This document shows positions 1-64,000 of a stretch of DNA of 64,000 nucleotides, piece by piece. Position 1 is the first letter of the stretch, and every line of letters starts with the position of its first letter. The notes below the pieces were generated by a model, which had not been told where the DNA came from, made no database searches, and worked only from the letters and a program-made list of their open reading frames with translations. A program made the position numbers and the translations under genes. The stretch spans positions 131,430 through 195,429 of the forward strand of contig NZ_JYOA01000005.1 of assembly GCF_000955805.1 (NCBI RefSeq), in the 5' to 3' direction. This DNA comes from Pseudomonas sp. 21. Its GTDB lineage: Bacteria; Pseudomonadota; Gammaproteobacteria; Pseudomonadales; Pseudomonadaceae.

Positions 1-67
1 TGCTCGCGAACCGCCCAAGCTCCGGAGCCGCCGACAGGTTTGTTCGCGAGCAAGCTCGCTCCTACAG
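1..67. repeat. REP-like palindromic repeat, cut by the left edge
   Basis: The segment has the inverted arms CTCGCGAAC and GCGAGCAAGCTCGCTCC, ending in CTACAG. The same pattern recurs at about 15162, 34680, 35692 and 52616, always between genes, as expected for a Pseudomonas repetitive extragenic palindrome. The left arm is incomplete because the window starts inside it. Confidence 0.75.
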
Positions 68-83
68 GGCGATCCCTGAAACG

Positions 84-111
84 AAAAAGCCGCCTCGAGA
101 GGCGGCTTTTT
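84..111 (-). terminator. Rho-independent terminator of lolCDE
   Basis: Eight-base-pair stem GCCGCCTC/GAGGCGGC with a two-base loop, flanked by A5 and T5 runs, so it could work in both directions. It lies just after the lolE stop codon. Confidence 0.8.
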
Positions 112-125
112 CATGGACCGGTGAA

Positions 126-1373
126 TCACTCGTAGCGCAGCGATTCCGCTGGCTGGGTCGAGGCCGCGCGCCAGGCCGGGTACAGCGTGGCGAGGAAGCT
201 CATCGACAGCGCCGCGACACAGATCAGCACGATATCGCTGATCTGCGGGTCGGACGGCAGGTAGTTGATGAAGTAGATGTCCGAGTTGAACACATGGGTG
301 CCGGCCAGCCGCTCCAGGGTCGAGACGATGGCGGTGACGTTGTACGCCGCCAGCACGCCCAGCACGCAACCGATGACGGTACCGATCAGGCCGATCACCG
401 TGCCCTGCACCATGAAGATCGCCATGATCTGCTTCGGCGTGGCGCCCAGGGTGCGCAGGATGGCGATATCCGCGCGCTTGTCAGCCACCACCATGATCAG
501 CGTGGCGATGATGTTGAAGGCGGCGACCGCGACGATCAGCAACAGCAGCAGGCCAATCATGGTCTTTTCCATCTTCATCGCGCTGAACAGGCTGCCCTGG
601 GTGTGGGTCCAGTCCACCGAGCGGTAGCCGTCGCCCAGCTGCTTGGCGATGGCCGCACCGACCTCCGGCGCCTGGAACAGGTCCTTCAGGGCGATGCGCA
701 CGCTCTGCACCTGGCCGGGCTGCCAGCGCAGCAGGCTGGCGGCGTCGTCCACGTGGATCAGCGCCAGGGTGCTGTCCAGCTCGGCGCCGACCTTGAAGAT
801 GCCAACCACATTCAGGCGCTGCATGCGCGGGGTGATGCCGCCGGGCGCGGTGCTCGGCTCGGGAACGATCAGCAGCAGGCTGTCACCGACGTTGACGTGG
901 AAGCGCCGCGCGGTGATCTCGCCGATGACCACGCCGAACTCGGTGGCCTTGAGGTCGTCGAGGCTGCCGCGGACCATGTGCTGGCCAATGATCGACACCT
1001 GGGTTTCCAGCGCCGGGTCGACACCGTCCACCTCGATGGGCTGCATCATGCCCTTGTAGGAGAGCATGCCGTCGACTTCGGTATAGGGCACCGCGCCGAC
1101 GATCTTCGGGTTCTGCTTCGCCACTTCGGCCACGTGCTGCCAGTCGTCCAGCGGGCCGCTGGTCTGCTGCAGCACGGCATGCGGGACCATGCCGAGGATG
1201 CGCGAGCGCATTTCCTTCTGGAAGCCGTTCATCACCGAGAGCACCACGATCATGGCCAGCACGCCCAGGGCGAGGCCGATCATCGAGGTCAGGGAGATGA
1301 ACGAGATGTAATGATTGCGTCGCTTGGCACGGGTGTAGCGGGTGCCGATGAAGACGGACAGGGGTCTGAACAT
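126..1373 (-). CDS. lolE: Lipoprotein-releasing ABC transporter permease LolE
   Basis: Inner-membrane permease of the LolCDE complex, which extracts mature lipoproteins from the inner membrane and passes them to LolA. The 415-residue protein has the family layout: a first membrane helix near residues 22-50, a large periplasmic domain, and three C-terminal helices of the FtsX/MacB type starting around residue 270 ([12 protein letters not shown]). It is a clear paralogue of the first gene of the operon; both begin MFRPLSV and end with PAES/ALRYE. It is third in the operon, 11 bases after lolD, and is called LolE from that order. LolC and LolE are hard to tell apart by sequence, so the suffix is less certain than the function. 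Confidence 0.93.
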   Translation of the reverse strand: MFRPLSVFIGTRYTRAKRRNHYISFISLTSMIGLALGVLAMIVVLSVMNGFQKEMRSRILGMVPHAVLQQTSGPLDDWQHVAEVAKQNPKIVGAVPYTEVDGMLSYKGMMQPIEVDGVDPALETQVSIIGQHMVRGSLDDLKATEFGVVIGEITARRFHVNVGDSLLLIVPEPSTAPGGITPRMQRLNVVGIFKVGAELDSTLALIHVDDAASLLRWQPGQVQSVRIALKDLFQAPEVGAAIAKQLGDGYRSVDWTHTQGSLFSAMKMEKTMIGLLLLLIVAVAAFNIIATLIMVVADKRADIAILRTLGATPKQIMAIFMVQGTVIGLIGTVIGCVLGVLAAYNVTAIVSTLERLAGTHVFNSDIYFINYLPSDPQISDIVLICVAALSMSFLATLYPAWRAASTQPAESLRYE

Positions 1374-1384
1374 TCCGTTATCCC

Positions 1385-2083
1385 TCAGGCGGCGACCAGC
1401 CGGCCCTCCTCCAGGCGCAGCACACGGTCCATCTGCTGGGCGAGGTGGGTGTCGTGGGTCACCACCAGGAAGGCGGTGCGCAGCGACTGCGACAGTTCCA
1501 GCATCAATTCCTGGATACCGTGGGCAGTGTGCTGGTCGAGGTTGCCGGTGGGCTCGTCAAGCAGCACCAGTTTCGGTGTGTTCACCAGCGCACGGGCGAT
1601 GGCCACGCGCTGGCGCTCGCCACCGGACAGCTCGGACGGCTTGTGGCTCAGGCGATGCCCCAGGCCCACGCGCTCCAGCAGCGCAGTGGCGCGCTGACGT
1701 GCCTCGGGGATCGGCGTCTTGCCGATCAGCAGCGGCATGCAGACGTTCTCCAGGGCGGTGAACTCGGGCAGCAGGTGGTGGAACTGGTAGACGAAGCCCA
1801 GCGCGCGGTTGCGCAGCAGGCCGCGCTGCTTCTCGTTCAGCGCCGACAGCTGCTCGCCGGCCAGCCAGACACTGCCGGTGCTGGGCGTATCGAGGCCGCC
1901 GAGCATGTTCAGCAGGGTGCTCTTGCCCGAGCCGGAACTGCCGACGATGGCGACGCGCTCGCCGGGCAGCAGCTCCAGCTGCACGCCGGAAAGCACCTCG
2001 ACCGACTGCGGGCCTTCCTCGTAGCGCTTGCCGAGGTCGCGGCAGCTCAGGACGGCCTGGTCGTTGGGGGTCGGCTTACTCAT
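1385..2083 (-). CDS. lolD: Lipoprotein-releasing ABC transporter ATP-binding protein LolD
   Basis: ATPase that powers lipoprotein release by LolCE at the inner membrane. The 232-residue protein shows Walker [10 protein letters not shown] at 48-56, signature LSGGERQR, and Walker [13 protein letters not shown], as in the MacB/LolD class. I chose the ATG at 2083 (MSKPTPNDQ) and not the in-frame codon 36 bases upstream, because the upstream stretch lies in the lolC 3' end and has no family similarity. The start overlaps the lolC stop by 8 bases, which suggests translational coupling. Confidence 0.95.
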
Positions 2084-3329
2084 AACGCAGGGCCTCCGCG
2101 GGCTGGGTGCGGGCCGCACGCCAGGCCGGATACAGGGTGGCGAAGAAACTCAGGATCAGCGCGGCGCTGCACACCAGGATCACGTCCTCGCTCATCAGTT
2201 GCGAGGGCAGGTAATCGATGAAGTAGACGTCCGCGTTGAGGAACTTGTGGCCCAGCAGGCGTTCCAGCAGGGCAATGGCGGAGCTGACGTTGAGCGCCGC
2301 GAGGATGCCCAGCACACCGCCGATGAAGGTGCCGATCACGCCGATCACCGTGCCCTGGACCATGAAGGTCGCCATGATCTGCCCCGGCGTGGCGCCCAGG
2401 GTGCGCAGGATGGCGATGTCGGCCTTCTTGTCGGTGACGACCATGACCAGGGTGGAAATGATGTTGAACGCAGCGACCGCCACGATCAGCAGCAGCAACA
2501 GGCCGATCATGGACTTCTCCATGCGGATGGCCTGGTACAGGTTGCCGTGGCTGCGGGTCCAGTCGCGGGCGAAATAGTCGTTACCCTTCAGGGTACGGGC
2601 GATTTCCCAGGCGGTGCGCGGCGCCTGGAACAGGTCGTCAAGCTTCAGGCGCAGGCCCTCGACCTGGCCTTCCTTGAGGCGGCGCATGCGCGCAGCATCG
2701 TCGATGTGGACCATGGCGACGTAGCCGTCCAGCTCGCCGGCGCCGACGTGGAAGGTGCCGACCACCGTGAAGCGTTTCATGCGCGGGAACATGCCGGCCG
2801 GGGTGACCGAGACTTCCGGGGCGATGAAGGTGACCTTGTCGCCCAGTTTCACGCCGAGGTTCTTCGCCGCCTTGTCGCCGATCAGGATGCCGAACTCGCC
2901 GGGCTTGAGGCTCTGCAGCGAGCCTTCCTGGAAGAACTGGTCGATGATCGAGACCTTGCTCTCCTCGTTCGGGTCGACGGCGTTGATCAGCACCTTCTGC
3001 ACCGTGCCGCCGGCACTGAGCAGACCCTGCATCTGGATGAAGGGCGCGACCTCCAGCACGTTGGGGTGCTGCGTCTTGATCTGCCCGGCGATGCCCTGCC
3101 AGTCGGAGATCGGCTGGTAGGACTCGACCGTGGCGTGGGGCACCATGCCCAGCACGCGGGTGCGCATCTCGTGGTCGAATCCGTTCATCACCGAGAGCAC
3201 CACGATCATCACCACAACGCCCAGCGCGAGGCCGATCATGGAGGTGAGCGAAATGAAGGAAACGAAGTGGCTGCGGCGTTTGGCGCGTGTGTAGCGCGTT
3301 CCGATGTAGACGGAAAGGGGTCTGAACAT
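2076..3329 (-). CDS. lolC: Lipoprotein-releasing ABC transporter permease LolC
   Basis: First gene of the lolCDE operon and the second permease-type subunit; in the known system LolC is the subunit that docks LolA. The 417-residue protein has an N-terminal helix (about 21-50), a periplasmic domain and C-terminal FtsX-type helices ([14 protein letters not shown] around 268). Its arrangement with lolD and lolE matches the operon I recall at PA2988-PA2986. The LolC label rests on gene order and LolC/LolE similarity. Its promoter should lie in the short gap with the divergent PilZ gene (3330-3453). Confidence 0.93.
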
Positions 3330-3453
3330 GTGGGGCCGAATGAGAAGGTGATGAGTGCGTCGGGCGTCAGTTCCATCTGGCGTGCGACTTCCGTGTGGCG
3401 AGGCTCGGCAGGCGGCTTTACACTCAGACCATCACTGCCGCCGTGGGTTCGCC

Positions 3454-4029
3454 ATGTCCACTCCAGACGCGGATGACCGCCGCGAATACTATCGTATTGA
3501 AGACACGCTCGCATTGGAATTTCGCCCGCTGCGCGAGGACGAAATCCAGTCGGGAGAAGTGCTTCAGGATGATTCCGCGCTGTTCAATCTGCTCAGCGAC
3601 CTGCACCTCACCGACTTCGAGTCGCAGCACCTGCTGCGCCATATCAACGAGCGCGACCGCCCGCTGGCCAGCTACCTGAAGGTGATGAACAAGCGCATCG
3701 ACCTGATCGCCCAGGCCCTGACCCAGAGCCTGCTCAGCGAGATAGGCCCGGCGCGCAGGGTGACGCTGTCCGAAGGCGGCATCAATTTCCGCGATGCCCA
3801 GCCGCTGCCGGTCGGCCAGGACCTGGCGCTGAAGATCGTCCTGCTCCCCCATGGCCTGGGCCTGCTGTTGCGCGCCAAGGTCACCCATTGCCAGCAGCAG
3901 CCTGAGGGCGACTACGAGATCGGCACCGAATTCGAGATGCTCGGCGACGCCCCGCGCCAGTTGCTGGCCCGCCACATCCTCCAGCGCCAGGCATTGGAAC
4001 GCCGGCAGGCCAAGGCCCGTGAAGAATGA
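3454..4029 (+). CDS. PilZ domain-containing protein
   Basis: Predicted cytoplasmic c-di-GMP-responsive protein of 191 residues. The ATG at 3454 (MSTPDADD) places the PilZ RxxxR motif at R10-R14. The second motif, usually D/NxSxxG, reads TLSEGG, so its first position is Thr. From memory PA2989 of P. aeruginosa is the orthologue. It is divergent from lolC, and its stop overlaps the next gene by four bases (ATGA), so the PilZ gene, the small exported protein and the glycerophosphodiesterase are probably one operon. Its target is unknown. Confidence 0.85.
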   Translation: MSTPDADDRREYYRIEDTLALEFRPLREDEIQSGEVLQDDSALFNLLSDLHLTDFESQHLLRHINERDRPLASYLKVMNKRIDLIAQALTQSLLSEIGPARRVTLSEGGINFRDAQPLPVGQDLALKIVLLPHGLGLLLRAKVTHCQQQPEGDYEIGTEFEMLGDAPRQLLARHILQRQALERRQAKAREE

Positions 4030-4358
4030 ACCCAGGGAAATCCATGCGCCATCTGCTGCTCCTGTTGAGCCTTGTCACCCCGCTGCCACTGCTGGCGGAT
4101 ACCATCGAGATACCCGTGGGCAGCCAGGGCGACCCGCACCTCGTGCTGCCAGCCCGTGGCGAGAGCCAGAAGGCCGTGCTGGAGCGCTTCGGCCTGCCGG
4201 ACGAGGAGCACGCGGCGGTGGGCAAGCCGCCCATCTCGCGCTGGGACTACCGCGAGTTCAGCGTCTATTTCGAGAGCGGCGTGGTGGTCGATGCCGTCCG
4301 CCAGCACCGCTCCCAGTACCTCAAAGACCTTACACCGACTCCCAAGGAGCCCCAGTGA
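4026..4358 (+). CDS. Small exported protein of unknown function
   Basis: A 110-residue protein, or 104 if translation starts at the second Met (4044, MRHLLLLL). The N-terminus is a clear signal peptide (leucine-rich core ending near LLADT), so the mature protein of about 85 residues should be periplasmic. I see no catalytic motif. The context is strong: its start overlaps the PilZ stop and its own stop overlaps the GTG of the glycerophosphodiesterase gene, so it is translated as the middle member of a tight operon. The 4026 start is listed because it makes the ATGA overlap; 4044 gives a cleaner signal peptide. Confidence 0.75.
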   Translation: MNPGKSMRHLLLLLSLVTPLPLLADTIEIPVGSQGDPHLVLPARGESQKAVLERFGLPDEEHAAVGKPPISRWDYREFSVYFESGVVVDAVRQHRSQYLKDLTPTPKEPQ

Positions 4359-5077
4359 CTCTGATCTACGGCCATCGCGGCGCCAAAGGCGAAGCACCGG
4401 AAAACACCCTGAACAGCTTCCTGCGCTGCCTGGAACATGGCGTGAAGCGCTGCGAACTGGACCTGCACCTGTCCCGCGACGGCGAGCTGATGGTGATCCA
4501 CGACCCGACGCTCAAGCGCACCACCGGCCGACGCGGCAAGGTCTCCGAGCAACTGGCGGACGATCTGGTGACCATGGACGCCCGCGACGGCGGCCCAGGC
4601 TGGGTGCGCCCCTGCCCTATCCCGCGCCTGGCAGAGCTGTTCGAGCGCTGCGAGTTCGAACACTGGCAGCTGGAAGTGAAAAGCGCATCGAAAGATCGAG
4701 CCGGACGCACCGTGCAGGCGATTCACCAGTTGGTGGGCCGCTTCGGCCTGCGCGACCGAATCACCGTGACCTCGAGTTCGCGCACGGTGCTGCGCGCGCT
4801 GGAGGAACTGGCGCCGGAACTGTCACGCGGGCTGGTAGCCGAATACGCCTGGCTGGACCCGTTGAAGGTCGCCGCGCACTACGGCTGCGATCTGCTGGCG
4901 CTGAACTGGATGCTGTGCACCCCGGAGCGCTTGCTGAAAGCGCAGAAGCAGGGGCTGCATGTGTCGGTGTGGACGGTCAACGAGCCGGCCCTGATGCGCC
5001 GGCTCGCCGATTTTGGCGTGGATAGCCTGATCACAGACTTTCCCGGTTTGGCCACTGCCACGATCGGGAATCGCTGA
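4355..5077 (+). CDS. Glycerophosphodiester phosphodiesterase
   Basis: Hydrolyses glycerophosphodiesters to glycerol-3-phosphate and an alcohol. The 240-residue GDPD domain has HRGAKGEAPENT with the catalytic His, HDPTLKRTTG with the second His, and the metal-binding Glu in WQLEVKS. No signal peptide is seen, so it should be the cytoplasmic (UgpQ-like) type. The GTG at 4355 overlaps the preceding stop and starts exactly at the conserved TLIYGHRG; reading further upstream in the same frame only enters the overlapping genes. Confidence 0.9.
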   Translation: MTLIYGHRGAKGEAPENTLNSFLRCLEHGVKRCELDLHLSRDGELMVIHDPTLKRTTGRRGKVSEQLADDLVTMDARDGGPGWVRPCPIPRLAELFERCEFEHWQLEVKSASKDRAGRTVQAIHQLVGRFGLRDRITVTSSSRTVLRALEELAPELSRGLVAEYAWLDPLKVAAHYGCDLLALNWMLCTPERLLKAQKQGLHVSVWTVNEPALMRRLADFGVDSLITDFPGLATATIGNR

Positions 5078-5086
5078 GCAGGTTCC

Positions 5087-5115
5087 CCCCGACCGGCTCA
5101 GGCCGCCGGTCGGGG
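5087..5115. terminator. Shared hairpin terminator between the GDPD gene and sth
   Basis: Perfect 11-base stem CCCCGACCGGC/GCCGGTCGGGG with a seven-base loop, followed on the plus strand by TATTT. It sits between two converging genes. Confidence 0.7.
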
Positions 5116-5119
5116 TATT

Positions 5120-6514
5120 TCAAAAAATCCGGTTCAGGCCGTCGAACGCCGCTACGCGGTAGGCTTCGGCCATGGTCGGATAGTTGAAGGTGGTGTTGAC
5201 GAAGTACTTCAGGGTGTTCAGTTCGCCCGGCTGGTTCATGATCGCCTGGCCGATGTGGACGATCTCCGAGGCCTGGTCGCCGAAGCAGTGCACCCCGAGG
5301 ATTTCCAGGGTGTCGCGGTGGAACAGGATCTTCAGCATGCCCACCGGCTCGTTGGAGATCTGCGCGCGAGCCATCCCCTTGAAGAAGGCCTTGCCCACCT
5401 CATAGGGAATCTTCGCCACGGTCAGTTCCTGCTCGTTCTTACCGATCGAGCTGATCTCCGGAATGGTGTAGATACCGGTCGGCACGTCATTCACGAAGCG
5501 CCAGCCATCATGCTCGACGATGTTGCCGGCGGCCGAACGGCCCTGGTCGTAGGCGGCGCTGGCCAGGCTCGGCCAGCCGATCACATCGCCTGCGGCGTAG
5601 ATGTTCGATACCGAGGTGCGGTAGTTCTCATCCGTCTCGATCTGGCCACGGCTGTTGACCTTGATGCCGATGTTCTCCAGGCCCAGGCGGTCGGTATTGC
5701 CGGTACGGCCGTTGCACCACAGCAGGGCATCGGCCTTGATCTTCTTGCCCGACTTCAGGTGCAGGATCACGCCGTTGTCCAGGCCTTCCACGCGCTCGTA
5801 TTCCTCGTTGTGACGGATCAGCACGTTGTTGTTGCGCAGGTGGTAGCTCAGCGCGTCGGAGATTTCGTCGTCGAGGAAGCTCAGCAACTGGTCGCGGGTG
5901 TCGATCAGGTCCACCAGCACGCCCAGGCCGCTGAAGATCGAGGCGTACTCGCAGCCGATCACGCCGGCTCCGTAGATGATCAGGCGGCGCGGGGTGTGGC
6001 TCAGCGAGAGGATGGTGTCGCTGTCGTAGACGCGCGGGTGGTTGAAGTTGATGTCCGACGGGCGATACGGACGCGAGCCGGTGGCGATGACGAACTGGTC
6101 GGCCACCAGGCGCTCCACGGCGCCGCTGGGGGTGACGACTTCGACGGTGCGCTCATCGACGAAGCTGGCGGTGCCGTTGAACATGTCGATGCGGTTGCGC
6201 GCGTAGTAGCCGGTGCGCGAGGACACCTGCTTGGAGATCACCCGCTCGGCGCTTTTCAGCACGTCCGGGAAGGAGAACCAGCGCGGCTCGCCGATCTGGC
6301 GGAACATCGGGTTGGTGTTGAACTCGATGATCTGCTTCACCGAGTGACGCAGCGCCTTGGACGGGATGGTGCCCAGGTGCGTGCAGTTGCCGCCGACCAC
6401 GCGACGGCTGTCCACCACCGCCAGCTTGCGCCCGTACTTGGAGGCGTTCATCGCCGCCCCCTCGCCTGCCGGGCCCGTGCCGAGAATCACCACGTCGTAG
6501 TTGTAGACAGCCAT
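5120..6514 (-). CDS. sth: Soluble pyridine nucleotide transhydrogenase
   Basis: Cytoplasmic FAD enzyme that moves hydride between NADPH and NAD+ and balances the two pools. The 464-residue protein has the N-terminal FAD motif GTGPAGEG, a second Rossmann fold ([13 protein letters not shown]), an FAD motif (YAAGDVIG), and the C-terminal dimer domain. The active-site region reads [17 protein letters not shown]: the first Cys of the disulfide-reductase pair is present and the second is Thr, which is typical of Sth and separates it from lipoamide or glutathione reductase. The ATG at 6514 ([10 protein letters not shown]) fits the family length; upstream codons add unrelated sequence. Confidence 0.95.
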
Positions 6515-6724
6515 GCGTACTCCTTCAGAACAGGCCGGGGCGCCCGCTTGGCGCTCCCGGCGAAGCCCCGGCACCACATGCGCCGAGGCGGATCGAAATC
6601 ATTGGCGCAGCTTAGCCCTGCGGCAAAAGGCTGCACATTAGCGGTTGGTCGGCAGGTAGGCGAATTTTGCCGTCACTACATGCCTTGACCCGCCTGCGGG
6701 CCGCCATCATGCCCGCCGAAGCTT

Positions 6725-7744
6725 TCATTCAGGCGACGGAAACAGCGCTTCGAAGCGAGTCGTCGCACGGGTCACGAAACCCTGGCCCTGGCGCACGATG
6801 AAGAATGCCGCCAGCCCGTTGCGCTCGGCAAAGGTATAGCCCTCCTCCGGGCCCAGCACCATCAGCAACGTCGACAGGCCATCGGCGCGCAGGGCCTGGG
6901 CTTCCGCCACGGTGACCGCCGCCAGCGCATGCCGGACCGGCGAGCCAGTGCGCGGGTCGAAGGTGTGCGAATAGCGCTGCCCGCCCTCCTCGAAATAGTT
7001 GCGGTAGTCGCCGGAGGTGGACAGGCCGATTCCGTCCAGCGCCACCGAACGCTCCACCTGCCGCTCGCGCTCGCCGCTGGGCACTTCCAGGGCGATCCGC
7101 CAGGGCGTGCCATCGGGCTTATGTCCGACCGCCTTGAGTTCCCCGGTGATCTCCACCAGGTAATCCGTCAGGCCCAGCTCGGCCAGGCGCGCGCTGACCT
7201 GATCCACAGCGTAACCGGCGACGATGCTGTCGAAGTCCAGCTGCGCGTCGACGTCCTTGCACAGTCGATCGCCGTCCAGACGCAGATGTCGATGGCCGAC
7301 GCGGGCGCGTTCACGCTCCAGCGCGGCCGCATCGGGCACCCTCTCGCTGCGCGACTGCGGGCCGAAGCCCCAGAGGTTCATCAGCGGCTCGACAGTGAGG
7401 TCGAAGGCCCCGCCGCTTTGCTGCGAAAGCTGTTCACCGTAGTGCCAGAGCGTCAGCATGTCCGCCGTCAGGGCCATGCAGGCGCCGGCTGGCAAGGCGT
7501 TGAAGCGGGACACAACGGAGTCGTCACGGTAGGTGGAGAACTGCTGGTCCAGGCTCGCCAGGATCGTGTCGACCTCGGCCTTGAGCTTCGCTGCGTCCGG
7601 CGACTTGCCGGTCGGCACGAACTGCACCGTGTAGCTGCTGCCCATGGTCGGCCCGCCGAAGCGCTCGACGGATTGCCCGCAGCCGCTCAAGGCTGCCAGA
7701 ACCAGCACGATCAACAGGCTTGCACGGGACAAGGTCATCTCCAT
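6725..7744 (-). CDS. apbE: ApbE family FAD:protein FMN transferase (lipoprotein)
   Basis: Transfers FMN from FAD to Thr/Ser of target flavoproteins in the periplasm (NqrB/NqrC, RnfD/RnfG, NosR and others). The protein is about 340 residues with a lipoprotein signal ending in LSGC, a GGPTMGSSYTV motif, and the ApbE core (STSGDYRNYFE, then SHTFDPRTG). Starts at 7744 (MEMTL) or 7738 (MTLSR) are both possible. It lies between sth and aroP, separated from aroP by a terminator. In P. aeruginosa the nqr operon is, as I recall, its neighbour; here no nqr gene or nqrM is present, so its substrate protein must be elsewhere. Confidence 0.9.
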   Translation of the reverse strand: MEMTLSRASLLIVLVLAALSGCGQSVERFGGPTMGSSYTVQFVPTGKSPDAAKLKAEVDTILASLDQQFSTYRDDSVVSRFNALPAGACMALTADMLTLWHYGEQLSQQSGGAFDLTVEPLMNLWGFGPQSRSERVPDAAALERERARVGHRHLRLDGDRLCKDVDAQLDFDSIVAGYAVDQVSARLAELGLTDYLVEITGELKAVGHKPDGTPWRIALEVPSGERERQVERSVALDGIGLSTSGDYRNYFEEGGQRYSHTFDPRTGSPVRHALAAVTVAEAQALRADGLSTLLMVLGPEEGYTFAERNGLAAFFIVRQGQGFVTRATTRFEALFPSPE

Positions 7745-7832
7745 CAGCCGCCAGGCGAGCGGCGCCGGGCATTCTACCGCAAGCACCCGGCGCCACTGTT
7801 TCCGCTCTGGCAAAGGTGCATTACCAAAAGAA

Positions 7833-7854
7833 AACGGGAGCCGAAGCTCCCGTT
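7833..7854 (-). terminator. Terminator of aroP
   Basis: Stem AACGGGAGC/GCTCCCGTT with a CGAA tetraloop. On the minus strand it is followed by a T-rich run (complement of AAAAGAAA). It ends the permease transcript before apbE. Confidence 0.8.
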
Positions 7855-7865
7855 ACTCAACCGGT

Positions 7866-9266
7866 TCAGGCGTCAGCCTTGGCCGGGGATTTGCGCTTGA
7901 ACAGGAAGTAGCAGGCTCCCATCAGCACGATCCACACCGGGATCGCGTACACCGACACGTCAATGCCCGGAATCTGCAGCATGATGCCCAGGATGAACAC
8001 CACGAAGGCCAGGCACAGCCAGTTGCCGAATGGGTACCACAGCGCGCGGAAGAACGGCTGCACACCCTTGGCCACCATGGCCTTGCGGAACTTCATGTGG
8101 GCCAGGCTGATCATCGCCCAGTTGATCACCAGCGCGGCGACCACCAGGGACATCAGCAGCTCCAGCGCCTGGTGCGGAATCACGTAGTTGACCACCACGC
8201 AAGCCAGGGTGATGAAGGCCGAGACGCCGATGGCCAGCAGCGGCACGCCACGGTCATCGACCTTGGCGAAGGCGCGCGGGGCGTCGCCCTGCTCGGCCAG
8301 GCCGTAGAGCATGCGGCTGTTGCAGTAGACGCAGCTGTTGTAGACCGACAGCGCGGCAGTAAGCACCACGAAGTTCAGGATATTGGCCGCGTACTCGCTA
8401 CCCAGCAGCGAGAAGACCTTCACGAACGGGCTGCCGCTGTAGGGGTCGCCGGCACTGTTGATGCTCTGCAGCAGCGCATCCCAGGGGTACAGCGAGAGCA
8501 GCACGGCCAGGGCGCCGATATAGAAGATCAGGATCCGGTAGATGACCTGGTTGATCGCCTTGGGGATCACCTTCTTCGGCTCGGAGGCCTCGGCGGCGGT
8601 GATGCCGACCAGTTCCAGACCACCGAAGGAGAACATGATGATCGCCAGGACCATGATCAGCCCCTTCCACCCATTGGGGAAGAAGCCGCCGTGGGCCCAC
8701 AGGTTGCTCACCGAGGCCTGCGGGCCGCCGGTGCCGCTGACCAGCAGCCAGACGCCGAGCAGGATCATGCCGATGATGGCGACGACCTTGATGATCGCGA
8801 ACCAGAACTCGGTCTCGCCGAAGGCCTTCACGTTGAACAGGTTGATGGCGTTGATCAGCACGAAGAACACGGCCGCCGTCGCCCAGGTCGGGAAGTCCGG
8901 CCACCAGAACTGGATGTACTTGCCGACCGCGGTCAGCTCCGACATGCCCACCAGGATGTACAGCACCCAGTAGTTCCAGCCCGACATGAAGCCGGCGAAA
9001 CCGCCCCAGTACTTGTGCGCGAAGTGGCTGAAGGAACCGGCGACGGGCTCCTCGACGATCATCTCGCCGAGCTGGCGCATGATCAGGAAGGCGATGAAGC
9101 CGCCGATGGCGTAGCCGAGGATCATCGACGGGCCGGCGGATTGCAGGACGCCGGCAGAGCCCAGGAACAGGCCGGTACCGATGGCGCCGCCGAGTGCGAT
9201 CAGCTGGATATGGCGATTCTTCAGACCGCGCTTCAGCTCGCCTTCGTGCAGATGTTGTCCATCCAT
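7866..9266 (-). CDS. aroP: Aromatic amino acid permease (AroP-type, APC family)
   Basis: Proton-coupled importer of the amino acid transporter (AAT) family in the inner membrane. The 466-residue protein starts with the family signature LKRGLKNRHIQLIALGGAIGTGLFLGSAG as a split motif around residues 9-38 (key residues R18, H19, G28, G31) and has about 12 hydrophobic segments. Phe, Tyr and Trp as substrates are inferred from the closeness to AroP and from synteny with P. aeruginosa aroP1; the substrate cannot be read from sequence alone. It is monocistronic, with terminators on both sides. Confidence 0.88.
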   Translation of the reverse strand: MDGQHLHEGELKRGLKNRHIQLIALGGAIGTGLFLGSAGVLQSAGPSMILGYAIGGFIAFLIMRQLGEMIVEEPVAGSFSHFAHKYWGGFAGFMSGWNYWVLYILVGMSELTAVGKYIQFWWPDFPTWATAAVFFVLINAINLFNVKAFGETEFWFAIIKVVAIIGMILLGVWLLVSGTGGPQASVSNLWAHGGFFPNGWKGLIMVLAIIMFSFGGLELVGITAAEASEPKKVIPKAINQVIYRILIFYIGALAVLLSLYPWDALLQSINSAGDPYSGSPFVKVFSLLGSEYAANILNFVVLTAALSVYNSCVYCNSRMLYGLAEQGDAPRAFAKVDDRGVPLLAIGVSAFITLACVVVNYVIPHQALELLMSLVVAALVINWAMISLAHMKFRKAMVAKGVQPFFRALWYPFGNWLCLAFVVFILGIMLQIPGIDVSVYAIPVWIVLMGACYFLFKRKSPAKADA

Positions 9267-9332
9267 TTGAAGTCTTTCCAGGTTCGGGAATTGGCAGATT
9301 TTATTGATCGTTATGGGGGTGCCACTAACGAA

Positions 9333-9358
9333 AAACGGGAGCCCGAGAGCTCCCGTTT
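9333..9358 (-). terminator. Terminator of the gap-type gene
   Basis: Ten-base stem AAACGGGAGC/GCTCCCGTTT with a six-base loop, placed just after the dehydrogenase stop codon. Its stem is nearly the same sequence as the aroP terminator. Confidence 0.8.
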
Positions 9359-9374
9359 CCCTAGACCGCCTGAA

Positions 9375-10841
9375 TCAGCGCGGGAAAGCCGGCGGATTCA
9401 CGCCAGCCATGTCTTCCATCACGCGGACGACCTGGCAGCTGTAGCCGAACTCGTTGTCGTACCAAACGTACAGGACGACGCGATTGTCGTTGGCAATGGT
9501 CGCCTCGGCATCGACGACGCCCGCATGGCGGGAACCAACGAAGTCGGTGGAAACCACTTCCTGGGACGACACGAAATCGATCTGCTTCTGCAGGTCCGAG
9601 TGCATGGCCATCTGGCGCAGGTACTCGTTGATCTCTTCGCGGTTGGTGGCCTTTTCCAGGTTCAGGTTCAGGATGGCCATGGAGACGTTCGGCGTCGGAA
9701 CGCGGATGGCGTTGCCGGTCAGCTTGCCTTTGAGCACCGGCAGAGCCTTGGCGGCAGCAGTAGCGGCGCCAGTCTCGGTGATCACCATGTTCAGCGGCGC
9801 GGCGCGGCCACGGCGGCTGCCCTTGTGGAAGTTGTCGATCAGGTTCTGGTCGTTGGTGAACGAGTGAACGGTTTCGACGTGGCCGTTGATGATGCCGTAC
9901 TGATCGTTGACAGCCTTCAGCACCGGCACGATGGCGTTGGTGGTGCAGGAAGCGGCGGATACGATCTTGTCGTCAGCGGTGATGTCGCCATGGTTGATGC
10001 CGTGTACGACGTTCTTCAGCGCGCCCTTGCCCGGAGCGGTCAGGATCACGCGGTCGATACCCGGGCACTTCAGGTGCTGGCCCAGGCCTTCGGCGTCACG
10101 CCACTTGCCGGTGTTGTCGACCAGCAGGGCTTTCTTGATGCCGTACTGGGTGTAGTCGATCGACGCCGGGTCGTTGGAGTAGATCACCTGGATCAGGTTG
10201 CCGTTGGCGGTGATGGTGTTGTTTTCTTCGTCGATGGTGATGGTGCCATCGAACGGGCCATGCACGGAGTCACGACGCAGCAGGCTGGCGCGCTTGACCA
10301 GGTCGTTCTCGGCGCCCTTGCGGACGACGATGGCGCGCAGGCGCAGGCCGTCGCCGCCACCGGTCTTCTCGATGAGGATACGGGCCAGCAGGCGGCCGAT
10401 ACGACCGAAGCCGTACAGGACGACGTCGGTGCCTTCGCGGGCGCCGCCGTTCTGCTTGCCGACCACGTCGGCCAGTTCGTCCTTGGTGAACTGCTCGATG
10501 CTGCGGCCGTTACCTTCGGTCTTGAACTTGGCAACCATCTTGCCCAGGTCGACGGAAGCGGCGCCCAGCTTGAGCTCGCTCATCGCCTTGAGGATCGGGA
10601 AAGTGTCGTGAACCGACAGCCCGCCTTCTTCGGCCAGGCGGTGACGGGCGAAACGGTGCGCTTTGAGGATCGCGATCACCGAACGGTTGATCAGGCCACG
10701 GCCGTAGATCGAGGTCACCACGTTGTTGTTACGGTAGAGTTGGCCGATCAGCGGAATCATGGCTTCCGCGAGGGCTTCACGATCGATCCACTCACCGAGA
10801 CACTGGTCGGGCTTCTGGGTCACGGGCAATACCTTCCACAT
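9375..10841 (-). CDS. gap: Long-form glyceraldehyde-3-phosphate dehydrogenase
   Basis: Oxidises glyceraldehyde-3-phosphate to 1,3-bisphosphoglycerate with NAD(P)+. The catalytic part has the NAD-binding start VLYGFGRIGRLLARIL, the active-site SAASCTTNAIVP with the nucleophilic Cys, and WYDNEFGYSCQVV near the end. At about 488 residues it is roughly 150 longer than classical GAPDH because of an N-terminal extension of about 120 residues, a form known in Pseudomonas (PA3001 type). The start is uncertain: ATG 10841 has no clear ribosome site, whereas GTG 10823 (VTQKPDQ) is preceded by GGAAGG at good spacing. No known GAPDH partner genes adjoin. Confidence 0.88.
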   Translation of the reverse strand: MWKVLPVTQKPDQCLGEWIDREALAEAMIPLIGQLYRNNNVVTSIYGRGLINRSVIAILKAHRFARHRLAEEGGLSVHDTFPILKAMSELKLGAASVDLGKMVAKFKTEGNGRSIEQFTKDELADVVGKQNGGAREGTDVVLYGFGRIGRLLARILIEKTGGGDGLRLRAIVVRKGAENDLVKRASLLRRDSVHGPFDGTITIDEENNTITANGNLIQVIYSNDPASIDYTQYGIKKALLVDNTGKWRDAEGLGQHLKCPGIDRVILTAPGKGALKNVVHGINHGDITADDKIVSAASCTTNAIVPVLKAVNDQYGIINGHVETVHSFTNDQNLIDNFHKGSRRGRAAPLNMVITETGAATAAAKALPVLKGKLTGNAIRVPTPNVSMAILNLNLEKATNREEINEYLRQMAMHSDLQKQIDFVSSQEVVSTDFVGSRHAGVVDAEATIANDNRVVLYVWYDNEFGYSCQVVRVMEDMAGVNPPAFPR

Positions 10842-10981
10842 GTAGGAGAAGAAAAAAGGGGCTACATTATGACGGCGCGAACAATCGCCGGCAATCCGCA
10901 GCGGTCGTATGACTGACATCCGTCAATCGGGATAGTTACAATCCGACCGGTCAAATTCCTCGACCGGAGCCACGAACGCCC

Positions 10982-13900
10982 GTGTCCGTATTGCGCATCC
11001 CTACATTGCCGACAGCCGCCGGCAAGCAATCCTGGGGCAACCTCCCCGGAGCCGCCCTGAGCCTGGCCATCGCTGAAGCGGCCGGCCCAGCCAAACGTTT
11101 CACCCTGTTGCTGACCGCCGACAGCCAGAGCGCCGAGCGTCTGGAGCAGGAACTGCGCTTCTTCGCGCCAGACCTGCCGGTATTGCAACTGCCGGACTGG
11201 GAAACCCTGCCCTACGACGTCTTCTCGCCGCACCAGGACATCATCTCCCAGCGCGTCGCCGCCCTTTATCAGTTGCCCGAACTGCGCCGCGGCGTGCTGG
11301 TGGTGCCCATCACCACCGCCCTGCACCGCCTGGCGCCGGCCAAGTTCCTGCTCGGCAGCAGCCTGGTGCTGGACGTCGGCCAGAAGCTCGACGTCGAGCA
11401 GATGCGCAGCCGCTTCGAAGCCGCCGGCTATCGCTGCGTGGATACCGTCTACGAACACGGCGAGTTTGCCGTGCGCGGTGCACTGATCGACCTGTTCCCC
11501 ATGGGCAGCGAACTGCCCTACCGCATCGACCTGTTCGATGACGAAATCGAGACGCTGCGCACCTTCGACCCGGAAACCCAGCGCTCCATCGACAAGGTGG
11601 AGAGCATTCGGCTGCTGCCGGCGCGCGAGTTCCCGCTGCGCAAGGAAGCGGTGGCCGGCTTCCGCGGCCGCTTCCGCGAGCGTTTCGACGTCGACTACCG
11701 GCGTTGCCCGATCTACCAGGACCTCGCCAGCGGCCTGACACCCGCCGGCATCGAGTACTACATCCCGCTGTTCTTCGAAGATGGCGAGGCTTCGACGCTG
11801 TTCGACTACCTGCCACAGGACACCCAGGTGTTCTCCCTGCCGGGCATCGAGACCGCCGCCGAGCAGTTCTGGACCGACGTGCGCAACCGCTACGAAGACC
11901 GTCGTTACGACCCGGAACGCCCCCTGCTGCCGCCGGCCGAAGTATTCCTGCCGGTGGAAGACTGCTTCGCCCGCCTGAAGAACTGGCCGCGCGTGGTGGT
12001 CAGCCCCGAGCCGATCGAAACCGGCGTCGGCCGCGAACGCTTCCCCGCCGAAGCGCTGCCAGAGCTGGCCATCGAGGCCAAGGCAACCGAGCCACTGGCG
12101 CGCCTGCGCCAGTTCATCGAGCAGTTCGACGGGCGCATCCTCTTTACCGCCGAATCCGCCGGCCGCCGCGAAGTGCTGCTGGAACTACTCGCACGACTGA
12201 AGCTGCGCCCGGTCGAGGTCGAAGGCTGGCCGGGCTTCCTGGCCCACAAGGACCGCCTGGCGATCACCATCGCGCCGATGGATGAAGGCCTGCTGCTGGA
12301 CGCCGAAAAGGGCCAGCCAGGCATCGCCCTGGTGGCCGAGAGCCCGCTGTTCGGCCAGCGCGTCATGCAGCGCCGGCGCCGCGAGAAGACCCGCGACGGT
12401 GGCGAGAACGTCATCAAGAATCTCACCGAGCTGCGCGAAGGCGCGCCGGTGGTGCACATCGACCACGGCGTCGGCCGCTACATGGGCCTGATCACCCTGG
12501 AGATCGACGGCCAGAACGCCGAGTTCCTCGCCCTGCAATACGCCGACGAGGCCAAGCTCTACGTTCCCGTCGCCAACCTGCACCTGATCGCCCGCTACAC
12601 CGGCAGCGACGACGCCCTGGCGCCGCTGCACAAGCTGGGCTCGGAAACCTGGCAGAAGGCCAAGCGCAAGGCCGCCGAACAGGTCCGCGACGTCGCCGCC
12701 GAGCTGCTCGACATCTACGCTCGCCGCGCCGCCCGCAAGGGCTACGCGTTCAAGGACCCGCAGGTCGACTACGCCACCTTCTCCGCCGGCTTCCCCTTCG
12801 AGGAAACCCCGGACCAGCAGACCGCCATCGAGGCGGTGGTCGCCGACATGCTCTCGGAGAAGCCGATGGACCGCCTGGTCTGCGGCGACGTGGGCTTCGG
12901 CAAGACCGAAGTGGCCATGCGCGCGGCCTTCGTCGCGGTGCACAGCGGCAAGCAGGTCGCCGTGCTGGTGCCCACCACGCTCCTCGCCCAGCAGCACTAC
13001 AACAGCTTCCGCGACCGTTTTGCCGACTGGCCGGTAACGGTCGAGGTGATGAGCCGCTTCAAGTCCGCCAAGGAAGTCGAAGGCGCCGTCGCGCAGCTGG
13101 CCGAAGGCAAGGTGGACATCGTCATCGGCACCCACAAGCTGCTGCAGGACGACGTCAAGTTCAAGAACCTCGGCCTGGTCATCATCGACGAAGAGCACCG
13201 CTTCGGCGTGCGCCAGAAGGAACAGCTCAAGGCGCTGCGCAGCGAGGTGGACATCCTCACCCTCACCGCCACGCCGATCCCGCGCACGCTGAACATGGCG
13301 GTCGCCGGCATGCGCGACCTGTCGATCATCGCCACGCCGCCGGCACGCCGGCTCTCCGTGCGCACCTTCGTCATGGAAGAGCAGAAGTCGGTGATCAAGG
13401 AAGCCCTGCTGCGCGAACTGCTGCGCGGCGGCCAAGTGTACTTCCTGCACAACGAAGTGAAGACCATCGAGAAGTGCGCCCGCGACCTGGCGGAGCTGGT
13501 TCCCGAGGCGCGCATCGGCATCGGCCACGGACAGATGAACGAACGCGACCTGGAACGGGTGATGAGCGACTTCTACCACAAGCGCTTCAACGTGCTGGTG
13601 GCCTCGACCATCATCGAGACCGGCATCGACGTGCCCAGCGCCAACACCATCCTCATCGAGCGCGCCGACAAGTTCGGCCTGGCCCAGTTGCACCAGTTGC
13701 GCGGCCGCGTCGGCCGCAGCCACCACCAGGCCTACGCCTACCTGCTCACTCCGCCGCGCAAGCAGATGACCCCGGACGCCGAAAAGCGTCTGGAGGCCAT
13801 CGCCAACGCGCAGGACCTCGGCGCCGGCTTCGTACTGGCCACCCACGACCTGGAAATCCGCGGCGCCGGCGAGTTGCTCGGCGACGGCCAGAGCGGGCAG

Positions 13901-14446
13901 ATCCAGGCGGTGGGTTTCACTCTCTACATGGAAATGCTCGAGCGCGCGGTGAAAGCCATCCGCAAGGGCGAGCAGCCGAATCTCGAGCAGCCGCTGGGCG
14001 GCGGCCCGGACATCAACCTGCGCGTGCCGGCGCTGATCCCCGAGGATTACTTGCCGGACGTCCACGCCCGCCTGATCCTCTACAAGCGCATCGCCAACGC
14101 CGCCGACGAGGACGGCCTGCGCGAGCTGCAGGTGGAAATGATCGACCGCTTCGGCCTGCTGCCGGAGCCGGCGAAGAACCTGATCCGTCTGACTTTGCTG
14201 AAACTGCAGGCGGAAAAGCTCGGGATCGTGAAGGTAGATGCCGGCCCCCAGGGAGGCCGGGTAGAATTCGCCGCCGATACCTGCGTCGACCCGCTGGTGC
14301 TGATCAAGATGATCCAGAGCCAGCCCAATCGGTACAAATTCGAAGGGGCCACCCTCTTCAAGTTCCAGGTGCCCATGGAGCGCCCGGAAGAACGGTTCAA
14401 CACGCTGGAAGCGCTGCTCGAGCGCCTCACGCCACAGACTCATTAA
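10982..14446 (+). CDS. mfd: Transcription-repair coupling factor Mfd
   Basis: DNA translocase that removes stalled RNA polymerase and recruits UvrA. The 1154-residue length is normal. The domains appear in order: UvrB-like N-terminal region (PDWETLPYD, about residues 70-80), RNA-polymerase-interacting region, Walker A GDVGFGKTE near 634, DEEH box near 736 (IIDEEHRFGV), the RecG-like translocation region (QLHQLRGRVGRS), and the C-terminal autoinhibitory domain. Translation begins at GTG 10982 (SVLRIPTLP). It is divergent from the gap-type gene, and the CsiV-like gene follows after 11 bases. Confidence 0.97.
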   Translation: MSVLRIPTLPTAAGKQSWGNLPGAALSLAIAEAAGPAKRFTLLLTADSQSAERLEQELRFFAPDLPVLQLPDWETLPYDVFSPHQDIISQRVAALYQLPELRRGVLVVPITTALHRLAPAKFLLGSSLVLDVGQKLDVEQMRSRFEAAGYRCVDTVYEHGEFAVRGALIDLFPMGSELPYRIDLFDDEIETLRTFDPETQRSIDKVESIRLLPAREFPLRKEAVAGFRGRFRERFDVDYRRCPIYQDLASGLTPAGIEYYIPLFFEDGEASTLFDYLPQDTQVFSLPGIETAAEQFWTDVRNRYEDRRYDPERPLLPPAEVFLPVEDCFARLKNWPRVVVSPEPIETGVGRERFPAEALPELAIEAKATEPLARLRQFIEQFDGRILFTAESAGRREVLLELLARLKLRPVEVEGWPGFLAHKDRLAITIAPMDEGLLLDAEKGQPGIALVAESPLFGQRVMQRRRREKTRDGGENVIKNLTELREGAPVVHIDHGVGRYMGLITLEIDGQNAEFLALQYADEAKLYVPVANLHLIARYTGSDDALAPLHKLGSETWQKAKRKAAEQVRDVAAELLDIYARRAARKGYAFKDPQVDYATFSAGFPFEETPDQQTAIEAVVADMLSEKPMDRLVCGDVGFGKTEVAMRAAFVAVHSGKQVAVLVPTTLLAQQHYNSFRDRFADWPVTVEVMSRFKSAKEVEGAVAQLAEGKVDIVIGTHKLLQDDVKFKNLGLVIIDEEHRFGVRQKEQLKALRSEVDILTLTATPIPRTLNMAVAGMRDLSIIATPPARRLSVRTFVMEEQKSVIKEALLRELLRGGQVYFLHNEVKTIEKCARDLAELVPEARIGIGHGQMNERDLERVMSDFYHKRFNVLVASTIIETGIDVPSANTILIERADKFGLAQLHQLRGRVGRSHHQAYAYLLTPPRKQMTPDAEKRLEAIANAQDLGAGFVLATHDLEIRGAGELLGDGQSGQIQAVGFTLYMEMLERAVKAIRKGEQPNLEQPLGGGPDINLRVPALIPEDYLPDVHARLILYKRIANAADEDGLRELQVEMIDRFGLLPEPAKNLIRLTLLKLQAEKLGIVKVDAGPQGGRVEFAADTCVDPLVLIKMIQSQPNRYKFEGATLFKFQVPMERPEERFNTLEALLERLTPQTH

Positions 14447-14457
14447 GGACCCTGTGC

Positions 14458-15120
14458 ATGCGCCTGTTCCAACCCTTGCTGCTGTCGCTGGCGCTACTGT
14501 CGCCAGCCGCCTTCGCCGAGCCCTACCAGGTGGAGCTGATCCTCTTCCAGCAATCCGGCGACGCCGTTTTCGCCAGTCGCCCTGCGCCCGACGACTGGGC
14601 CAAGGGCGCGCAACCGCCCGGCCCGGACAGCTCACGCCCCACCGCGATGGACGCCCAGGTGGCCAAGCTCAAGCAGAACGAAGGCTTCCAGGTACTGATG
14701 CACAAGGCCTGGCGCCAGGAGATCGATGCCAACCCGGTGAAGGTTTCCCTGACCGAGGGCGCAAAGCACGATGGCCATTTCCCGGTGGAGGGCACCATCA
14801 CCTTCAGCCAGCAACGCTTCGTGAACACCCAGACCGACTTCTGGATCAACCAGTTCGGCCAGGACGGCCTGCTCGCCGCCAGCCAGCACATGGTCCAGGA
14901 AGCCAGCCTGAAGAACAGTGTGCTGACCTACCTCGACCACCCGAGCCTGGGCATGTTGATCAAGGTGACCCCGCTCAACGCCAAGCCCGCCTCCGCCCCG
15001 CCGCCGGGCATGGAAGACGAGGCTCCGACCGGCCCGGACGCGCCGCAGCAGCAACAGGCTCCCGCTGCCCCGGCAGACGGCGGCTTCGACGCCCCGCCGC
15101 CGGCACAGCCCGCGCAATAA
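14458..15120 (+). CDS. CsiV family protein
   Basis: Exported 220-residue protein with a signal peptide (cleavage near FAEPY). The mature start YQVELILFQQ is characteristic of the family of V. cholerae CsiV, a peptidoglycan-binding cell-shape factor; PA3003 is the P. aeruginosa counterpart as I recall. The C-terminus is a low-complexity Pro/Ala/Gln tail. The ATG at 14458 lies 11 bases after mfd, with GGACC ahead of it. The frame stays open far upstream inside mfd, but that part is a shadow. Peptidoglycan binding is inferred from the family only. Confidence 0.8.
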   Translation: MRLFQPLLLSLALLSPAAFAEPYQVELILFQQSGDAVFASRPAPDDWAKGAQPPGPDSSRPTAMDAQVAKLKQNEGFQVLMHKAWRQEIDANPVKVSLTEGAKHDGHFPVEGTITFSQQRFVNTQTDFWINQFGQDGLLAASQHMVQEASLKNSVLTYLDHPSLGMLIKVTPLNAKPASAPPPGMEDEAPTGPDAPQQQQAPAAPADGGFDAPPPAQPAQ

Positions 15121-15123
15121 ATA

Positions 15124-15150
15124 AAAAGCCCGGCATTCGCCGGGCTTTTT
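15124..15150. terminator. Terminator after the csiV-like gene
   Basis: Stem AAAAAGCCCGGC/GCCGGGCTTTTT with an ATT loop, four bases after the stop codon. The A and T runs make it usable in both directions. Confidence 0.85.
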
Positions 15151-15161
15151 ATTTTGCTCTT

Positions 15162-15247
15162 CGCAGGAGCGAGCTTGCTCGCGAACCCGCAAGGCGCGGT
15201 GCCAAGCGGTTCGCGAGCAAGAACTAGACGTCCCCCTCGCTCCTACA
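15162..15247. repeat. REP-like repeat with an interrupted right arm
   Basis: The left arm CAGGAGCGAGCTTGCTCGCG matches the other copies. The right arm begins GCGAGCAAG and continues CTCGCTCCTACAG only after 14 extra bases (AACTAGACGTCCCC) that the other copies lack. Confidence 0.75.
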
Positions 15248-15255
15248 GTATTGGC

Positions 15256-16002
<747 letters not shown>

Positions 16003-17001
16003 TTAATCGATCAGTTGTGCGGCACGCAGCTCGCCGACGGCTTGTTGCCAGCGCGGCAGCTGCTTGTATTCGATACCTGGCCAAGCCTTGGCGCGCATGC
16101 GCTGCAGACGCTGCGGCGCGCTGACCTTGAGGCGCTGCAAAGCGCTCAGGGCCAGCTCGGCGGAGGCGCGGTCGTTGCACACCAGGCCCATGTCGCAGCC
16201 GGCACTCAGGGCGGCCTCAATGCGGTTGGCGGCATCACCGACCACGTGGGCGCCGGCCATGGACAGGTCATCGCTGAAGATCACCCCATCGAAGCCCAGT
16301 TCGCCACGCAGGATGTCCTGCAGCCAGCGGCGGGAGAAGCCGGCCGGATTCGGGTCGACCTGCGGGTAGATCACGTGAGCCGGCATCAGCGCATCCAGCT
16401 CGCCGGAAAGGCGCTGGAACGGCACCAGGTCCACGGCGCGGATCTGCTCCAGCGTACGTTCGTCCTCAGGGATACCCACATGGGAATCCACTTCCGCCCA
16501 ACCGTGGCCGGGGAAGTGCTTGCCGGTGGAAGCCATGCCCGCGGCGCGCATGCCGCGAATGAAAGCGCGGGCCAGCTCGACGGCGCGCTCCGGATTGCCC
16601 TCGAAGGCTCGACTGCCAACGACAGCGCTGCGCTGGTGATCCAGATCGAGCACCGGAGCGAAGCTCAGGTCGAGCCCCACCGCGAGCACCTCGGTTGCCA
16701 TCAGCCAGCCGCACTGTTCGGCCAGTCGCTCGGCATTGGCGTTATCGGCAATGGCGCGCATCGCCGGCAGGCGCAGGAAACCCTGGCGCAGGCGCTGCAC
16801 CCGGCCGCCCTCCTGATCCACCGCGAGCAGCAGGTCGGGGCGCAGCGCGCGGATGGAGGCCATCAGCTCGCGCACCTGGCGCGGCGACTCGATGTTGCGG
16901 GCGAATATGATCAGGCCGCCGACTTCCGGCTGGCGCAGGATCTGGCGGTCCTCGGCGGTGAGCCAGGTGCCGCCGATGTCGAGCATCAGTGAGCCTTGCA
17001 T
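16003..17001 (-). CDS. nagZ: Beta-N-acetylglucosaminidase NagZ
   Basis: Cytoplasmic glycosidase that removes N-acetylglucosamine from anhydro-muropeptides during peptidoglycan recycling; its product feeds AmpR signalling in Pseudomonas. The 332-residue GH3 domain shows KHFPGHG near 162 with the catalytic His region, and the Asp nucleophile in FSDDLSMAG near 244. I chose ATG 17001 (MQGSLMLDIG) because AAAGGA precedes it by six bases; an ATG six bases upstream overlaps that site. It starts 12 bases after the YkuD gene. Confidence 0.95.
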   Translation of the reverse strand: MQGSLMLDIGGTWLTAEDRQILRQPEVGGLIIFARNIESPRQVRELMASIRALRPDLLLAVDQEGGRVQRLRQGFLRLPAMRAIADNANAERLAEQCGWLMATEVLAVGLDLSFAPVLDLDHQRSAVVGSRAFEGNPERAVELARAFIRGMRAAGMASTGKHFPGHGWAEVDSHVGIPEDERTLEQIRAVDLVPFQRLSGELDALMPAHVIYPQVDPNPAGFSRRWLQDILRGELGFDGVIFSDDLSMAGAHVVGDAANRIEAALSAGCDMGLVCNDRASAELALSALQRLKVSAPQRLQRMRAKAWPGIEYKQLPRWQQAVGELRAAQLID

Positions 17002-17012
17002 GTACATTCCTT

Positions 17013-17537
17013 TCAATTCAATTGCGCCACCCGCCACTCGGGGCAGGCGGCCTCTTCGATGCGGACCCGGCAATGGAGGGGAACCTGCGGAAAGAGTTCC
17101 AGCAGGTCGTCATTGCGCAGGCGGATACAGCCGTGGGACAGCGGCGTGCCCATGGGCTCGCAGTCCGGCGTACCGTGCAGATAGATGTAGCGGCGGAAGG
17201 TATCCACCTCGCCAATCCGATTGCGCCCCGGCTCGCAGCCACTGAGCCAGAGGATGCGCGAGAGTATCCAGTCGCGGCCGGGAAACGCCTCGTGAAGCTT
17301 GGCCGTCCAGGTCTCGCCGGTCCAGCGCCGCCCCTTCAGAACCGCGCCTTTGGGCAAGCCATCGCCGATGCGCGCACGGACCTGGTGCAAGCCGCGCGGC
17401 GTGCAGCCGGAGCCGTTGCGCTCCCCCGCGCCGTTGACGGCGCTGGATACCGGAATGCGCACGACAAGACGCCCCTCGGCGAAGCCGTAGAGCATCTGGT
17501 CAGCAAGGGAGATATGGAGAAGATCGAGATCAGCCAT
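17013..17537 (-). CDS. YkuD (L,D-transpeptidase) domain protein without signal peptide
   Basis: The 174-residue protein is a lone YkuD catalytic domain. The motif HGTPDCE...SHGCIR with the catalytic Cys is near residues 125-140. The N-terminus (MADLDLLHISLADQ) goes straight into the fold and has no signal peptide or membrane anchor, unlike classic periplasmic L,D-transpeptidases. It sits between psrA and nagZ, 12 bases from nagZ. A cytoplasmic YkuD enzyme, A. baumannii ElsL, is known to act as an L,D-carboxypeptidase in muropeptide recycling, and by analogy I infer a recycling role here. Export by another route is not excluded. Confidence 0.85.
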   Translation of the reverse strand: MADLDLLHISLADQMLYGFAEGRLVVRIPVSSAVNGAGERNGSGCTPRGLHQVRARIGDGLPKGAVLKGRRWTGETWTAKLHEAFPGRDWILSRILWLSGCEPGRNRIGEVDTFRRYIYLHGTPDCEPMGTPLSHGCIRLRNDDLLELFPQVPLHCRVRIEEAACPEWRVAQLN

Positions 17538-17593
17538 GGCCGGCTACTGTAGCCGATCGAGCCGACGCAGCCCAGCGCGAAGCCGGGCCCGGA

Positions 17594-18310
17594 TCAGACC
17601 TTGGCGGGCGCCTGGGCGGCACTCGACTTGGTGCGCGGCTTGAGCTGCGCCCCCGCCAGCGAAGGATCGCTGACGCCGCTGTCGGCGCGCATCCCGGCAG
17701 CCAGGAACGGCACCATCAGGCGCATCACCTGCTCGATGGAAGTGTTCACGCCGAAATCGTTCTCGGCCATGGCACGCAGCGCCTTGATGCCGGACATGCT
17801 GAACACCGCGGTACCCAGCATGAAGTGCACGCGCCAGAACAGTTCCAGCGGCGGCAAGCGCGGCGCGGACTCGTTCACCAGCAGCATGTAGCGACGGAAA
17901 ACCTTGCCGTAGACCTCTTCGAGGTACTTGCGCAGGTGCCCCTGGCTCTGGCTGAACGCCAGCCCCAGCAGGCGCATGAAGATCGACAGGTCGTTGCCGC
18001 TGCGCGGCTTGACGGCCATGGCCTGGATCACGAGCAGTTCGAGCAGCTCTTCCAGCGTTGCGCGGGGCGCATCGGGCTTGGCCTGGCGGCGATCCAGCTC
18101 CTTCTCGAGGCTGGCGCAGAACGGGCCGAGGAAGCGCGAGAAGACCGCCTGGATCAGCGCCTTCTTCGAGCCGAAGTGGTAGTTCACCGCTGCGAGGTTC
18201 ACCCCCGCCTTGCTGGTGATCAGACGCAAGGAGGTTTCGGCGAAGCCTTTCTCCGCGAACAGCTGTTCCGCAGCATCCAGGATGCGTTCGACGGTTTCCG
18301 ACTGGGCCAT
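17594..18310 (-). CDS. psrA: TetR family transcriptional regulator PsrA
   Basis: Fatty-acid-responsive regulator that represses itself and fadBA5, activates rpoS, and is released by long-chain acyl ligands (from P. aeruginosa and P. putida work). The 238-residue protein has an N-terminal TetR helix-turn-helix ([17 protein letters not shown]...[16 protein letters not shown]) and a larger ligand domain. I chose ATG 18310 (MAQSETVER) and not the codon 60 bases upstream, because the upstream stretch covers the operators. Two overlapping PsrA-type palindromes lie 15-42 bases upstream, consistent with autoregulation. Confidence 0.92.
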
Positions 18311-18325
18311 GGCTACTCCGCCTGA

Positions 18326-18352
18326 CAAACACTTGTTTGAAACATACGTTTC
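18326..18352 (-). promoter_or_regulatory. Two overlapping PsrA operators
   Basis: CAAACACTTGTTTG (18326-18339) and GAAACATACGTTTC (18339-18352) share one base. Both fit the published PsrA consensus G/CAAAC-N2-4-GTTTG/C with perfect arms. They lie immediately upstream of psrA. Confidence 0.85.
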
Positions 18353-18517
18353 AGCGTCTTCTATTGTCAAGCAAAGTGCGATGGATTGTTACCAATATCA
18401 TGGCAATGCGACGAGAGACCTTGTGTAAAGCAAGACGCTTGCCAGCGTCCAAAGGTTACATGCACGAACGTTCCACCGACAGCCGCGCCCAACAAAAGCA
18501 TTGCCAGCCCGCCATCA

Positions 18518-18552
18518 CTGTATATAATTCCAGGCACTGTATAAAAAGCCAG
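18518..18552 (+). promoter_or_regulatory. Two LexA (SOS) boxes upstream of lexA
   Basis: CTGTATATAATTCCAG (18518-18533) and CTGTATAAAAAGCCAG (18537-18552) both keep the CTG-N10-CAG frame of the gammaproteobacterial SOS box. Their starts are 19 bases apart. The second ends 10 bases before the chosen lexA start, so LexA binding should block transcription of lexA-sulA. Confidence 0.9.
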
Positions 18553-18561
18553 AGTATGGAC

Positions 18562-19176
18562 ATGCTGAAGCTCACGCCGCGCCAAGCCGAGATCCTCGCC
18601 TTCATCAAACGCTGCCTGGAAGCCAACGGCTACCCGCCCACCCGCGCGGAAATCGCCCAGGAACTCGGCTTCAAGTCGCCCAACGCCGCCGAGGAGCACT
18701 TGAAAGCCCTCGCCCGCAAAGGCGCCATCGAGATGACCCCGGGCGCTTCCCGCGGCATCCGCATCCCCGGCTTCGAGCCCAAGGCCGCCGCCAATGACGA
18801 CGAATTGCCGATCATCGGCCGGGTTGCCGCTGGCGCACCGATCCTTGCCGAGCAGAACGTCGACGACACCTGCCGGATCAACCCCACCTTCTTCAATCCG
18901 CCCGCCGATTACCTGCTGCGCGTACGCGGCCAGAGCATGAAGGACGTCGGCATCATGGATGGCGACCTGCTCGCCGTGCATGTCACCCGCGAGGCGCGCA
19001 ACGGCCAGATCGTGGTTGCCCGCCTGGGTGAAGAGGTCACGGTGAAGCGCTTCAAGCGCGAAGGCAGCAAGGTCTGGCTGCTCGCCGAGAACCCGGAGTT
19101 CGCCCCCATCGAGGTCGATCTCAAGGAACAGGAACTGGTCATCGAAGGCTTGAGCGTCGGCGTGATCCGTCGCTGA
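18562..19176 (+). CDS. lexA: SOS response repressor LexA
   Basis: Represses DNA-damage genes and self-cleaves when RecA is activated. The 204-residue protein has an N-terminal winged helix ([28 protein letters not shown]), the Ala90-Gly91 cleavage site in RVAAGAPI, and the Ser125/Lys162 catalytic dyad (RGQSMKD and EVTVKRFK). ATG 18562 gives the usual 204 residues; an ATG six bases upstream (MDMLKL) is also possible. It carries two SOS boxes and is followed after 13 bases by sulA. Confidence 0.97.
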
Positions 19177-19189
19177 ACAGGAGACACCC

Positions 19190-19663
19190 ATGCAGTACCC
19201 GCAGCCGCAGAACCTGCCGCAACTCCCGCTGTTCCAGGAAGCACTCTGGGCGAGCGGTACTGCTCCCCTGCTCCCGGAGCTGATGGAAGAAGAACCCGTC
19301 GCCGACGAAAGCGCCTTCAGCGAGATCGCCCTGCGCGGCCTTCCCGGTCAGTGCCTGATGCTGCTGGCGCCCATGCTCCGCGAGCTGAGCGAGGAAAGCG
19401 ATTCGCGCTGGCTGACCCTGATCGCGCCGCCGTCCAGCCTGACGCCGGACTGGCTGCGCAAGGCCGGCCTGAACCGCCAGGGCATCCTGCTGCTGCCAGC
19501 CCGCGATCAGGCCGCCGCCCAGGCCCTGGCCTGCGAGGCGCTGCGCCTGGGCAACAGCCACACCGTAGTGAGCTGGCTGAATCTCAGCGCGAAAGCGCGT
19601 GCGCAACTGTCCCGCTCGGCCGTGGCCGGCCAGGCGCAGAGCCTGAACATTCGTCTGGGTTGA
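19190..19663 (+). CDS. sulA: Cell division inhibitor SulA
   Basis: SOS-induced inhibitor of FtsZ assembly that halts division during DNA repair. The 157-residue protein has the SulA/RecA-like core: APMLRELSEESDSRWLTLIAPP, LRKAGLNRQGILLL, and an ending of the RLG type. GGAGACACCC precedes the ATG. Co-transcription with lexA (13-base gap) is the normal arrangement in Pseudomonas and puts it under the SOS boxes at 18518-18552. Confidence 0.92.
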   Translation: MQYPQPQNLPQLPLFQEALWASGTAPLLPELMEEEPVADESAFSEIALRGLPGQCLMLLAPMLRELSEESDSRWLTLIAPPSSLTPDWLRKAGLNRQGILLLPARDQAAAQALACEALRLGNSHTVVSWLNLSAKARAQLSRSAVAGQAQSLNIRLG

Positions 19664-19675
19664 TCGGATCGGGAA

Positions 19676-19699
19676 GCTTCGCCGCGAACGCGGCGAAGC
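19676..19699. terminator. Hairpin between sulA and the convergent small gene
   Basis: Ten-base stem GCTTCGCCGC/GCGGCGAAGC with a GAAC loop. There is no T run on either side, so terminator function is uncertain. Confidence 0.5.
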
Positions 19700-19707
19700 G
19701 GCAGCAC

Positions 19708-19947
19708 TCAGTGCAGGACGCGCGGACCTTCGTCGTCCATGCTCATGTCGCCGCCTTCGGCGAGACGACCGGCCATCTGCACACCGACATTGAACATCGC
19801 CTTGGCGATCTCGATGTGCTGGCCCTGCAGGAAGCCCTTGGCATCGGCGGAGAACTCCAGGGTCACCAGCGCCTCCTCCTCGTCTGCACGACGCAGCACA
19901 ATGCGCCCGTCAGGCAGTTCGACAATTTCCAGAAATGAGGTTGGCAT
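19708..19947 (-). CDS. Conserved hypothetical protein
   Basis: A 79-residue acidic protein (MPTSFLEIVELPDGRIVLRR...) with no transmembrane segment or recognised motif. It ends in an acidic tail (GGDMSMDDEGP). The start at 19947 has GGAG eight bases upstream; a GTG 15 bases further upstream would overlap that ribosome site. It matches the small gene next to lexA-sulA in P. aeruginosa (PA3009, from memory). The function is unknown. Confidence 0.8.
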   Translation of the reverse strand: MPTSFLEIVELPDGRIVLRRADEEEALVTLEFSADAKGFLQGQHIEIAKAMFNVGVQMAGRLAEGGDMSMDDEGPRVLH

Positions 19948-20054
19948 AGCGACGTTCTCCACAGCAGAACGCGTAGTGTAACAGCCACATCCGCTACACC
20001 CTAGCCAAAGCTTGCGCGGACCGACCGGAAGGCCGGCACGCTGTGAAGCAGGAA

Positions 20055-20576
20055 TCAGAGCTCGGTGAGCGATGCGCGGAAGCGCAGTACCAGGTCCTTC
20101 AGGGCTTTGCGCCAGGCTTCCAGCTCATCATTGCCCAGCTCGACCGGCGCCTCGTCGTCGACATTCACTGCCTGGATCAGCGGCTGGGTCGGATCGACCT
20201 TGGCTTTCTTTGGCTCGCTCGGCGGCTGGAACAGCGCGGCATAGCCGGCCAGCAAGCGGCCCAGCCAGGCTTCCGGCGATTGCGCCAGTTCGACCATTTC
20301 CGCCAGCTCCGGGCTTGGAGCGGCAGCCAGCACCTCGGCATTCAGCAGCATATCGACGCGCGGCGCACCGGCCTGGGGCAGGCGGTAGTAACCGGCGATC
20401 TCATGGGCCACACCCAGCACCGCCCCATAGAGATGGAACAACGCCGCTTCGCGCTCGGCCTGGATACGCGCCTGGGCGTTCATCGCACGCGCCGCTTCGG
20501 CGCTGCGCCAGGCTTCCAGGGCAAGGCCGGCGAAGAACAGCTTCTGGTTGGTGCGGGTATAGAGTTCGTTCGCCAT
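20055..20576 (-). CDS. Conserved hypothetical protein (DUF6586-like)
   Basis: A 173-residue, mostly helical soluble protein: an N-terminal ANELYTRTNQKLFFAGLALEAWR region, then helices rich in Ala and Leu. It is found next to topA in Pseudomonas (PA3010, from memory); the DUF assignment is tentative. The ATG at 20576 was chosen because the in-frame stretch upstream overlaps the topA 3' end and is not conserved-looking. The function is unknown. Confidence 0.78.
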   Translation of the reverse strand: MANELYTRTNQKLFFAGLALEAWRSAEAARAMNAQARIQAEREAALFHLYGAVLGVAHEIAGYYRLPQAGAPRVDMLLNAEVLAAAPSPELAEMVELAQSPEAWLGRLLAGYAALFQPPSEPKKAKVDPTQPLIQAVNVDDEAPVELGNDELEAWRKALKDLVLRFRASLTEL

Positions 20577-20643
20577 GACCGGGCCCTCTGCAGTCGACTT
20601 CGGCAGTATAAGCACGCCCCGCCTCAGCAGGGCGCGCCTTCCA

Positions 20644-23250
20644 TCAGCGTTTGTCTTCGACCTTCCACTTGCCGCCGTCGAAGAACGCACGCCAGCCGGT
20701 GGGCTTGCCGTCGACCTCGGACTGCACGTACTGCTCCTTGGTCTTGCGGCTGAAGCGGATCACCGCCGGACGGCCATCCGGGTCTTTCGCCGGGGCGGAA
20801 AGCAGGAAGTGGTACTTCGGATCCAGCTCTTCCTTGTGCGGCACCAGCTCGGCAACCAGCGGAGCACGAGTCTCGCGGTTCTTCGGGAACTGGCTGGCGG
20901 CGAGGAACAGGCCGGAAGCGCCGTCACGCAGTACGTAGATGTCGTCCACCTTCTCGCACTTGAGCTCCGGCATGCGGATGGCGTCCATCTTCGGCGGCGC
21001 GGGCTCGCCGCTCTTCAGCAGCTTGCGGGTGTTCTTGCAGGTTGGGTTGGTGCAACCGAAGAACTTGCCGAAGCGGCCGGTCTTGAGCTGCATCTCGCTG
21101 CCGCACTTGTCGCATTCCAGGCTCGGGCCTTCGTAGCCCTTGATGCGGTACTGGCCTTCCTCGATCTCGTAGCCGGCGCAATCGGGGTTGTTGCCGCAGA
21201 TGTGCAGCTTGCGCTTCTCGTCGACCAGGTAGGCGTCCATCGCGGTGCTGCAGATCGGGCAGCGGTGCTTGCCACGCAGCACGCGGGATTCGGACTCGCC
21301 CTCGTCGTCCGCGGCGATTTCGTCGCCCGGAATCAGGTTGACGGTCGCCTTGCAGCGCTCTTTCGGCGGCAGGCTGTAGCCCGAGCAGCCGAGGAACACG
21401 CCGGTGGAGGCGGTACGGATCATCATCGGCCGGCCGCACTCGCGGCAGGGGATGTCAGTCAGGGTCGGCTGGTTGGCGCGCATGCCATCGTTGGAGGCTT
21501 CGGCCAGGTCGAGCTTCTTGCGGAAGTCGCCGTAGAACTCGTCCAGCACGTTTTTCCAGTCACGCTCGCCCTGGGCCACGTCATCGAGGTTCTCTTCCAT
21601 GCCGGCGGTGAAGCCGTAGTCCATGAGGTTGGAGAAGCTCTCGTTGAGGCGGTCGGTGACGATGTCGCCCATCTTTTCCGCGTAGAAGCGGCGGTTGTGG
21701 GTGGTGACGTAGCCGCGCTCCTGGATGGTGGAGATGATCGCCGCGTAGGTGGACGGACGGCCGATGCCGCGCTTTTCCAGTTCCTTGACCAGGCTGGCTT
21801 CGGAGAAGCGCGCCGGCGGCTTGGTGAAGTGCTGGCTCGGGTCGAGCTTGAGCAGCTTCATCGCGTCGCCCTGGTTCATGACCGGCAGGACGTCATCCTC
21901 GCCCGGCTTGCTCTGCTGCGGCAGCACCTTGGTGTAGCCATCGAACTTGAGGATGCGGCCCTTGGCGCGCAGCTCGAAGTCACCGGCACCAGCGCTGACG
22001 GTGGTGGACAGGTACTCGGCCGGCGGCATCTGGCAGGCCACGAACTGGCGCCAGATCAGGTCGTACAGGCGCTCGGCATCGCGCTCCATGCCCGACAGCT
22101 GGGTCGGACGCAGGTTGACGTCGGAAGGACGAATCGCTTCGTGCGCTTCCTGGGCGCCTTCCTTGCTGGAGTAGAAATTCGGCTTGGCCGGCAGGTATTT
22201 CTTGCCGAACTCGCTGTCGATGAAGCCGCGCACCATGTCGATGGCGTCGGCCGACAGGTTGGTCGAGTCGGTACGCATATAGGTGATGTAGCCCGCTTCG
22301 TAGAGACGCTGGGCCATCATCATGGTCTTCTTCACACCGAAGCCCAGGCGATTGCTCGCGGCCTGTTGCAGGGTGGAAGTGATGAACGGGGCCGAGGGCT
22401 TGCTGGAGGTCGGCTTGTCCTCGCGCTTGGCGATGCTGTAGCTGGAAGCCTTGAGCTTCTCGAGGGCGGCCATGGCCTGCGCTTCATTGAGCGGCTTGAA
22501 GGCTTCGCCCTTCTCGCGCACCACCTCGAAGCGGACCTTGTCGTTCTTCGGCGTGCCGAGGTCGGCATGGACTTCCCAGTACTCTTCCGGGACGAAGGCG
22601 CGGATCTCGCGTTCGCGCTCCACCACCAGTTTCACCGCTACCGACTGCACACGGCCGGCGGAAAGGCCGCGAGCGATCTTCGCCCACAGCAGCGGCGAGA
22701 CCATGTAGCCCACCACGCGGTCGAGGAAGCGGCGCGCCTGCTGGGCATTCACACGGTTGATATCCAGCTCGCCGGGCTGGGAGAAGGCCTCCTGGATGGC
22801 CTTCTTGGTGATTTCGTTGAAGACCACGCGCTTGTAGCGCGAGTCGTCGCCGCCGATGGCCTCGCGCAGGTGCCAGGCAATGGCCTCCCCTTCGCGGTCC
22901 AAGTCGGTTGCGAGATAGATGGTGTCGGCATCCTTGGCCAGGCGGCGCAGCTCTTCGATCACCTTTTCCTTGCCGGGCAGGATCTCGTACTTGGCCTTCC
23001 AGCCGTGCTCCGGGTCGACGCCCATGCGAGTGACGAGCTGGCGCTTGGCCTTCTCCTTCGGCGACAGGGCCGGCGCCTCGGCAGCGGTCTTGCGCGCTTT
23101 TGCCGCAGGCTCCTTCGAGGCGGACGAGCCGCTGGTGGGCAGGTCGCGGATGTGGCCGATGCTCGACTTCACCACGTACTGGTTGCCCAGGTACTTGTTG
23201 ATGGTCTTGGCCTTGGCCGGTGATTCCACGATGACCAGCGATTTACCCAT
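20644..23250 (-). CDS. topA: DNA topoisomerase I (TopA, type IA)
   Basis: Relaxes negative supercoils. The 868-residue protein has the TOPRIM start ([33 protein letters not shown]), the active-site Tyr in [10 protein letters not shown] near residue 326, and C-terminal zinc ribbons (CRECGRP; CPICSTA...CGNNPDC; CDKCGSE...CTNPTC). The end of the protein is a basic/aromatic extension, as in other Pseudomonas TopA. It lies 92 bases downstream of the DUF1653 gene and is probably transcribed from its own promoter. Confidence 0.97.
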
Positions 23251-23342
23251 GGATCGGAAGATTCCTGCGTCGAAAAGATGAATTTATAAGGAGGGAGGAG
23301 CTAGGAGCGGCACCGCTATATATAGTGGCGGTCGCGCCAAGG

Positions 23343-23606
23343 TCAAGCTTGGGTTTCGCCGGACGGGCCGGTCTGAAGACCCAGCGGATCGTTTTCGGCA
23401 CTCACCAGAGCGAAACGCGGAACGTTCTCACCGTTCACTTCCACCGCCTCGGTGAACATGCTCAGCGGGCGCACCCAAAGGCCGAATTCGCCGTACAGCG
23501 CCTGGTAGATCACCAGCTCTTCCTCGGTCTCCGAATGCCGGGCGACGCCGAGCACGCGGTACTGCTGTCCCTTGTAATGTCGATACAGTCCGGGCTGCAA
23601 GTGCAT
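23343..23606 (-). CDS. DUF1653 domain-containing protein
   Basis: An 87-residue protein that is essentially one DUF1653 domain: LQPGLYRHYKGQQYRVLGVARHSETEEELVIYQ, and a second half with LWVRPLSMF. ATG 23606 (MHLQPGLY) starts exactly at the domain. Family members are small, SH3-like and functionally uncharacterised. It lies between fadBA (after its terminator) and topA. Confidence 0.88.
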   Translation of the reverse strand: MHLQPGLYRHYKGQQYRVLGVARHSETEEELVIYQALYGEFGLWVRPLSMFTEAVEVNGENVPRFALVSAENDPLGLQTGPSGETQA

Positions 23607-23689
23607 GTCGGTTCTCCCTCGGCCGGCCAAAAGGCGGCGATTGTGCTCATTGCGCTGCCGCCGGGCAATCCCCGTCCGACAAAAACGAA

Positions 23690-23712
23690 AGCCGGGGCAC
23701 AAGGCCCCGGCT
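23690..23712 (-). terminator. Terminator of fadBA
   Basis: Stem AGCCGGGGC/GCCCCGGCT with a five-base loop. On the minus strand it is followed by TTTCGTTTTTG. It is 18 bases past the fadA stop. Confidence 0.85.
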
Positions 23713-23729
23713 CTCCCATCGACGAAAGC

Positions 23730-24920
<1,191 letters not shown>

Positions 24921-24935
24921 CTATTCGTTGCGCAC

Positions 24936-27083
<2,148 letters not shown>

Positions 27084-27558
27084 CAACTGATCTCCACGCT
27101 AGGGAAGCTTGAAATCACACGTCGGACACCGTGTATCGGGACCGTTCGGCAGTCGCCGAGGATAGTCCCAAAGCTTGCGGCACACCCGCCGACGCGATAG
27201 CCGGGGCGTTCTGACCAAGTCGCTGCGCGGGGCAAACGCTCGATTCATACGCCCGTTTGATTTGGGTGCGCCCACCTTCTAGGAAAAGCCAAGGCTTGTC
27301 AATCAGCGAGACGTAACAGTCGCAAAGCGGCCGGGGCGTCTGGGCCGGAGCATTCAGCGCAACCCTGACGCCCCATTCACCACGCCTATCGTGACAATTG
27401 TTACCTGGCACCGACGTCCCGACAGCCACTGTTCAAACCCCATGGCCCGCGCTAGAGTCGGGCGCAATGGCGATCTGCCTCCTGCCAACGCTGGCGGACG
27501 CCTGGAACCTGTGCAAAACAAAACAACAAGAAGCCCATGGCTCCAAGGAGTTGGAACG
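27084..27558. other. 475-base intergenic region upstream of fadB
   Basis: No convincing gene is seen on either strand. It holds the fadBA promoter region (minus strand, with TTGACA at 27302-27297 and a PsrA-like palindrome downstream of it) and, near its right end, the leader of the next plus-strand gene with AAGGAG at 27544-27549. Confidence 0.6.
27246..27259 (-). promoter_or_regulatory. Candidate PsrA operator upstream of fadBA
   Basis: On the minus strand the site reads CAAACGGGCGTATG, one mismatch from CAAAC-N4-GTTTG. It is about 38 bases downstream of a TTGACA hexamer, so it would overlap the start of transcription. PsrA control of fadBA5 is established in P. aeruginosa; its use of this exact site is inference. 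Confidence 0.65.
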
Positions 27559-28365
27559 ATGTCCAGCCGTCCGCTCGTGCGTCTGCTGTCCGCGCTCGCG
27601 CTCACCGCCCTGCCCCTCATCGCTGCCGCCGACGCCGCCAGCGACCTGCTCAACGTCCACCAGACGCGCCTCGCCGCCCAGCGCAGCCTCGGCGACTTCT
27701 TCATGTTCAACGCGATGGAAGGCGACCAGAAGTACGCCAAGATGGTCGAGGCCTCGTCGCAGAGCGCCACCGACGCCCTGGGCAAGCTGGGGGAAATGCC
27801 CGGCAACGAATCGAAGAAGCTCAAGACCGAGCTGCTGGATGAATGGAAAGCCTATGCGGCCCAACTGCACACCCTCACCGGCGCACTGGACAAGAGCGGC
27901 TACACCGACCTGCAACCGGTCGCCGACCTCGCCGCACAGAACCGCAAGCTGCTGGATACCGCCGAGCAGCTCTACGCCAAGATCCAGGAGGAAAGCGGCA
28001 GCAAGGTCCCGCCGCTGACCCAGCAGACCCGCGAGCAGAGCCTGCTGATGCAGGACATCGCGGTGGACTACGCCTCGCGCAATGCCTCGGTGGGCGCCAG
28101 CTTCTTCGGCGGTGGCGAGGAGCGCCCGCTGGATGACCTGGCCAACCGCTTCGCGATCAACCTGGTGAAGCTGCAGCAGGCGCCGCAGACCACGCCGGAG
28201 ATTGGCCAGGAGCTACGCGGCGTGGCGATCAAGTGGCGCTACATCGAGAAATCGCTGCAGAACTACAACCAGAACAGCGTGCCCTTCCTGATCAACAAGT
28301 ACTCCGACCGCATCATCGAAGACCTGGAGAAAGTCTCCGGCCTGTATGCCGCGCAGCAGAGCTGA
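27559..28365 (+). CDS. Secreted helical protein of unknown function
   Basis: A 268-residue protein with a signal peptide (LLSALALTALPLIAAADA) and a mature part that looks all-helical, without transmembrane segments or cysteines. The mature N-terminus (DLLNVHQTRLAAQRSLGDFF) recalls the helical sensor bundles of chemoreceptors such as PilJ, but there is no membrane anchor or signalling domain. AAGGAG precedes ATG 27559. P. aeruginosa PA3015 is the likely counterpart by position. The function is unknown. Confidence 0.78.
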   Translation: MSSRPLVRLLSALALTALPLIAAADAASDLLNVHQTRLAAQRSLGDFFMFNAMEGDQKYAKMVEASSQSATDALGKLGEMPGNESKKLKTELLDEWKAYAAQLHTLTGALDKSGYTDLQPVADLAAQNRKLLDTAEQLYAKIQEESGSKVPPLTQQTREQSLLMQDIAVDYASRNASVGASFFGGGEERPLDDLANRFAINLVKLQQAPQTTPEIGQELRGVAIKWRYIEKSLQNYNQNSVPFLINKYSDRIIEDLEKVSGLYAAQQS

Positions 28366-28392
28366 TCGCTTCAGGCATGCTGCTCGAGGGCT

Positions 28393-28827
28393 TCAGGCTT
28401 GCTGTTTAAGGAAGGCAGCGACCCGCTCGAGGTCGCTGCTGTCGCCCCGTTCGCCCCAGTACAGCGCGAGGAACTGGGGTGTCGCCTCGACCATGTAGAC
28501 GTCTTTCGGCAGGCTGGCCAGCGCCTGGGCCAGCTCGACAGGGGCGCTCGCCTCACGCCAGCGGTCCAGCCAGACGCCCGGCTCGCTCTGCCAGTAGCAC
28601 CAGACGTCGCGGTTCTTCCCTCGGGCGCGGTGGTATTGCGCGCACTGGCGCGGCGGCTGCCGCTCCAGCCAGTGCGGCCACTCCTGCTGCGCCATCTGCA
28701 TCGCCAGGCCCAGGCGCCGCGCCTGCAGGCGCAGGTCCATCTGCCCGCGCTGGCCGCGCGATGGGATCAGCCAGGTCAGCGGGCTGAGTACCAATGCGAT
28801 GAGAAGAATTACCATCCAGGTGGTCAT
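28393..28827 (-). CDS. Hypothetical membrane-anchored protein
   Basis: A 144-residue protein with one N-terminal transmembrane helix (TTWMVILLIALVLSPLTWLI) followed by a basic, soluble domain rich in Trp (QQEWPHWLERQPP, DVWCYWQSEPGVWLDRWR). ATG 28827 was chosen; a TTG 27 bases upstream is possible but less likely. No known domain was recognised. It converges with the secreted protein and is divergent from the universal stress gene. Confidence 0.75.
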   Translation of the reverse strand: MTTWMVILLIALVLSPLTWLIPSRGQRGQMDLRLQARRLGLAMQMAQQEWPHWLERQPPRQCAQYHRARGKNRDVWCYWQSEPGVWLDRWREASAPVELAQALASLPKDVYMVEATPQFLALYWGERGDSSDLERVAAFLKQQA

Positions 28828-28908
28828 ATCGGTTATACCGGTCAAACAGGTCAAGCACGGCCATTGGGGCCATACTGATTAATAACGAGTCCCCCGGAGG
28901 AGACGCTC

Positions 28909-29349
28909 ATGCCCTACCAACACATTCTGGTCGCCGTCGACCTTACCGAAGAATGCGATCCGGTGATGAAGCGGGCGGTCGCACTGGCCAAGGCCAATGA
29001 CGCCCGGCTCTCGGCGGTGCATGTGGTCGAGCCCATGGCGATGGCCTTCGGCGGCGACGTGCCGATGGACCTGTCGATGCTGCAACAGCAGCAGTTCGAC
29101 CAGGCCAAGGAACGCCTGCACCAGTTCACCCTCACCTACGCCGAGATCACCAGCTCCCAGTGCCACCTGGTCTACGGCCAGCCGCGCCAGGAAATCCACC
29201 GCCTCGCCGATGAACAGGACTGCGACCTGATCGTCGTCGGCAGCCACGGCCGCCACGGCCTCGCCCTGCTGCTGGGCTCCACCGCCAACGACGTGCTGCA
29301 CGGCGCGCCCTGCGATGTCCTCGCCGTGCGCCTGCAGAAAACCAGCTGA
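28909..29349 (+). CDS. Universal stress protein UspA family
   Basis: A 146-residue single USP domain: start YQHILVAVDLTEE, and the ATP-binding type signature VVGSHGRHGLALLLGSTANDVL near residues 108-129, which follows G2xG9xGS/T closely. It is preceded by a strong ribosome site (GGAGGAG). Family members are induced by stationary phase or low oxygen in Pseudomonas; the sequence itself shows no operator that I can name. Confidence 0.92.
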   Translation: MPYQHILVAVDLTEECDPVMKRAVALAKANDARLSAVHVVEPMAMAFGGDVPMDLSMLQQQQFDQAKERLHQFTLTYAEITSSQCHLVYGQPRQEIHRLADEQDCDLIVVGSHGRHGLALLLGSTANDVLHGAPCDVLAVRLQKTS

Positions 29350-29365
29350 GCCAACCCAGGTAGAC

Positions 29366-29387
29366 AGCGGGCCCTGCGGGGCCCGCT
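29366..29387. terminator. Terminator after the universal stress gene
   Basis: Nine-base stem AGCGGGCCC/GGGCCCGCT with a TGCG loop, followed by TCGTTT on the plus strand. It lies between converging genes. Confidence 0.7.
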
Positions 29388-29392
29388 TCGTT

Positions 29393-30079
29393 TCAGGCGC
29401 CGAGCATGTCCCCGCTCATCAGCAGCGGCCGCACCTTCTGCAACTGCGCCTCCAGCGAATAGCTCATGCTCGATGCCATGGAGAAGAAGCTGAGGAAAGC
29501 CTTCAGGTTCGAGTCGCCGTCGCAGGTCTCGTGAATCCGCTGCCAGAACGCCTGGTTGACCAGTTGCAACTGCTGGAACTGCTTCACCAGCCCCTTCAGC
29601 TCCCAATCCGCATGCCGTCCTTCACGGAAGTTGAAGTACTGACGCATCAGGTACAGCGATACCGCGCGCAGGATGAACTCCTGGTTGCTGGCAAACGGCA
29701 AGTGCTGCTGGGCCATCGGCTTGAGCTTGCCCAGCAGCGGGCAGGCGCTGGTGGCCATGATCACGCCGAGCAGCGCGCGCAGGCCCTCTTCCAGCCCCGC
29801 GTGCTTGATGTACTCGCGCTCCGGCGTGCGTACCTGCACCGAGACCTTCTTGAAGGCCGGCAAACCACGGAAGTCCTCGATCACCCGGTGCAGGTCCACC
29901 GCCGCCGGGCAGTGGCTGTACTGCGCCGGGTTCAGCGGGCAGTTGCTGCATCGGTTGTTCTCCAGGCGCGTCCAGCGTGGCGTCTGGGCGGCTACCTGCG
30001 GGTCGTACTGGCGCTCCAGCTCGATGCGGTAACTGAACTCGTGCTCATCATCCAGGGTGATGCGGTACTCGATTGCCAT
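29393..30079 (-). CDS. Conserved protein of unknown function with a cysteine cluster
   Basis: A 228-residue soluble protein. The N-terminal third is charged (MAIEYRITLDDEHEFSYRIELE) and carries a cluster RCSNCPLNPAQYSHC near residues 43-57 (CxxC-x9-C). Further cysteines are in ATSACPLLG and HETCDGD. The rest is predicted helical. The clustered cysteines suggest a metal or iron-sulfur site, but that is inference. P. aeruginosa PA3018 occupies this position, as I recall. No recognised domain. Confidence 0.75.
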   Translation of the reverse strand: MAIEYRITLDDEHEFSYRIELERQYDPQVAAQTPRWTRLENNRCSNCPLNPAQYSHCPAAVDLHRVIEDFRGLPAFKKVSVQVRTPEREYIKHAGLEEGLRALLGVIMATSACPLLGKLKPMAQQHLPFASNQEFILRAVSLYLMRQYFNFREGRHADWELKGLVKQFQQLQLVNQAFWQRIHETCDGDSNLKAFLSFFSMASSMSYSLEAQLQKVRPLLMSGDMLGA

Positions 30080-30141
30080 TCGGCCATCCCTAACAGTCTT
30101 TGATCAGCGATACGCACGGGCACATCGCCGGACCGAACGGA

Positions 30142-32052
<1,911 letters not shown>

Positions 32053-32262
32053 GAGAGCATCTTCCGTAAAACAGGGCGCGCAGTTTAAGGGAAAGCGCGG
32101 AAAAGTCAGAGGGGTACGGACAAAGTGCAGGGGCGAGACATTCGTCCGCCTTTGAGCCAGGCAGCCCTGGTGGCGCTTTCACCCCCCGCGCGCAACAGGC
32201 TAAGCTACGGGGCAGCGGGCGCGCGCCATCCAGCGCCCACCGATCATCTTCCCGGAAGAGCC

Positions 32263-34188
32263 ATGCGCGGTCGCCTTTTCTCACTGTTTTCCTGCCTGAT
32301 CCTCAGCCTGTCCGCCTCGACAGCCAACGCAGCGTCCCTGCCCCAGCAGCGCCAGATGTACGACGAGGCGCAGAAGGCCCTGGCGCGCGGCGACAGCGGC
32401 CCGTACTTCGCCTACCAGTCGGCGCTGGCCGATTATCCGCTGCAGCCTTACCTGGCCTATGACGAGCTGACCAACCGTTTGAAAAGCGCCAGCAACGCCG
32501 AGATCGAGCGCTTCATCGAGCAGCACGGCGACCTGCCGCAGATCAACTGGCTGAAGCTGCGCTGGATGCGCCAGCTGGCCGATCGGGGGGACTGGAACAC
32601 CTTCGTCCGTTATTACGACCCGAAGATGAACTTCACCGAGCTGGACTGCCTCTACGGCCAGTACCAGCTGGGCCACGGCAACAAGGCCGAGGGCTACGCC
32701 ACCGCCGAGAAGCTCTGGCTGGTGGGCAAGCCGCAGCCCGATGCCTGCGACACCACCTTCGCGATGTGGCAGGCCGACGGCCAGCTCACCGAGGAGAAGG
32801 TCTGGAAGCGCCTGAAGCTGGCCGCCGAAAAAGGCAACTACAGCCTCGCCACGGTGCTTTCCAAGCGCCTGCCGACCCTCGGCAGCCAGGGCACGCTGAT
32901 GGTCAATGTGGCGCAGAACCCTGCGCAGCTGAGCCAGACCACCCGCTTCGGCGCCCGCGACCACGCCACGGCCGACGTGGTCGGCCTGGGCTTGCGCCGC
33001 CTGGCCAAGCAGGATCCGGAGAAGGCCATCAACCTGCTCGACTACTACAGCTCGGTGCTGCCCTTCTCCAGCGACGAGAAGGTCTCCATCGCCCGCGAGA
33101 TCGGCCTCAGCCTGGCGCGTCGCTATGACCCGCGCGCGCTGCCGATGATGGTCAAGTACGACCCGCAACTGCGCGACGACACCGTCACCGAATGGCGCCT
33201 GCGCCTGCTGCTGCGCCTGGGCCGCTGGGAAGAAGCCTACGAGCTGACCCGCGCCCTGCCGCCGTCGCTGGCCGAGACCAACCGCTGGAAATACTGGCAG
33301 GCGCGCTCGCTGCAACTGGCGCAACCGCAGAACAAGCAGGCCATCAGCCTGTACCAGCCGGTGGCCGGCGAACGTGACTTCTATGGCTTCCTCGCCGCCG
33401 ACCGGATCAACGCCCCCTATCAGCTGAACAATCGTCCGGTATCGCTGGACGCGGCAACGATGCAGCGCGTGCGCAATGCGCCGAGCACCCGCCGCGCCCT
33501 GGAGTTCTACGCCCGTGGCGAGATCATCAACGCCCGCCGCGAGTGGTACCACGCCGCTCGCCACCTGAGCCACGACGAGCTGCTGGCCCAGGCGAAGATC
33601 GCCTACGACATGCAGTGGTACTTCCCGGCCATCCGCGCGATCAGCCAGGCCAAGTACTGGGACGACCTGGATATCCGCTTCCCCATGGCCTACCGCAACA
33701 CCCTGGTGCGCGAGGCGCGCAACCGCGGCCTGCACTCCAGCTGGGTATTCGCCATCACCCGCCAGGAAAGCGCCTTCATGTCCGATGCGCGCTCCGGCGT
33801 CGGCGCCACCGGCCTGATGCAGCTGATGCCGGCGACCGCCAAGGAAACCTCGCGCAAGTTCGGCATCCCGCTGGCCTCGCCGCAGCAACTGATCGTGCCG
33901 GACGTGAACATCCAGCTCGGCGCTGCCTACCTGAGCCAGGTACACGGCCAGTTCAACGGCAACCGCGTGCTCGCCACCGCCGCTTACAACGCCGGCCCCG
34001 GCCGTGTGCGCCAGTGGCTGAAGGATGCGCGCCACCTGGCCTTCGATGTCTGGGTGGAGACCATTCCGTTCGACGAGACCCGCTCCTACGTGCAGAACGT
34101 GCTGTCCTATGCGGTGATCTATGGGCAGAAGCTCAACGCGCCGCAGCCCATCGTCGACTGGCATGAACGATTCTTCGACGAGCTCTGA
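32263..34188 (+). CDS. slt: Soluble lytic murein transglycosylase
   Basis: Periplasmic enzyme that cleaves MurNAc-GlcNAc bonds and forms 1,6-anhydro ends. It has 641 residues with a signal peptide (FSLFSCLILSLSASTANA), a long superhelical U-domain, and the C-terminal GH23 domain with the catalytic Glu in ITRQESAFMS near 503, then GATGLMQLMPATAKE and AAYNAGPGRV. GGAAGAG precedes ATG 32263. Its products are substrates for the NagZ pathway encoded elsewhere in the window. Confidence 0.95.
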   Translation: MRGRLFSLFSCLILSLSASTANAASLPQQRQMYDEAQKALARGDSGPYFAYQSALADYPLQPYLAYDELTNRLKSASNAEIERFIEQHGDLPQINWLKLRWMRQLADRGDWNTFVRYYDPKMNFTELDCLYGQYQLGHGNKAEGYATAEKLWLVGKPQPDACDTTFAMWQADGQLTEEKVWKRLKLAAEKGNYSLATVLSKRLPTLGSQGTLMVNVAQNPAQLSQTTRFGARDHATADVVGLGLRRLAKQDPEKAINLLDYYSSVLPFSSDEKVSIAREIGLSLARRYDPRALPMMVKYDPQLRDDTVTEWRLRLLLRLGRWEEAYELTRALPPSLAETNRWKYWQARSLQLAQPQNKQAISLYQPVAGERDFYGFLAADRINAPYQLNNRPVSLDAATMQRVRNAPSTRRALEFYARGEIINARREWYHAARHLSHDELLAQAKIAYDMQWYFPAIRAISQAKYWDDLDIRFPMAYRNTLVREARNRGLHSSWVFAITRQESAFMSDARSGVGATGLMQLMPATAKETSRKFGIPLASPQQLIVPDVNIQLGAAYLSQVHGQFNGNRVLATAAYNAGPGRVRQWLKDARHLAFDVWVETIPFDETRSYVQNVLSYAVIYGQKLNAPQPIVDWHERFFDEL

Positions 34189-34196
34189 CACCCTCT

Positions 34197-34220
34197 ACCG
34201 CCCGGCACTCGCCGGGCGGT
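34197..34220 (+). terminator. Terminator after slt
   Basis: Ten-base stem ACCGCCCGGC/GCCGGGCGGT with a four-base loop, followed by CTTCATT. It begins eight bases after the slt stop. Confidence 0.7.
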
Positions 34221-34250
34221 CTTCATTACCTCAAGGAAAAGGAAATTCCC

Positions 34251-34631
34251 ATGCGCCAGTCGCTCGTCTCTTTCACCGTCCTGGCCGCCGGCCTGCTCAG
34301 CGCCGACCTGGCTCTCGCCGCCTGTGAGAAGCCGCGCAACGCCTTCGACAGCGTGTACTGCCTGAGCACCGAATATGCCCAGGTCGACCGCGAGCTGAAC
34401 AATGAATTCGGCACCCTGCGCAAGATGCTCAACGACGGCCAGAAGGCTGCGCTGAAGAAGAGCCAGATTGCCTGGATCAAGGACCGCGACGCCCAGTGCA
34501 GCTACGAGCGTGATGGCGGCTACTTCGTCAACCTGCAGTGCGCCGTGGACAAGACCAACGAACGCCTGGCTGTTCTGCGCGAGCGCGAGCGCGAATGCCA
34601 GAGCACCGGCTGCGTCGACAGCAAGCTGTAA
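34251..34631 (+). CDS. LprI-like (DUF1311) exported protein
   Basis: A 126-residue periplasmic protein: signal peptide to about ADLALAA, then the Cys-containing domain ACEKPRNAFDSVYCLSTEYAQVDRELN, and WIKDRDAQC, typical of the DUF1311/LprI family. M. tuberculosis LprI inhibits lysozyme; whether this homologue does is unknown. Six cysteines in the mature protein suggest disulfides. It has its own ribosome site (AAGGAAAAGG). Confidence 0.82.
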   Translation: MRQSLVSFTVLAAGLLSADLALAACEKPRNAFDSVYCLSTEYAQVDRELNNEFGTLRKMLNDGQKAALKKSQIAWIKDRDAQCSYERDGGYFVNLQCAVDKTNERLAVLRERERECQSTGCVDSKL

Positions 34632-34640
34632 GGCGTTGAC

Positions 34641-34667
34641 GGCGAACAACCGTGAAGGTTGTTCGCC
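34641..34667 (+). terminator. Hairpin after the LprI-like gene
   Basis: Perfect 11-base stem GGCGAACAACC/GGTTGTTCGCC with a five-base loop. There is no clear T run after it, so it may be only an RNA-stabilising hairpin. Confidence 0.55.
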
Positions 34668-34679
34668 CTGCGGTTACCT

Positions 34680-34760
34680 GCAGGAGCGAACTTGCTCGCG
34701 AACAGATTTTACGGCGGCCCAGGCGTCAGGCGGGTTCGCGAGCAAGCTCGCTCCTGCAAG
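34680..34760. repeat. REP-like repeat
   Basis: Arms CAGGAGCGAACTTGCTCGCG and GCGAGCAAGCTCGCTCCTG enclose a variable centre. Same family as the copies at 1, 15162, 35692 and 52616. Confidence 0.8.
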
Positions 34761-34804
34761 TTGGGGCCCGGCACACAACCCTGCGCGTAATGTGCCTGTG
34801 CGCC

Positions 34805-35614
34805 CTACTCCAGAACTTCCACTTCCATGCCCACGCGCAGCGTTCCGCTGTTCAGGGCGATCAGGTTCTGGCCGAACAGCGCCTCGCCATTGACGTTGCG
34901 GTAGCCCAGCAGGGTCGCCAGCGGCTCGCGGGCGGCATCGCGCTCGCCGGTGTGCGGGTCGATGGTGGTGAGGATGCAGCGCGAACAAGGCTTGGCCACC
35001 TTGAAGGTAACCTCGCCGATGCGGATGCGCTTCCAGCCGTCTTCGGCGAAAGGATCGGCGCCGCTGACCACCAGGTTCGGGCGGAAGCGCAGCATCTCCA
35101 GTGGGCGACCGACCTTGGCCGACAGATCGTCCAGCGAACCCTGGCCGATCAGCAGCAGCGGGAAGCCATCAGCGAAATGCACATGCTCGCCGGGTTCGGC
35201 ATAAGCGGTATCCACCTGCCGCGCGCGCTGCTCGGGCATCTGCACCAGGCGCACGTCGCGGCCGAGGAAGCTGCTCAGCCACTGCGCGGCCTCATCGCCG
35301 GCGTCCGGCACCTGCAGCATGTCACGCCAGATCAACACACCGCGCAGGTTGTCGTCGCTTTCGGGCACTGGCACGAAGATATCTTCCATTCCCGGCGCAC
35401 GCAGGCGCAGGCCATGGAAGTCATCCTGCCAGCGCGCCTCGATGCGCCCCATCTGCGGCAGCAGGCGCTGGGTCAGGAAGCGGCCGTTGGCTGCCTCCAC
35501 CACCATCCAGCGTCGATCCCCTTCCAGGCCCAGGGCATCCAGGCGAACGGACTCCAGGGGCTCGTAGGCGGTGGACTTGACCGGGTAGCGGTAGAGCTCG
35601 CTGAGGGTGTACAT
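34805..35614 (-). CDS. MOSC domain protein (YcbX-like)
   Basis: A 269-residue cytoplasmic protein with the MOSC N-terminal beta-barrel (LSELYRYPVKSTAYEPLE, LEGDRRWMVV) followed by the MOSC domain. The conserved Cys lies in KPCSRCILTTIDPHTGE near residue 207. MOSC enzymes carry or use molybdenum cofactor; E. coli YcbX reduces N-hydroxylated compounds. The match in layout supports a similar role, but the substrate is unknown. It lies alone between two REP elements. Confidence 0.85.
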   Translation of the reverse strand: MYTLSELYRYPVKSTAYEPLESVRLDALGLEGDRRWMVVEAANGRFLTQRLLPQMGRIEARWQDDFHGLRLRAPGMEDIFVPVPESDDNLRGVLIWRDMLQVPDAGDEAAQWLSSFLGRDVRLVQMPEQRARQVDTAYAEPGEHVHFADGFPLLLIGQGSLDDLSAKVGRPLEMLRFRPNLVVSGADPFAEDGWKRIRIGEVTFKVAKPCSRCILTTIDPHTGERDAAREPLATLLGYRNVNGEALFGQNLIALNSGTLRVGMEVEVLE

Positions 35615-35691
35615 CGGGGGCTTCCTTTCGGGCGGGCGAAAGCGACCTTATACGGCGAGGGACGGACGTCTAGCAATGGCAACGAACCTGT

Positions 35692-35767
35692 AGGAGCGAG
35701 CTTGCTCGCGAGCGCTTTTCTCCGGACGCACAGGTATCAAGCGGTTCGCGAGCAAGCTCGCTCCTAC
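35692..35767. repeat. REP-like repeat
   Basis: Arms TAGGAGCGAGCTTGCTCGCG and GCGAGCAAGCTCGCTCCTAC, about 35 bases apart. It lies between the MOSC gene and cheV. Confidence 0.82.
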
Positions 35768-35776
35768 GAAAACAAG

Positions 35777-36706
35777 CTAGGCGGGGACTTTCTGCAGGCG
35801 GCGGCGTACCACTTCCACCAACTGGTCCGGCTGGAACTTGGAGAGGAAGTCGTCGCAGCCGACCTTCTTCACCATGGCATCGTTGAAGCTGCCCGACAGC
35901 GAGGTGTGCAGCACCACGTAGAGGTCACGCAGGCGCGGGTCGCTGCGGATCTCGGTGGTCAGCCGGTAGCCGTCCATCTCCGGCATCTCGGCGTCGGTGA
36001 AGACCATCAGCAGCTTCTCTTCCATGTCATGGCCTTCGTCGGCCCAGCGCTTGAGCTGCTGCAGAGCACGCAGGCCATCGGTCGCCACGTGCAGGCGCAG
36101 GCCGAGCTGGCCGAGCGTGTCACGCAGTTGGGCAATGGCGACGCTGGAGTCATCCACCACCAGCACTTCACGGCCACGGGTCTGGCTGAGCAGCTTGTCG
36201 TCCAGGCGGTCGCTGGAGACACGGGTGTTCATCGGCACGATCTCGGCCAGCACCTTCTCGACGTCGATGATCTCCACCAGGCGGTCTTCCACCTTGGTGA
36301 TCGCGGTCAGGTAATGCTGGCGGCCGGCGCCACCGGGCGGCGGCTGGATCGACTCCCAGTTGAGGTTGAGGATGCGCTCCACGCCGCCCACCAGGAAGGC
36401 CTGCACCGAGCGGTTGTACTCGGTGACGATGATGGTGCTGTTGGCATCCGGGGTCAGCGCGCGCATGCCGATGGCGCGGGACAGGTCGATCACCGGGAGG
36501 GTCTGGCCGCGCAGGTTGATCACTCCGCAGATCATCGGGTGGCGCTGCGGGATCAGCGTCAGGCGCGGCAGCTGCAGCACTTCCTGCACCTTGAACACGT
36601 TGATCGCGAACTGCTGCCGCCCGGCGAGACGGAAGACCAGGATTTCCAGGCGGTTCTCGCCTACCAGTTGGGTGCGTTGATCGACAGTGTCGAGAATACC
36701 GGCCAT
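35777..36706 (-). CDS. CheV-type chemotaxis coupling protein
   Basis: A 309-residue cytoplasmic protein with an N-terminal CheW domain (EILVFRLAGRQQFAINVFKVQEV, about 20-160) and a C-terminal receiver domain with VLVVDDSS and the phospho-acceptor Asp in MVFTDAEMPEMDG near 237. CheV links chemoreceptors to CheA and damps signalling through its receiver. It is not near a che cluster here, as is common for orphan CheV proteins of Pseudomonas. Confidence 0.92.
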   Translation of the reverse strand: MAGILDTVDQRTQLVGENRLEILVFRLAGRQQFAINVFKVQEVLQLPRLTLIPQRHPMICGVINLRGQTLPVIDLSRAIGMRALTPDANSTIIVTEYNRSVQAFLVGGVERILNLNWESIQPPPGGAGRQHYLTAITKVEDRLVEIIDVEKVLAEIVPMNTRVSSDRLDDKLLSQTRGREVLVVDDSSVAIAQLRDTLGQLGLRLHVATDGLRALQQLKRWADEGHDMEEKLLMVFTDAEMPEMDGYRLTTEIRSDPRLRDLYVVLHTSLSGSFNDAMVKKVGCDDFLSKFQPDQLVEVVRRRLQKVPA

Positions 36707-36819
36707 GCCTGCTCCAGATTCGGAATGAGTCGTGCGGGAACGCTATCGGCCGAATCCTGCGGAACAAGATACTGGCCGTGCGCCATCATGCACGACTTGC
36801 CCGGTCCGGGCCAGACCGA

Positions 36820-37740
36820 TCAGCCCATTGGTGCGCCGAGCCGCCCGGTGGATGAAAGCAGCGGCGAATCCGCCGGCAAGTGCATGGAGAGCGCCGCCGG
36901 GCGGATCTCGAAGCGCAGTTTGCGGCCTTCCAGCGGCTCGCCGTCGAGGTTGACGTCCAGTCCCTCGCGGGCCTCCACCTCGACCCAGGGCACCCGCGCG
37001 CGGATGAACACATCCTGGGTGCCAAAACCGCTGCCGAGCAAAGCGCCGAGTGTCCCGACCATGTCCTGCGGGGTCGGCAGGATGCTCAGGTCCAGCAGCC
37101 CGTCGTCCGCCGTCGCCTGCGGGCAGAGCACGTGCCCACCCCCCGCCTGCCGACCGTTGCCGATGCCCAGGGCCAGGAATTCGCCTTCCCAGCTGAAGTC
37201 CGGCCCGGTGAAGCGTCCCTGCGCCGCATGCACTTCGGAAAAACGCGTCAGCCCGGTGAGCAGGTAGGCCGCGCCGCCGAGCAGCTTCTTCAAGTCTTCC
37301 GGGGTGTTGGCCGTGACCTTCGAGCCGAAGCCGCCGGTGGCCATGTTGAGGAACATCTGCCCGTCCACCTCGCCCAGGTCGATGGGCCGCGCCGGTACGT
37401 CCAGCAGGGCCAGCGCAGCGGCCGGCTCCAGCGGCACGCCAGCGGCGCGGGCGAAATCATTGGCAGTGCCCAGCGGCAGGATCGCCAGGCTGGCCTTGCC
37501 GCCGGCCTGGGCCAGCGCCTCGGCGACATCGCGCACGGTGCCATCGCCGCCGCCGGCGATCAGCGTGGTGTAGCCCGCCGCCAGCCCCTCCTCCACCAGC
37601 CGCCGGGCGTCGCCGCCCTCCCAGGTCACCCTGACATCCAAAGCTCGCCCCGCCTCGCGCGTGGCCAGCACGGCGGCGCGCACTTCATCGTTGGCGGCTT
37701 GCTTGCCGTGCAGGATCAGCAGGGCCCTGGGTTGGGTCAT
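36820..37740 (-). CDS. yegS: Lipid kinase YegS
   Basis: A diacylglycerol-kinase-fold enzyme that phosphorylates lipids such as phosphatidylglycerol in vitro. The 306-residue protein has ALLILHGKQA at the N-terminus, the nucleotide motif IAGGGDGTV near 63-70, LPLGTANDFARA, and the C-terminal beta-sandwich with GEPLEGR. Length and motifs match YegS; P. aeruginosa PA3023 is the positional counterpart, from memory. The lipid substrate in vivo is unknown. Confidence 0.92.
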   Translation of the reverse strand: MTQPRALLILHGKQAANDEVRAAVLATREAGRALDVRVTWEGGDARRLVEEGLAAGYTTLIAGGGDGTVRDVAEALAQAGGKASLAILPLGTANDFARAAGVPLEPAAALALLDVPARPIDLGEVDGQMFLNMATGGFGSKVTANTPEDLKKLLGGAAYLLTGLTRFSEVHAAQGRFTGPDFSWEGEFLALGIGNGRQAGGGHVLCPQATADDGLLDLSILPTPQDMVGTLGALLGSGFGTQDVFIRARVPWVEVEAREGLDVNLDGEPLEGRKLRFEIRPAALSMHLPADSPLLSSTGRLGAPMG

Positions 37741-37911
37741 GGGTCACACCTCAGATTCAGGGATATTGGACACCCAGTTCATTGGAATCAGCCAGCCCGG
37801 ATACGAACAAACGCACACTGGCCGGAATTTGGACCGTGAGATGGCCAAGAAAGTTGACCTGTTACTCAATGCAACTATTGACTACCCGCTTTTAGCCGCT
37901 CGTCCGCCCCT

Positions 37912-38427
37912 ATGCCCTTGTTCCTCAGCGCTCTGCTTATCGTGGCCATGCTTGAACTACTGGCCATGATCTTCTGGTCAAAGCTATGGTTCAGACTTGG
38001 AATTCCGGTCTTTTCGCGCCAGGTAACAGGACACTGCACCCGTGTGGCCATGACTCCGGACGAGTTGATTGAAAGGCAACCTCCCAGCAGGTTTCAGCCC
38101 TTTCTCTTCGAACGTCTGAGCAGCAGAAGTATTGGCTTCCGCGAGTGGCTGCTGCCTGGCTCGCTCGTAGCCCTCCTCAACCTCTCCATCTTGAATTTCT
38201 ACACACCGGTCATGCGCGGGCGTCTGGAAATCGACTCCTTGGGCAATGTCCGAATTGTAGGATTGCTGAACTACTTTCCGCTGTTGCTAGGGCTCTACCT
38301 GCTCGAATTCGCCATCGACAGCAAAGGCTCAGCTGCTCCGCTGATAGGCCTCGCTCTATTAGCTGCCATCTATGTCGTGCAACGCGGTCGCTTCAAGCAA
38401 CTCGCCGCAGTGCTTTCGAGTTTCTAG
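37912..38427 (+). CDS. Orphan four-helix membrane protein
   Basis: A 171-residue protein with about four hydrophobic segments (1-26 MPLFLSALLIVAMLELLAMI; WLLPGSLVALLNLSIL; LLNYFPLLLGLYLLEF; PLIGLALLAAIYVV) and a basic loop. No family was recognised. Base and codon use differ from the neighbours: many A/T-ending codons and AGA, CTA and GGA. No ribosome site is visible before ATG 37912. It sits between yegS and the kinase gene, where I recall nothing in P. aeruginosa. It may be a horizontally gained gene. Confidence 0.65.
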   Translation: MPLFLSALLIVAMLELLAMIFWSKLWFRLGIPVFSRQVTGHCTRVAMTPDELIERQPPSRFQPFLFERLSSRSIGFREWLLPGSLVALLNLSILNFYTPVMRGRLEIDSLGNVRIVGLLNYFPLLLGLYLLEFAIDSKGSAAPLIGLALLAAIYVVQRGRFKQLAAVLSSF

Positions 38428-38430
38428 GGC

Positions 38431-39990
38431 TCATGCCGGGTACCCCGTGATCTCCCGGATGCTCTGGTACAGCGGCTTGAGCTGCTTGTACATGCGCTGG
38501 TAGACCTCGTTGTAGAGCCGTTCGTAGGTACGCTGCGCTTCCGGGCGCGGGTGGAAGACGTCGCCCACGCGGGTCATGGCGGCGATGGCGCTGGCGAAGT
38601 CCGGATAAAGCTGCAGCCCCACCGCGCAATCGATGGCCGCGCCCAGGCCGGAAGCCTCGTAGACGTGCGGACGCTCCGCCGGCAGGCCGAAGATGTCGGC
38701 GGTGAGCTGCATCGCCGCGTCGCTCTGCGAGCCGCCACCAGCCACGCGCAGGCGCTGGATGCGGGTGCCGGAGCGTTTCTCGATGCGCTCCTTGCCCTGG
38801 CGCAGCGCATACGCGAGACCTTCGAGGATGGCGCGGTAGATGTGCGCGCGGGTGTGCACGTCGCCGAAGCCAATGATCGAGCCCTTGGCTTCCAGCCCCG
38901 GCTCGCGGATGCCGGGCGTCCAGTAGGGTTGCAGCATCAGGCCCATGGAGCCCGCGGGCACGCTGTTGACCAGCTCGTCGAAGAGCTTCTCCGGCTCGAT
39001 GCCCAGTTCCTCGGCGCGCTGCATCTCGCGCAGGCCGAACTCGCGCTTGAACCAGCTGACCATCCAGAAGCCGCGGTAGATCATCACTTCGGTGTTGAAG
39101 TGATCGGGGATCGCCGCCGGGTATGGCGGGATCAGCGGGATGGTTTCCAGGTAGCGCGAGCGGGTGGTGTTGATGGTCGCGGTGGTACCGTAGGACAGAC
39201 AGGCCACTGTCGGGTCGATGGCACCCGCGCCGAGCACTTCGCAGGCCTTGTCGGCCCCCGCGGCAATCAGCGGCAGGCCTTCGGGAATCCCGGTCAGGCG
39301 GCTGGCCTCGGCGGTGATCTCACCCAGCTTCTCGCCGGGCTTGAACAGCTCCGGCAGTTGCTCGCGGCGCACGTCCAGCGCCTGCCACTTCCAGTCGCGC
39401 GGCGTCGCCCATTGCAGCTTCTTGTAGTCGAATGGCAGGTAGGCGACGCTGCAGGCGACCGAGTCCACGTAACGCCCGCACAGGCGCTGGGTGAGGAAGC
39501 CGGAGAGCAGCAGAACCTTGTGCGTGCGCTGATGGATATCCGGCTGCTGCTGGGCAACCCAGTTGACTTCGGCCTGGGTGCGGAAGTAATCCACCGCGCC
39601 CTGCGCGCCCACCAGCTTGAACAACCAGCCCCAGGGGCCCTTGATCGAACCTTCCAGTTCCGCGCGGCGCTGGTCCAGCCAGATGATCGCCGGGCGCAAG
39701 GCCTGGCCGGCCTGGTCGACGTGGATCACCGTGCCGCGCTGGGTGGTCAGCGACACGCCACGGATGCGGCTGCGGTCGATGTCGACGCTGGCCCACAGGC
39801 GCTGGCACGCCTCGCCCAGCTGCTCCCAGTAGTAGTCCGGGTGCTGCTCCGCCCAGCCGGGCTGCGAGGAGAAATAGGCTTCCAGCTCGACCTTGCCCTT
39901 GCCCACCAGGTTGCCCTGGAGGTCGAAGAGCAGCGCGCGCACGCTCTGAGTGCCGTTGTCGATGGCCAGCAGATAGTTGTTGTTATTCAT
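38431..39990 (-). CDS. FGGY family carbohydrate kinase
   Basis: A 519-residue sugar/polyol kinase fold. The start LLAIDNGTQSVRALLFD carries the phosphate-binding motif, and the second domain has LIAAGADKACEVLGAGA and RVAGGGSQSDAAMQL. ATG 39990 (MNNNNYLLA) has AAGAG upstream; ATG 40005 is an alternative. It forms a minus-strand operon with the GlpD-like gene (26 bases) and the AGPS-like gene. It resembles pentulose/hexulose kinases and E. coli YgcE more than GlpK. The substrate is not known; the neighbours suggest a ketose or polyol leading to a phosphorylated intermediate. Confidence 0.87.
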   Translation of the reverse strand: MNNNNYLLAIDNGTQSVRALLFDLQGNLVGKGKVELEAYFSSQPGWAEQHPDYYWEQLGEACQRLWASVDIDRSRIRGVSLTTQRGTVIHVDQAGQALRPAIIWLDQRRAELEGSIKGPWGWLFKLVGAQGAVDYFRTQAEVNWVAQQQPDIHQRTHKVLLLSGFLTQRLCGRYVDSVACSVAYLPFDYKKLQWATPRDWKWQALDVRREQLPELFKPGEKLGEITAEASRLTGIPEGLPLIAAGADKACEVLGAGAIDPTVACLSYGTTATINTTRSRYLETIPLIPPYPAAIPDHFNTEVMIYRGFWMVSWFKREFGLREMQRAEELGIEPEKLFDELVNSVPAGSMGLMLQPYWTPGIREPGLEAKGSIIGFGDVHTRAHIYRAILEGLAYALRQGKERIEKRSGTRIQRLRVAGGGSQSDAAMQLTADIFGLPAERPHVYEASGLGAAIDCAVGLQLYPDFASAIAAMTRVGDVFHPRPEAQRTYERLYNEVYQRMYKQLKPLYQSIREITGYPA

Positions 39991-40015
39991 GGGGCTCTTG
40001 GTCATGGAGACTCGG

Positions 40016-41593
40016 TCAGTGCGGAAGGCTGTAGCAACGACGCCACAACGCCAGGTAGTCCTGTTCTTCGCGTTTCCAGCGCGCGTCGTCCCAGCCCAGG
40101 CGTGGCTGGCACAGCGCGCGAATTCTTGGCAGTTCGTGGGCGCCGCCGTCGGCCAGGAGCAGGCCGATGCGGGTGCGGCGCAGCAGCAGATCATCCAGGT
40201 GCAGCACCAGTTCGCCTTCCGCCGCCCAGGCCAGCTCGGCCCAGAGTGAATCGGTATGGCCGATGCATTCGCTGCCCACGGTTTTCAGTACCCGCGCCAG
40301 CTCCGGCAGTGCACGGCCATGGCGACCTCTCAGGCGAACTTGCTGGGGCGGGGTCAGACCCGGCAAGGCGATCAGTTCAACCGGCTCGAAGACTTGCTCG
40401 CCCGCCGCTTCCAGCGGGCGCTCCAGCATCGGCGCGCAAGCGGCGAGCACCTCCAGCGCCAACAGGCGGAAGGTGGTGAGCTTGCCGCCGGCCAGCGTCA
40501 CGCAGCCCGGCTCGACCCACAGCGCATGTTCACGCTTCTCGTCCGAGGGCTTGAGCGACGGCGCGCCCTCACTGACCACCGGGCGCACGCCGGCCCAGGT
40601 GGAGCGCACGTCACCGGCGGTAATCTGCGCGGACGGGAATTGCTGTGCGCAAGCCGCCAGCAGGTAATCCACTTCCTCGCGGCTGATGGCAGCGTCATCG
40701 TCCAGCGTGTCGCGGTGATCGAGGTCGGTGGTGCCGACCACGGTCGCGCCTTCCCAGGGGAAGACGAAGACCGGGCGCTTGTCCTGCCCATGCATGAAGC
40801 TGAAGGCGTGGGCGACCGGCAGGCGCCAGGCCGGCAGCAGCAGGTGGCTGCCCCGCAGCGGGCGGATGTGCTCGCTGCCGTGCTTCTGCCGCAGCGCATC
40901 GGCCCAGGCGCCGGTGGCCAGCGCCACGGCGCGGGCGCGGAAGGTGAAGCGCTCGCCGCTCTCGCCGTCCTCGGCGACCAGCCCCTGAACACGGCCATCG
41001 CGGCGCGCCAGCTCGACCACCTTCAGGCCGTTCAGCGCTTCGCCGCCTTCGCCGCGCGCTTCGCCCAGCACGCGCATCACCAGGCGCGCGTCATCGGTCA
41101 CCGCATCCTGGAAGCGGGTGCCACCCAGCAGGCGATCTTCCTTGAGGCCCGGCGCCAGGTAGCGCAGCTCCTCCAGGCGATGGAACAGATGATTGCGCCG
41201 CCCCGCCAGCGCGTCGTACAGCGACAGCAGGGTGCCAAACACGCGCGGGCCGGGGAAGCCGCCCTGGTAGTGCGGCATGATGAAGCTCAGCGGGTCGACC
41301 AGCCCCGGTGCCTCGCCCAGCAGGCGCTGGCGCTCGCGCACCGAGTCGCGGGTCAGGCCGAACTGGCCCTTGGCGATGTAGCGCAGGCCGCCGTGGACCA
41401 TCTTCGACGAGCGGCTGGAGGTGCCCCAGGCGAAGTCGCGCTGCTCGATCAGCAGGCAGCGCCAGCCGCGCCGAGCCGCCTCGCGCAGGATGCCGGCGCC
41501 GGTGATGCCGCCGCCGACCACGATCAGGTCCCAGTCGCGCGCCGCCAGCTCCGGCAGCGCCTGCGCGCGCCAGGCTGCGTTCCAGGCAGGCAT
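40016..41593 (-). CDS. FAD-dependent glycerol-3-phosphate dehydrogenase-like protein
   Basis: A 525-residue flavoprotein of the GlpA/GlpD family. FAD motif DLIVVGGGITGAGILREAARRG (key glycines at about 27-32), then the family signature SSRSSKMVHGGLRY, and a C-terminal domain as in GlpD. It is preceded four bases earlier by the AGPS-like gene and followed by the kinase, so the three are probably one transcript. It may oxidise the phosphorylated product of the kinase. It is not the main GlpD, because glpF, glpK and glpR are not adjacent. Confidence 0.87.
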   Translation of the reverse strand: MPAWNAAWRAQALPELAARDWDLIVVGGGITGAGILREAARRGWRCLLIEQRDFAWGTSSRSSKMVHGGLRYIAKGQFGLTRDSVRERQRLLGEAPGLVDPLSFIMPHYQGGFPGPRVFGTLLSLYDALAGRRNHLFHRLEELRYLAPGLKEDRLLGGTRFQDAVTDDARLVMRVLGEARGEGGEALNGLKVVELARRDGRVQGLVAEDGESGERFTFRARAVALATGAWADALRQKHGSEHIRPLRGSHLLLPAWRLPVAHAFSFMHGQDKRPVFVFPWEGATVVGTTDLDHRDTLDDDAAISREEVDYLLAACAQQFPSAQITAGDVRSTWAGVRPVVSEGAPSLKPSDEKREHALWVEPGCVTLAGGKLTTFRLLALEVLAACAPMLERPLEAAGEQVFEPVELIALPGLTPPQQVRLRGRHGRALPELARVLKTVGSECIGHTDSLWAELAWAAEGELVLHLDDLLLRRTRIGLLLADGGAHELPRIRALCQPRLGWDDARWKREEQDYLALWRRCYSLPH

Positions 41594-41597
41594 GGGC

Positions 41598-43193
41598 TCA
41601 GTCCTGCAGCAGGGTGCCGGGGTTCAGCCGGCCGGACGGATCGAAATGCCCGGCCAGCGCCTTGATCGCCGCCATGCCCAGCAGCCCTTTCTCCACCGGC
41701 AGGTAGGGCGCGTGGTCCTTGCCCACGCCGTGCTGGTGGCTGATGGTGCCGCGGTTGTTGGCGATGGTCTGGCTGGCGGCGTGCTTGAGCTTGCGCCAGC
41801 GCTCGTGGGTTTCCGCGTAGCTGGCCGCCGGGCGGAATACGTAGGTGGTGTAGATGCTCGAGCCTTCGCCATAGACGTGCGACAGGTGGGTGAACACGTG
41901 CACGCGCTCGCCCTCGGCGGCCAGGCCTTCGCGCAGGCTGGCCTCGATGCGGTTGAGCAGGTTGTCGACGTTGGACCAGTCGGTGGCGGTTTCCAGGGTG
42001 TCGACCACGTAGCCGTTCTCCCACAGCGCCTCGCGCAGGTAGGGGAAGCGGAAGCGATTCTGTGCCCACTTCTTGCCCAGCAAGGTGCCGGTGAACACGC
42101 CACCGAAGCCCTTCAGCAGCCGCCGCGCCGCGCGCAGCGACGTCGCGTTCTGCGCGCGGTCGCCGGTGACGCCGAAGGTCAGCATGCACTTGCCCTCGGC
42201 CGCGCCGCGCAGCTTCAGGTAGCGCTCCAGCCAGGCGATCTGCCCCGGATGGCCGGCCAGGGCCAGTTGAGTGGTCGTTTCGATGGCGTTGGACAGGCGC
42301 AGCATGGACAGCGGCACGCGCGCCTGCACCAGGGTGCGGATGCCTTCCAGCGCCTGCTCCCAGGACGGCAGGAACACCGCGTAGAAGCGTTCGTCCTCGG
42401 CGATGCGCGTGACCCGCACCTTCACCGACGAGAGAATGCCGAAGCGGCCTTCGGAACCCATCACCACTTCACGCAGGTCCGGGCCGGCGGAGGATGCCGG
42501 GAAGGTCGGGACTTCCAGGCTGCCGGCGAAGGTTTCCAGGGTGCCGCCAGCAAACAGCTGCTCGATGCGCCCGTAGCGCAGCGACTGCTGGCCGCTGGAG
42601 CGGCTGGCAACCCAGCCGCCGAGGGTGGACAGCTCCCAGGACTGCGGGAAGTGGCCGAGGGTATAGCCCCGTGCGCGCAACTGGCTTTCCACCTGCGGGC
42701 CGTTGGCGCCGGGGCCGAAGGTGGCGATCAGGCTCTGCTCGTCCAGCTCCAGCAGGCGGTTCATGTGTTCCAGGGAAACCGTGAGCACCGCCTTGTCCGA
42801 CGCCGGCGGGTTGATGTGGCCGGCGACCGAAGTACCGCCGCCATAGGGGATCACCAGGCAGTCCCAGAGCTCGGCGAACTTCAGCAATTCGCGGATCTGC
42901 TCGGCGGTCTGCGGGTAGGCAACGCCATCGGGGAACACGCCGAAGTCGCCTTCGCGCATCGCCAGCCAGTCCGGCAGGCTCTGGCCTCGGGCGTGCAGCA
43001 GGCGGTCGCGGGCTTCGCGCACCACCAGCGGATGCTCGGGCAGGCGCGAGGCCGGCACCTTGGCGAGTACCTGCTCCAGCGTCGCGTCCGGCAGCGTCAG
43101 GCCCGGGCCGACCAGTTCGGCGAGAAAACCGCGTCCGTTGTCGGGCAATTCCACCACCGTCGTTTCTTCACCCCAGCCGTTCCAGCGTCGCAT
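41598..43193 (-). CDS. FAD-binding oxidase, alkyldihydroxyacetone-phosphate synthase-like
   Basis: A 531-residue flavoprotein of the VAO/PCMH family. The FAD-binding loop is PYGGGTSVAGH near 120, followed by STLGGWVASRSSGQQSLRYG, VVMGSEGRFGIL, and the C-terminal SHQHGVGKDH, which corresponds to the SHHHGVGK motif of alkyldihydroxyacetone-phosphate synthase with one His as Gln. Related bacterial proteins (E. coli YgcU) are uncharacterised. It is the first gene of the kinase operon and divergent from the AraC regulator. Ether-lipid synthesis is possible but unproven. Confidence 0.86.
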   Translation of the reverse strand: MRRWNGWGEETTVVELPDNGRGFLAELVGPGLTLPDATLEQVLAKVPASRLPEHPLVVREARDRLLHARGQSLPDWLAMREGDFGVFPDGVAYPQTAEQIRELLKFAELWDCLVIPYGGGTSVAGHINPPASDKAVLTVSLEHMNRLLELDEQSLIATFGPGANGPQVESQLRARGYTLGHFPQSWELSTLGGWVASRSSGQQSLRYGRIEQLFAGGTLETFAGSLEVPTFPASSAGPDLREVVMGSEGRFGILSSVKVRVTRIAEDERFYAVFLPSWEQALEGIRTLVQARVPLSMLRLSNAIETTTQLALAGHPGQIAWLERYLKLRGAAEGKCMLTFGVTGDRAQNATSLRAARRLLKGFGGVFTGTLLGKKWAQNRFRFPYLREALWENGYVVDTLETATDWSNVDNLLNRIEASLREGLAAEGERVHVFTHLSHVYGEGSSIYTTYVFRPAASYAETHERWRKLKHAASQTIANNRGTISHQHGVGKDHAPYLPVEKGLLGMAAIKALAGHFDPSGRLNPGTLLQD

Positions 43194-43341
43194 GCCCGCT
43201 CCTTTCTCTTTATAAGGTCTGAATCTGCTATTTCGATGCCGCTTGATGGCTGCCTATACTAGCCAGCCGCCCTGCCCTGTCACTGTCGGATCAAGACAGG
43301 CGCAGTTGCCGATCGAGACACCCAGAACAAGAACTCACGCC

Positions 43342-44370
43342 ATGCATTCCCTCGGCTATACCTCCGTCCCCGCACTGCTGAAATACCTGCGCCACGCCGA
43401 GTCCCTCGGCATGGACCTGGACGTCGCCCTCCAGGCGGCGGGTCTGGAACGCTCGCAACTGAGCGACAACAGCCAGCGCCTGCCCAGCGAGGCCCACGAG
43501 CGCCTGCTGCAGCACCTGTGTGCGCACTCCGGCGACCCGCTGTTCGGCCTGCATTCCGCACGCTTCGTGCAGCCGGGCTCGTGGAGCGTGCTGGGCTACA
43601 TCACCATGAACTGCGCCAACCTGGGCGAAGCCATGGGCCGCATCATTCCCTACGAAAAGCTGGTCGGCGACATGGGCGTCAGCCGCCTGGAACCAGGCAC
43701 GGATCACATCAAGCTGATCTGGAACTGCCGCCACGAAGCCGCGCAGATCCGCCGGCACATGGTGGAGAACGTGCTGGCGTCCTGGCTGCTCTACGCGCGC
43801 TGGATCGCCGACACCAATGGTTCGCCGCAGGAAGTCTGGTTCGAACACGCGCAGCCCGAGGGCGCCGACGTCGCCGAATACGAGCAGCTGTTCGGCTGCC
43901 CGGTTCGTTTCGGACAACCCTTCAGCGCCCTGCTGGTGCCCCTGCAGTTGCTCAGCTACCCGCTGCGCCAGGCTGACGCCAACCTGCTGCGCACCCTGGA
44001 AGAACACGCCCTGGCGCTGATGGCCGAGCTGGACGACGACGAGCCACTGCCGTTACGGGTGAAGAACGCCCTGCGCCTGCTGCTCAAGGACGGCCTGCCG
44101 CGCAAGGAGCGCGTCGCCGAGCGCTTCGAGATGACCGTGCGCACCCTGCAGCGCCACCTGCAGCAGGCGGGCACCAGCTACCAGCAGATCCTTGACGAAC
44201 TGCGCCAGGAGCTGGCCGAGCATTACCTGGTGCACAGCGACCTGCCGATCCAGGACATCGCCCAGTACCTGGGCTTCACCGAGTCGCGCTCGTTCCACCG
44301 CAGCTTCAAGGGTTGGACGGACCAGACACCCGGCGAGTATCGCCAGCAGCATAAAAAAACGCCGGTCTGA
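43342..44370 (+). CDS. AraC family transcriptional regulator
   Basis: A 342-residue regulator with an N-terminal Arabinose_bd-type ligand domain (about 15-200) and two C-terminal helix-turn-helix motifs (AERFEMTVRTLQRHLQQAG and IQDIAQYLGFTESRSFHRSFK). ATG 43342 (MHSLGYTSV) was preferred over an upstream ATG that lies in the intergenic region. It is divergent from the flavoprotein/kinase operon, across 148 bases, and is its likely regulator. Its stop codon TGA sits in the loop of its terminator. Confidence 0.9.
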   Translation: MHSLGYTSVPALLKYLRHAESLGMDLDVALQAAGLERSQLSDNSQRLPSEAHERLLQHLCAHSGDPLFGLHSARFVQPGSWSVLGYITMNCANLGEAMGRIIPYEKLVGDMGVSRLEPGTDHIKLIWNCRHEAAQIRRHMVENVLASWLLYARWIADTNGSPQEVWFEHAQPEGADVAEYEQLFGCPVRFGQPFSALLVPLQLLSYPLRQADANLLRTLEEHALALMAELDDDEPLPLRVKNALRLLLKDGLPRKERVAERFEMTVRTLQRHLQQAGTSYQQILDELRQELAEHYLVHSDLPIQDIAQYLGFTESRSFHRSFKGWTDQTPGEYRQQHKKTPV

Positions 44371-44386
44371 GACCGGCGTTTTTTTC
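44353..44386 (+). terminator. Terminator overlapping the end of the araC-family gene
   Basis: Stem AACGCCGGTC/GACCGGCGTT with A and T runs on both sides and a three-base loop, TGA, which is the stop codon of the regulator. The last coding codons form the left arm. Confidence 0.88.
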
Positions 44387-44410
44387 GGGAGTTGCTGGCC
44401 GCCCGGCACG

Positions 44411-44461
44411 ACCTGCAGGAGCGCACCATGCGCGCGATCGCGGGCATGGCCCGCTCCTACA
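44411..44461. repeat. Second-type palindromic repeat
   Basis: GGAGCG...CCATGC...CGATCG...GCATGG...CGCTCC forms a long imperfect hairpin, centred on CGCGATCGCG. It ends in CTCCTACAG like the REP elements but has a different centre. Confidence 0.65.
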
Positions 44462-44484
44462 GGCAACTGCGAACGTTGGACCAG

Positions 44485-44580
44485 GCGTAGGAGCGGACTC
44501 CGTCCGCGATTGGCTGATCCCCGCGTGGAGCTTGTCCACGGAGCAGCCAGCAGGACATCGCGGACAGAGTCCGCCCCTGC
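44485..44580. repeat. Composite palindromic repeat
   Basis: Outer arms GGAGCGGACTCCGTCCGCGAT and ATCGCGGACAGAGTCCGCCCC enclose an inner hairpin CGTGGA-GCTTG-TCCACG. It differs in sequence from the GCGAGCAAGC family and lies directly after the repeat at 44411, before moeA. Confidence 0.7.
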
Positions 44581-44583
44581 ACG

Positions 44584-45798
44584 TCAGTCGAGGAGTTCGC
44601 TGAACGGAATGAAGGTCAGCCAATCACCCTCTGCCACCGTCGCCCCCTCGCGCACCTCCGCCAACCCTTCCGCCCAGGCCGCACTGCGCAGCACGCCCGA
44701 GCTCTGGTTGGCATAGGGCACTGCCCGGCCGTTCTCCAGGCGCGCGCGCAGGTATTCACGGCGGTTGCCCGGCTTGGTCCAGTTGAAACCGGCGGGCACC
44801 TGCAGGCGCAGCGGCTCGACCTTCTGCATGCCGAGGCGGCGCATCAGGTAGGGCCGCGCCAGCAGCGCAAAGGTCACCAGGGTGGATGCGGGGTTGCCCG
44901 GCAGGCCAATCACTGGCACCTGCTGGTAATGGCCGACGGTCAGCGGTTTGCCCGGCTTGATCGCCAGTTTCCACAGCGCCAGCTCGCCGGCTTCGCGCAG
45001 GGCCGCACCGAGGAAATCCGCCTCGCCAACGGAGACTCCGCCGGTGGAAAGAATCAGGTCCACCTTCGACAAACTGGCCAGCGCCGCGCGGGTGTGCTCC
45101 AGGTCGTCCGGGAGGATGCCGGCGTCCACCACCTCGCAACCGAAGCGTTGCAGCCAGGTGCGCAGCAGATGGCGGTTGCTGTTATAGATCTGCCCCGGCG
45201 CCAGCGGCTCGCCCGGCTCGACCAGCTCATCACCGGTGGACAGCAGCGCCACGCGCGGACGGCGACGCACAATCAGTTCGGCATGGCCAAGGGATGCGGC
45301 CAGCCCGATCTCGATCGGCCCCAGTCGCGTGCCAGCCGGCAGCACACAGTCGCCCTTGCGGGTTTCCTGGCCCTGTGGGCGTACATGCTGGCCCACCTTG
45401 AGTGTTTCGAGGAAACGCACGCGGCCGTCTTCCAGCACCTCGACGTTTTCCTGCATCTCGACGCAATCGGCGCCCTGGGGTACCGGCGCGCCAGTGAAGA
45501 TCCGCACGCAGGTGCCCGGCAGCAACGGCTCGCCCGCCTGCCCGGCGAATATCTTCTGACTGACGGGCAGCGGCTCGCCCTGCCAGTCGGCCTGGCGCAG
45601 CGCGTAGCCGTCCATGGCGCTGTTCGGCCACGGCGGCAGGTCCAGGCCGGCGAGCAGCGGCTCGGCGAGCACGCGGCCATCGGCCTCGCTCAACGGCAGG
45701 GTTTGGGTATCGAGGATCGGCGCCTGCTCCGCCAGGCTCAGCAGGCGTGCCAGGGCATCCTCGACCGGCAGCAGTCCCGGCTTGTCGCAGCAGCTCAT
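44584..45798 (-). CDS. moeA: Molybdopterin molybdenumtransferase MoeA
   Basis: Inserts molybdenum into adenylylated molybdopterin. The 404-residue protein has the MoeA layout: N-terminal domain (LPLSEADGRVLAEPLLAGLDLPPWPNSAMDGYA), the MoCF domain with LILSTGGVSVGEADF, and GLPGNPASTLVTF, then the small C-terminal barrel. Its start overlaps the moaB stop by four bases (ATGA). Because Pseudomonas often has a second moeA, the paralogue number is not assigned. Confidence 0.94.
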   Translation of the reverse strand: MSCCDKPGLLPVEDALARLLSLAEQAPILDTQTLPLSEADGRVLAEPLLAGLDLPPWPNSAMDGYALRQADWQGEPLPVSQKIFAGQAGEPLLPGTCVRIFTGAPVPQGADCVEMQENVEVLEDGRVRFLETLKVGQHVRPQGQETRKGDCVLPAGTRLGPIEIGLAASLGHAELIVRRRPRVALLSTGDELVEPGEPLAPGQIYNSNRHLLRTWLQRFGCEVVDAGILPDDLEHTRAALASLSKVDLILSTGGVSVGEADFLGAALREAGELALWKLAIKPGKPLTVGHYQQVPVIGLPGNPASTLVTFALLARPYLMRRLGMQKVEPLRLQVPAGFNWTKPGNRREYLRARLENGRAVPYANQSSGVLRSAAWAEGLAEVREGATVAEGDWLTFIPFSELLD

Positions 45799-46334
45799 CC
45801 GCGGCTCTCGCAGGGCGCCGCCTTCTTCAGGTGCGGCACGAAGTTGCAGGGACGATGACCGGCATCCAGCTGTTCGCCGAGGATGCCGTCCCAGGCAGTG
45901 CGGCAGGCGTTGGTAGAGCCCGGCAGGCAGCAGACCAGGGTGCCGTTGGACAGGCCAGCCAGCGCGCGGGACTGCACGGTGGAGGTGCCGATGTCGGCCA
46001 CGGAAATCTGCCGGAACAGCTCGCCGAAACCGTCCACCACCTTGTCCAGCAGGCAGGTCACGGCTTCCGGGGTACTGTCGCGGCCGGTGAAGCCGGTGCC
46101 GCCGGTAACCAGTACGACCTGCACTTCGTCCTCGGCAATCCAGGTCGCAACCTGGGCGCGGATGCGATAGAGGTCGTCCTTGAGCAGGACGCGGGCGGCC
46201 AGGTTGTGGCCGGCGGCCTTGAGGCGGTCGACGAACAGCTGGCCGGAAGTATCGGTTTCCAGGGTGCGGGTGTCGCTGACGGTGAGGACGGCGATGTTCA
46301 GCGGGACGAATGGCTGCTCGGCCTTGTGGCTCAT
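45795..46334 (-). CDS. moaB: Molybdenum cofactor biosynthesis protein MoaB
   Basis: A 179-residue MoCF-fold protein that adenylylates molybdopterin (MogA-like function). It contains VLTVSDTRTLETDTSG, VVLVTGGTGFTGRDSTPEAV and LPGSTNACRTAWDGIL. ATG 46334 (MSHKAEQPF) was chosen because upstream in-frame codons fall in the divergent intergenic region. It is the first gene of the moaB-moeA pair. Confidence 0.93.
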   Translation of the reverse strand: MSHKAEQPFVPLNIAVLTVSDTRTLETDTSGQLFVDRLKAAGHNLAARVLLKDDLYRIRAQVATWIAEDEVQVVLVTGGTGFTGRDSTPEAVTCLLDKVVDGFGELFRQISVADIGTSTVQSRALAGLSNGTLVCCLPGSTNACRTAWDGILGEQLDAGHRPCNFVPHLKKAAPCESRG

Positions 46335-46405
46335 GATGAGGGCCCTTGCTTGTGAGGTTGGAATGCGCGGTGTTATATCACAGGCCCGCCCCGGAGACCC
46401 CTGAC

Positions 46406-46993
46406 ATGCCACAAGCCCCGCTGCCCCCCTGTTCCGTCCTGATTCTCGCCGGAGGACGCGGCCAGCGCATGGGCGGCCAGGACAAGGGCCTGCTGGAGTG
46501 GCAGGGCCGCCCGCTGGTGAGCTACGCCGCCGCCCTCGCCCGCCCGTTCAGCGACGACCTGATCATCTCCTGCAACCGCAATGCGGACATCTACGCCGGC
46601 TTCGCCGACCGTCTGGTGCAGGACGACAGTGCGGACTTTCCCGGCCCGCTGGCCGGCATCCGTGCGGGCCTGGCCTGCGCACGCCACACCCACCTGCTGG
46701 TACTGCCCTGCGACGCGCCACGCCTGGATGCCGACTTGCTCGAGCGCCTGCTGCGCGCATCCGCCGCCGCGCCGGACATCGTGCACATGCTGCGCTGCGG
46801 CACGCAGTGGGAGCCATTGTTCAGCATCATCCCGGTGGCGCTGCGCGCCCAGATAGAAGAAGCCTGGAACCAGGGCGACCGCAGCCCGCGCCATGTGTTC
46901 TCGAACCTGGGCCTGCAGGCAGTGGATTGCCCGGCCGAGGACCCGCGCCTGGCCAATCTGAATACCCCGGAGCTGCTCTATCACGCCCGATAG
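46406..46993 (+). CDS. mobA: Molybdenum cofactor guanylyltransferase MobA
   Basis: Attaches GMP to molybdenum cofactor to form the bis-MGD used by DMSO-reductase-family enzymes. The 195-residue protein has the nucleotide motif LILAGGRGQRMGGQDKGLL near 12-30, FPGPLAGIRAGL and LPCDAPRLDADL. ATG 46406 (MPQAPLPPC) follows GGAGACC. It is divergent from moaB, so the three cofactor genes share one control region (46335-46405). Confidence 0.94.
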   Translation: MPQAPLPPCSVLILAGGRGQRMGGQDKGLLEWQGRPLVSYAAALARPFSDDLIISCNRNADIYAGFADRLVQDDSADFPGPLAGIRAGLACARHTHLLVLPCDAPRLDADLLERLLRASAAAPDIVHMLRCGTQWEPLFSIIPVALRAQIEEAWNQGDRSPRHVFSNLGLQAVDCPAEDPRLANLNTPELLYHAR

Positions 46994-47084
46994 CGACAGA
47001 GTCGAAAATTTTCCGGGAACTATGCTGCAAAGCTCCCGGTCAGACTTTTCGTACTTTTTTGTTCGCCCATCAGGAGATTCACCC

Positions 47085-47306
47085 ATGAACAAACGGATGC
47101 TTCCCGCCTTCCTGCTCGCCCTGGGCTTTGGAGTGCTCGCTGGTTGCTCCACTCCGTCCGTCATCACCCTGAACGATGGTCGCGAGATTCAGTCGGTCGA
47201 CAAACCCAAGTACGACCAGGAATCCGGCTTCTATGAATTCGAACAGCTGGATGGCAAAACCGCCCGTGTGAACAAGGATCAGGTACGGACCGTCAAGGAC
47301 CTCTGA
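47085..47306 (+). CDS. YgdI/YgdR family lipoprotein
   Basis: A 73-residue lipoprotein: signal peptide with lipobox LAGC, then a small SH3-like DUF903 domain (VITLNDGREIQSVDKPKYDQESGFYEFEQLDG). AGGAG precedes ATG 47085. Members of this family are abundant small envelope lipoproteins of unknown role. It is followed by a strong hairpin. Confidence 0.9.
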   Translation: MNKRMLPAFLLALGFGVLAGCSTPSVITLNDGREIQSVDKPKYDQESGFYEFEQLDGKTARVNKDQVRTVKDL

Positions 47307-47322
47307 TTCTCCCGGTGGTGAA

Positions 47323-47358
47323 AACGCCCCGCAGGCTCTGATCGGTCTGCGGGGCGTT
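47323..47358 (+). terminator. Terminator after the YgdI-like gene
   Basis: Twelve-base stem AACGCCCCGCAG/CTGCGGGGCGTT with a 12-base loop; followed by CGCGTTTTC. Confidence 0.7.
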
Positions 47359-47410
47359 CGCGTTTTCACGGGGGGGCGAAATCTTTTTTCAAAAATTTTT
47401 CGCTAACCCC

Positions 47411-47438
47411 TTGTGCATCAAAAGTTTTTCGGTAGAAT
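47411..47438 (+). promoter_or_regulatory. Likely sigma-70 promoter of tRNA-Pro
   Basis: TTGTGC at 47411-47416 and TAGAAT at 47433-47438 with a 16-base spacer, in an A/T-rich stretch 14 bases before the tRNA. Confidence 0.65.
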
Positions 47439-47451
47439 GCGCGCCATCAAA

Positions 47452-47528
47452 CGGAGCGTAGCGCAGCTTGGTAGCGCGTCTCGTTCGGGACGAGAAGGTC
47501 GCTGGTTCGAATCCAGTCGCTCCGACCA
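47452..47528 (+). tRNA. tRNA-Pro (anticodon CGG)
   Basis: 77 bases, acceptor stem CGGAGCG/CGCTCCG, D-arm with AGCGCAGCTTGGTAGCGC, anticodon loop TTCGGGA with CGG at 47486-47488, T-arm GTTCGAATC, and encoded CCA. It closely resembles E. coli tRNA-Pro(CGG). It reads CCG codons. Confidence 0.97.
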
Positions 47529-47535
47529 AATCCCG

Positions 47536-47562
47536 AAAAACCCGCCTAACGGCGGGTTTTTT
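47536..47562 (+). terminator. Terminator after tRNA-Pro
   Basis: A5, stem CCCGCC/GGCGGG with TAAC loop, T6. It starts eight bases past the CCA end. Confidence 0.9.
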
Positions 47563-47604
47563 ATTGCCTGCGATTTTTCCTCAGACGAAGAATTCGCGGG
47601 CACA

Positions 47605-47634
47605 AAAAAGCCCGTCCACCAGGACGGGCTTTTT
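47605..47634 (-). terminator. Terminator of the TetR/glutaredoxin/dehydrogenase group
   Basis: Stem AAAAAGCCCGTCC/GGACGGGCTTTTT with an ACCA loop, just beyond the stop of the dehydrogenase. Confidence 0.85.
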
Positions 47635-47644
47635 CATGGGCGAA

Positions 47645-48520
47645 TCAGAGCTGCCCGGATTTGCGCAGCGCGACCTGCGACAGGGCGCTCCAGTCCAGCT
47701 CGCCGTCACCGTGAGCGATGGCTTCGAGCAGATTGTCACGCAGGAGGCTGGCGAGCGGCAGCGGCACCCGCTGCTCGTGCCCGGCCGATAGCGCCAGGCC
47801 GACGTCCTTGAGCCCCAGCACCAGGCGGAAGCCGGCCGGATCGAAGCGCTGCTCGGCGATCTGCGCGCCGTAGTTGCGGTAGACAGGCGCGTTGAACAGG
47901 GTGTTGCCCATGATCTCCATGAACTCGCCCGGTGCCACGCCGTAGGTCTTCACCAGCGCTGCACTTTCCCCCATCGCCTCGATGGCGCTGGCAATCATGA
48001 AGTTGCCGGCGATCTTCACCGCGACAGCGCGCAGCGGGTCGTCGCCCAGCGGCCAGGTCTTCTGCCCCAGCACGTCGAGTACCGGCTGCACCTTGGCAAT
48101 GGCTGCTTCGGGGCCGGCCACCAGGATGTTCAGCTTGCCGGCGGCGGCGACGTCGGTGCGACCGAATACCGGCGCGGCGACGAATTCGACGCCCTGCTCG
48201 CGGTGCAGCTCGATCAGCTCACCGACGAAGGCGGTGGACAGCGTAGCCATGCTCAGGTGCACCAGGCCAGCCCTGGCCGAACCCAGGGCGCCGCTGTCGA
48301 GCAGCACGGCGCGGGTGGATGCATCGTCGGCCAGCATGGAGATCACCAGTTCGACATCGAACGCCTGCACGGGTGTAGCGGCAGCGATGGCGCCCAGCGC
48401 CACCAGCGACTCGGCGGCGCCGGGCGAGCGGTTCCACACGACGACCTGATGGCCGGCCTTGATGAGGTTGGCAGCCATGGCGGTGCCCATGCCGCCCAGC
48501 CCGATAAATCCGATCTTCAT
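47645..48520 (-). CDS. NAD(P)-dependent oxidoreductase (3-hydroxyisobutyrate dehydrogenase family)
   Basis: A 291-residue beta-hydroxyacid dehydrogenase: Rossmann start IGFIGLGGMGTAMAANLIKAGH, substrate motif in the AAPVFGRTDVAAAGKLNILVAG region, and the catalytic Lys in RAVAVKIAGNFMIAS. It is closer to the glyoxylate/succinic semialdehyde reductase or imine-reductase-like group than to MmsB, but the substrate is not known. It lies downstream of the glutaredoxin-like and TetR genes (52 bases) and may be co-regulated. Confidence 0.88.
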   Translation of the reverse strand: MKIGFIGLGGMGTAMAANLIKAGHQVVVWNRSPGAAESLVALGAIAAATPVQAFDVELVISMLADDASTRAVLLDSGALGSARAGLVHLSMATLSTAFVGELIELHREQGVEFVAAPVFGRTDVAAAGKLNILVAGPEAAIAKVQPVLDVLGQKTWPLGDDPLRAVAVKIAGNFMIASAIEAMGESAALVKTYGVAPGEFMEIMGNTLFNAPVYRNYGAQIAEQRFDPAGFRLVLGLKDVGLALSAGHEQRVPLPLASLLRDNLLEAIAHGDGELDWSALSQVALRKSGQL

Positions 48521-48572
48521 TGCAATGCACCTCACATCGGTTCACTGAGAAAAGGGAGAGCCGCCGAAAACC

Positions 48573-48836
48573 TCAGCAGCCGAGGAAAGCAGCGACCTGT
48601 GCGGCGTCGAAGGGCCAGTTGAGCTCGGCGCCGGAATCGCAGCGACGCAGCACGGGAATGGTCAGGCCGTACTGCTCGACCCACTCCTCGCGGTCGGCGA
48701 TGTCCACCAGTTCGACCAGCAGACCGTGTTCCACGAAGGGCATCAGCACCGCTTCGGCTACTTCGCAGAGGTGGCAGCCAAGGGTGCCGAAGAGTTGGCA
48801 TTCCGGGGGCATGGAGGGCTCCAGGGTTGACGACAT
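48573..48836 (-). CDS. Glutaredoxin-like protein
   Basis: An 87-residue thioredoxin-fold protein (CQLFGTLGCHLCEVAEAVL with CHLC at about 21-24, then LVDIADREEWVEQYG, TIPVLRR with the cis-Pro). It is of the DUF836 glutaredoxin-like type. Starts at 48836 or 48812 (MPPECQLFG, better spaced from GGAG) are both possible. It begins four bases after the TetR gene, so it is very likely co-transcribed with it. Confidence 0.85.
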   Translation of the reverse strand: MSSTLEPSMPPECQLFGTLGCHLCEVAEAVLMPFVEHGLLVELVDIADREEWVEQYGLTIPVLRRCDSGAELNWPFDAAQVAAFLGC

Positions 48837-48840
48837 GGAT

Positions 48841-49398
48841 TCAGACTCCGGCGTGCTTGAGCAGCGTATCGGCCACGGCGCGGGCTTCTCGCCCCTGCTG
48901 CGCCGGGCCCTGCATGTGCGCCATCACCAATACGCCTTCGAGCAGGTACTGCAGCTGGCGCGCCAGGGCTTCCGGCTCCGTCGCACCCAATCGCGTCAGC
49001 TGGGCCGCAAAGAAGCGGCCGAGAAACGCCTTGTGCTCGGCGGCCTGCTGGTGGATGGGATGTTCGCGGTCGTGGAACTCGCCGGCGGCGTGGATGAAGG
49101 CGCAACCGCAGAAGTCCGGGCCGTTGAGCACTTCCTGCAGGCCGTCGAAGACCGCCAGGATCGCCTCGCGCGGTGCGAGGACGCGTTCGGCCGCTTCCAC
49201 GCGCTCGACCATGCGGGCATGGCGCTCTTCCAGCGCCGCCATGATCAGCTCGTCCTTGGACTTGAAGTGCTTGTACAGCGTCATTTTCGCAACGCCCGAC
49301 TCGGCGAGGATGCGGTCGATACCGGTGGCGTGATAGCCCTCGCGGTAGAACAGATCCTGGGCGGTGGTGAGCAGCAGCTCGCGTTTGCTGGATGCCAT
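48841..49398 (-). CDS. TetR family transcriptional regulator
   Basis: A 185-residue regulator with an N-terminal helix-turn-helix (KRELLLTTAQDLFYREGYHATGIDRILAESGVAKMTLYKHF) and a C-terminal domain with GCAFIHAAGEF, resembling the NemR/AcrR-type group with a potentially reactive Cys. It is divergent from the GST gene; a perfect palindrome in the shared region is a likely operator. A thiol-linked role is inferred from neighbours (glutaredoxin, GST). Confidence 0.88.
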   Translation of the reverse strand: MASSKRELLLTTAQDLFYREGYHATGIDRILAESGVAKMTLYKHFKSKDELIMAALEERHARMVERVEAAERVLAPREAILAVFDGLQEVLNGPDFCGCAFIHAAGEFHDREHPIHQQAAEHKAFLGRFFAAQLTRLGATEPEALARQLQYLLEGVLVMAHMQGPAQQGREARAVADTLLKHAGV

Positions 49399-49515
49399 GG
49401 CATTACCTCCTGACCGGACATTATGCGCGAGGCTCGGCGCTCATGGGGAGCCGGGCCGCTGTCGAGGGCGACGGCGCGGATGCCGATTGGCGGACGGTCA
49501 TTTCGCTTGAACTAT

Positions 49516-49529
49516 ACAGACCTGTCTGT
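49516..49529. promoter_or_regulatory. Candidate TetR-type operator
   Basis: ACAGAC-CT-GTCTGT, six-base perfect arms, in the gap between the TetR gene and the GST gene and embedded in an A/T-rich stretch (ACTATACAG..TAATATC). Size and position fit a TetR operator overlapping both promoters. Confidence 0.7.
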
Positions 49530-49576
49530 CTAATATCTATCTCGTCGTCCCCACAACAATGCACAGGGCTCTCGCC

Positions 49577-50173
49577 ATGAAACTCCACGACGTCGCGCTT
49601 TCCGGTAACTGCTACAAGGTTCGTCTGTTCCTCGGGCTCATCGGCCACAAGGCTGAGCTGGTGCCGGTGGACCTGCAGGGCGGCGCGCACAAGCGCCCGG
49701 CCTTCCTGGCGATCAACCCGCGCGGCCAGGTGCCAGCGTTGGAGGATGGCGAACTGCGCCTGGGCGATTCCCACGCCATCCTCGCCTACCTCGCCCGGCA
49801 GTACGCCGAGCCGCACTGGTACCCGCAGGACGCCGTTACCCAGGGGCGCATCGCCAACTGGCTGAGCTTCTCGGCCAACGAGGTGCAGCACGGGCTGGCG
49901 ATGGCGCGGGTGATCCAGTTGTTCAAACGTCCCGGCGACCTGGCTGCCGCCCAGGCCAAGGGCCGTCATGCGCTGGAATTGCTGGACGCGACGCTGGCCG
50001 ACCACCGCTGGTTGGCGCAGACGGACAAGCCGAGCATCGCCGACATTGCCGTCTACCCCTACGTCACTCTGGCGACGGAAGGCGGCCTGGAGCCATCCGG
50101 CTATCCCTATGTGCAGGACTGGCTGGCCCGTGTGCGCGCCCTGCCCGGCTACGTCGCGCAGCCCGCCTTCTGA
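49577..50173 (+). CDS. Glutathione S-transferase family protein
   Basis: A 198-residue GST: N-terminal thioredoxin fold (KLHDVALSGNCYKVRLFLGLIG, RGQVPALEDGELRLGDSHAILAYLA with the Ser of the glutathione site) and a helical C-terminal domain (PSIADIAVYPYV). ATG 49577 was chosen at the domain start; an ATG 18 bases upstream is possible. It is divergent from the TetR regulator and probably controlled by it. Confidence 0.92.
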   Translation: MKLHDVALSGNCYKVRLFLGLIGHKAELVPVDLQGGAHKRPAFLAINPRGQVPALEDGELRLGDSHAILAYLARQYAEPHWYPQDAVTQGRIANWLSFSANEVQHGLAMARVIQLFKRPGDLAAAQAKGRHALELLDATLADHRWLAQTDKPSIADIAVYPYVTLATEGGLEPSGYPYVQDWLARVRALPGYVAQPAF

Positions 50174-50244
50174 TTCCCTTCCGATTGGCCGCGCCGCCGC
50201 CCATGCGGCAGCGCTCTCTTCCGCTCCACGAAAAGGAAACCCCG

Positions 50245-51111
50245 ATGCGCCTGCCATCCCTGCTATTGGCCGGACTGTTCGCCCTTGCCTGCCTGAGCGT
50301 CCAGGCCGCCGACCTGCGTTTCTCGCTGATACGCACCTCCGGCGTCACCACCCTGGATGCGTTCACCGTGGCAGGCGGCGACTGGACGCAGAAGGTGCCG
50401 CTCAACCACACCGCCGTACTGGTCCAGCACCACGCCGCCACCCTGCTGTTCGACACCGGGCTGGGCAGCCAGGCGGACGCCCAGTTCAAACAGGACATGC
50501 CCTGGTGGGACAAGCCACTGTTCCACTATGAAGGCCTTAAGCCGGCACGCGAGCAGTTGCAGGGAAGCGGCATCCGGATCGACCGGATCATCCTGTCGCA
50601 CGCCCACTGGGACCATGCCTCGGGACTGTCGGACTTCCCGGAAGTCCCGGTCTGGGCGACCTATGACGAGATCAACTACGCGCATATCGCCCAGCCGCCG
50701 GCGGTTTTCCCCAGTCAGTTCCGCCATCCGGTGAAGTGGGTGCCCTTCCAGTTCGAGTCGGGGCCATTCCTGGGCTACGACCGCAGTCTCGACCTGTTCG
50801 GCGACGGCAGCCTGGTGCTGGTGCCCATGCGCGGCCATACACCCGGCTCGGTCGGCCTGTTCATCACCCTCGATGATGGCCGGCGCTTCTTCTTCAGCGG
50901 CGACACCACCTGGCGCCTGTCCGGCTTCACCGGCCCCCGAGAGAAGTTCTGGGTCAGCCGCAAACTGGTGGACAGCGACCGCGACCAGACACTGGCCGAA
51001 GTGGCCCGCGTCCACGAACTGATGCTTGCCTATCCAAAGCTGACCGTGGTGCCCGCCCATGACGCCCAGGTGCAGGACAAACTCGGCTACTACCCCCACT
51101 GGATTCAGTGA
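50245..51111 (+). CDS. Exported metallo-beta-lactamase fold hydrolase
   Basis: A 288-residue protein with a signal peptide (LLLAGLFALACLSVQAA) and an MBL domain: HAHWDHASG near 113-121 (HxHxDH), GHTPGSVGLF with the third His, and SGDTTW with the bridging Asp. It resembles periplasmic lactonase-type (AttM/AiiA-like) hydrolases, but the substrate is not known. GAAAAGGAAACCCCG precedes ATG 50245. It follows the GST gene after 71 bases and may share its transcript. Confidence 0.85.
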   Translation: MRLPSLLLAGLFALACLSVQAADLRFSLIRTSGVTTLDAFTVAGGDWTQKVPLNHTAVLVQHHAATLLFDTGLGSQADAQFKQDMPWWDKPLFHYEGLKPAREQLQGSGIRIDRIILSHAHWDHASGLSDFPEVPVWATYDEINYAHIAQPPAVFPSQFRHPVKWVPFQFESGPFLGYDRSLDLFGDGSLVLVPMRGHTPGSVGLFITLDDGRRFFFSGDTTWRLSGFTGPREKFWVSRKLVDSDRDQTLAEVARVHELMLAYPKLTVVPAHDAQVQDKLGYYPHWIQ

Positions 51112-51288
51112 AAGCCACGCCAGCCGCAGTCCGACGCTTCAATAGCCAGCTTACTAATCAGCGACTAAGGTCTAAGGGTCGTCAACATTCGGTAATGATT
51201 TAGTAGATAGGCTGTAACAGATTGACATGCCGCCCCTGATCCAGTCGGCATCATCAAACTGCCCCAAGCGCTCGAGGAGACAATAACA

Positions 51289-52560
51289 ATGAGCAAGACC
51301 CCGATCGCCCGTGCCGTGGCTTTGGCCGCGCTGGGTACCAGCTTTATCCTTCCGACACTCGCCCACGCTGACTTCATCAAGGACAGCAAGGCTTCCGTCG
51401 AACTGCGTAACTTCTACTTCAATCGTGACTTCCGCCAGGACAGCCCGGCCCCCACTCAGAACAAAGCCGAGGAATGGGCCCAGGGCTTCATCCTCAAATA
51501 CGAATCGGGCTACACCGACGGCACCATCGGTGTCGGCGTCGACGCCCTGGGCACCCTGGGCCTGAAACTCGATTCCTCGCCCGACCGCAGCGGCACCGGT
51601 CTGCTGCAGCGCTCACGCAGCGACAACCGCGCCGAGGACAGCTACGGCGACCTGGGCGTTACCGCCAAGCTGCGCGCGTCCAAGACCACCCTGAAGGGCG
51701 GCACCCTGATGCCGAAGATGCCGGTGGTGCAATTCAACGACACCCGCCTGCTGCCGCAGACCTTCAGCGGCTTCGCCCTGAACTCCGCCGAACTCGACGG
51801 CCTGACCGTCGACGGTGGCCGCCTCTACCAGGTCAACCAGCGCGACTCCTCGGACTACGAGGACATGACCATCACCGGCGGCGGCAAGCGCAACATCAAG
51901 CTCGGCGATAGCCTCACCTCCAACAAGTTCCTGTTTGGCGGCCTCACCTACAAGTGGACCGATAGCCTGAGCACCAGCTACCACTACGGCGGCCTGGAAG
52001 ACATCTACAAACAGCACTACCTGGGCCTGATCCATGTGCTGCCGATCGCCGACAAGCAATCGCTGAAATCCGACATCCGCTGGGCCAAGTCCGATGACGA
52101 TGGCGGCAGCAACGTCGACAACAAGGCGCTCAACGCCATGTTCACCTATGCCCTGGGCTACCATGCCTTCGGCGTCGGCTACCAGAAGATGAGCGGCGAC
52201 ACCGGCTTCGCCTACATCAACGGCACCGACCCCTACCTGGTGAACTACATCCAGATCGGCGACTTCGCCAACAAGGACGAGAAGTCCTGGCAGGCGCGCT
52301 ACGACTACAACTTCGCCGGCCTCGGCATTCCCGGCCTGACCTTCATGACCCGCTACGTGAAAGGCGACAACATCGACCTGATCACCACCGACGGCGAAGG
52401 CAAGGAATGGGAACGCGACACCGACATCGCCTACGTCTTCCAGGACGGCCCGTTGAAAAACCTGGGCGTGAAGTGGCGCAACGCGACCATGCGCACCAAC
52501 TACACCAACGACTACGACGAGAACCGCCTGATCGTCAGCTACACCATGCCGCTCTGGTAA
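51289..52560 (+). CDS. OprD family outer membrane porin
   Basis: A 423-residue porin: signal peptide to about AHADF, then an 18-strand-type barrel with FIKDSKASVELRNFYFNRDFRQ, EEWAQGFILKYESGYT, and a C-terminal LIVSYTMPLW ending in an aromatic residue, as expected for BAM recognition. It belongs to the OprD/OccD-OccK substrate-specific channels; by position it would match OpdQ of P. aeruginosa (memory-based), but the substrate is unproven. GAGGAG precedes the ATG. Confidence 0.92.
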   Translation: MSKTPIARAVALAALGTSFILPTLAHADFIKDSKASVELRNFYFNRDFRQDSPAPTQNKAEEWAQGFILKYESGYTDGTIGVGVDALGTLGLKLDSSPDRSGTGLLQRSRSDNRAEDSYGDLGVTAKLRASKTTLKGGTLMPKMPVVQFNDTRLLPQTFSGFALNSAELDGLTVDGGRLYQVNQRDSSDYEDMTITGGGKRNIKLGDSLTSNKFLFGGLTYKWTDSLSTSYHYGGLEDIYKQHYLGLIHVLPIADKQSLKSDIRWAKSDDDGGSNVDNKALNAMFTYALGYHAFGVGYQKMSGDTGFAYINGTDPYLVNYIQIGDFANKDEKSWQARYDYNFAGLGIPGLTFMTRYVKGDNIDLITTDGEGKEWERDTDIAYVFQDGPLKNLGVKWRNATMRTNYTNDYDENRLIVSYTMPLW

Positions 52561-52580
52561 CCCACACGGCATGACGAAGA

Positions 52581-52606
52581 AGCCCGGCATCTGCCGGGCT
52601 TTTTTT
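52581..52606 (+). terminator. Terminator of the porin gene
   Basis: Nine-base stem AGCCCGGCA/TGCCGGGCT with a two-base loop and a T7 run. Confidence 0.9.
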
Positions 52607-52615
52607 GCTCTTTTT

Positions 52616-52691
52616 CAGGAGCGAGCCTGCTCGCGAACCTCTCTACCGCCACTCCGGCGCGAAGCGTTCGCGAGCAAGCTCGCTCCTGCAA
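52616..52691. repeat. REP-like repeat
   Basis: Arms CAGGAGCGAGCCTGCTCGCG and GCGAGCAAGCTCGCTCCTG; same family as the copies at 1, 15162, 34680 and 35692. It sits between convergent genes. Confidence 0.82.
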
Positions 52692-52697
52692 CATCCT

Positions 52698-53906
52698 TCA
52701 GTCCTGGCTGAGCGCACCGATCTTGTGGATCGACAGGTCCGCCCCGTAGTACTCCTCTTCCTTCGTCAGACGGATGCCCACGGCCGACTTCACCAGTCCG
52801 TACACCAGCAGGCCGCCGGCGAAGGCCACGGTCACACCGAGCAACGTACCGACCGCCTGACTGGCCAGGCTGACCCCACCCAGGCCGCCGAGCGCCTGTT
52901 GGCCGAAGATGCCACAGGCGACGCCGCCCCAGGCACCGCACAGGCCATGCAGCGGCCAGACGCCCAGCACATCGTCGATCTTCCAGCGCACCTGGGTCGC
53001 GGTGAACGCCCAGACGAACAGCGCACCCGCCACCATGCCGGTCGCCAGGGCACCGATCGGGTGCATCAGGTCGGAGCCGGCGCAGACCGCCACCAGTCCG
53101 GCCAGCGGGCCGTTGTGCAGGAAGCCCGGATCATTGCGACCGACCAGCAGCGACGCCACCGTGCCGCCGACCATCGCCAGCAATGAGTTCACCGCCACCA
53201 GGCCGCTGGCGCCAGCCAGCGACTGAGCGCTCATCACGTTGAAGCCGAACCAGCCGACGATGAGAATCCAGGAGCCCGCCGCCAGGAATGGAATGTTCGA
53301 CGGCGCGAAGGCCACCAGGCGCCCCTCGCGATAACGACCATTGCGCTGCCCCAGCAGCACAACCGCCGCCAGCGCCAGCCAGCCGCCAAAGGCGTGCACC
53401 ACCACGGAACCGGCAAAATCATGGAAGGCCGCACCAAACTCGGCCTTGAGCCAGTCCTGGAAGCCGAAGTTGCCGTTCCAGATCAACCCTTCGAAGAAGG
53501 GATAGACAAAGGCGACGATCAGCGCGGTCGCCATCAACTGCGGGCCGAACTTTGCCCGCTCGGCGATGCCGCCCGAGATGATCGCGGGAATCGCTGCGGC
53601 GAAGGTCAGCAGGAAAAAGAACTTCACCAGCGCGTAGCCGTTTTCGTGCGTCAGTTGCGCCGCCGGCTGTAGAAAGGTCACGCCATAGGCGATCCAGTAG
53701 CCGACGAAGAAGTAGGCCAGGGCCGAGATAGCGAAGTCCGAGAGAATCTTCGACAGGGCATTCACCTGATTCTTCAGGCGCACCGTACCCACTTCCAGGA
53801 AGGCGAAGCCCGCGTGCATGGCCAGCACCATGACCGCGCCCATCAGGAGGAACAGCGTGTTGGAACCGTGGACCAGCGTCTCTACGGCACTATTGAGGTT
53901 TTCCAT
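52698..53906 (-). CDS. Ammonium transporter (Amt family)
   Basis: A 402-residue inner-membrane ammonium channel with 11 predicted helices. The conserved pore histidines are in VVVHAFGGW and LHGLCGAWG; FFLLTFAAAIPAIISGGIAERAKF is the family signature. No glnK is adjacent, unlike the main amtB locus, and no sigma-54 site was found upstream. It may be a second Amt. Confidence 0.92.
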   Translation of the reverse strand: MENLNSAVETLVHGSNTLFLLMGAVMVLAMHAGFAFLEVGTVRLKNQVNALSKILSDFAISALAYFFVGYWIAYGVTFLQPAAQLTHENGYALVKFFFLLTFAAAIPAIISGGIAERAKFGPQLMATALIVAFVYPFFEGLIWNGNFGFQDWLKAEFGAAFHDFAGSVVVHAFGGWLALAAVVLLGQRNGRYREGRLVAFAPSNIPFLAAGSWILIVGWFGFNVMSAQSLAGASGLVAVNSLLAMVGGTVASLLVGRNDPGFLHNGPLAGLVAVCAGSDLMHPIGALATGMVAGALFVWAFTATQVRWKIDDVLGVWPLHGLCGAWGGVACGIFGQQALGGLGGVSLASQAVGTLLGVTVAFAGGLLVYGLVKSAVGIRLTKEEEYYGADLSIHKIGALSQD

Positions 53907-54310
53907 CGCTACAGGCAGCCCCGGAGGTCAAGGGGAAAGCACCAAAACGGCTCGCGGCGCCCCCGAGTCGCACCACGCTGAAGCAGCGGTGCACCACAGA
54001 GGAGCCGAGCGCTGAACCAGAATGGCCCACGAGCCATCCGACCAGCTTCGCAATTTCCTGTACTTCCTTATGTTTTTCAGTGGTTTGAGCTCATATTCCC
54101 AGCCGCTCCAGGCACCGGGAACGCCCCGCCGTGGGGCGCTCGGCTCTCCATGCGCACCAGAGAAATGCAAGCGGCATACCACCAGTGAAACCATCAGCGA
54201 CTAGGCTTCAACTCGCACCCGAGAGCGGCCCCAGGGTGAATTTATGAGAAACTTTCTTCCGCCCCTGGGGCTCGAAAACTAGGAACCTCAACCCGCACAA
54301 GGAGCATCAC
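53907..54310. other. 404-base intergenic region
   Basis: Region between the divergent ammonium transporter and elaB-like genes. It contains a CGCCCC-GCCGT-GGGGCG hairpin (54122-54138) and a possible extracytoplasmic sigma promoter near 54248. A 60-codon frame at 54022-54204 has no ribosome site or recognisable features and is not called. Confidence 0.5.
54248..54277 (+). promoter_or_regulatory. Possible AlgU/sigma-E-type promoter
   Basis: GAAACTT (54248-54254), a 17-base spacer and TCGAAA (54272-54277) resemble GAACTT-N16/17-TCTGA, but with mismatches in both boxes. Placement 34 bases before the elaB-like ATG is plausible. Confidence 0.3.
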
Positions 54311-54628
54311 ATGCCTCGCAAGACCGCAGTGAACGCCGCCAAGGATGAACTCCTGGCCGAATTCCAGGCCCTCGTCAGCGACACCGAGAAACTCCTGCAG
54401 AGCTCGGCTGACCTGGCCGGCGCCGAAGCCGATCAGATGCGCGCGCAGATCCACGAGAGCCTCAAGCGTGCCCGCGATGCCATCTACTCGACCAAGGACT
54501 CCGTGCGCGACCAGGGCAAGGCCGCCGTGGACGCCACCGAAGACTATGTCGGTGACCACCCGTGGCAGGCCGTGGGTATCGCCGCCGGTGTCGGCTTCCT
54601 CCTCGGCCTGCTGGTCAGCCGGCGCTGA
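54311..54628 (+). CDS. ElaB/YqjD (DUF883) family protein
   Basis: A 105-residue protein with a helical, charged N-terminal part and a single C-terminal membrane helix (WQAVGIAAGVGFLLGLLVSRR). In E. coli, YqjD/ElaB/YgaM tether inactive ribosomes to the inner membrane in stationary phase; family membership is clear, and ribosome binding here is inference. It is the first gene of a three-gene unit; GGAG precedes the ATG. Confidence 0.9.
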   Translation: MPRKTAVNAAKDELLAEFQALVSDTEKLLQSSADLAGAEADQMRAQIHESLKRARDAIYSTKDSVRDQGKAAVDATEDYVGDHPWQAVGIAAGVGFLLGLLVSRR

Positions 54629-54631
54629 TCC

Positions 54632-55024
54632 ATGAGCGACGGAATGGACGCCGGGCCGAAGAATTCGGCCAACTCCCCTTCCCCGCGGCGCTTCGGCGCC
54701 GCGGTTCTGGGCCTGCTGCACGGGCACGTCGAGCTGCTCGGCATCGAATTGCAGGAGCAGAAGACCCGCACCGTGCAGATGCTGCTGATGGCCGGCCTCG
54801 CGCTGGTCTTCGCCCTGCTGCTGCTGGTTGCCCTGTCGGTGCTGGTACTGATCCTGTTCTGGGACAGTTACCGCCTGCAGGCCGCCATCGGACTCTGCCT
54901 CTTCTACATCGGCGGCAGCCTGTTCTGCGCCTGGCGGCTGCACATGCTGGTCAGCGACGAGAGCTCGCCGTTCAGCGCCACCCTCGAAGAACTGGCCCGC
55001 GACCGGGAGCGACTGTTGCCATGA
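54632..55024 (+). CDS. Phage-holin-like (YqjE) family membrane protein
   Basis: A 130-residue protein with two central hydrophobic helices (MLLMAGLALVFALLLLVALSVLVLILF and AIGLCLFYIGGSLFCAW) between soluble ends. The YqjE/Phage_holin_3_6 family name reflects similarity only; it is not a phage gene. It starts three bases after the elaB-like stop and its stop overlaps the next start (ATGA). Confidence 0.87.
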   Translation: MSDGMDAGPKNSANSPSPRRFGAAVLGLLHGHVELLGIELQEQKTRTVQMLLMAGLALVFALLLLVALSVLVLILFWDSYRLQAAIGLCLFYIGGSLFCAWRLHMLVSDESSPFSATLEELARDRERLLP

Positions 55025-55365
55025 GCGAAATGCCCGATGCCCGCAACCTGACCCGCGCCGAACTGCGCAAGGCCATCATCCGCCTGCGCCTGGAAATGCA
55101 GCGCCAGCAGATCCGCCAGGAAGGCGAATTGCTGCTGCAACCCCTGAAACAGGCACGCAGCCTCGGCCAGAACCTGCGAAGCGGCCTGGGCGCCAGCACC
55201 CCGCTCTGGGGCGCTGGCGGCGCCGCGGCCCTTGCCCTGCTTCTCGGCCGCAAACGCCGCTGGGTGCGCCTGCTGCGCGTCGGCATCGCCCTCCTGCCGA
55301 TCATCCTGCAGATGCGCAGCAAGCCCGAGCCCAACGACCCGCCCGCCCCCTCGACGCACCTCTGA
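55021..55365 (+). CDS. YqjK-like small protein
   Basis: A 114-residue protein with a charged N-terminal helix (ARNLTRAELRKAIIRLRLEMQRQQIRQE) followed by a Gly/Ala-rich hydrophobic stretch and a basic segment (LGRKRRWVRLLRVGIALLPIIL). The position after yqjD/yqjE-like genes matches the E. coli yqjD-yqjE-yqjK order. ATG 55021 overlaps the previous stop. The function is unknown. Confidence 0.82.
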   Translation: MSEMPDARNLTRAELRKAIIRLRLEMQRQQIRQEGELLLQPLKQARSLGQNLRSGLGASTPLWGAGGAAALALLLGRKRRWVRLLRVGIALLPIILQMRSKPEPNDPPAPSTHL

Positions 55366-55438
55366 CGTCTAGACTGGCCACATTCTTGCTAAGTGACACT
55401 GAGCTGCGCGAGAGCGCTTTCCTGTCACGCCACTAAGG

Positions 55439-56614
55439 ATGTGTCCCTTGATCGACGGGCAACCCATCGCCTGCTTCCAGCCCTTCATCGACACCGCGAC
55501 CGGCCTGATCGCCGGTGTCGAGGCACTGGGCCGGTTGCGCCAGGACAACGGCGACCTGCAATCGGTAGGCCCGCTGTTCTTCAACCCGCGAGTCGGCCTG
55601 GCCGAACTGCGCCGTCTCGACCGGCAGATCCGCGACGCCGCCCTCGCCCGCATCCATGAAGCGCCCAAGGACTGGTTCCTCAGCCTGAACATCTCGCCAC
55701 GCTGGATCAGCCGACTTCGTCCGAACCAGCCGCTGCCCAGCCTCAAGCAACTGCAGCAGCAAGGCGTACCACCAGAGCGCGTGGTCTTCGAAATCACCGA
55801 ACTGGGCGGTGCCCACCAGCGCCTGCCGGAAGTGGTCGCGCGCTACCGCGATGCCGGCGCACGCATCGCCATCGACGACTTCGGTGCCGGCTACTCGCAG
55901 CTGGACCGCGTTCTGGCGCTGCAGCCGGACATCCTCAAGCTGGACATGCGCCTGTTCCAGGAAGCCGCCCGCGGCGGTCCCAGCGGCGAAGTGGTGAAGG
56001 CCCTGGCGCAGATGGCGGAGAAAACCGGCTGCTGGATCATCGCCGAGGGCGTGGAAACCGAAGAGGAAATGGACTTCGCCCTGGAATGCGGCGCACGCTA
56101 CGTGCAAGGCTTTCTGTTCGCCAGACCGGCCTTGGAGTTCCCTGCCAGCGACGCCTTCCGCGAAGCCTTCGCCCAGCGCCGCGACCACTACGTGCATCGC
56201 AAGCTGCAGGAGCGCTCCAACCTCATCCAGCTGCGCCAGCAACTCTCCGAACTGATGAACATGCTGCGCCCCTGGGCGGAGGGCGGCGCCATGCTCAGCA
56301 GCCTGCCGCCGGCGCCGGAATCCTTCAGCCGCCTGCTACGCATCTACCAGTGTGACCGCCACGGCACCCAGACTTCGCCGAACCTGGAATGGAACGGCCT
56401 TTTCTGGAAGGAGAACCGCCGCTACCTGGGCCACAACTGGTCCTGGCGCCCCTACTTCTACCAGTTGCTCGCCGAGGGCTGGGAAGAGCGCCGCCTGACA
56501 CTCTCCAATACTTACCGCGACGCCACCACCAACCAGTACTGCATGACCGCCGGCCAGTTCATCGACCAGGGTCGACGACTTCTGCTCATCGACATCGATG
56601 CCGAAGGCCTCTAG
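55439..56614 (+). CDS. EAL domain c-di-GMP phosphodiesterase with C-terminal sensor-like domain
   Basis: A 391-residue cytoplasmic protein. The EAL domain (about 1-250) keeps the catalytic set: GVEALGR, SLNIS, FEITE, AIDDFGAGYS, LKLD and AEGVET, so it should hydrolyse c-di-GMP. A helical linker follows, then a C-terminal domain of about 120 residues (YQCDRHGTQTSPNLEW, NWSWRPYFYQLLAEG) that resembles the YkuI C-terminal/PAS-like associated domain. No membrane segment. It lies 69 bases before dgt on the same strand. Start ATG 55439. Confidence 0.88.
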   Translation: MCPLIDGQPIACFQPFIDTATGLIAGVEALGRLRQDNGDLQSVGPLFFNPRVGLAELRRLDRQIRDAALARIHEAPKDWFLSLNISPRWISRLRPNQPLPSLKQLQQQGVPPERVVFEITELGGAHQRLPEVVARYRDAGARIAIDDFGAGYSQLDRVLALQPDILKLDMRLFQEAARGGPSGEVVKALAQMAEKTGCWIIAEGVETEEEMDFALECGARYVQGFLFARPALEFPASDAFREAFAQRRDHYVHRKLQERSNLIQLRQQLSELMNMLRPWAEGGAMLSSLPPAPESFSRLLRIYQCDRHGTQTSPNLEWNGLFWKENRRYLGHNWSWRPYFYQLLAEGWEERRLTLSNTYRDATTNQYCMTAGQFIDQGRRLLLIDIDAEGL

Positions 56615-56683
56615 CGCGACGATTGAGATTGCCGGCGCGAACGGCTAGCGTTGCCGGTAACTCTCTCGATTGCGGAAAGAAGA

Positions 56684-58015
56684 ATGGATTGGCACACCCT
56701 GCTCCCCCGGGAGCGCCTCGGCAAACCGGTGCACAGCAGCGCCGAACTCGGCCGCAGCGCCTTCCACAAGGACCACGACCGCATCATCTTCTCCGGCGCC
56801 TTCCGCCGCCTGGGGCGCAAGACCCAGGTGCACCCGGTATCGAGCAACGACCACATTCATACCCGCCTGACCCACTCACTGGAGGTCGGCTGCGTCGGCC
56901 GCTCGCTGGGCATGCGCGTTGGCGAGATCATTCGTGACCGCCTGCCGGATTGGTGCGACCCGGCGGACATGGGCGTGATCGTGCAGTCCGCCTGCCTCGC
57001 CCACGACATCGGCAACCCGCCCTTCGGCCACTCCGGCGAAGACGCCATCCGCCACTGGTTCCAGCAGGCTGCCGGGCGCGGCTGGCTGGATGGCATGAGC
57101 GAGGAGGAGCGCTCCGACTTCCTGCACTTCGAGGGCAACGCCCAGGGCTTCCGCGTACTCACACAGCTCGAATACCACCAGTTCGACGGCGGCACCCGCC
57201 TGACCTACGCCACCCTAGGCACCTACCTGAAATACCCCTGGACAGCGCGCCACGCCGACTCCCTCGGCTACAAGAAGCACAAGTTCGGCTGCTATCGCAG
57301 CGAACTGCCACTGCTGGAGCAGATCACCCACAAGCTGGGCATGCCGCAACTGGAAGACGAACGCTGGGCGCGCCACCCGCTGGTCTACCTGATGGAGGCC
57401 GCGGACGACATCTGCTACGGCCTGATCGACCTGGAAGACGGCGTGGAAATGGAACTGCTCGACTACAGCGAAGTGGAAGCGCTGCTGCTCGACCTGGTCG
57501 GCGACGACCTGCCGGAAACCTACCGTCAGCTCGGCCCGAAGGACTCTCGCCGGCGCAAGCTGGCCATCCTGCGCGGCAAGGCCATCGAGCACCTGACCAA
57601 CGCCGCCGCCCGCGCGTTCGTCGAACAGGAAAAGACCCTGCTCGCGGGAAGCCTGCAAGGCGACCTGGTAGAGCACATGCACGGCCCGGCCAAGCGCTGC
57701 GTGCAACGCGCGAAGGCGATGGCGAGGGAGAAGATATTCCAGGACAAGCGCAAGACCCTTCACGAGATCGGCGCCTACACCACCCTGGAAATCCTGCTGA
57801 ACTCTTTCTGTGGCGCCGTGCTGGAGCAACACCGCCAGAGCACGCCGTCGTTCAAGCACCAGCGGATCCTCGACTTGCTGAGCCACTACGCGCCAGACCC
57901 GAGCTGGACGCTCTATCGCTCCTTCTTGCGTGTAACAGACTTCATCGCCGGGATGACCGACAGCTATGCCACCGAGATGGCACGGGAAATGACTGGCCGT
58001 TCCAGCCCGAGCTGA
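56684..58015 (+). CDS. dgt: Deoxyguanosinetriphosphate triphosphohydrolase-like protein
   Basis: HD-domain dNTPase that splits dGTP or other dNTPs into nucleoside and triphosphate. The 443-residue protein has the HD set: [42 protein letters not shown] 56684 ([11 protein letters not shown]) follows GGAAAGAAGA. Some family members prefer other nucleotides, so the substrate is not fixed by sequence. Confidence 0.92.
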
Positions 58016-58029
58016 AGCGGCCGCGCAAG

Positions 58030-61000
58030 CTAGGCGGCCAGCTTGCGCAATTGCTGCAGCAGATCGTCCTGCAAGGCCGCCATTGCCTGCTCCACCGCCA
58101 ATGCGCGATTACCCAGCTCCCGGCTGTCGAGACCATCCTTGCAACCACCCTCGAGCTTGCTGCAGAGGTCCTGGAGCGTGTCCGCATTGACCAGTCGCGC
58201 CGCGCCCTTCATACGGTGGGCCAGCTCGGCCAGCTGCTTCCAGTCGCCAGCCTCCCAGAGCGGCCGGACCTGATCGATATCGATCCGGTTGCTGCTGTGC
58301 AACTCCTCCAGCAGGCGGCGGATCAGGCCGGGATTTCCGCCGGTCATCTCGCGCAGCGACTTCAGGTCGAACCCATCGACCCGCTTTTCCACAGCGGCCT
58401 GATCGTCGTGGGCAGATGACATCTTCGGCACTGCATCCAGTCGTGCACGCAGGTTATCCAGGCCTATGGGCTTGAACAGGCAATCATCCATGCCGGCCCG
58501 CCGGCAGTTCTCGATCTCGTCGGGCTGGGCGTTGGCGGTAAACCCGAAGATCACGCAGGGTTCGGCTTCCATCTCCTGTTCAAGCTCGCGAATTCGCCGA
58601 GCCAGACCATAGCCGTTGAGCACCGGCATATTGCAGTCGGTGATCACCAGATCGAAGTCACCCGGATGCCACAGCTGCAATGCCTGGGAGCCGTCGGAAG
58701 CCACCTCGACCTGATGCCCCAGGTGCTCCAGTTGCTGGGTCAGCAGCATCCGGTTGGCCACATGGTCGTCGACCACCAGGACCTTCAGCGACTGGACAGT
58801 CCTCGGCACCGCCACGGCGTGCCCCACCTCGCATTCGGGCAGGCTTTCCAGGGTCTGCAGCAACAGCCGCACCGTGACCGTGGTGCCCTCGCCGGGCCGG
58901 CTTTCCAGGCGCACAGTGCCCCCCATCATCTCCGCCAGCTTGCGGCAGATGGTAAGACCCAGCCCTGTGCCCCCTCGATTCGCATTACCACTACGGGCCA
59001 CCTGGCTGAAGGGTTCGAACAGCTGGCGCTGTTCATCCTCGGAAATACCGATACCGCTGTCCTGCACACTGACCTCGAGGGCCAGGCGCTCGCCTGCAAC
59101 ACGCTCGCCGTAGACGCGAATCTTCACATGGCCGAAGTCCGTGAACTTGATGGCGTTGCTGACCAGGTTCGACAGGATCTGCTTGAACCGCAGCGGATCG
59201 ATCAACACATCGCAGGCGGCTTCCGCCTCGATTTCCAGCCTGAGTTCCAGCGCCTTCTGCCGCGCCAGCCCATCGAAGACACGCGCAACGGACTCCACCA
59301 ACTCGCGCAGGTGAGCACGCTCCGGCATCAACGTCAGACGCCCGGACTCGATCTTCGCCACATCGAGGATGTCGCCGATCAGCGTCAACAGCGAGCGCGC
59401 CGAATCGTAAGCGACCTCGACCGGCTCGCGCTCCCAGTGCCCCTGGCTCGCGCGGGTGAGCGCCAACTCGAGCATGCCGATCACCGCGTTCATCGGCGTG
59501 CGGATCTCATGGCTCATGGTCGCGAGGAAGGTACTCTTCGCGCGGCTGGCTTCCTCGGCCTGCTCCTTCGCCGCTTCAAGCTGGTGGTGCAGCCGCTCGC
59601 GCTCGGTAACATCGATCCAGCCCGTCACCACGCCGGAAATATCACCACCCGGCCCGCGGTAAGGAGTGGCCCAGTAATGTATTTCCCGAACCTCGTCGCG
59701 AATCTGCAGGATCAGATCGGAGGCTACTTTCCCGTCCTGCTCCATGGCCTGCTGGTGAATCAACTGCAATGTCTGTGCGTCGTGCGCCTGCAACCAGGGG
59801 CAATCGTTGACCTGGGAACCTTCCACCGAGTCGCGCGGCATTCCGGTTTCCTTGAGGAAACCGATATTGCAGGTGACCAGTCGCCCATCACGATCACGTA
59901 CCGCCACGGGCTGGGGAATACCATCGATCAGTGCGCGCTTGAATTCGAGGCGGTAACTGAGCTCTTTCTCCGATTCCCGGCGGCGGCGCACCTTGCGCCA
60001 GAGCCACCCGTTCCACAGCAATACGATGAGCAATGCCATCGCTGCCGCCCAGGCGAGCTGGATGAATTGCTTGCGGTAGCCCTGCCAGACGCTGTCCGGC
60101 CTGTCCACGCTGGCAGACCAGCGCGTGGTGATGTTGCTCAGGTCTTCGGGCGCGATGGCCAGTAGCGCCTTGTTCAGGATACTGAGCAGCTCCGGGTCCG
60201 CCTGCGACACCGCCAGCGAGAACTGCCCGGGCTCGCTGTCCAGGGCCAGGGCGATCTTGAGATCCGGGTAATAGCGGGAGATCAGGTAGTTGGCAGACGA
60301 CAACAGGTGAATGCCGGCGTCCACCTTGCCTTCACTGATCATGGAAAGGTCGTCGACATTGTTCTCGACCTCCAGCAGTTTCACTTGCGGGTGGCGGGCG
60401 CGCATGAAGTCCGCGATGACGGAGCCTCTGGGAACGGCGACGCTGTGACCATCGAGATCGTCCAGGCTTTGCAGCCAATCGCTCCCCTCTGGCACCACGA
60501 CAACGAAGGACGCGGTCATGTAGGGGCGCGTAAAACTCAGCCACTCCTCGCGCTGGCCAGTCGGAGTCAGCGCCGCAATCACATCAGCCTTGCCCGTACG
60601 CACCTGCTCCAGCATCGCCGTGACGCTTGGCTGCGGGCGCACATCGAATTCGACGCCGGTACGGCTCTGGACAAGCTGCAGCAGGTCGGCGGCAATCCCT
60701 CGGAACTGGCCCTGGGCATCGAAGAACGACACGGGAGCCAACGCCTGGTCGATCACGACCTTGGGCCGCGGGTGACGGTCCACCCAACGCTGCTCCTGAG
60801 GCGTCAGGATGAGACGCTGGCCGGCGATGGGGCTGCCGCCGCCGGGACTCCAGCGTCGTTGAATGGCCGTCTGGGCCTGACGTGGAATCGCGCTCAGAGT
60901 GCGGTCGATGATGGCCAGCAACGTCCGGTCGGAAGCGTTCAGGGCAAAACTGAATCCCTGGCCATTGAAGCTGGCAAAGTTGAGGAGCTTGAGATTGGCC

Positions 61001-61074
61001 AGGTATCCCTGGCTGATCAGGTATTGCGCACTGAAGGCATCGCCGACGAAGAGGTCCGCCTGACCGAAGGCAGT
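58030..61074 (-). pseudogene. 5'-truncated hybrid sensor histidine kinase (RocS2-like)
   Basis: The intact part encodes the end of one solute-binding sensor domain (QADLFVGDAFSAQYLISQG), a second complete one, a membrane helix (WAAAMALLIVLLWNG), a PAS domain (DGIPQPVAVRDRDGRLVTCN), the kinase core (ATMSHEIRTPMNAV; NLVSNAIKFTD; GTGLGLTICRKL), a receiver (VITDCNMP) and an Hpt domain (LAHRMKGAARL). The layout is that of unorthodox RocS/BvgS-type sensors. Upstream of about 61074 the same frame reads only antisense of the divergent receiver gene, so the signal peptide and first half of the first sensor domain are missing. The frame stays open to 61245 without a genuine N-terminus. Expression or export is therefore doubtful. 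Confidence 0.8.
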
Positions 61075-61453
61075 CGAAGACCACCCCTTCCAGCTGATCG
61101 CCACGCAAATGCAACTGAACAGACTGGGCTTCTTCCGATTGACGCCGGCTCTCGATGCCAATGAAGCGCGCGAGGAATGTGCACGCCGCAACGAACCTTT
61201 CGACTTGCTGCTCTGCGATATCAACCTGCCGGATACTGACGGCATAGAACTGCTCGGCGAACTGGCCGAAGCCGGTCATATTCGCCAAGCGGTCTTCCTG
61301 AGTTGCCGTGATACCGAAGAGCTGCAGGCCCTGCAGAAAACCCTGCGCGAACAGGGTTTACCCGTCCTGGCCTGCCTGTCCAAGCCACTCAATGAATGGG
61401 CGCTGCTGCAAATCCTGGAAAAGGACGAGGGCCTCAGGGCGCGGGCAGATTGA
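61073..61453 (+). pseudogene. 5'-truncated response regulator receiver (RocA2-like)
   Basis: Receiver domain reading VEDHPFQLIATQMQLNRLGFF..., with the phospho-acceptor Asp in LLCDINLPDTDG and Lys in LSKPL. In this frame a stop lies at 61061-61063 and no start codon occurs before the internal ATG at 61109, so the first beta strand and the true start are gone. The acidic pocket VED remains. No DNA-binding domain follows; the frame stops at 61453, overlapping the convergent yggL by 20 bases. In P. aeruginosa rocS2 and rocA2 are divergent neighbours, as I recall. Confidence 0.78.
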
Positions 61454-61781
61454 CTGGCTGGTCCGGGTACCACGCATCGATCAGCGGGCTGAGGCTGAAA
61501 CCTGCGAGTTCCGGCTGCTGCTTCAGCCATCCGTCGATCAATTCGCGCTGCTCCTCGCTCACCGAGCCGCGCCGGGCGAGGCAGATGAATCCGTACTCGT
61601 CGCAACCGCTATAGACCAGATCGTTGGGTTCGACGGCGACGCCCGCGAATCGCTTCATGAAAGCGCCAACAGCCTCTTCGCCTGTGCCTTCCTTGTACTG
61701 AAAACTCAGTTCGAAGCCGAGCTCCTGGAACTCATCGACACACAACTTCTTGCGTAAACGACGGGAACGATGGGTCGCCAT
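61434..61781 (-). CDS. yggL: YggL family protein (DUF469)
   Basis: A 115-residue protein matching YggL: RSRRLRKKLCVDEFQELGFEL, then a domain with YSGCDEYGFICLARRGSVSEEQRELI. YggL binds the 50S ribosomal subunit in E. coli. It is convergent with the damaged receiver gene; its 3' end overlaps that gene by 20 bases. Confidence 0.9.
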   Translation of the reverse strand: MATHRSRRLRKKLCVDEFQELGFELSFQYKEGTGEEAVGAFMKRFAGVAVEPNDLVYSGCDEYGFICLARRGSVSEEQRELIDGWLKQQPELAGFSLSPLIDAWYPDQPVNLPAP

Positions 61782-62036
61782 CTGAATCTCTCCTCAGGAG
61801 GGCTTTCGCCGCTCGATGCACGAATGTGCCCGGAACATATCCGGGACTTGCGCGAACAATGTCCCGATGCGCCTCTGCGTGACGACCGGCATCCGAAGGC
61901 CAGCGCATCCTGGAACGGCTTGCGGCATAATGTGCCGCAGCTCCCGGTCCAACAGGGAGTATTTCATCTGTAGTGTTGCGCTTCATCTTTTCATTTTTTC
62001 AAGTCAATGCCCGACCACTGGGATGTCATCTTTTCT

Positions 62037-63473
62037 ATGTTCAAGTCTCTGCGTGTCCTCGCTCTCGCTACCTTATTGCCCTTCGCCTTGCCGGCCGTTG
62101 CCCAGATCAACAGCACCCTGCCCGAACGTGTACAGAAAGCGCTGAGGGCCAGCAAACTCACCGACGATGCCCTGTCGCTGGTGATGATCCCTCTGGAAGG
62201 CCCCGGTAACGCCACCTATTTCAACGCCGACGTCTCGGTGAACCCGGCGTCGACCATGAAGCTGTTCACCACCTATGCCGCCCTGGAAATGCTCGGCCCG
62301 ACCTACCAGTGGCAGACTGAGTTCTACACCGACGGCCAGCTCAAGGACGGCACCCTCAACGGCAACCTCTATCTCAAGGGCGGCGGCGATCCGAAGCTGA
62401 ACCTGGAGAAGCTCTGGCTGATGATGCGCGACCTGCGCGCCAACGGCGTGAACAAGGTCACCGGCGACCTGGTGCTGGATCGCAGCTATTTCAACATCCC
62501 GCAACTGCCGGTCTTCAACGACGACGGCGGCGACGACAACAAGCCGTTCCTGGTCGGCCCGGACTCGCTGATGGTCAACCTGAAGAGCGTGCGCCTGGTG
62601 ATCCGCACCGAAGGCAGCAAGGCCACCGTGCTGATGGACCCGCCACTGGCGAACGTGCGCATCGACAACCAGATCCAGGTGAGCAAGGCCGCGGCCTGCC
62701 CGGCCTGGCCGAAACTGCGCTTCAGCCCGGTGACCCAGTTCGACGGCACCTCGCTGGTCGCCACCGGGCAGATTCCGCAGGGCTGCAGCGCCCAGACCTA
62801 CATGTCCCTGCTCGAGCACCCTGCCTACACCGCCGGCGCAGTACGCGGCATCTGGCAAGAGCTGGGCGGCAGCATCCTCGGCAAGGACCGCGAAGGCACC
62901 GTGCCGAAGAACGCCACCCTGGTGGCCCGCGCCATGTCGCCAGACGTCGTGGAAATCATCCGCGACATCAACAAGTTCAGTAACAACACCATGGCCCGCC
63001 AGCTGTTCCTCTCGGTCGGCCGCCAATATCGCAATGGCGCCGACGCGGACGACGCCCAGGCTGCCCAGCGGGTGATCCGCCAATGGCTGGCGCGCAAGGG
63101 CATCACCGCAAGCCACCTGGTGATGGAAAACGGTTCGGGCCTGTCCCGCGACGAGCGAGTCAGCGCCCGCGAAATGGCCGCCATGCTCCAGGCCGCGTGG
63201 CACAGCCCCTACGCTGCGGAGTACATCTCCTCGCTGCCGATCGTGGCCAAGGACGGCACCATGCGCAAACGCCTGCGTGGCACGCCCATGGCCGGCGAAG
63301 CCCACGTGAAGACCGGCACCCTGAACACCGTGCGCGCGCTCGCCGGCTTCAGCCGCGACGCCAACGGCCGCACCTGGGTCGTCGTGGCGATCCTCAACAG
63401 CAACCGGCCATGGGGCGCCTCGTCGATCCTCGACCAGGTGTTGCTGGACCTCTACAGCAGCACTAAGCGCTGA
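62037..63473 (+). CDS. dacB: D-alanyl-D-alanine carboxypeptidase/endopeptidase (PBP4, DacB)
   Basis: Periplasmic class C penicillin-binding protein. The 478-residue protein has a signal peptide (LALATLLPFALPAVAQ), the SxxK motif in NPASTMKLF near 74-77, SNN near 320, and KTG in HVKTGTLN, with inserted domains between, as in PBP4. Loss of DacB in P. aeruginosa triggers AmpC induction through the muropeptide pathway that includes NagZ (gene at 16003 in this window). ATG 62037 (MFKSLRVLAL) was chosen at the signal peptide. Confidence 0.95.
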   Translation: MFKSLRVLALATLLPFALPAVAQINSTLPERVQKALRASKLTDDALSLVMIPLEGPGNATYFNADVSVNPASTMKLFTTYAALEMLGPTYQWQTEFYTDGQLKDGTLNGNLYLKGGGDPKLNLEKLWLMMRDLRANGVNKVTGDLVLDRSYFNIPQLPVFNDDGGDDNKPFLVGPDSLMVNLKSVRLVIRTEGSKATVLMDPPLANVRIDNQIQVSKAAACPAWPKLRFSPVTQFDGTSLVATGQIPQGCSAQTYMSLLEHPAYTAGAVRGIWQELGGSILGKDREGTVPKNATLVARAMSPDVVEIIRDINKFSNNTMARQLFLSVGRQYRNGADADDAQAAQRVIRQWLARKGITASHLVMENGSGLSRDERVSAREMAAMLQAAWHSPYAAEYISSLPIVAKDGTMRKRLRGTPMAGEAHVKTGTLNTVRALAGFSRDANGRTWVVVAILNSNRPWGASSILDQVLLDLYSSTKR

Positions 63474-63483
63474 CCCCCACGCG

Positions 63484-63507
63484 AACCCCGGCCAACTGGC
63501 CGGGGTT
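63484..63507. terminator. Terminator between dacB and the convergent GGDEF gene
   Basis: Eleven-base stem AACCCCGGCCA/TGGCCGGGGTT with a two-base loop, followed by TTC. Confidence 0.75.
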
Positions 63508-63513
63508 TTCGCA

Positions 63514-64000
63514 TCAGGCTTCGACCTTCTCCAGACGATCCCGACCCAGCCGCTTGGCGCGATACACTGCGCGGTCCACCTTGCGCATCAGGTCGTCCGC
63601 GCTTTCGCCGGGGCACCAGGAGGCAACGCCGAAGCTCGCCGTCACCACGCCGACGCCCTCCATCGGCTGCCCGCGCAGGGCCTTCCAGAGTGCCTCCGCC
63701 AGTTGCCAGGCCTGATCCGTGGTGCTCCCCGGGCAAAGCACCACCAATTCCTCGCCACCGATCCGACAGAACACATCCACTTTGCGCAGGCGCTGCGCGA
63801 TGCGCTGGCACAGGGTGACCAGCACGATATCGCCCGCCTCGTGACCGAAGCGGTCATTGATGTCCTTGAAGTGGTCGATGTCGAACATCACCAGCGACAA
63901 CGGATCGCCACTGCGGGCACAGCGCGCCATGCCCTGATCCAGTTGCTCCTTGAAGTAGCGGCGATTGTGGATGCCCGTCAGTGCATCGGTGACCGACAGG
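63514..64000 (-). CDS. Diguanylate cyclase (GGDEF domain), C-terminal part
   Basis: Synthesises c-di-GMP from two GTP. The part in view is a complete GGDEF domain: TDALTGIHNRRYF, FDIDHFKDINDRFGHEAGD, the active site RIGGEEL, and the inhibitory I-site RKVD five residues before it, so both catalysis and product inhibition should work. The N-terminal sensory part lies beyond the right edge. It is convergent with dacB. Confidence 0.93.
   Translation of the reverse strand, partial: LSVTDALTGIHNRRYFKEQLDQGMARCARSGDPLSLVMFDIDHFKDINDRFGHEAGDIVLVTLCQRIAQRLRKVDVFCRIGGEELVVLCPGSTTDQAWQLAEALWKALRGQPMEGVGVVTASFGVASWCPGESADDLMRKVDRAVYRAKRLGRDRLEKVEA

Follow-up and report, generated by a model that had tools for sequence, protein, structure and literature searches.

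The closest described counterpart of the locus studied here is the Roc2 system of Pseudomonas aeruginosa (PA3045-PA3044), encoded by the rocA2-rocS2 operon; the divergent arrangement belongs to Roc1, with rocA1 facing rocR-rocS1, and the RocS kinases serve several regulators (PMC12051241). RocA2 was reported as a repressor of mexAB-oprM in P. aeruginosa (PMC3083521), yet a later paper does not list mexAB-oprM as one of its direct targets (PMC12051241). A modelling paper places rocS2 among clinically mutated genes that are not commonly hit in vitro (PMC13049199).

We analyzed a window of 64,000 nucleotides from Pseudomonas sp. 21, a draft assembly of 42 contigs with a listed completeness of 100%, against the genus (25 genomes searched, this genome counted in). 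An earlier note on this DNA had described a RocS-type sensor on the minus strand that abuts a receiver on the plus strand, with both 5' ends absent (Table 1). This picture holds, as the flanks in relatives split at 61072/61073 and the receiver, like the sensor a truncated gene, has no start ahead of VEDHPFQL; the sensor is a hybrid sensor kinase. With 60500-61460 as DNA query, matches were obtained in 23 of 25 genomes, and wherever both halves matched in a relative, the match was split at the junction. In relatives, the segments 60500-61071/61072 and 61072/61073 onward flank an extra 2.0-2.2 kb. The separation was 2035 bp in G010, 2064 bp in G016, 2054 bp in G013, 2068 bp in G009, 2093 bp in G006 and 2168 bp in G023, the six relatives in which it was measured, versus contiguous flanks here; G007 has both flanks, but on separate contigs. 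The closest relative at the junction is G010 (91-93% DNA identity there by blastn). For the neighboring HD gene, G016 is nearer (95%) than G010 (93%).

Table 1. Features around the junction (positions in the window) and the evidence for each
Feature	Position	Strand	Evidence and remarks
rocS2 remnant, hybrid sensor kinase	58030 to about 61072-61074	-	Pfam; residues 157-1172 of G010 RocS2 at 94%; hydropathy
Open extension of the kinase frame, antisense to the receiver	61073..61245	-	From ATG 61245; ORF list and start survey
Deletion junction	61072..61073	none	At most one shared base (A) versus G010; 2035 bp of G010 absent here; blastn split versus relatives
Single-domain receiver remnant	61073..61453	+	Residues 10-136 of G010 receiver at 90%; Pfam; frame and start survey
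yggL (50S ribosome-binding protein)	61434..61781	-	Pfam YggL_50S_bp, 5.3e-32; upstream of the kinase remnant, same strand

The names RocS2 and RocA2 are used here on the basis of layout and domain make-up, not of a comparison with P. aeruginosa sequence. Relatives resemble P. aeruginosa Roc2 in having a kinase with two SBP_bac_3 domains, PAS and an H1-D1-H2 core, with rocA2 directly upstream on the same strand; they add a separate, divergent single-domain receiver. In G010, rocS2 (-) is followed by rocA2 (-), which encodes 208 aa with a receiver and a GerE domain; after a further 770 bp or so with no listed ORF of at least 120 aa comes the single-domain receiver (+, 136 aa). The genes for YggL and for a DacB-like protein come next in G010, as in the window, where Pfam identifies an HD-domain phosphohydrolase as another neighbor; these neighbors resemble those of Roc2 in PAO1.

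Compared with this layout, the window lacks rocA2 and the 5' end of rocS2. The kinase remnant keeps the second SBP_bac_3 sensor, a hydrophobic TM-like segment, PAS, HisKA, HATPase_c, receiver and Hpt domains, and none of its 1014 codons is a stop. It thus has the unorthodox H1-D1-H2 core with PAS that is expected of RocS2; one of the two periplasmic SBP_bac_3 sensors expected is found, the signal-peptide region is absent, and no close rocA2 lies immediately upstream or anywhere else in the window or the genome, in contrast to relatives. The earlier description of an intact kinase core, receiver and Hpt with a single sensor left was accurate (HisKA, HATPase_c, Response_reg, Hpt and PAS exceed the Pfam cut-offs; one SBP stretch was found by Pfam in the window and two in G016).

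The gene identities had to be corrected. The earlier note described rocS2 and rocA2 as divergent in P. aeruginosa and implied that the plus-strand receiver is RocA2. The two genes are on the same strand in relatives, and form an operon in P. aeruginosa according to PMC12051241; the Roc1 layout seems to have been carried over to Roc2. A truncated RocA2 is ruled out for the plus-strand gene. Its Response_reg domain (61076-61453, with the Pfam match starting at profile position 5) ends at 61453 with no GerE or other output domain, while RocA2 of relatives has GerE, and relatives contain both genes. The plus-strand gene is neither rocA2 nor rocR, and with rocA2 and rocS2 on one strand and a separate receiver in relatives, a complete third gene, rocA2, was also deleted.

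The part of rocS2 that is missing, about 197 codons, encodes the signal peptide and most of the first sensor; it corresponds to residues 1-156 of G010 and about 41 leader codons, counted from the Met in the G016 frame. Also missing are the whole of rocA2, the intergenic region of about 770 bp and about 10 codons of the receiver 5' end. The missing DNA was not found elsewhere in this assembly. Apart from the flanks, a 2251-base G010 query across the gap recovered four matches in this genome, short or weak, each at a site also recovered as a response-regulator match. The 2035-2168 bp between flanks in six relatives support the earlier proposal of a single deletion that took both starts and everything between. 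Ancestral short forms with an insertion in relatives are ruled out, because the ends that both genes lack here are contained in the extra DNA of relatives; as a second line of evidence, the RocS2 N-terminus was matched in 24 of 25 genomes. We consider it likely that rocS2 lost its 5' part, the receiver gene its 5' end, and the genome rocA2 and the intergenic DNA, all in one recent deletion of about 2.0 kb, and that Roc2 signaling was lost with them. The hypothesized loss of rocS3 at the roc3 locus of P. aeruginosa and P. paraeruginosa is similar in the deletion of a Roc kinase gene and in domain-sized remnants, but that locus is inferred by the authors to have lost the bulk of its kinase and kept rocA3, whereas here most of the kinase was kept and the regulator lost (PMC12051241).

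An imperfect direct repeat of 20 bases is present near both ends of the missing segment in relatives (15/20 matches in G010, 14/20 in G016 and 15/20 in G013), and of 400 random pairs, 6, 10 and 2, respectively, scored as well. The junction is offset from the repeat and differs from the product expected of simple recombination between the copies, so this weak repeat evidence makes slippage possible as a mechanism, and not more.

A draft of 42 contigs could contain a false join, and the 2 kb would then be present in the isolate and the contig misjoined; the nearest comparison sequence, at 91-93% identity here, is too distant for a sister check. We regard it as unlikely, as the missing sequence is on no other contig, the genome is listed as complete and a coverage gap would normally break a contig. 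Ends that share no long repeat are rarely joined by assemblers, and the ends at the join have at most one base in common, the imperfect repeat near them being short. The loss would thus be real in the isolate.

A single event of this kind would have removed the starts of both divergent genes together with the DNA-binding regulator RocA2. In the plus frame of the receiver, a TGA is present at 61061 and no ATG, GTG or TTG occurs before ATG 61109, so that, as had been noted earlier, the reading from VEDHPFQL onward has no start codon ahead of it. ATG 61109, the sole start left, falls after the E-D acidic pair, and a receiver without this pair cannot bind Mg2+; the remnant is therefore very probably dead, even though its ORF is free of internal stops. 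The kinase, for its part, would be made without a signal peptide, the upstream region of relatives and most of the first sensor domain. Without a signal peptide, the remaining sensor will not reach the periplasm. With RocA2 gone and both receiver and kinase crippled, Roc2 signaling would be lost.

The deletion may also be real and the kinase survive in a start-shifted form. Read-through from yggL would then allow translation from ATG 61245 or from a start further on, and the resulting RocS2, located in the cytoplasm or unusually anchored, would address other regulators. The kinase frame is open up to this ATG (the next in-frame stop beyond it is at 61278), which lies about 190 bp from the stop codon of yggL, a possible source of read-through judging from its strand and position. 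Simple scans of 60900-62100 found neither terminator-like sites (0 versus 1.3 expected) nor sigma-70-like promoters (0 versus 0.2 expected, so that the power of the promoter scan is low). The absence of terminator-like sites fits a surviving kinase, as do the intact, non-decaying core and a hydrophobic stretch of 12 residues in the extension, SLFSCICVAISW, with a mean hydropathy of 1.94 versus 2.68 for the native TM-like segment; the service of RocS kinases to several regulators, as stated in PMC12051241, would provide partners. Against this, the leader would come from DNA antisense to the receiver, which was not selected for that role, no clear ribosome site was seen by eye before ATG 61245, the nearest protein to the lost RocA2 is 50% identical, and any recent loss would show no decay. 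We assign the start-shifted kinase a small but appreciable chance.

Sequence change in the remnants bears on the age of the loss. For the kinase remnant, polarized changes amounted to 31 synonymous and 9 nonsynonymous here versus 53.5 and 12.5 in G010 (Fisher p = 0.62, on 54:12), counts that assume G010 to be the sister although the synonymous distance to G016 is nearly equal (0.34 vs 0.33). Pairwise dN/dS of the remnant was 0.086 with G010 and 0.083 with G016, compared with 0.070 between G010 and G016. As a control, the HD-phosphohydrolase gene had 47 synonymous and 3 nonsynonymous changes versus G010, and 30 and 4 versus G016. The receiver counts (1:1 here versus 5:4) are too few to be informative. 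Without an excess of amino acid change in the kinase remnant, the loss is probably recent; had it been as old as the split, many more amino acid changes would be expected, unless the remnant is still used. The absence of decay thus also suits a kinase remnant still in use, which speaks against the deletion with loss of signaling that we favor.

Among the 25 genomes of the genus, this genome is the only one in which the missing RocS2 N-terminus was not matched. Identity was at least 48% in 22 of the 24 matches; those in G017 (44%) and G012 (36%) may be paralogues. RocA2 was matched at 76% or more in 23 of 25 genomes, the best matches being 63% in G017 and 50% in this genome. Among the matches listed for RocS2 in this genome, the best other one was 33% identical (residues 244-897), so no Roc1-type backup is apparent with RocS2, not RocS1, as the query; higher identities, up to 46% among the matches listed, concerned catalytic or receiver parts only. 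One cluster (G000:C22:262000-274000) was rejected as a backup Roc system. It matched RocS2 in the kinase core (42%) and in receiver/Hpt parts (34-46%), with no match for the sensors, and resembles PvrSR/RcsCB beside a chaperone-usher gene. Read from its translations, it contains two sensor kinases, a REC-EAL-like protein, a LuxR-type regulator and a fimbrial chaperone-like gene, presumably akin to PvrSR/RcsCB-CupD.

Lesions were also seen in relatives. In G018 (L122:6900-7344), the single-domain receiver lacks its N-terminal residues (match from residue 19) while rocA2 and rocS2 match at full length, so that this gene has decayed there independently. The rocS2 frame of G010 is broken between signal peptide and first sensor (L029:5193-5325, same in L043), by either a real lesion or a sequencing error, and is continuous in 13 other relatives. 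The TGA codons counted within receiver matches in G022 and G024 were rejected as evidence of lesions, since the 130-aa frame of G024 is complete and its match seems to overrun its own stop; we make no claim for G022. The G018 and G010 lesions suggest that the locus decays repeatedly in the group, as would suit a stepwise shrinkage in this genome, for example with the intergenic part lost before the operon start. Several such events are nevertheless highly improbable, given a single clean junction, undamaged remnants and no intermediate in the six relatives measured.

The single deletion looks like ordinary decay of a two-component locus, and the locus documents the probable loss of a Roc2-type kinase-regulator pair along with corrected gene identities. 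The single-domain receiver beside rocA-rocS may matter more than the deletion, since it occurs at many Pseudomonas loci and no description of it was found in the literature searched (open-licence papers only). Searching named genomes with the receiver sequence yielded 76 loci (L043-L118). A RocA2-like gene (at least 50% identity over at least 150 residues, within the fetched stretch) was present in 70 of them. In 64, it shares the strand of the receiver and follows it, with a median of 358 bp (276-444 bp) separating the match ends; in 5 it diverges from the receiver, and in 1 (L103) it is placed otherwise. The other 6 ended at a contig end (L047, L118), had a partial match (L063, L097) or remained below 50% (L092, L109). 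A RocS-like match (at least 40% over 300 residues) accompanied 66 of the 70.

The receiver alignment had 76 rows, made up of the window, G010 (one record with L043) and all but two of the 76 loci. Every row has E12, D13, D59, S87 and K114, the positions of the acidic pair, phospho-acceptor Asp, Ser/Thr and Lys of a phosphorylatable single-domain receiver, which for E and D is partly circular, EDHPFQLI being a search pattern; in the window, the acidic pair precedes the only start. We see a slim chance that Roc2-type loci throughout Pseudomonas have the divergent receiver as a conserved third member, apparently not yet described, which might for example compete as acceptor for phosphate from the RocS2 Hpt domain, and that this genome is a natural triple loss whose leftover kinase lives on yggL read-through without RocA2. 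The G010 receiver (L029:6724-7134) is of the type of about 130 aa found beside RocA2-like genes. G024 has a RocR-like gene within its Roc2 locus: between rocA2 and the receiver, it encodes a 426-aa REC-EAL protein (L120:6286-7566).
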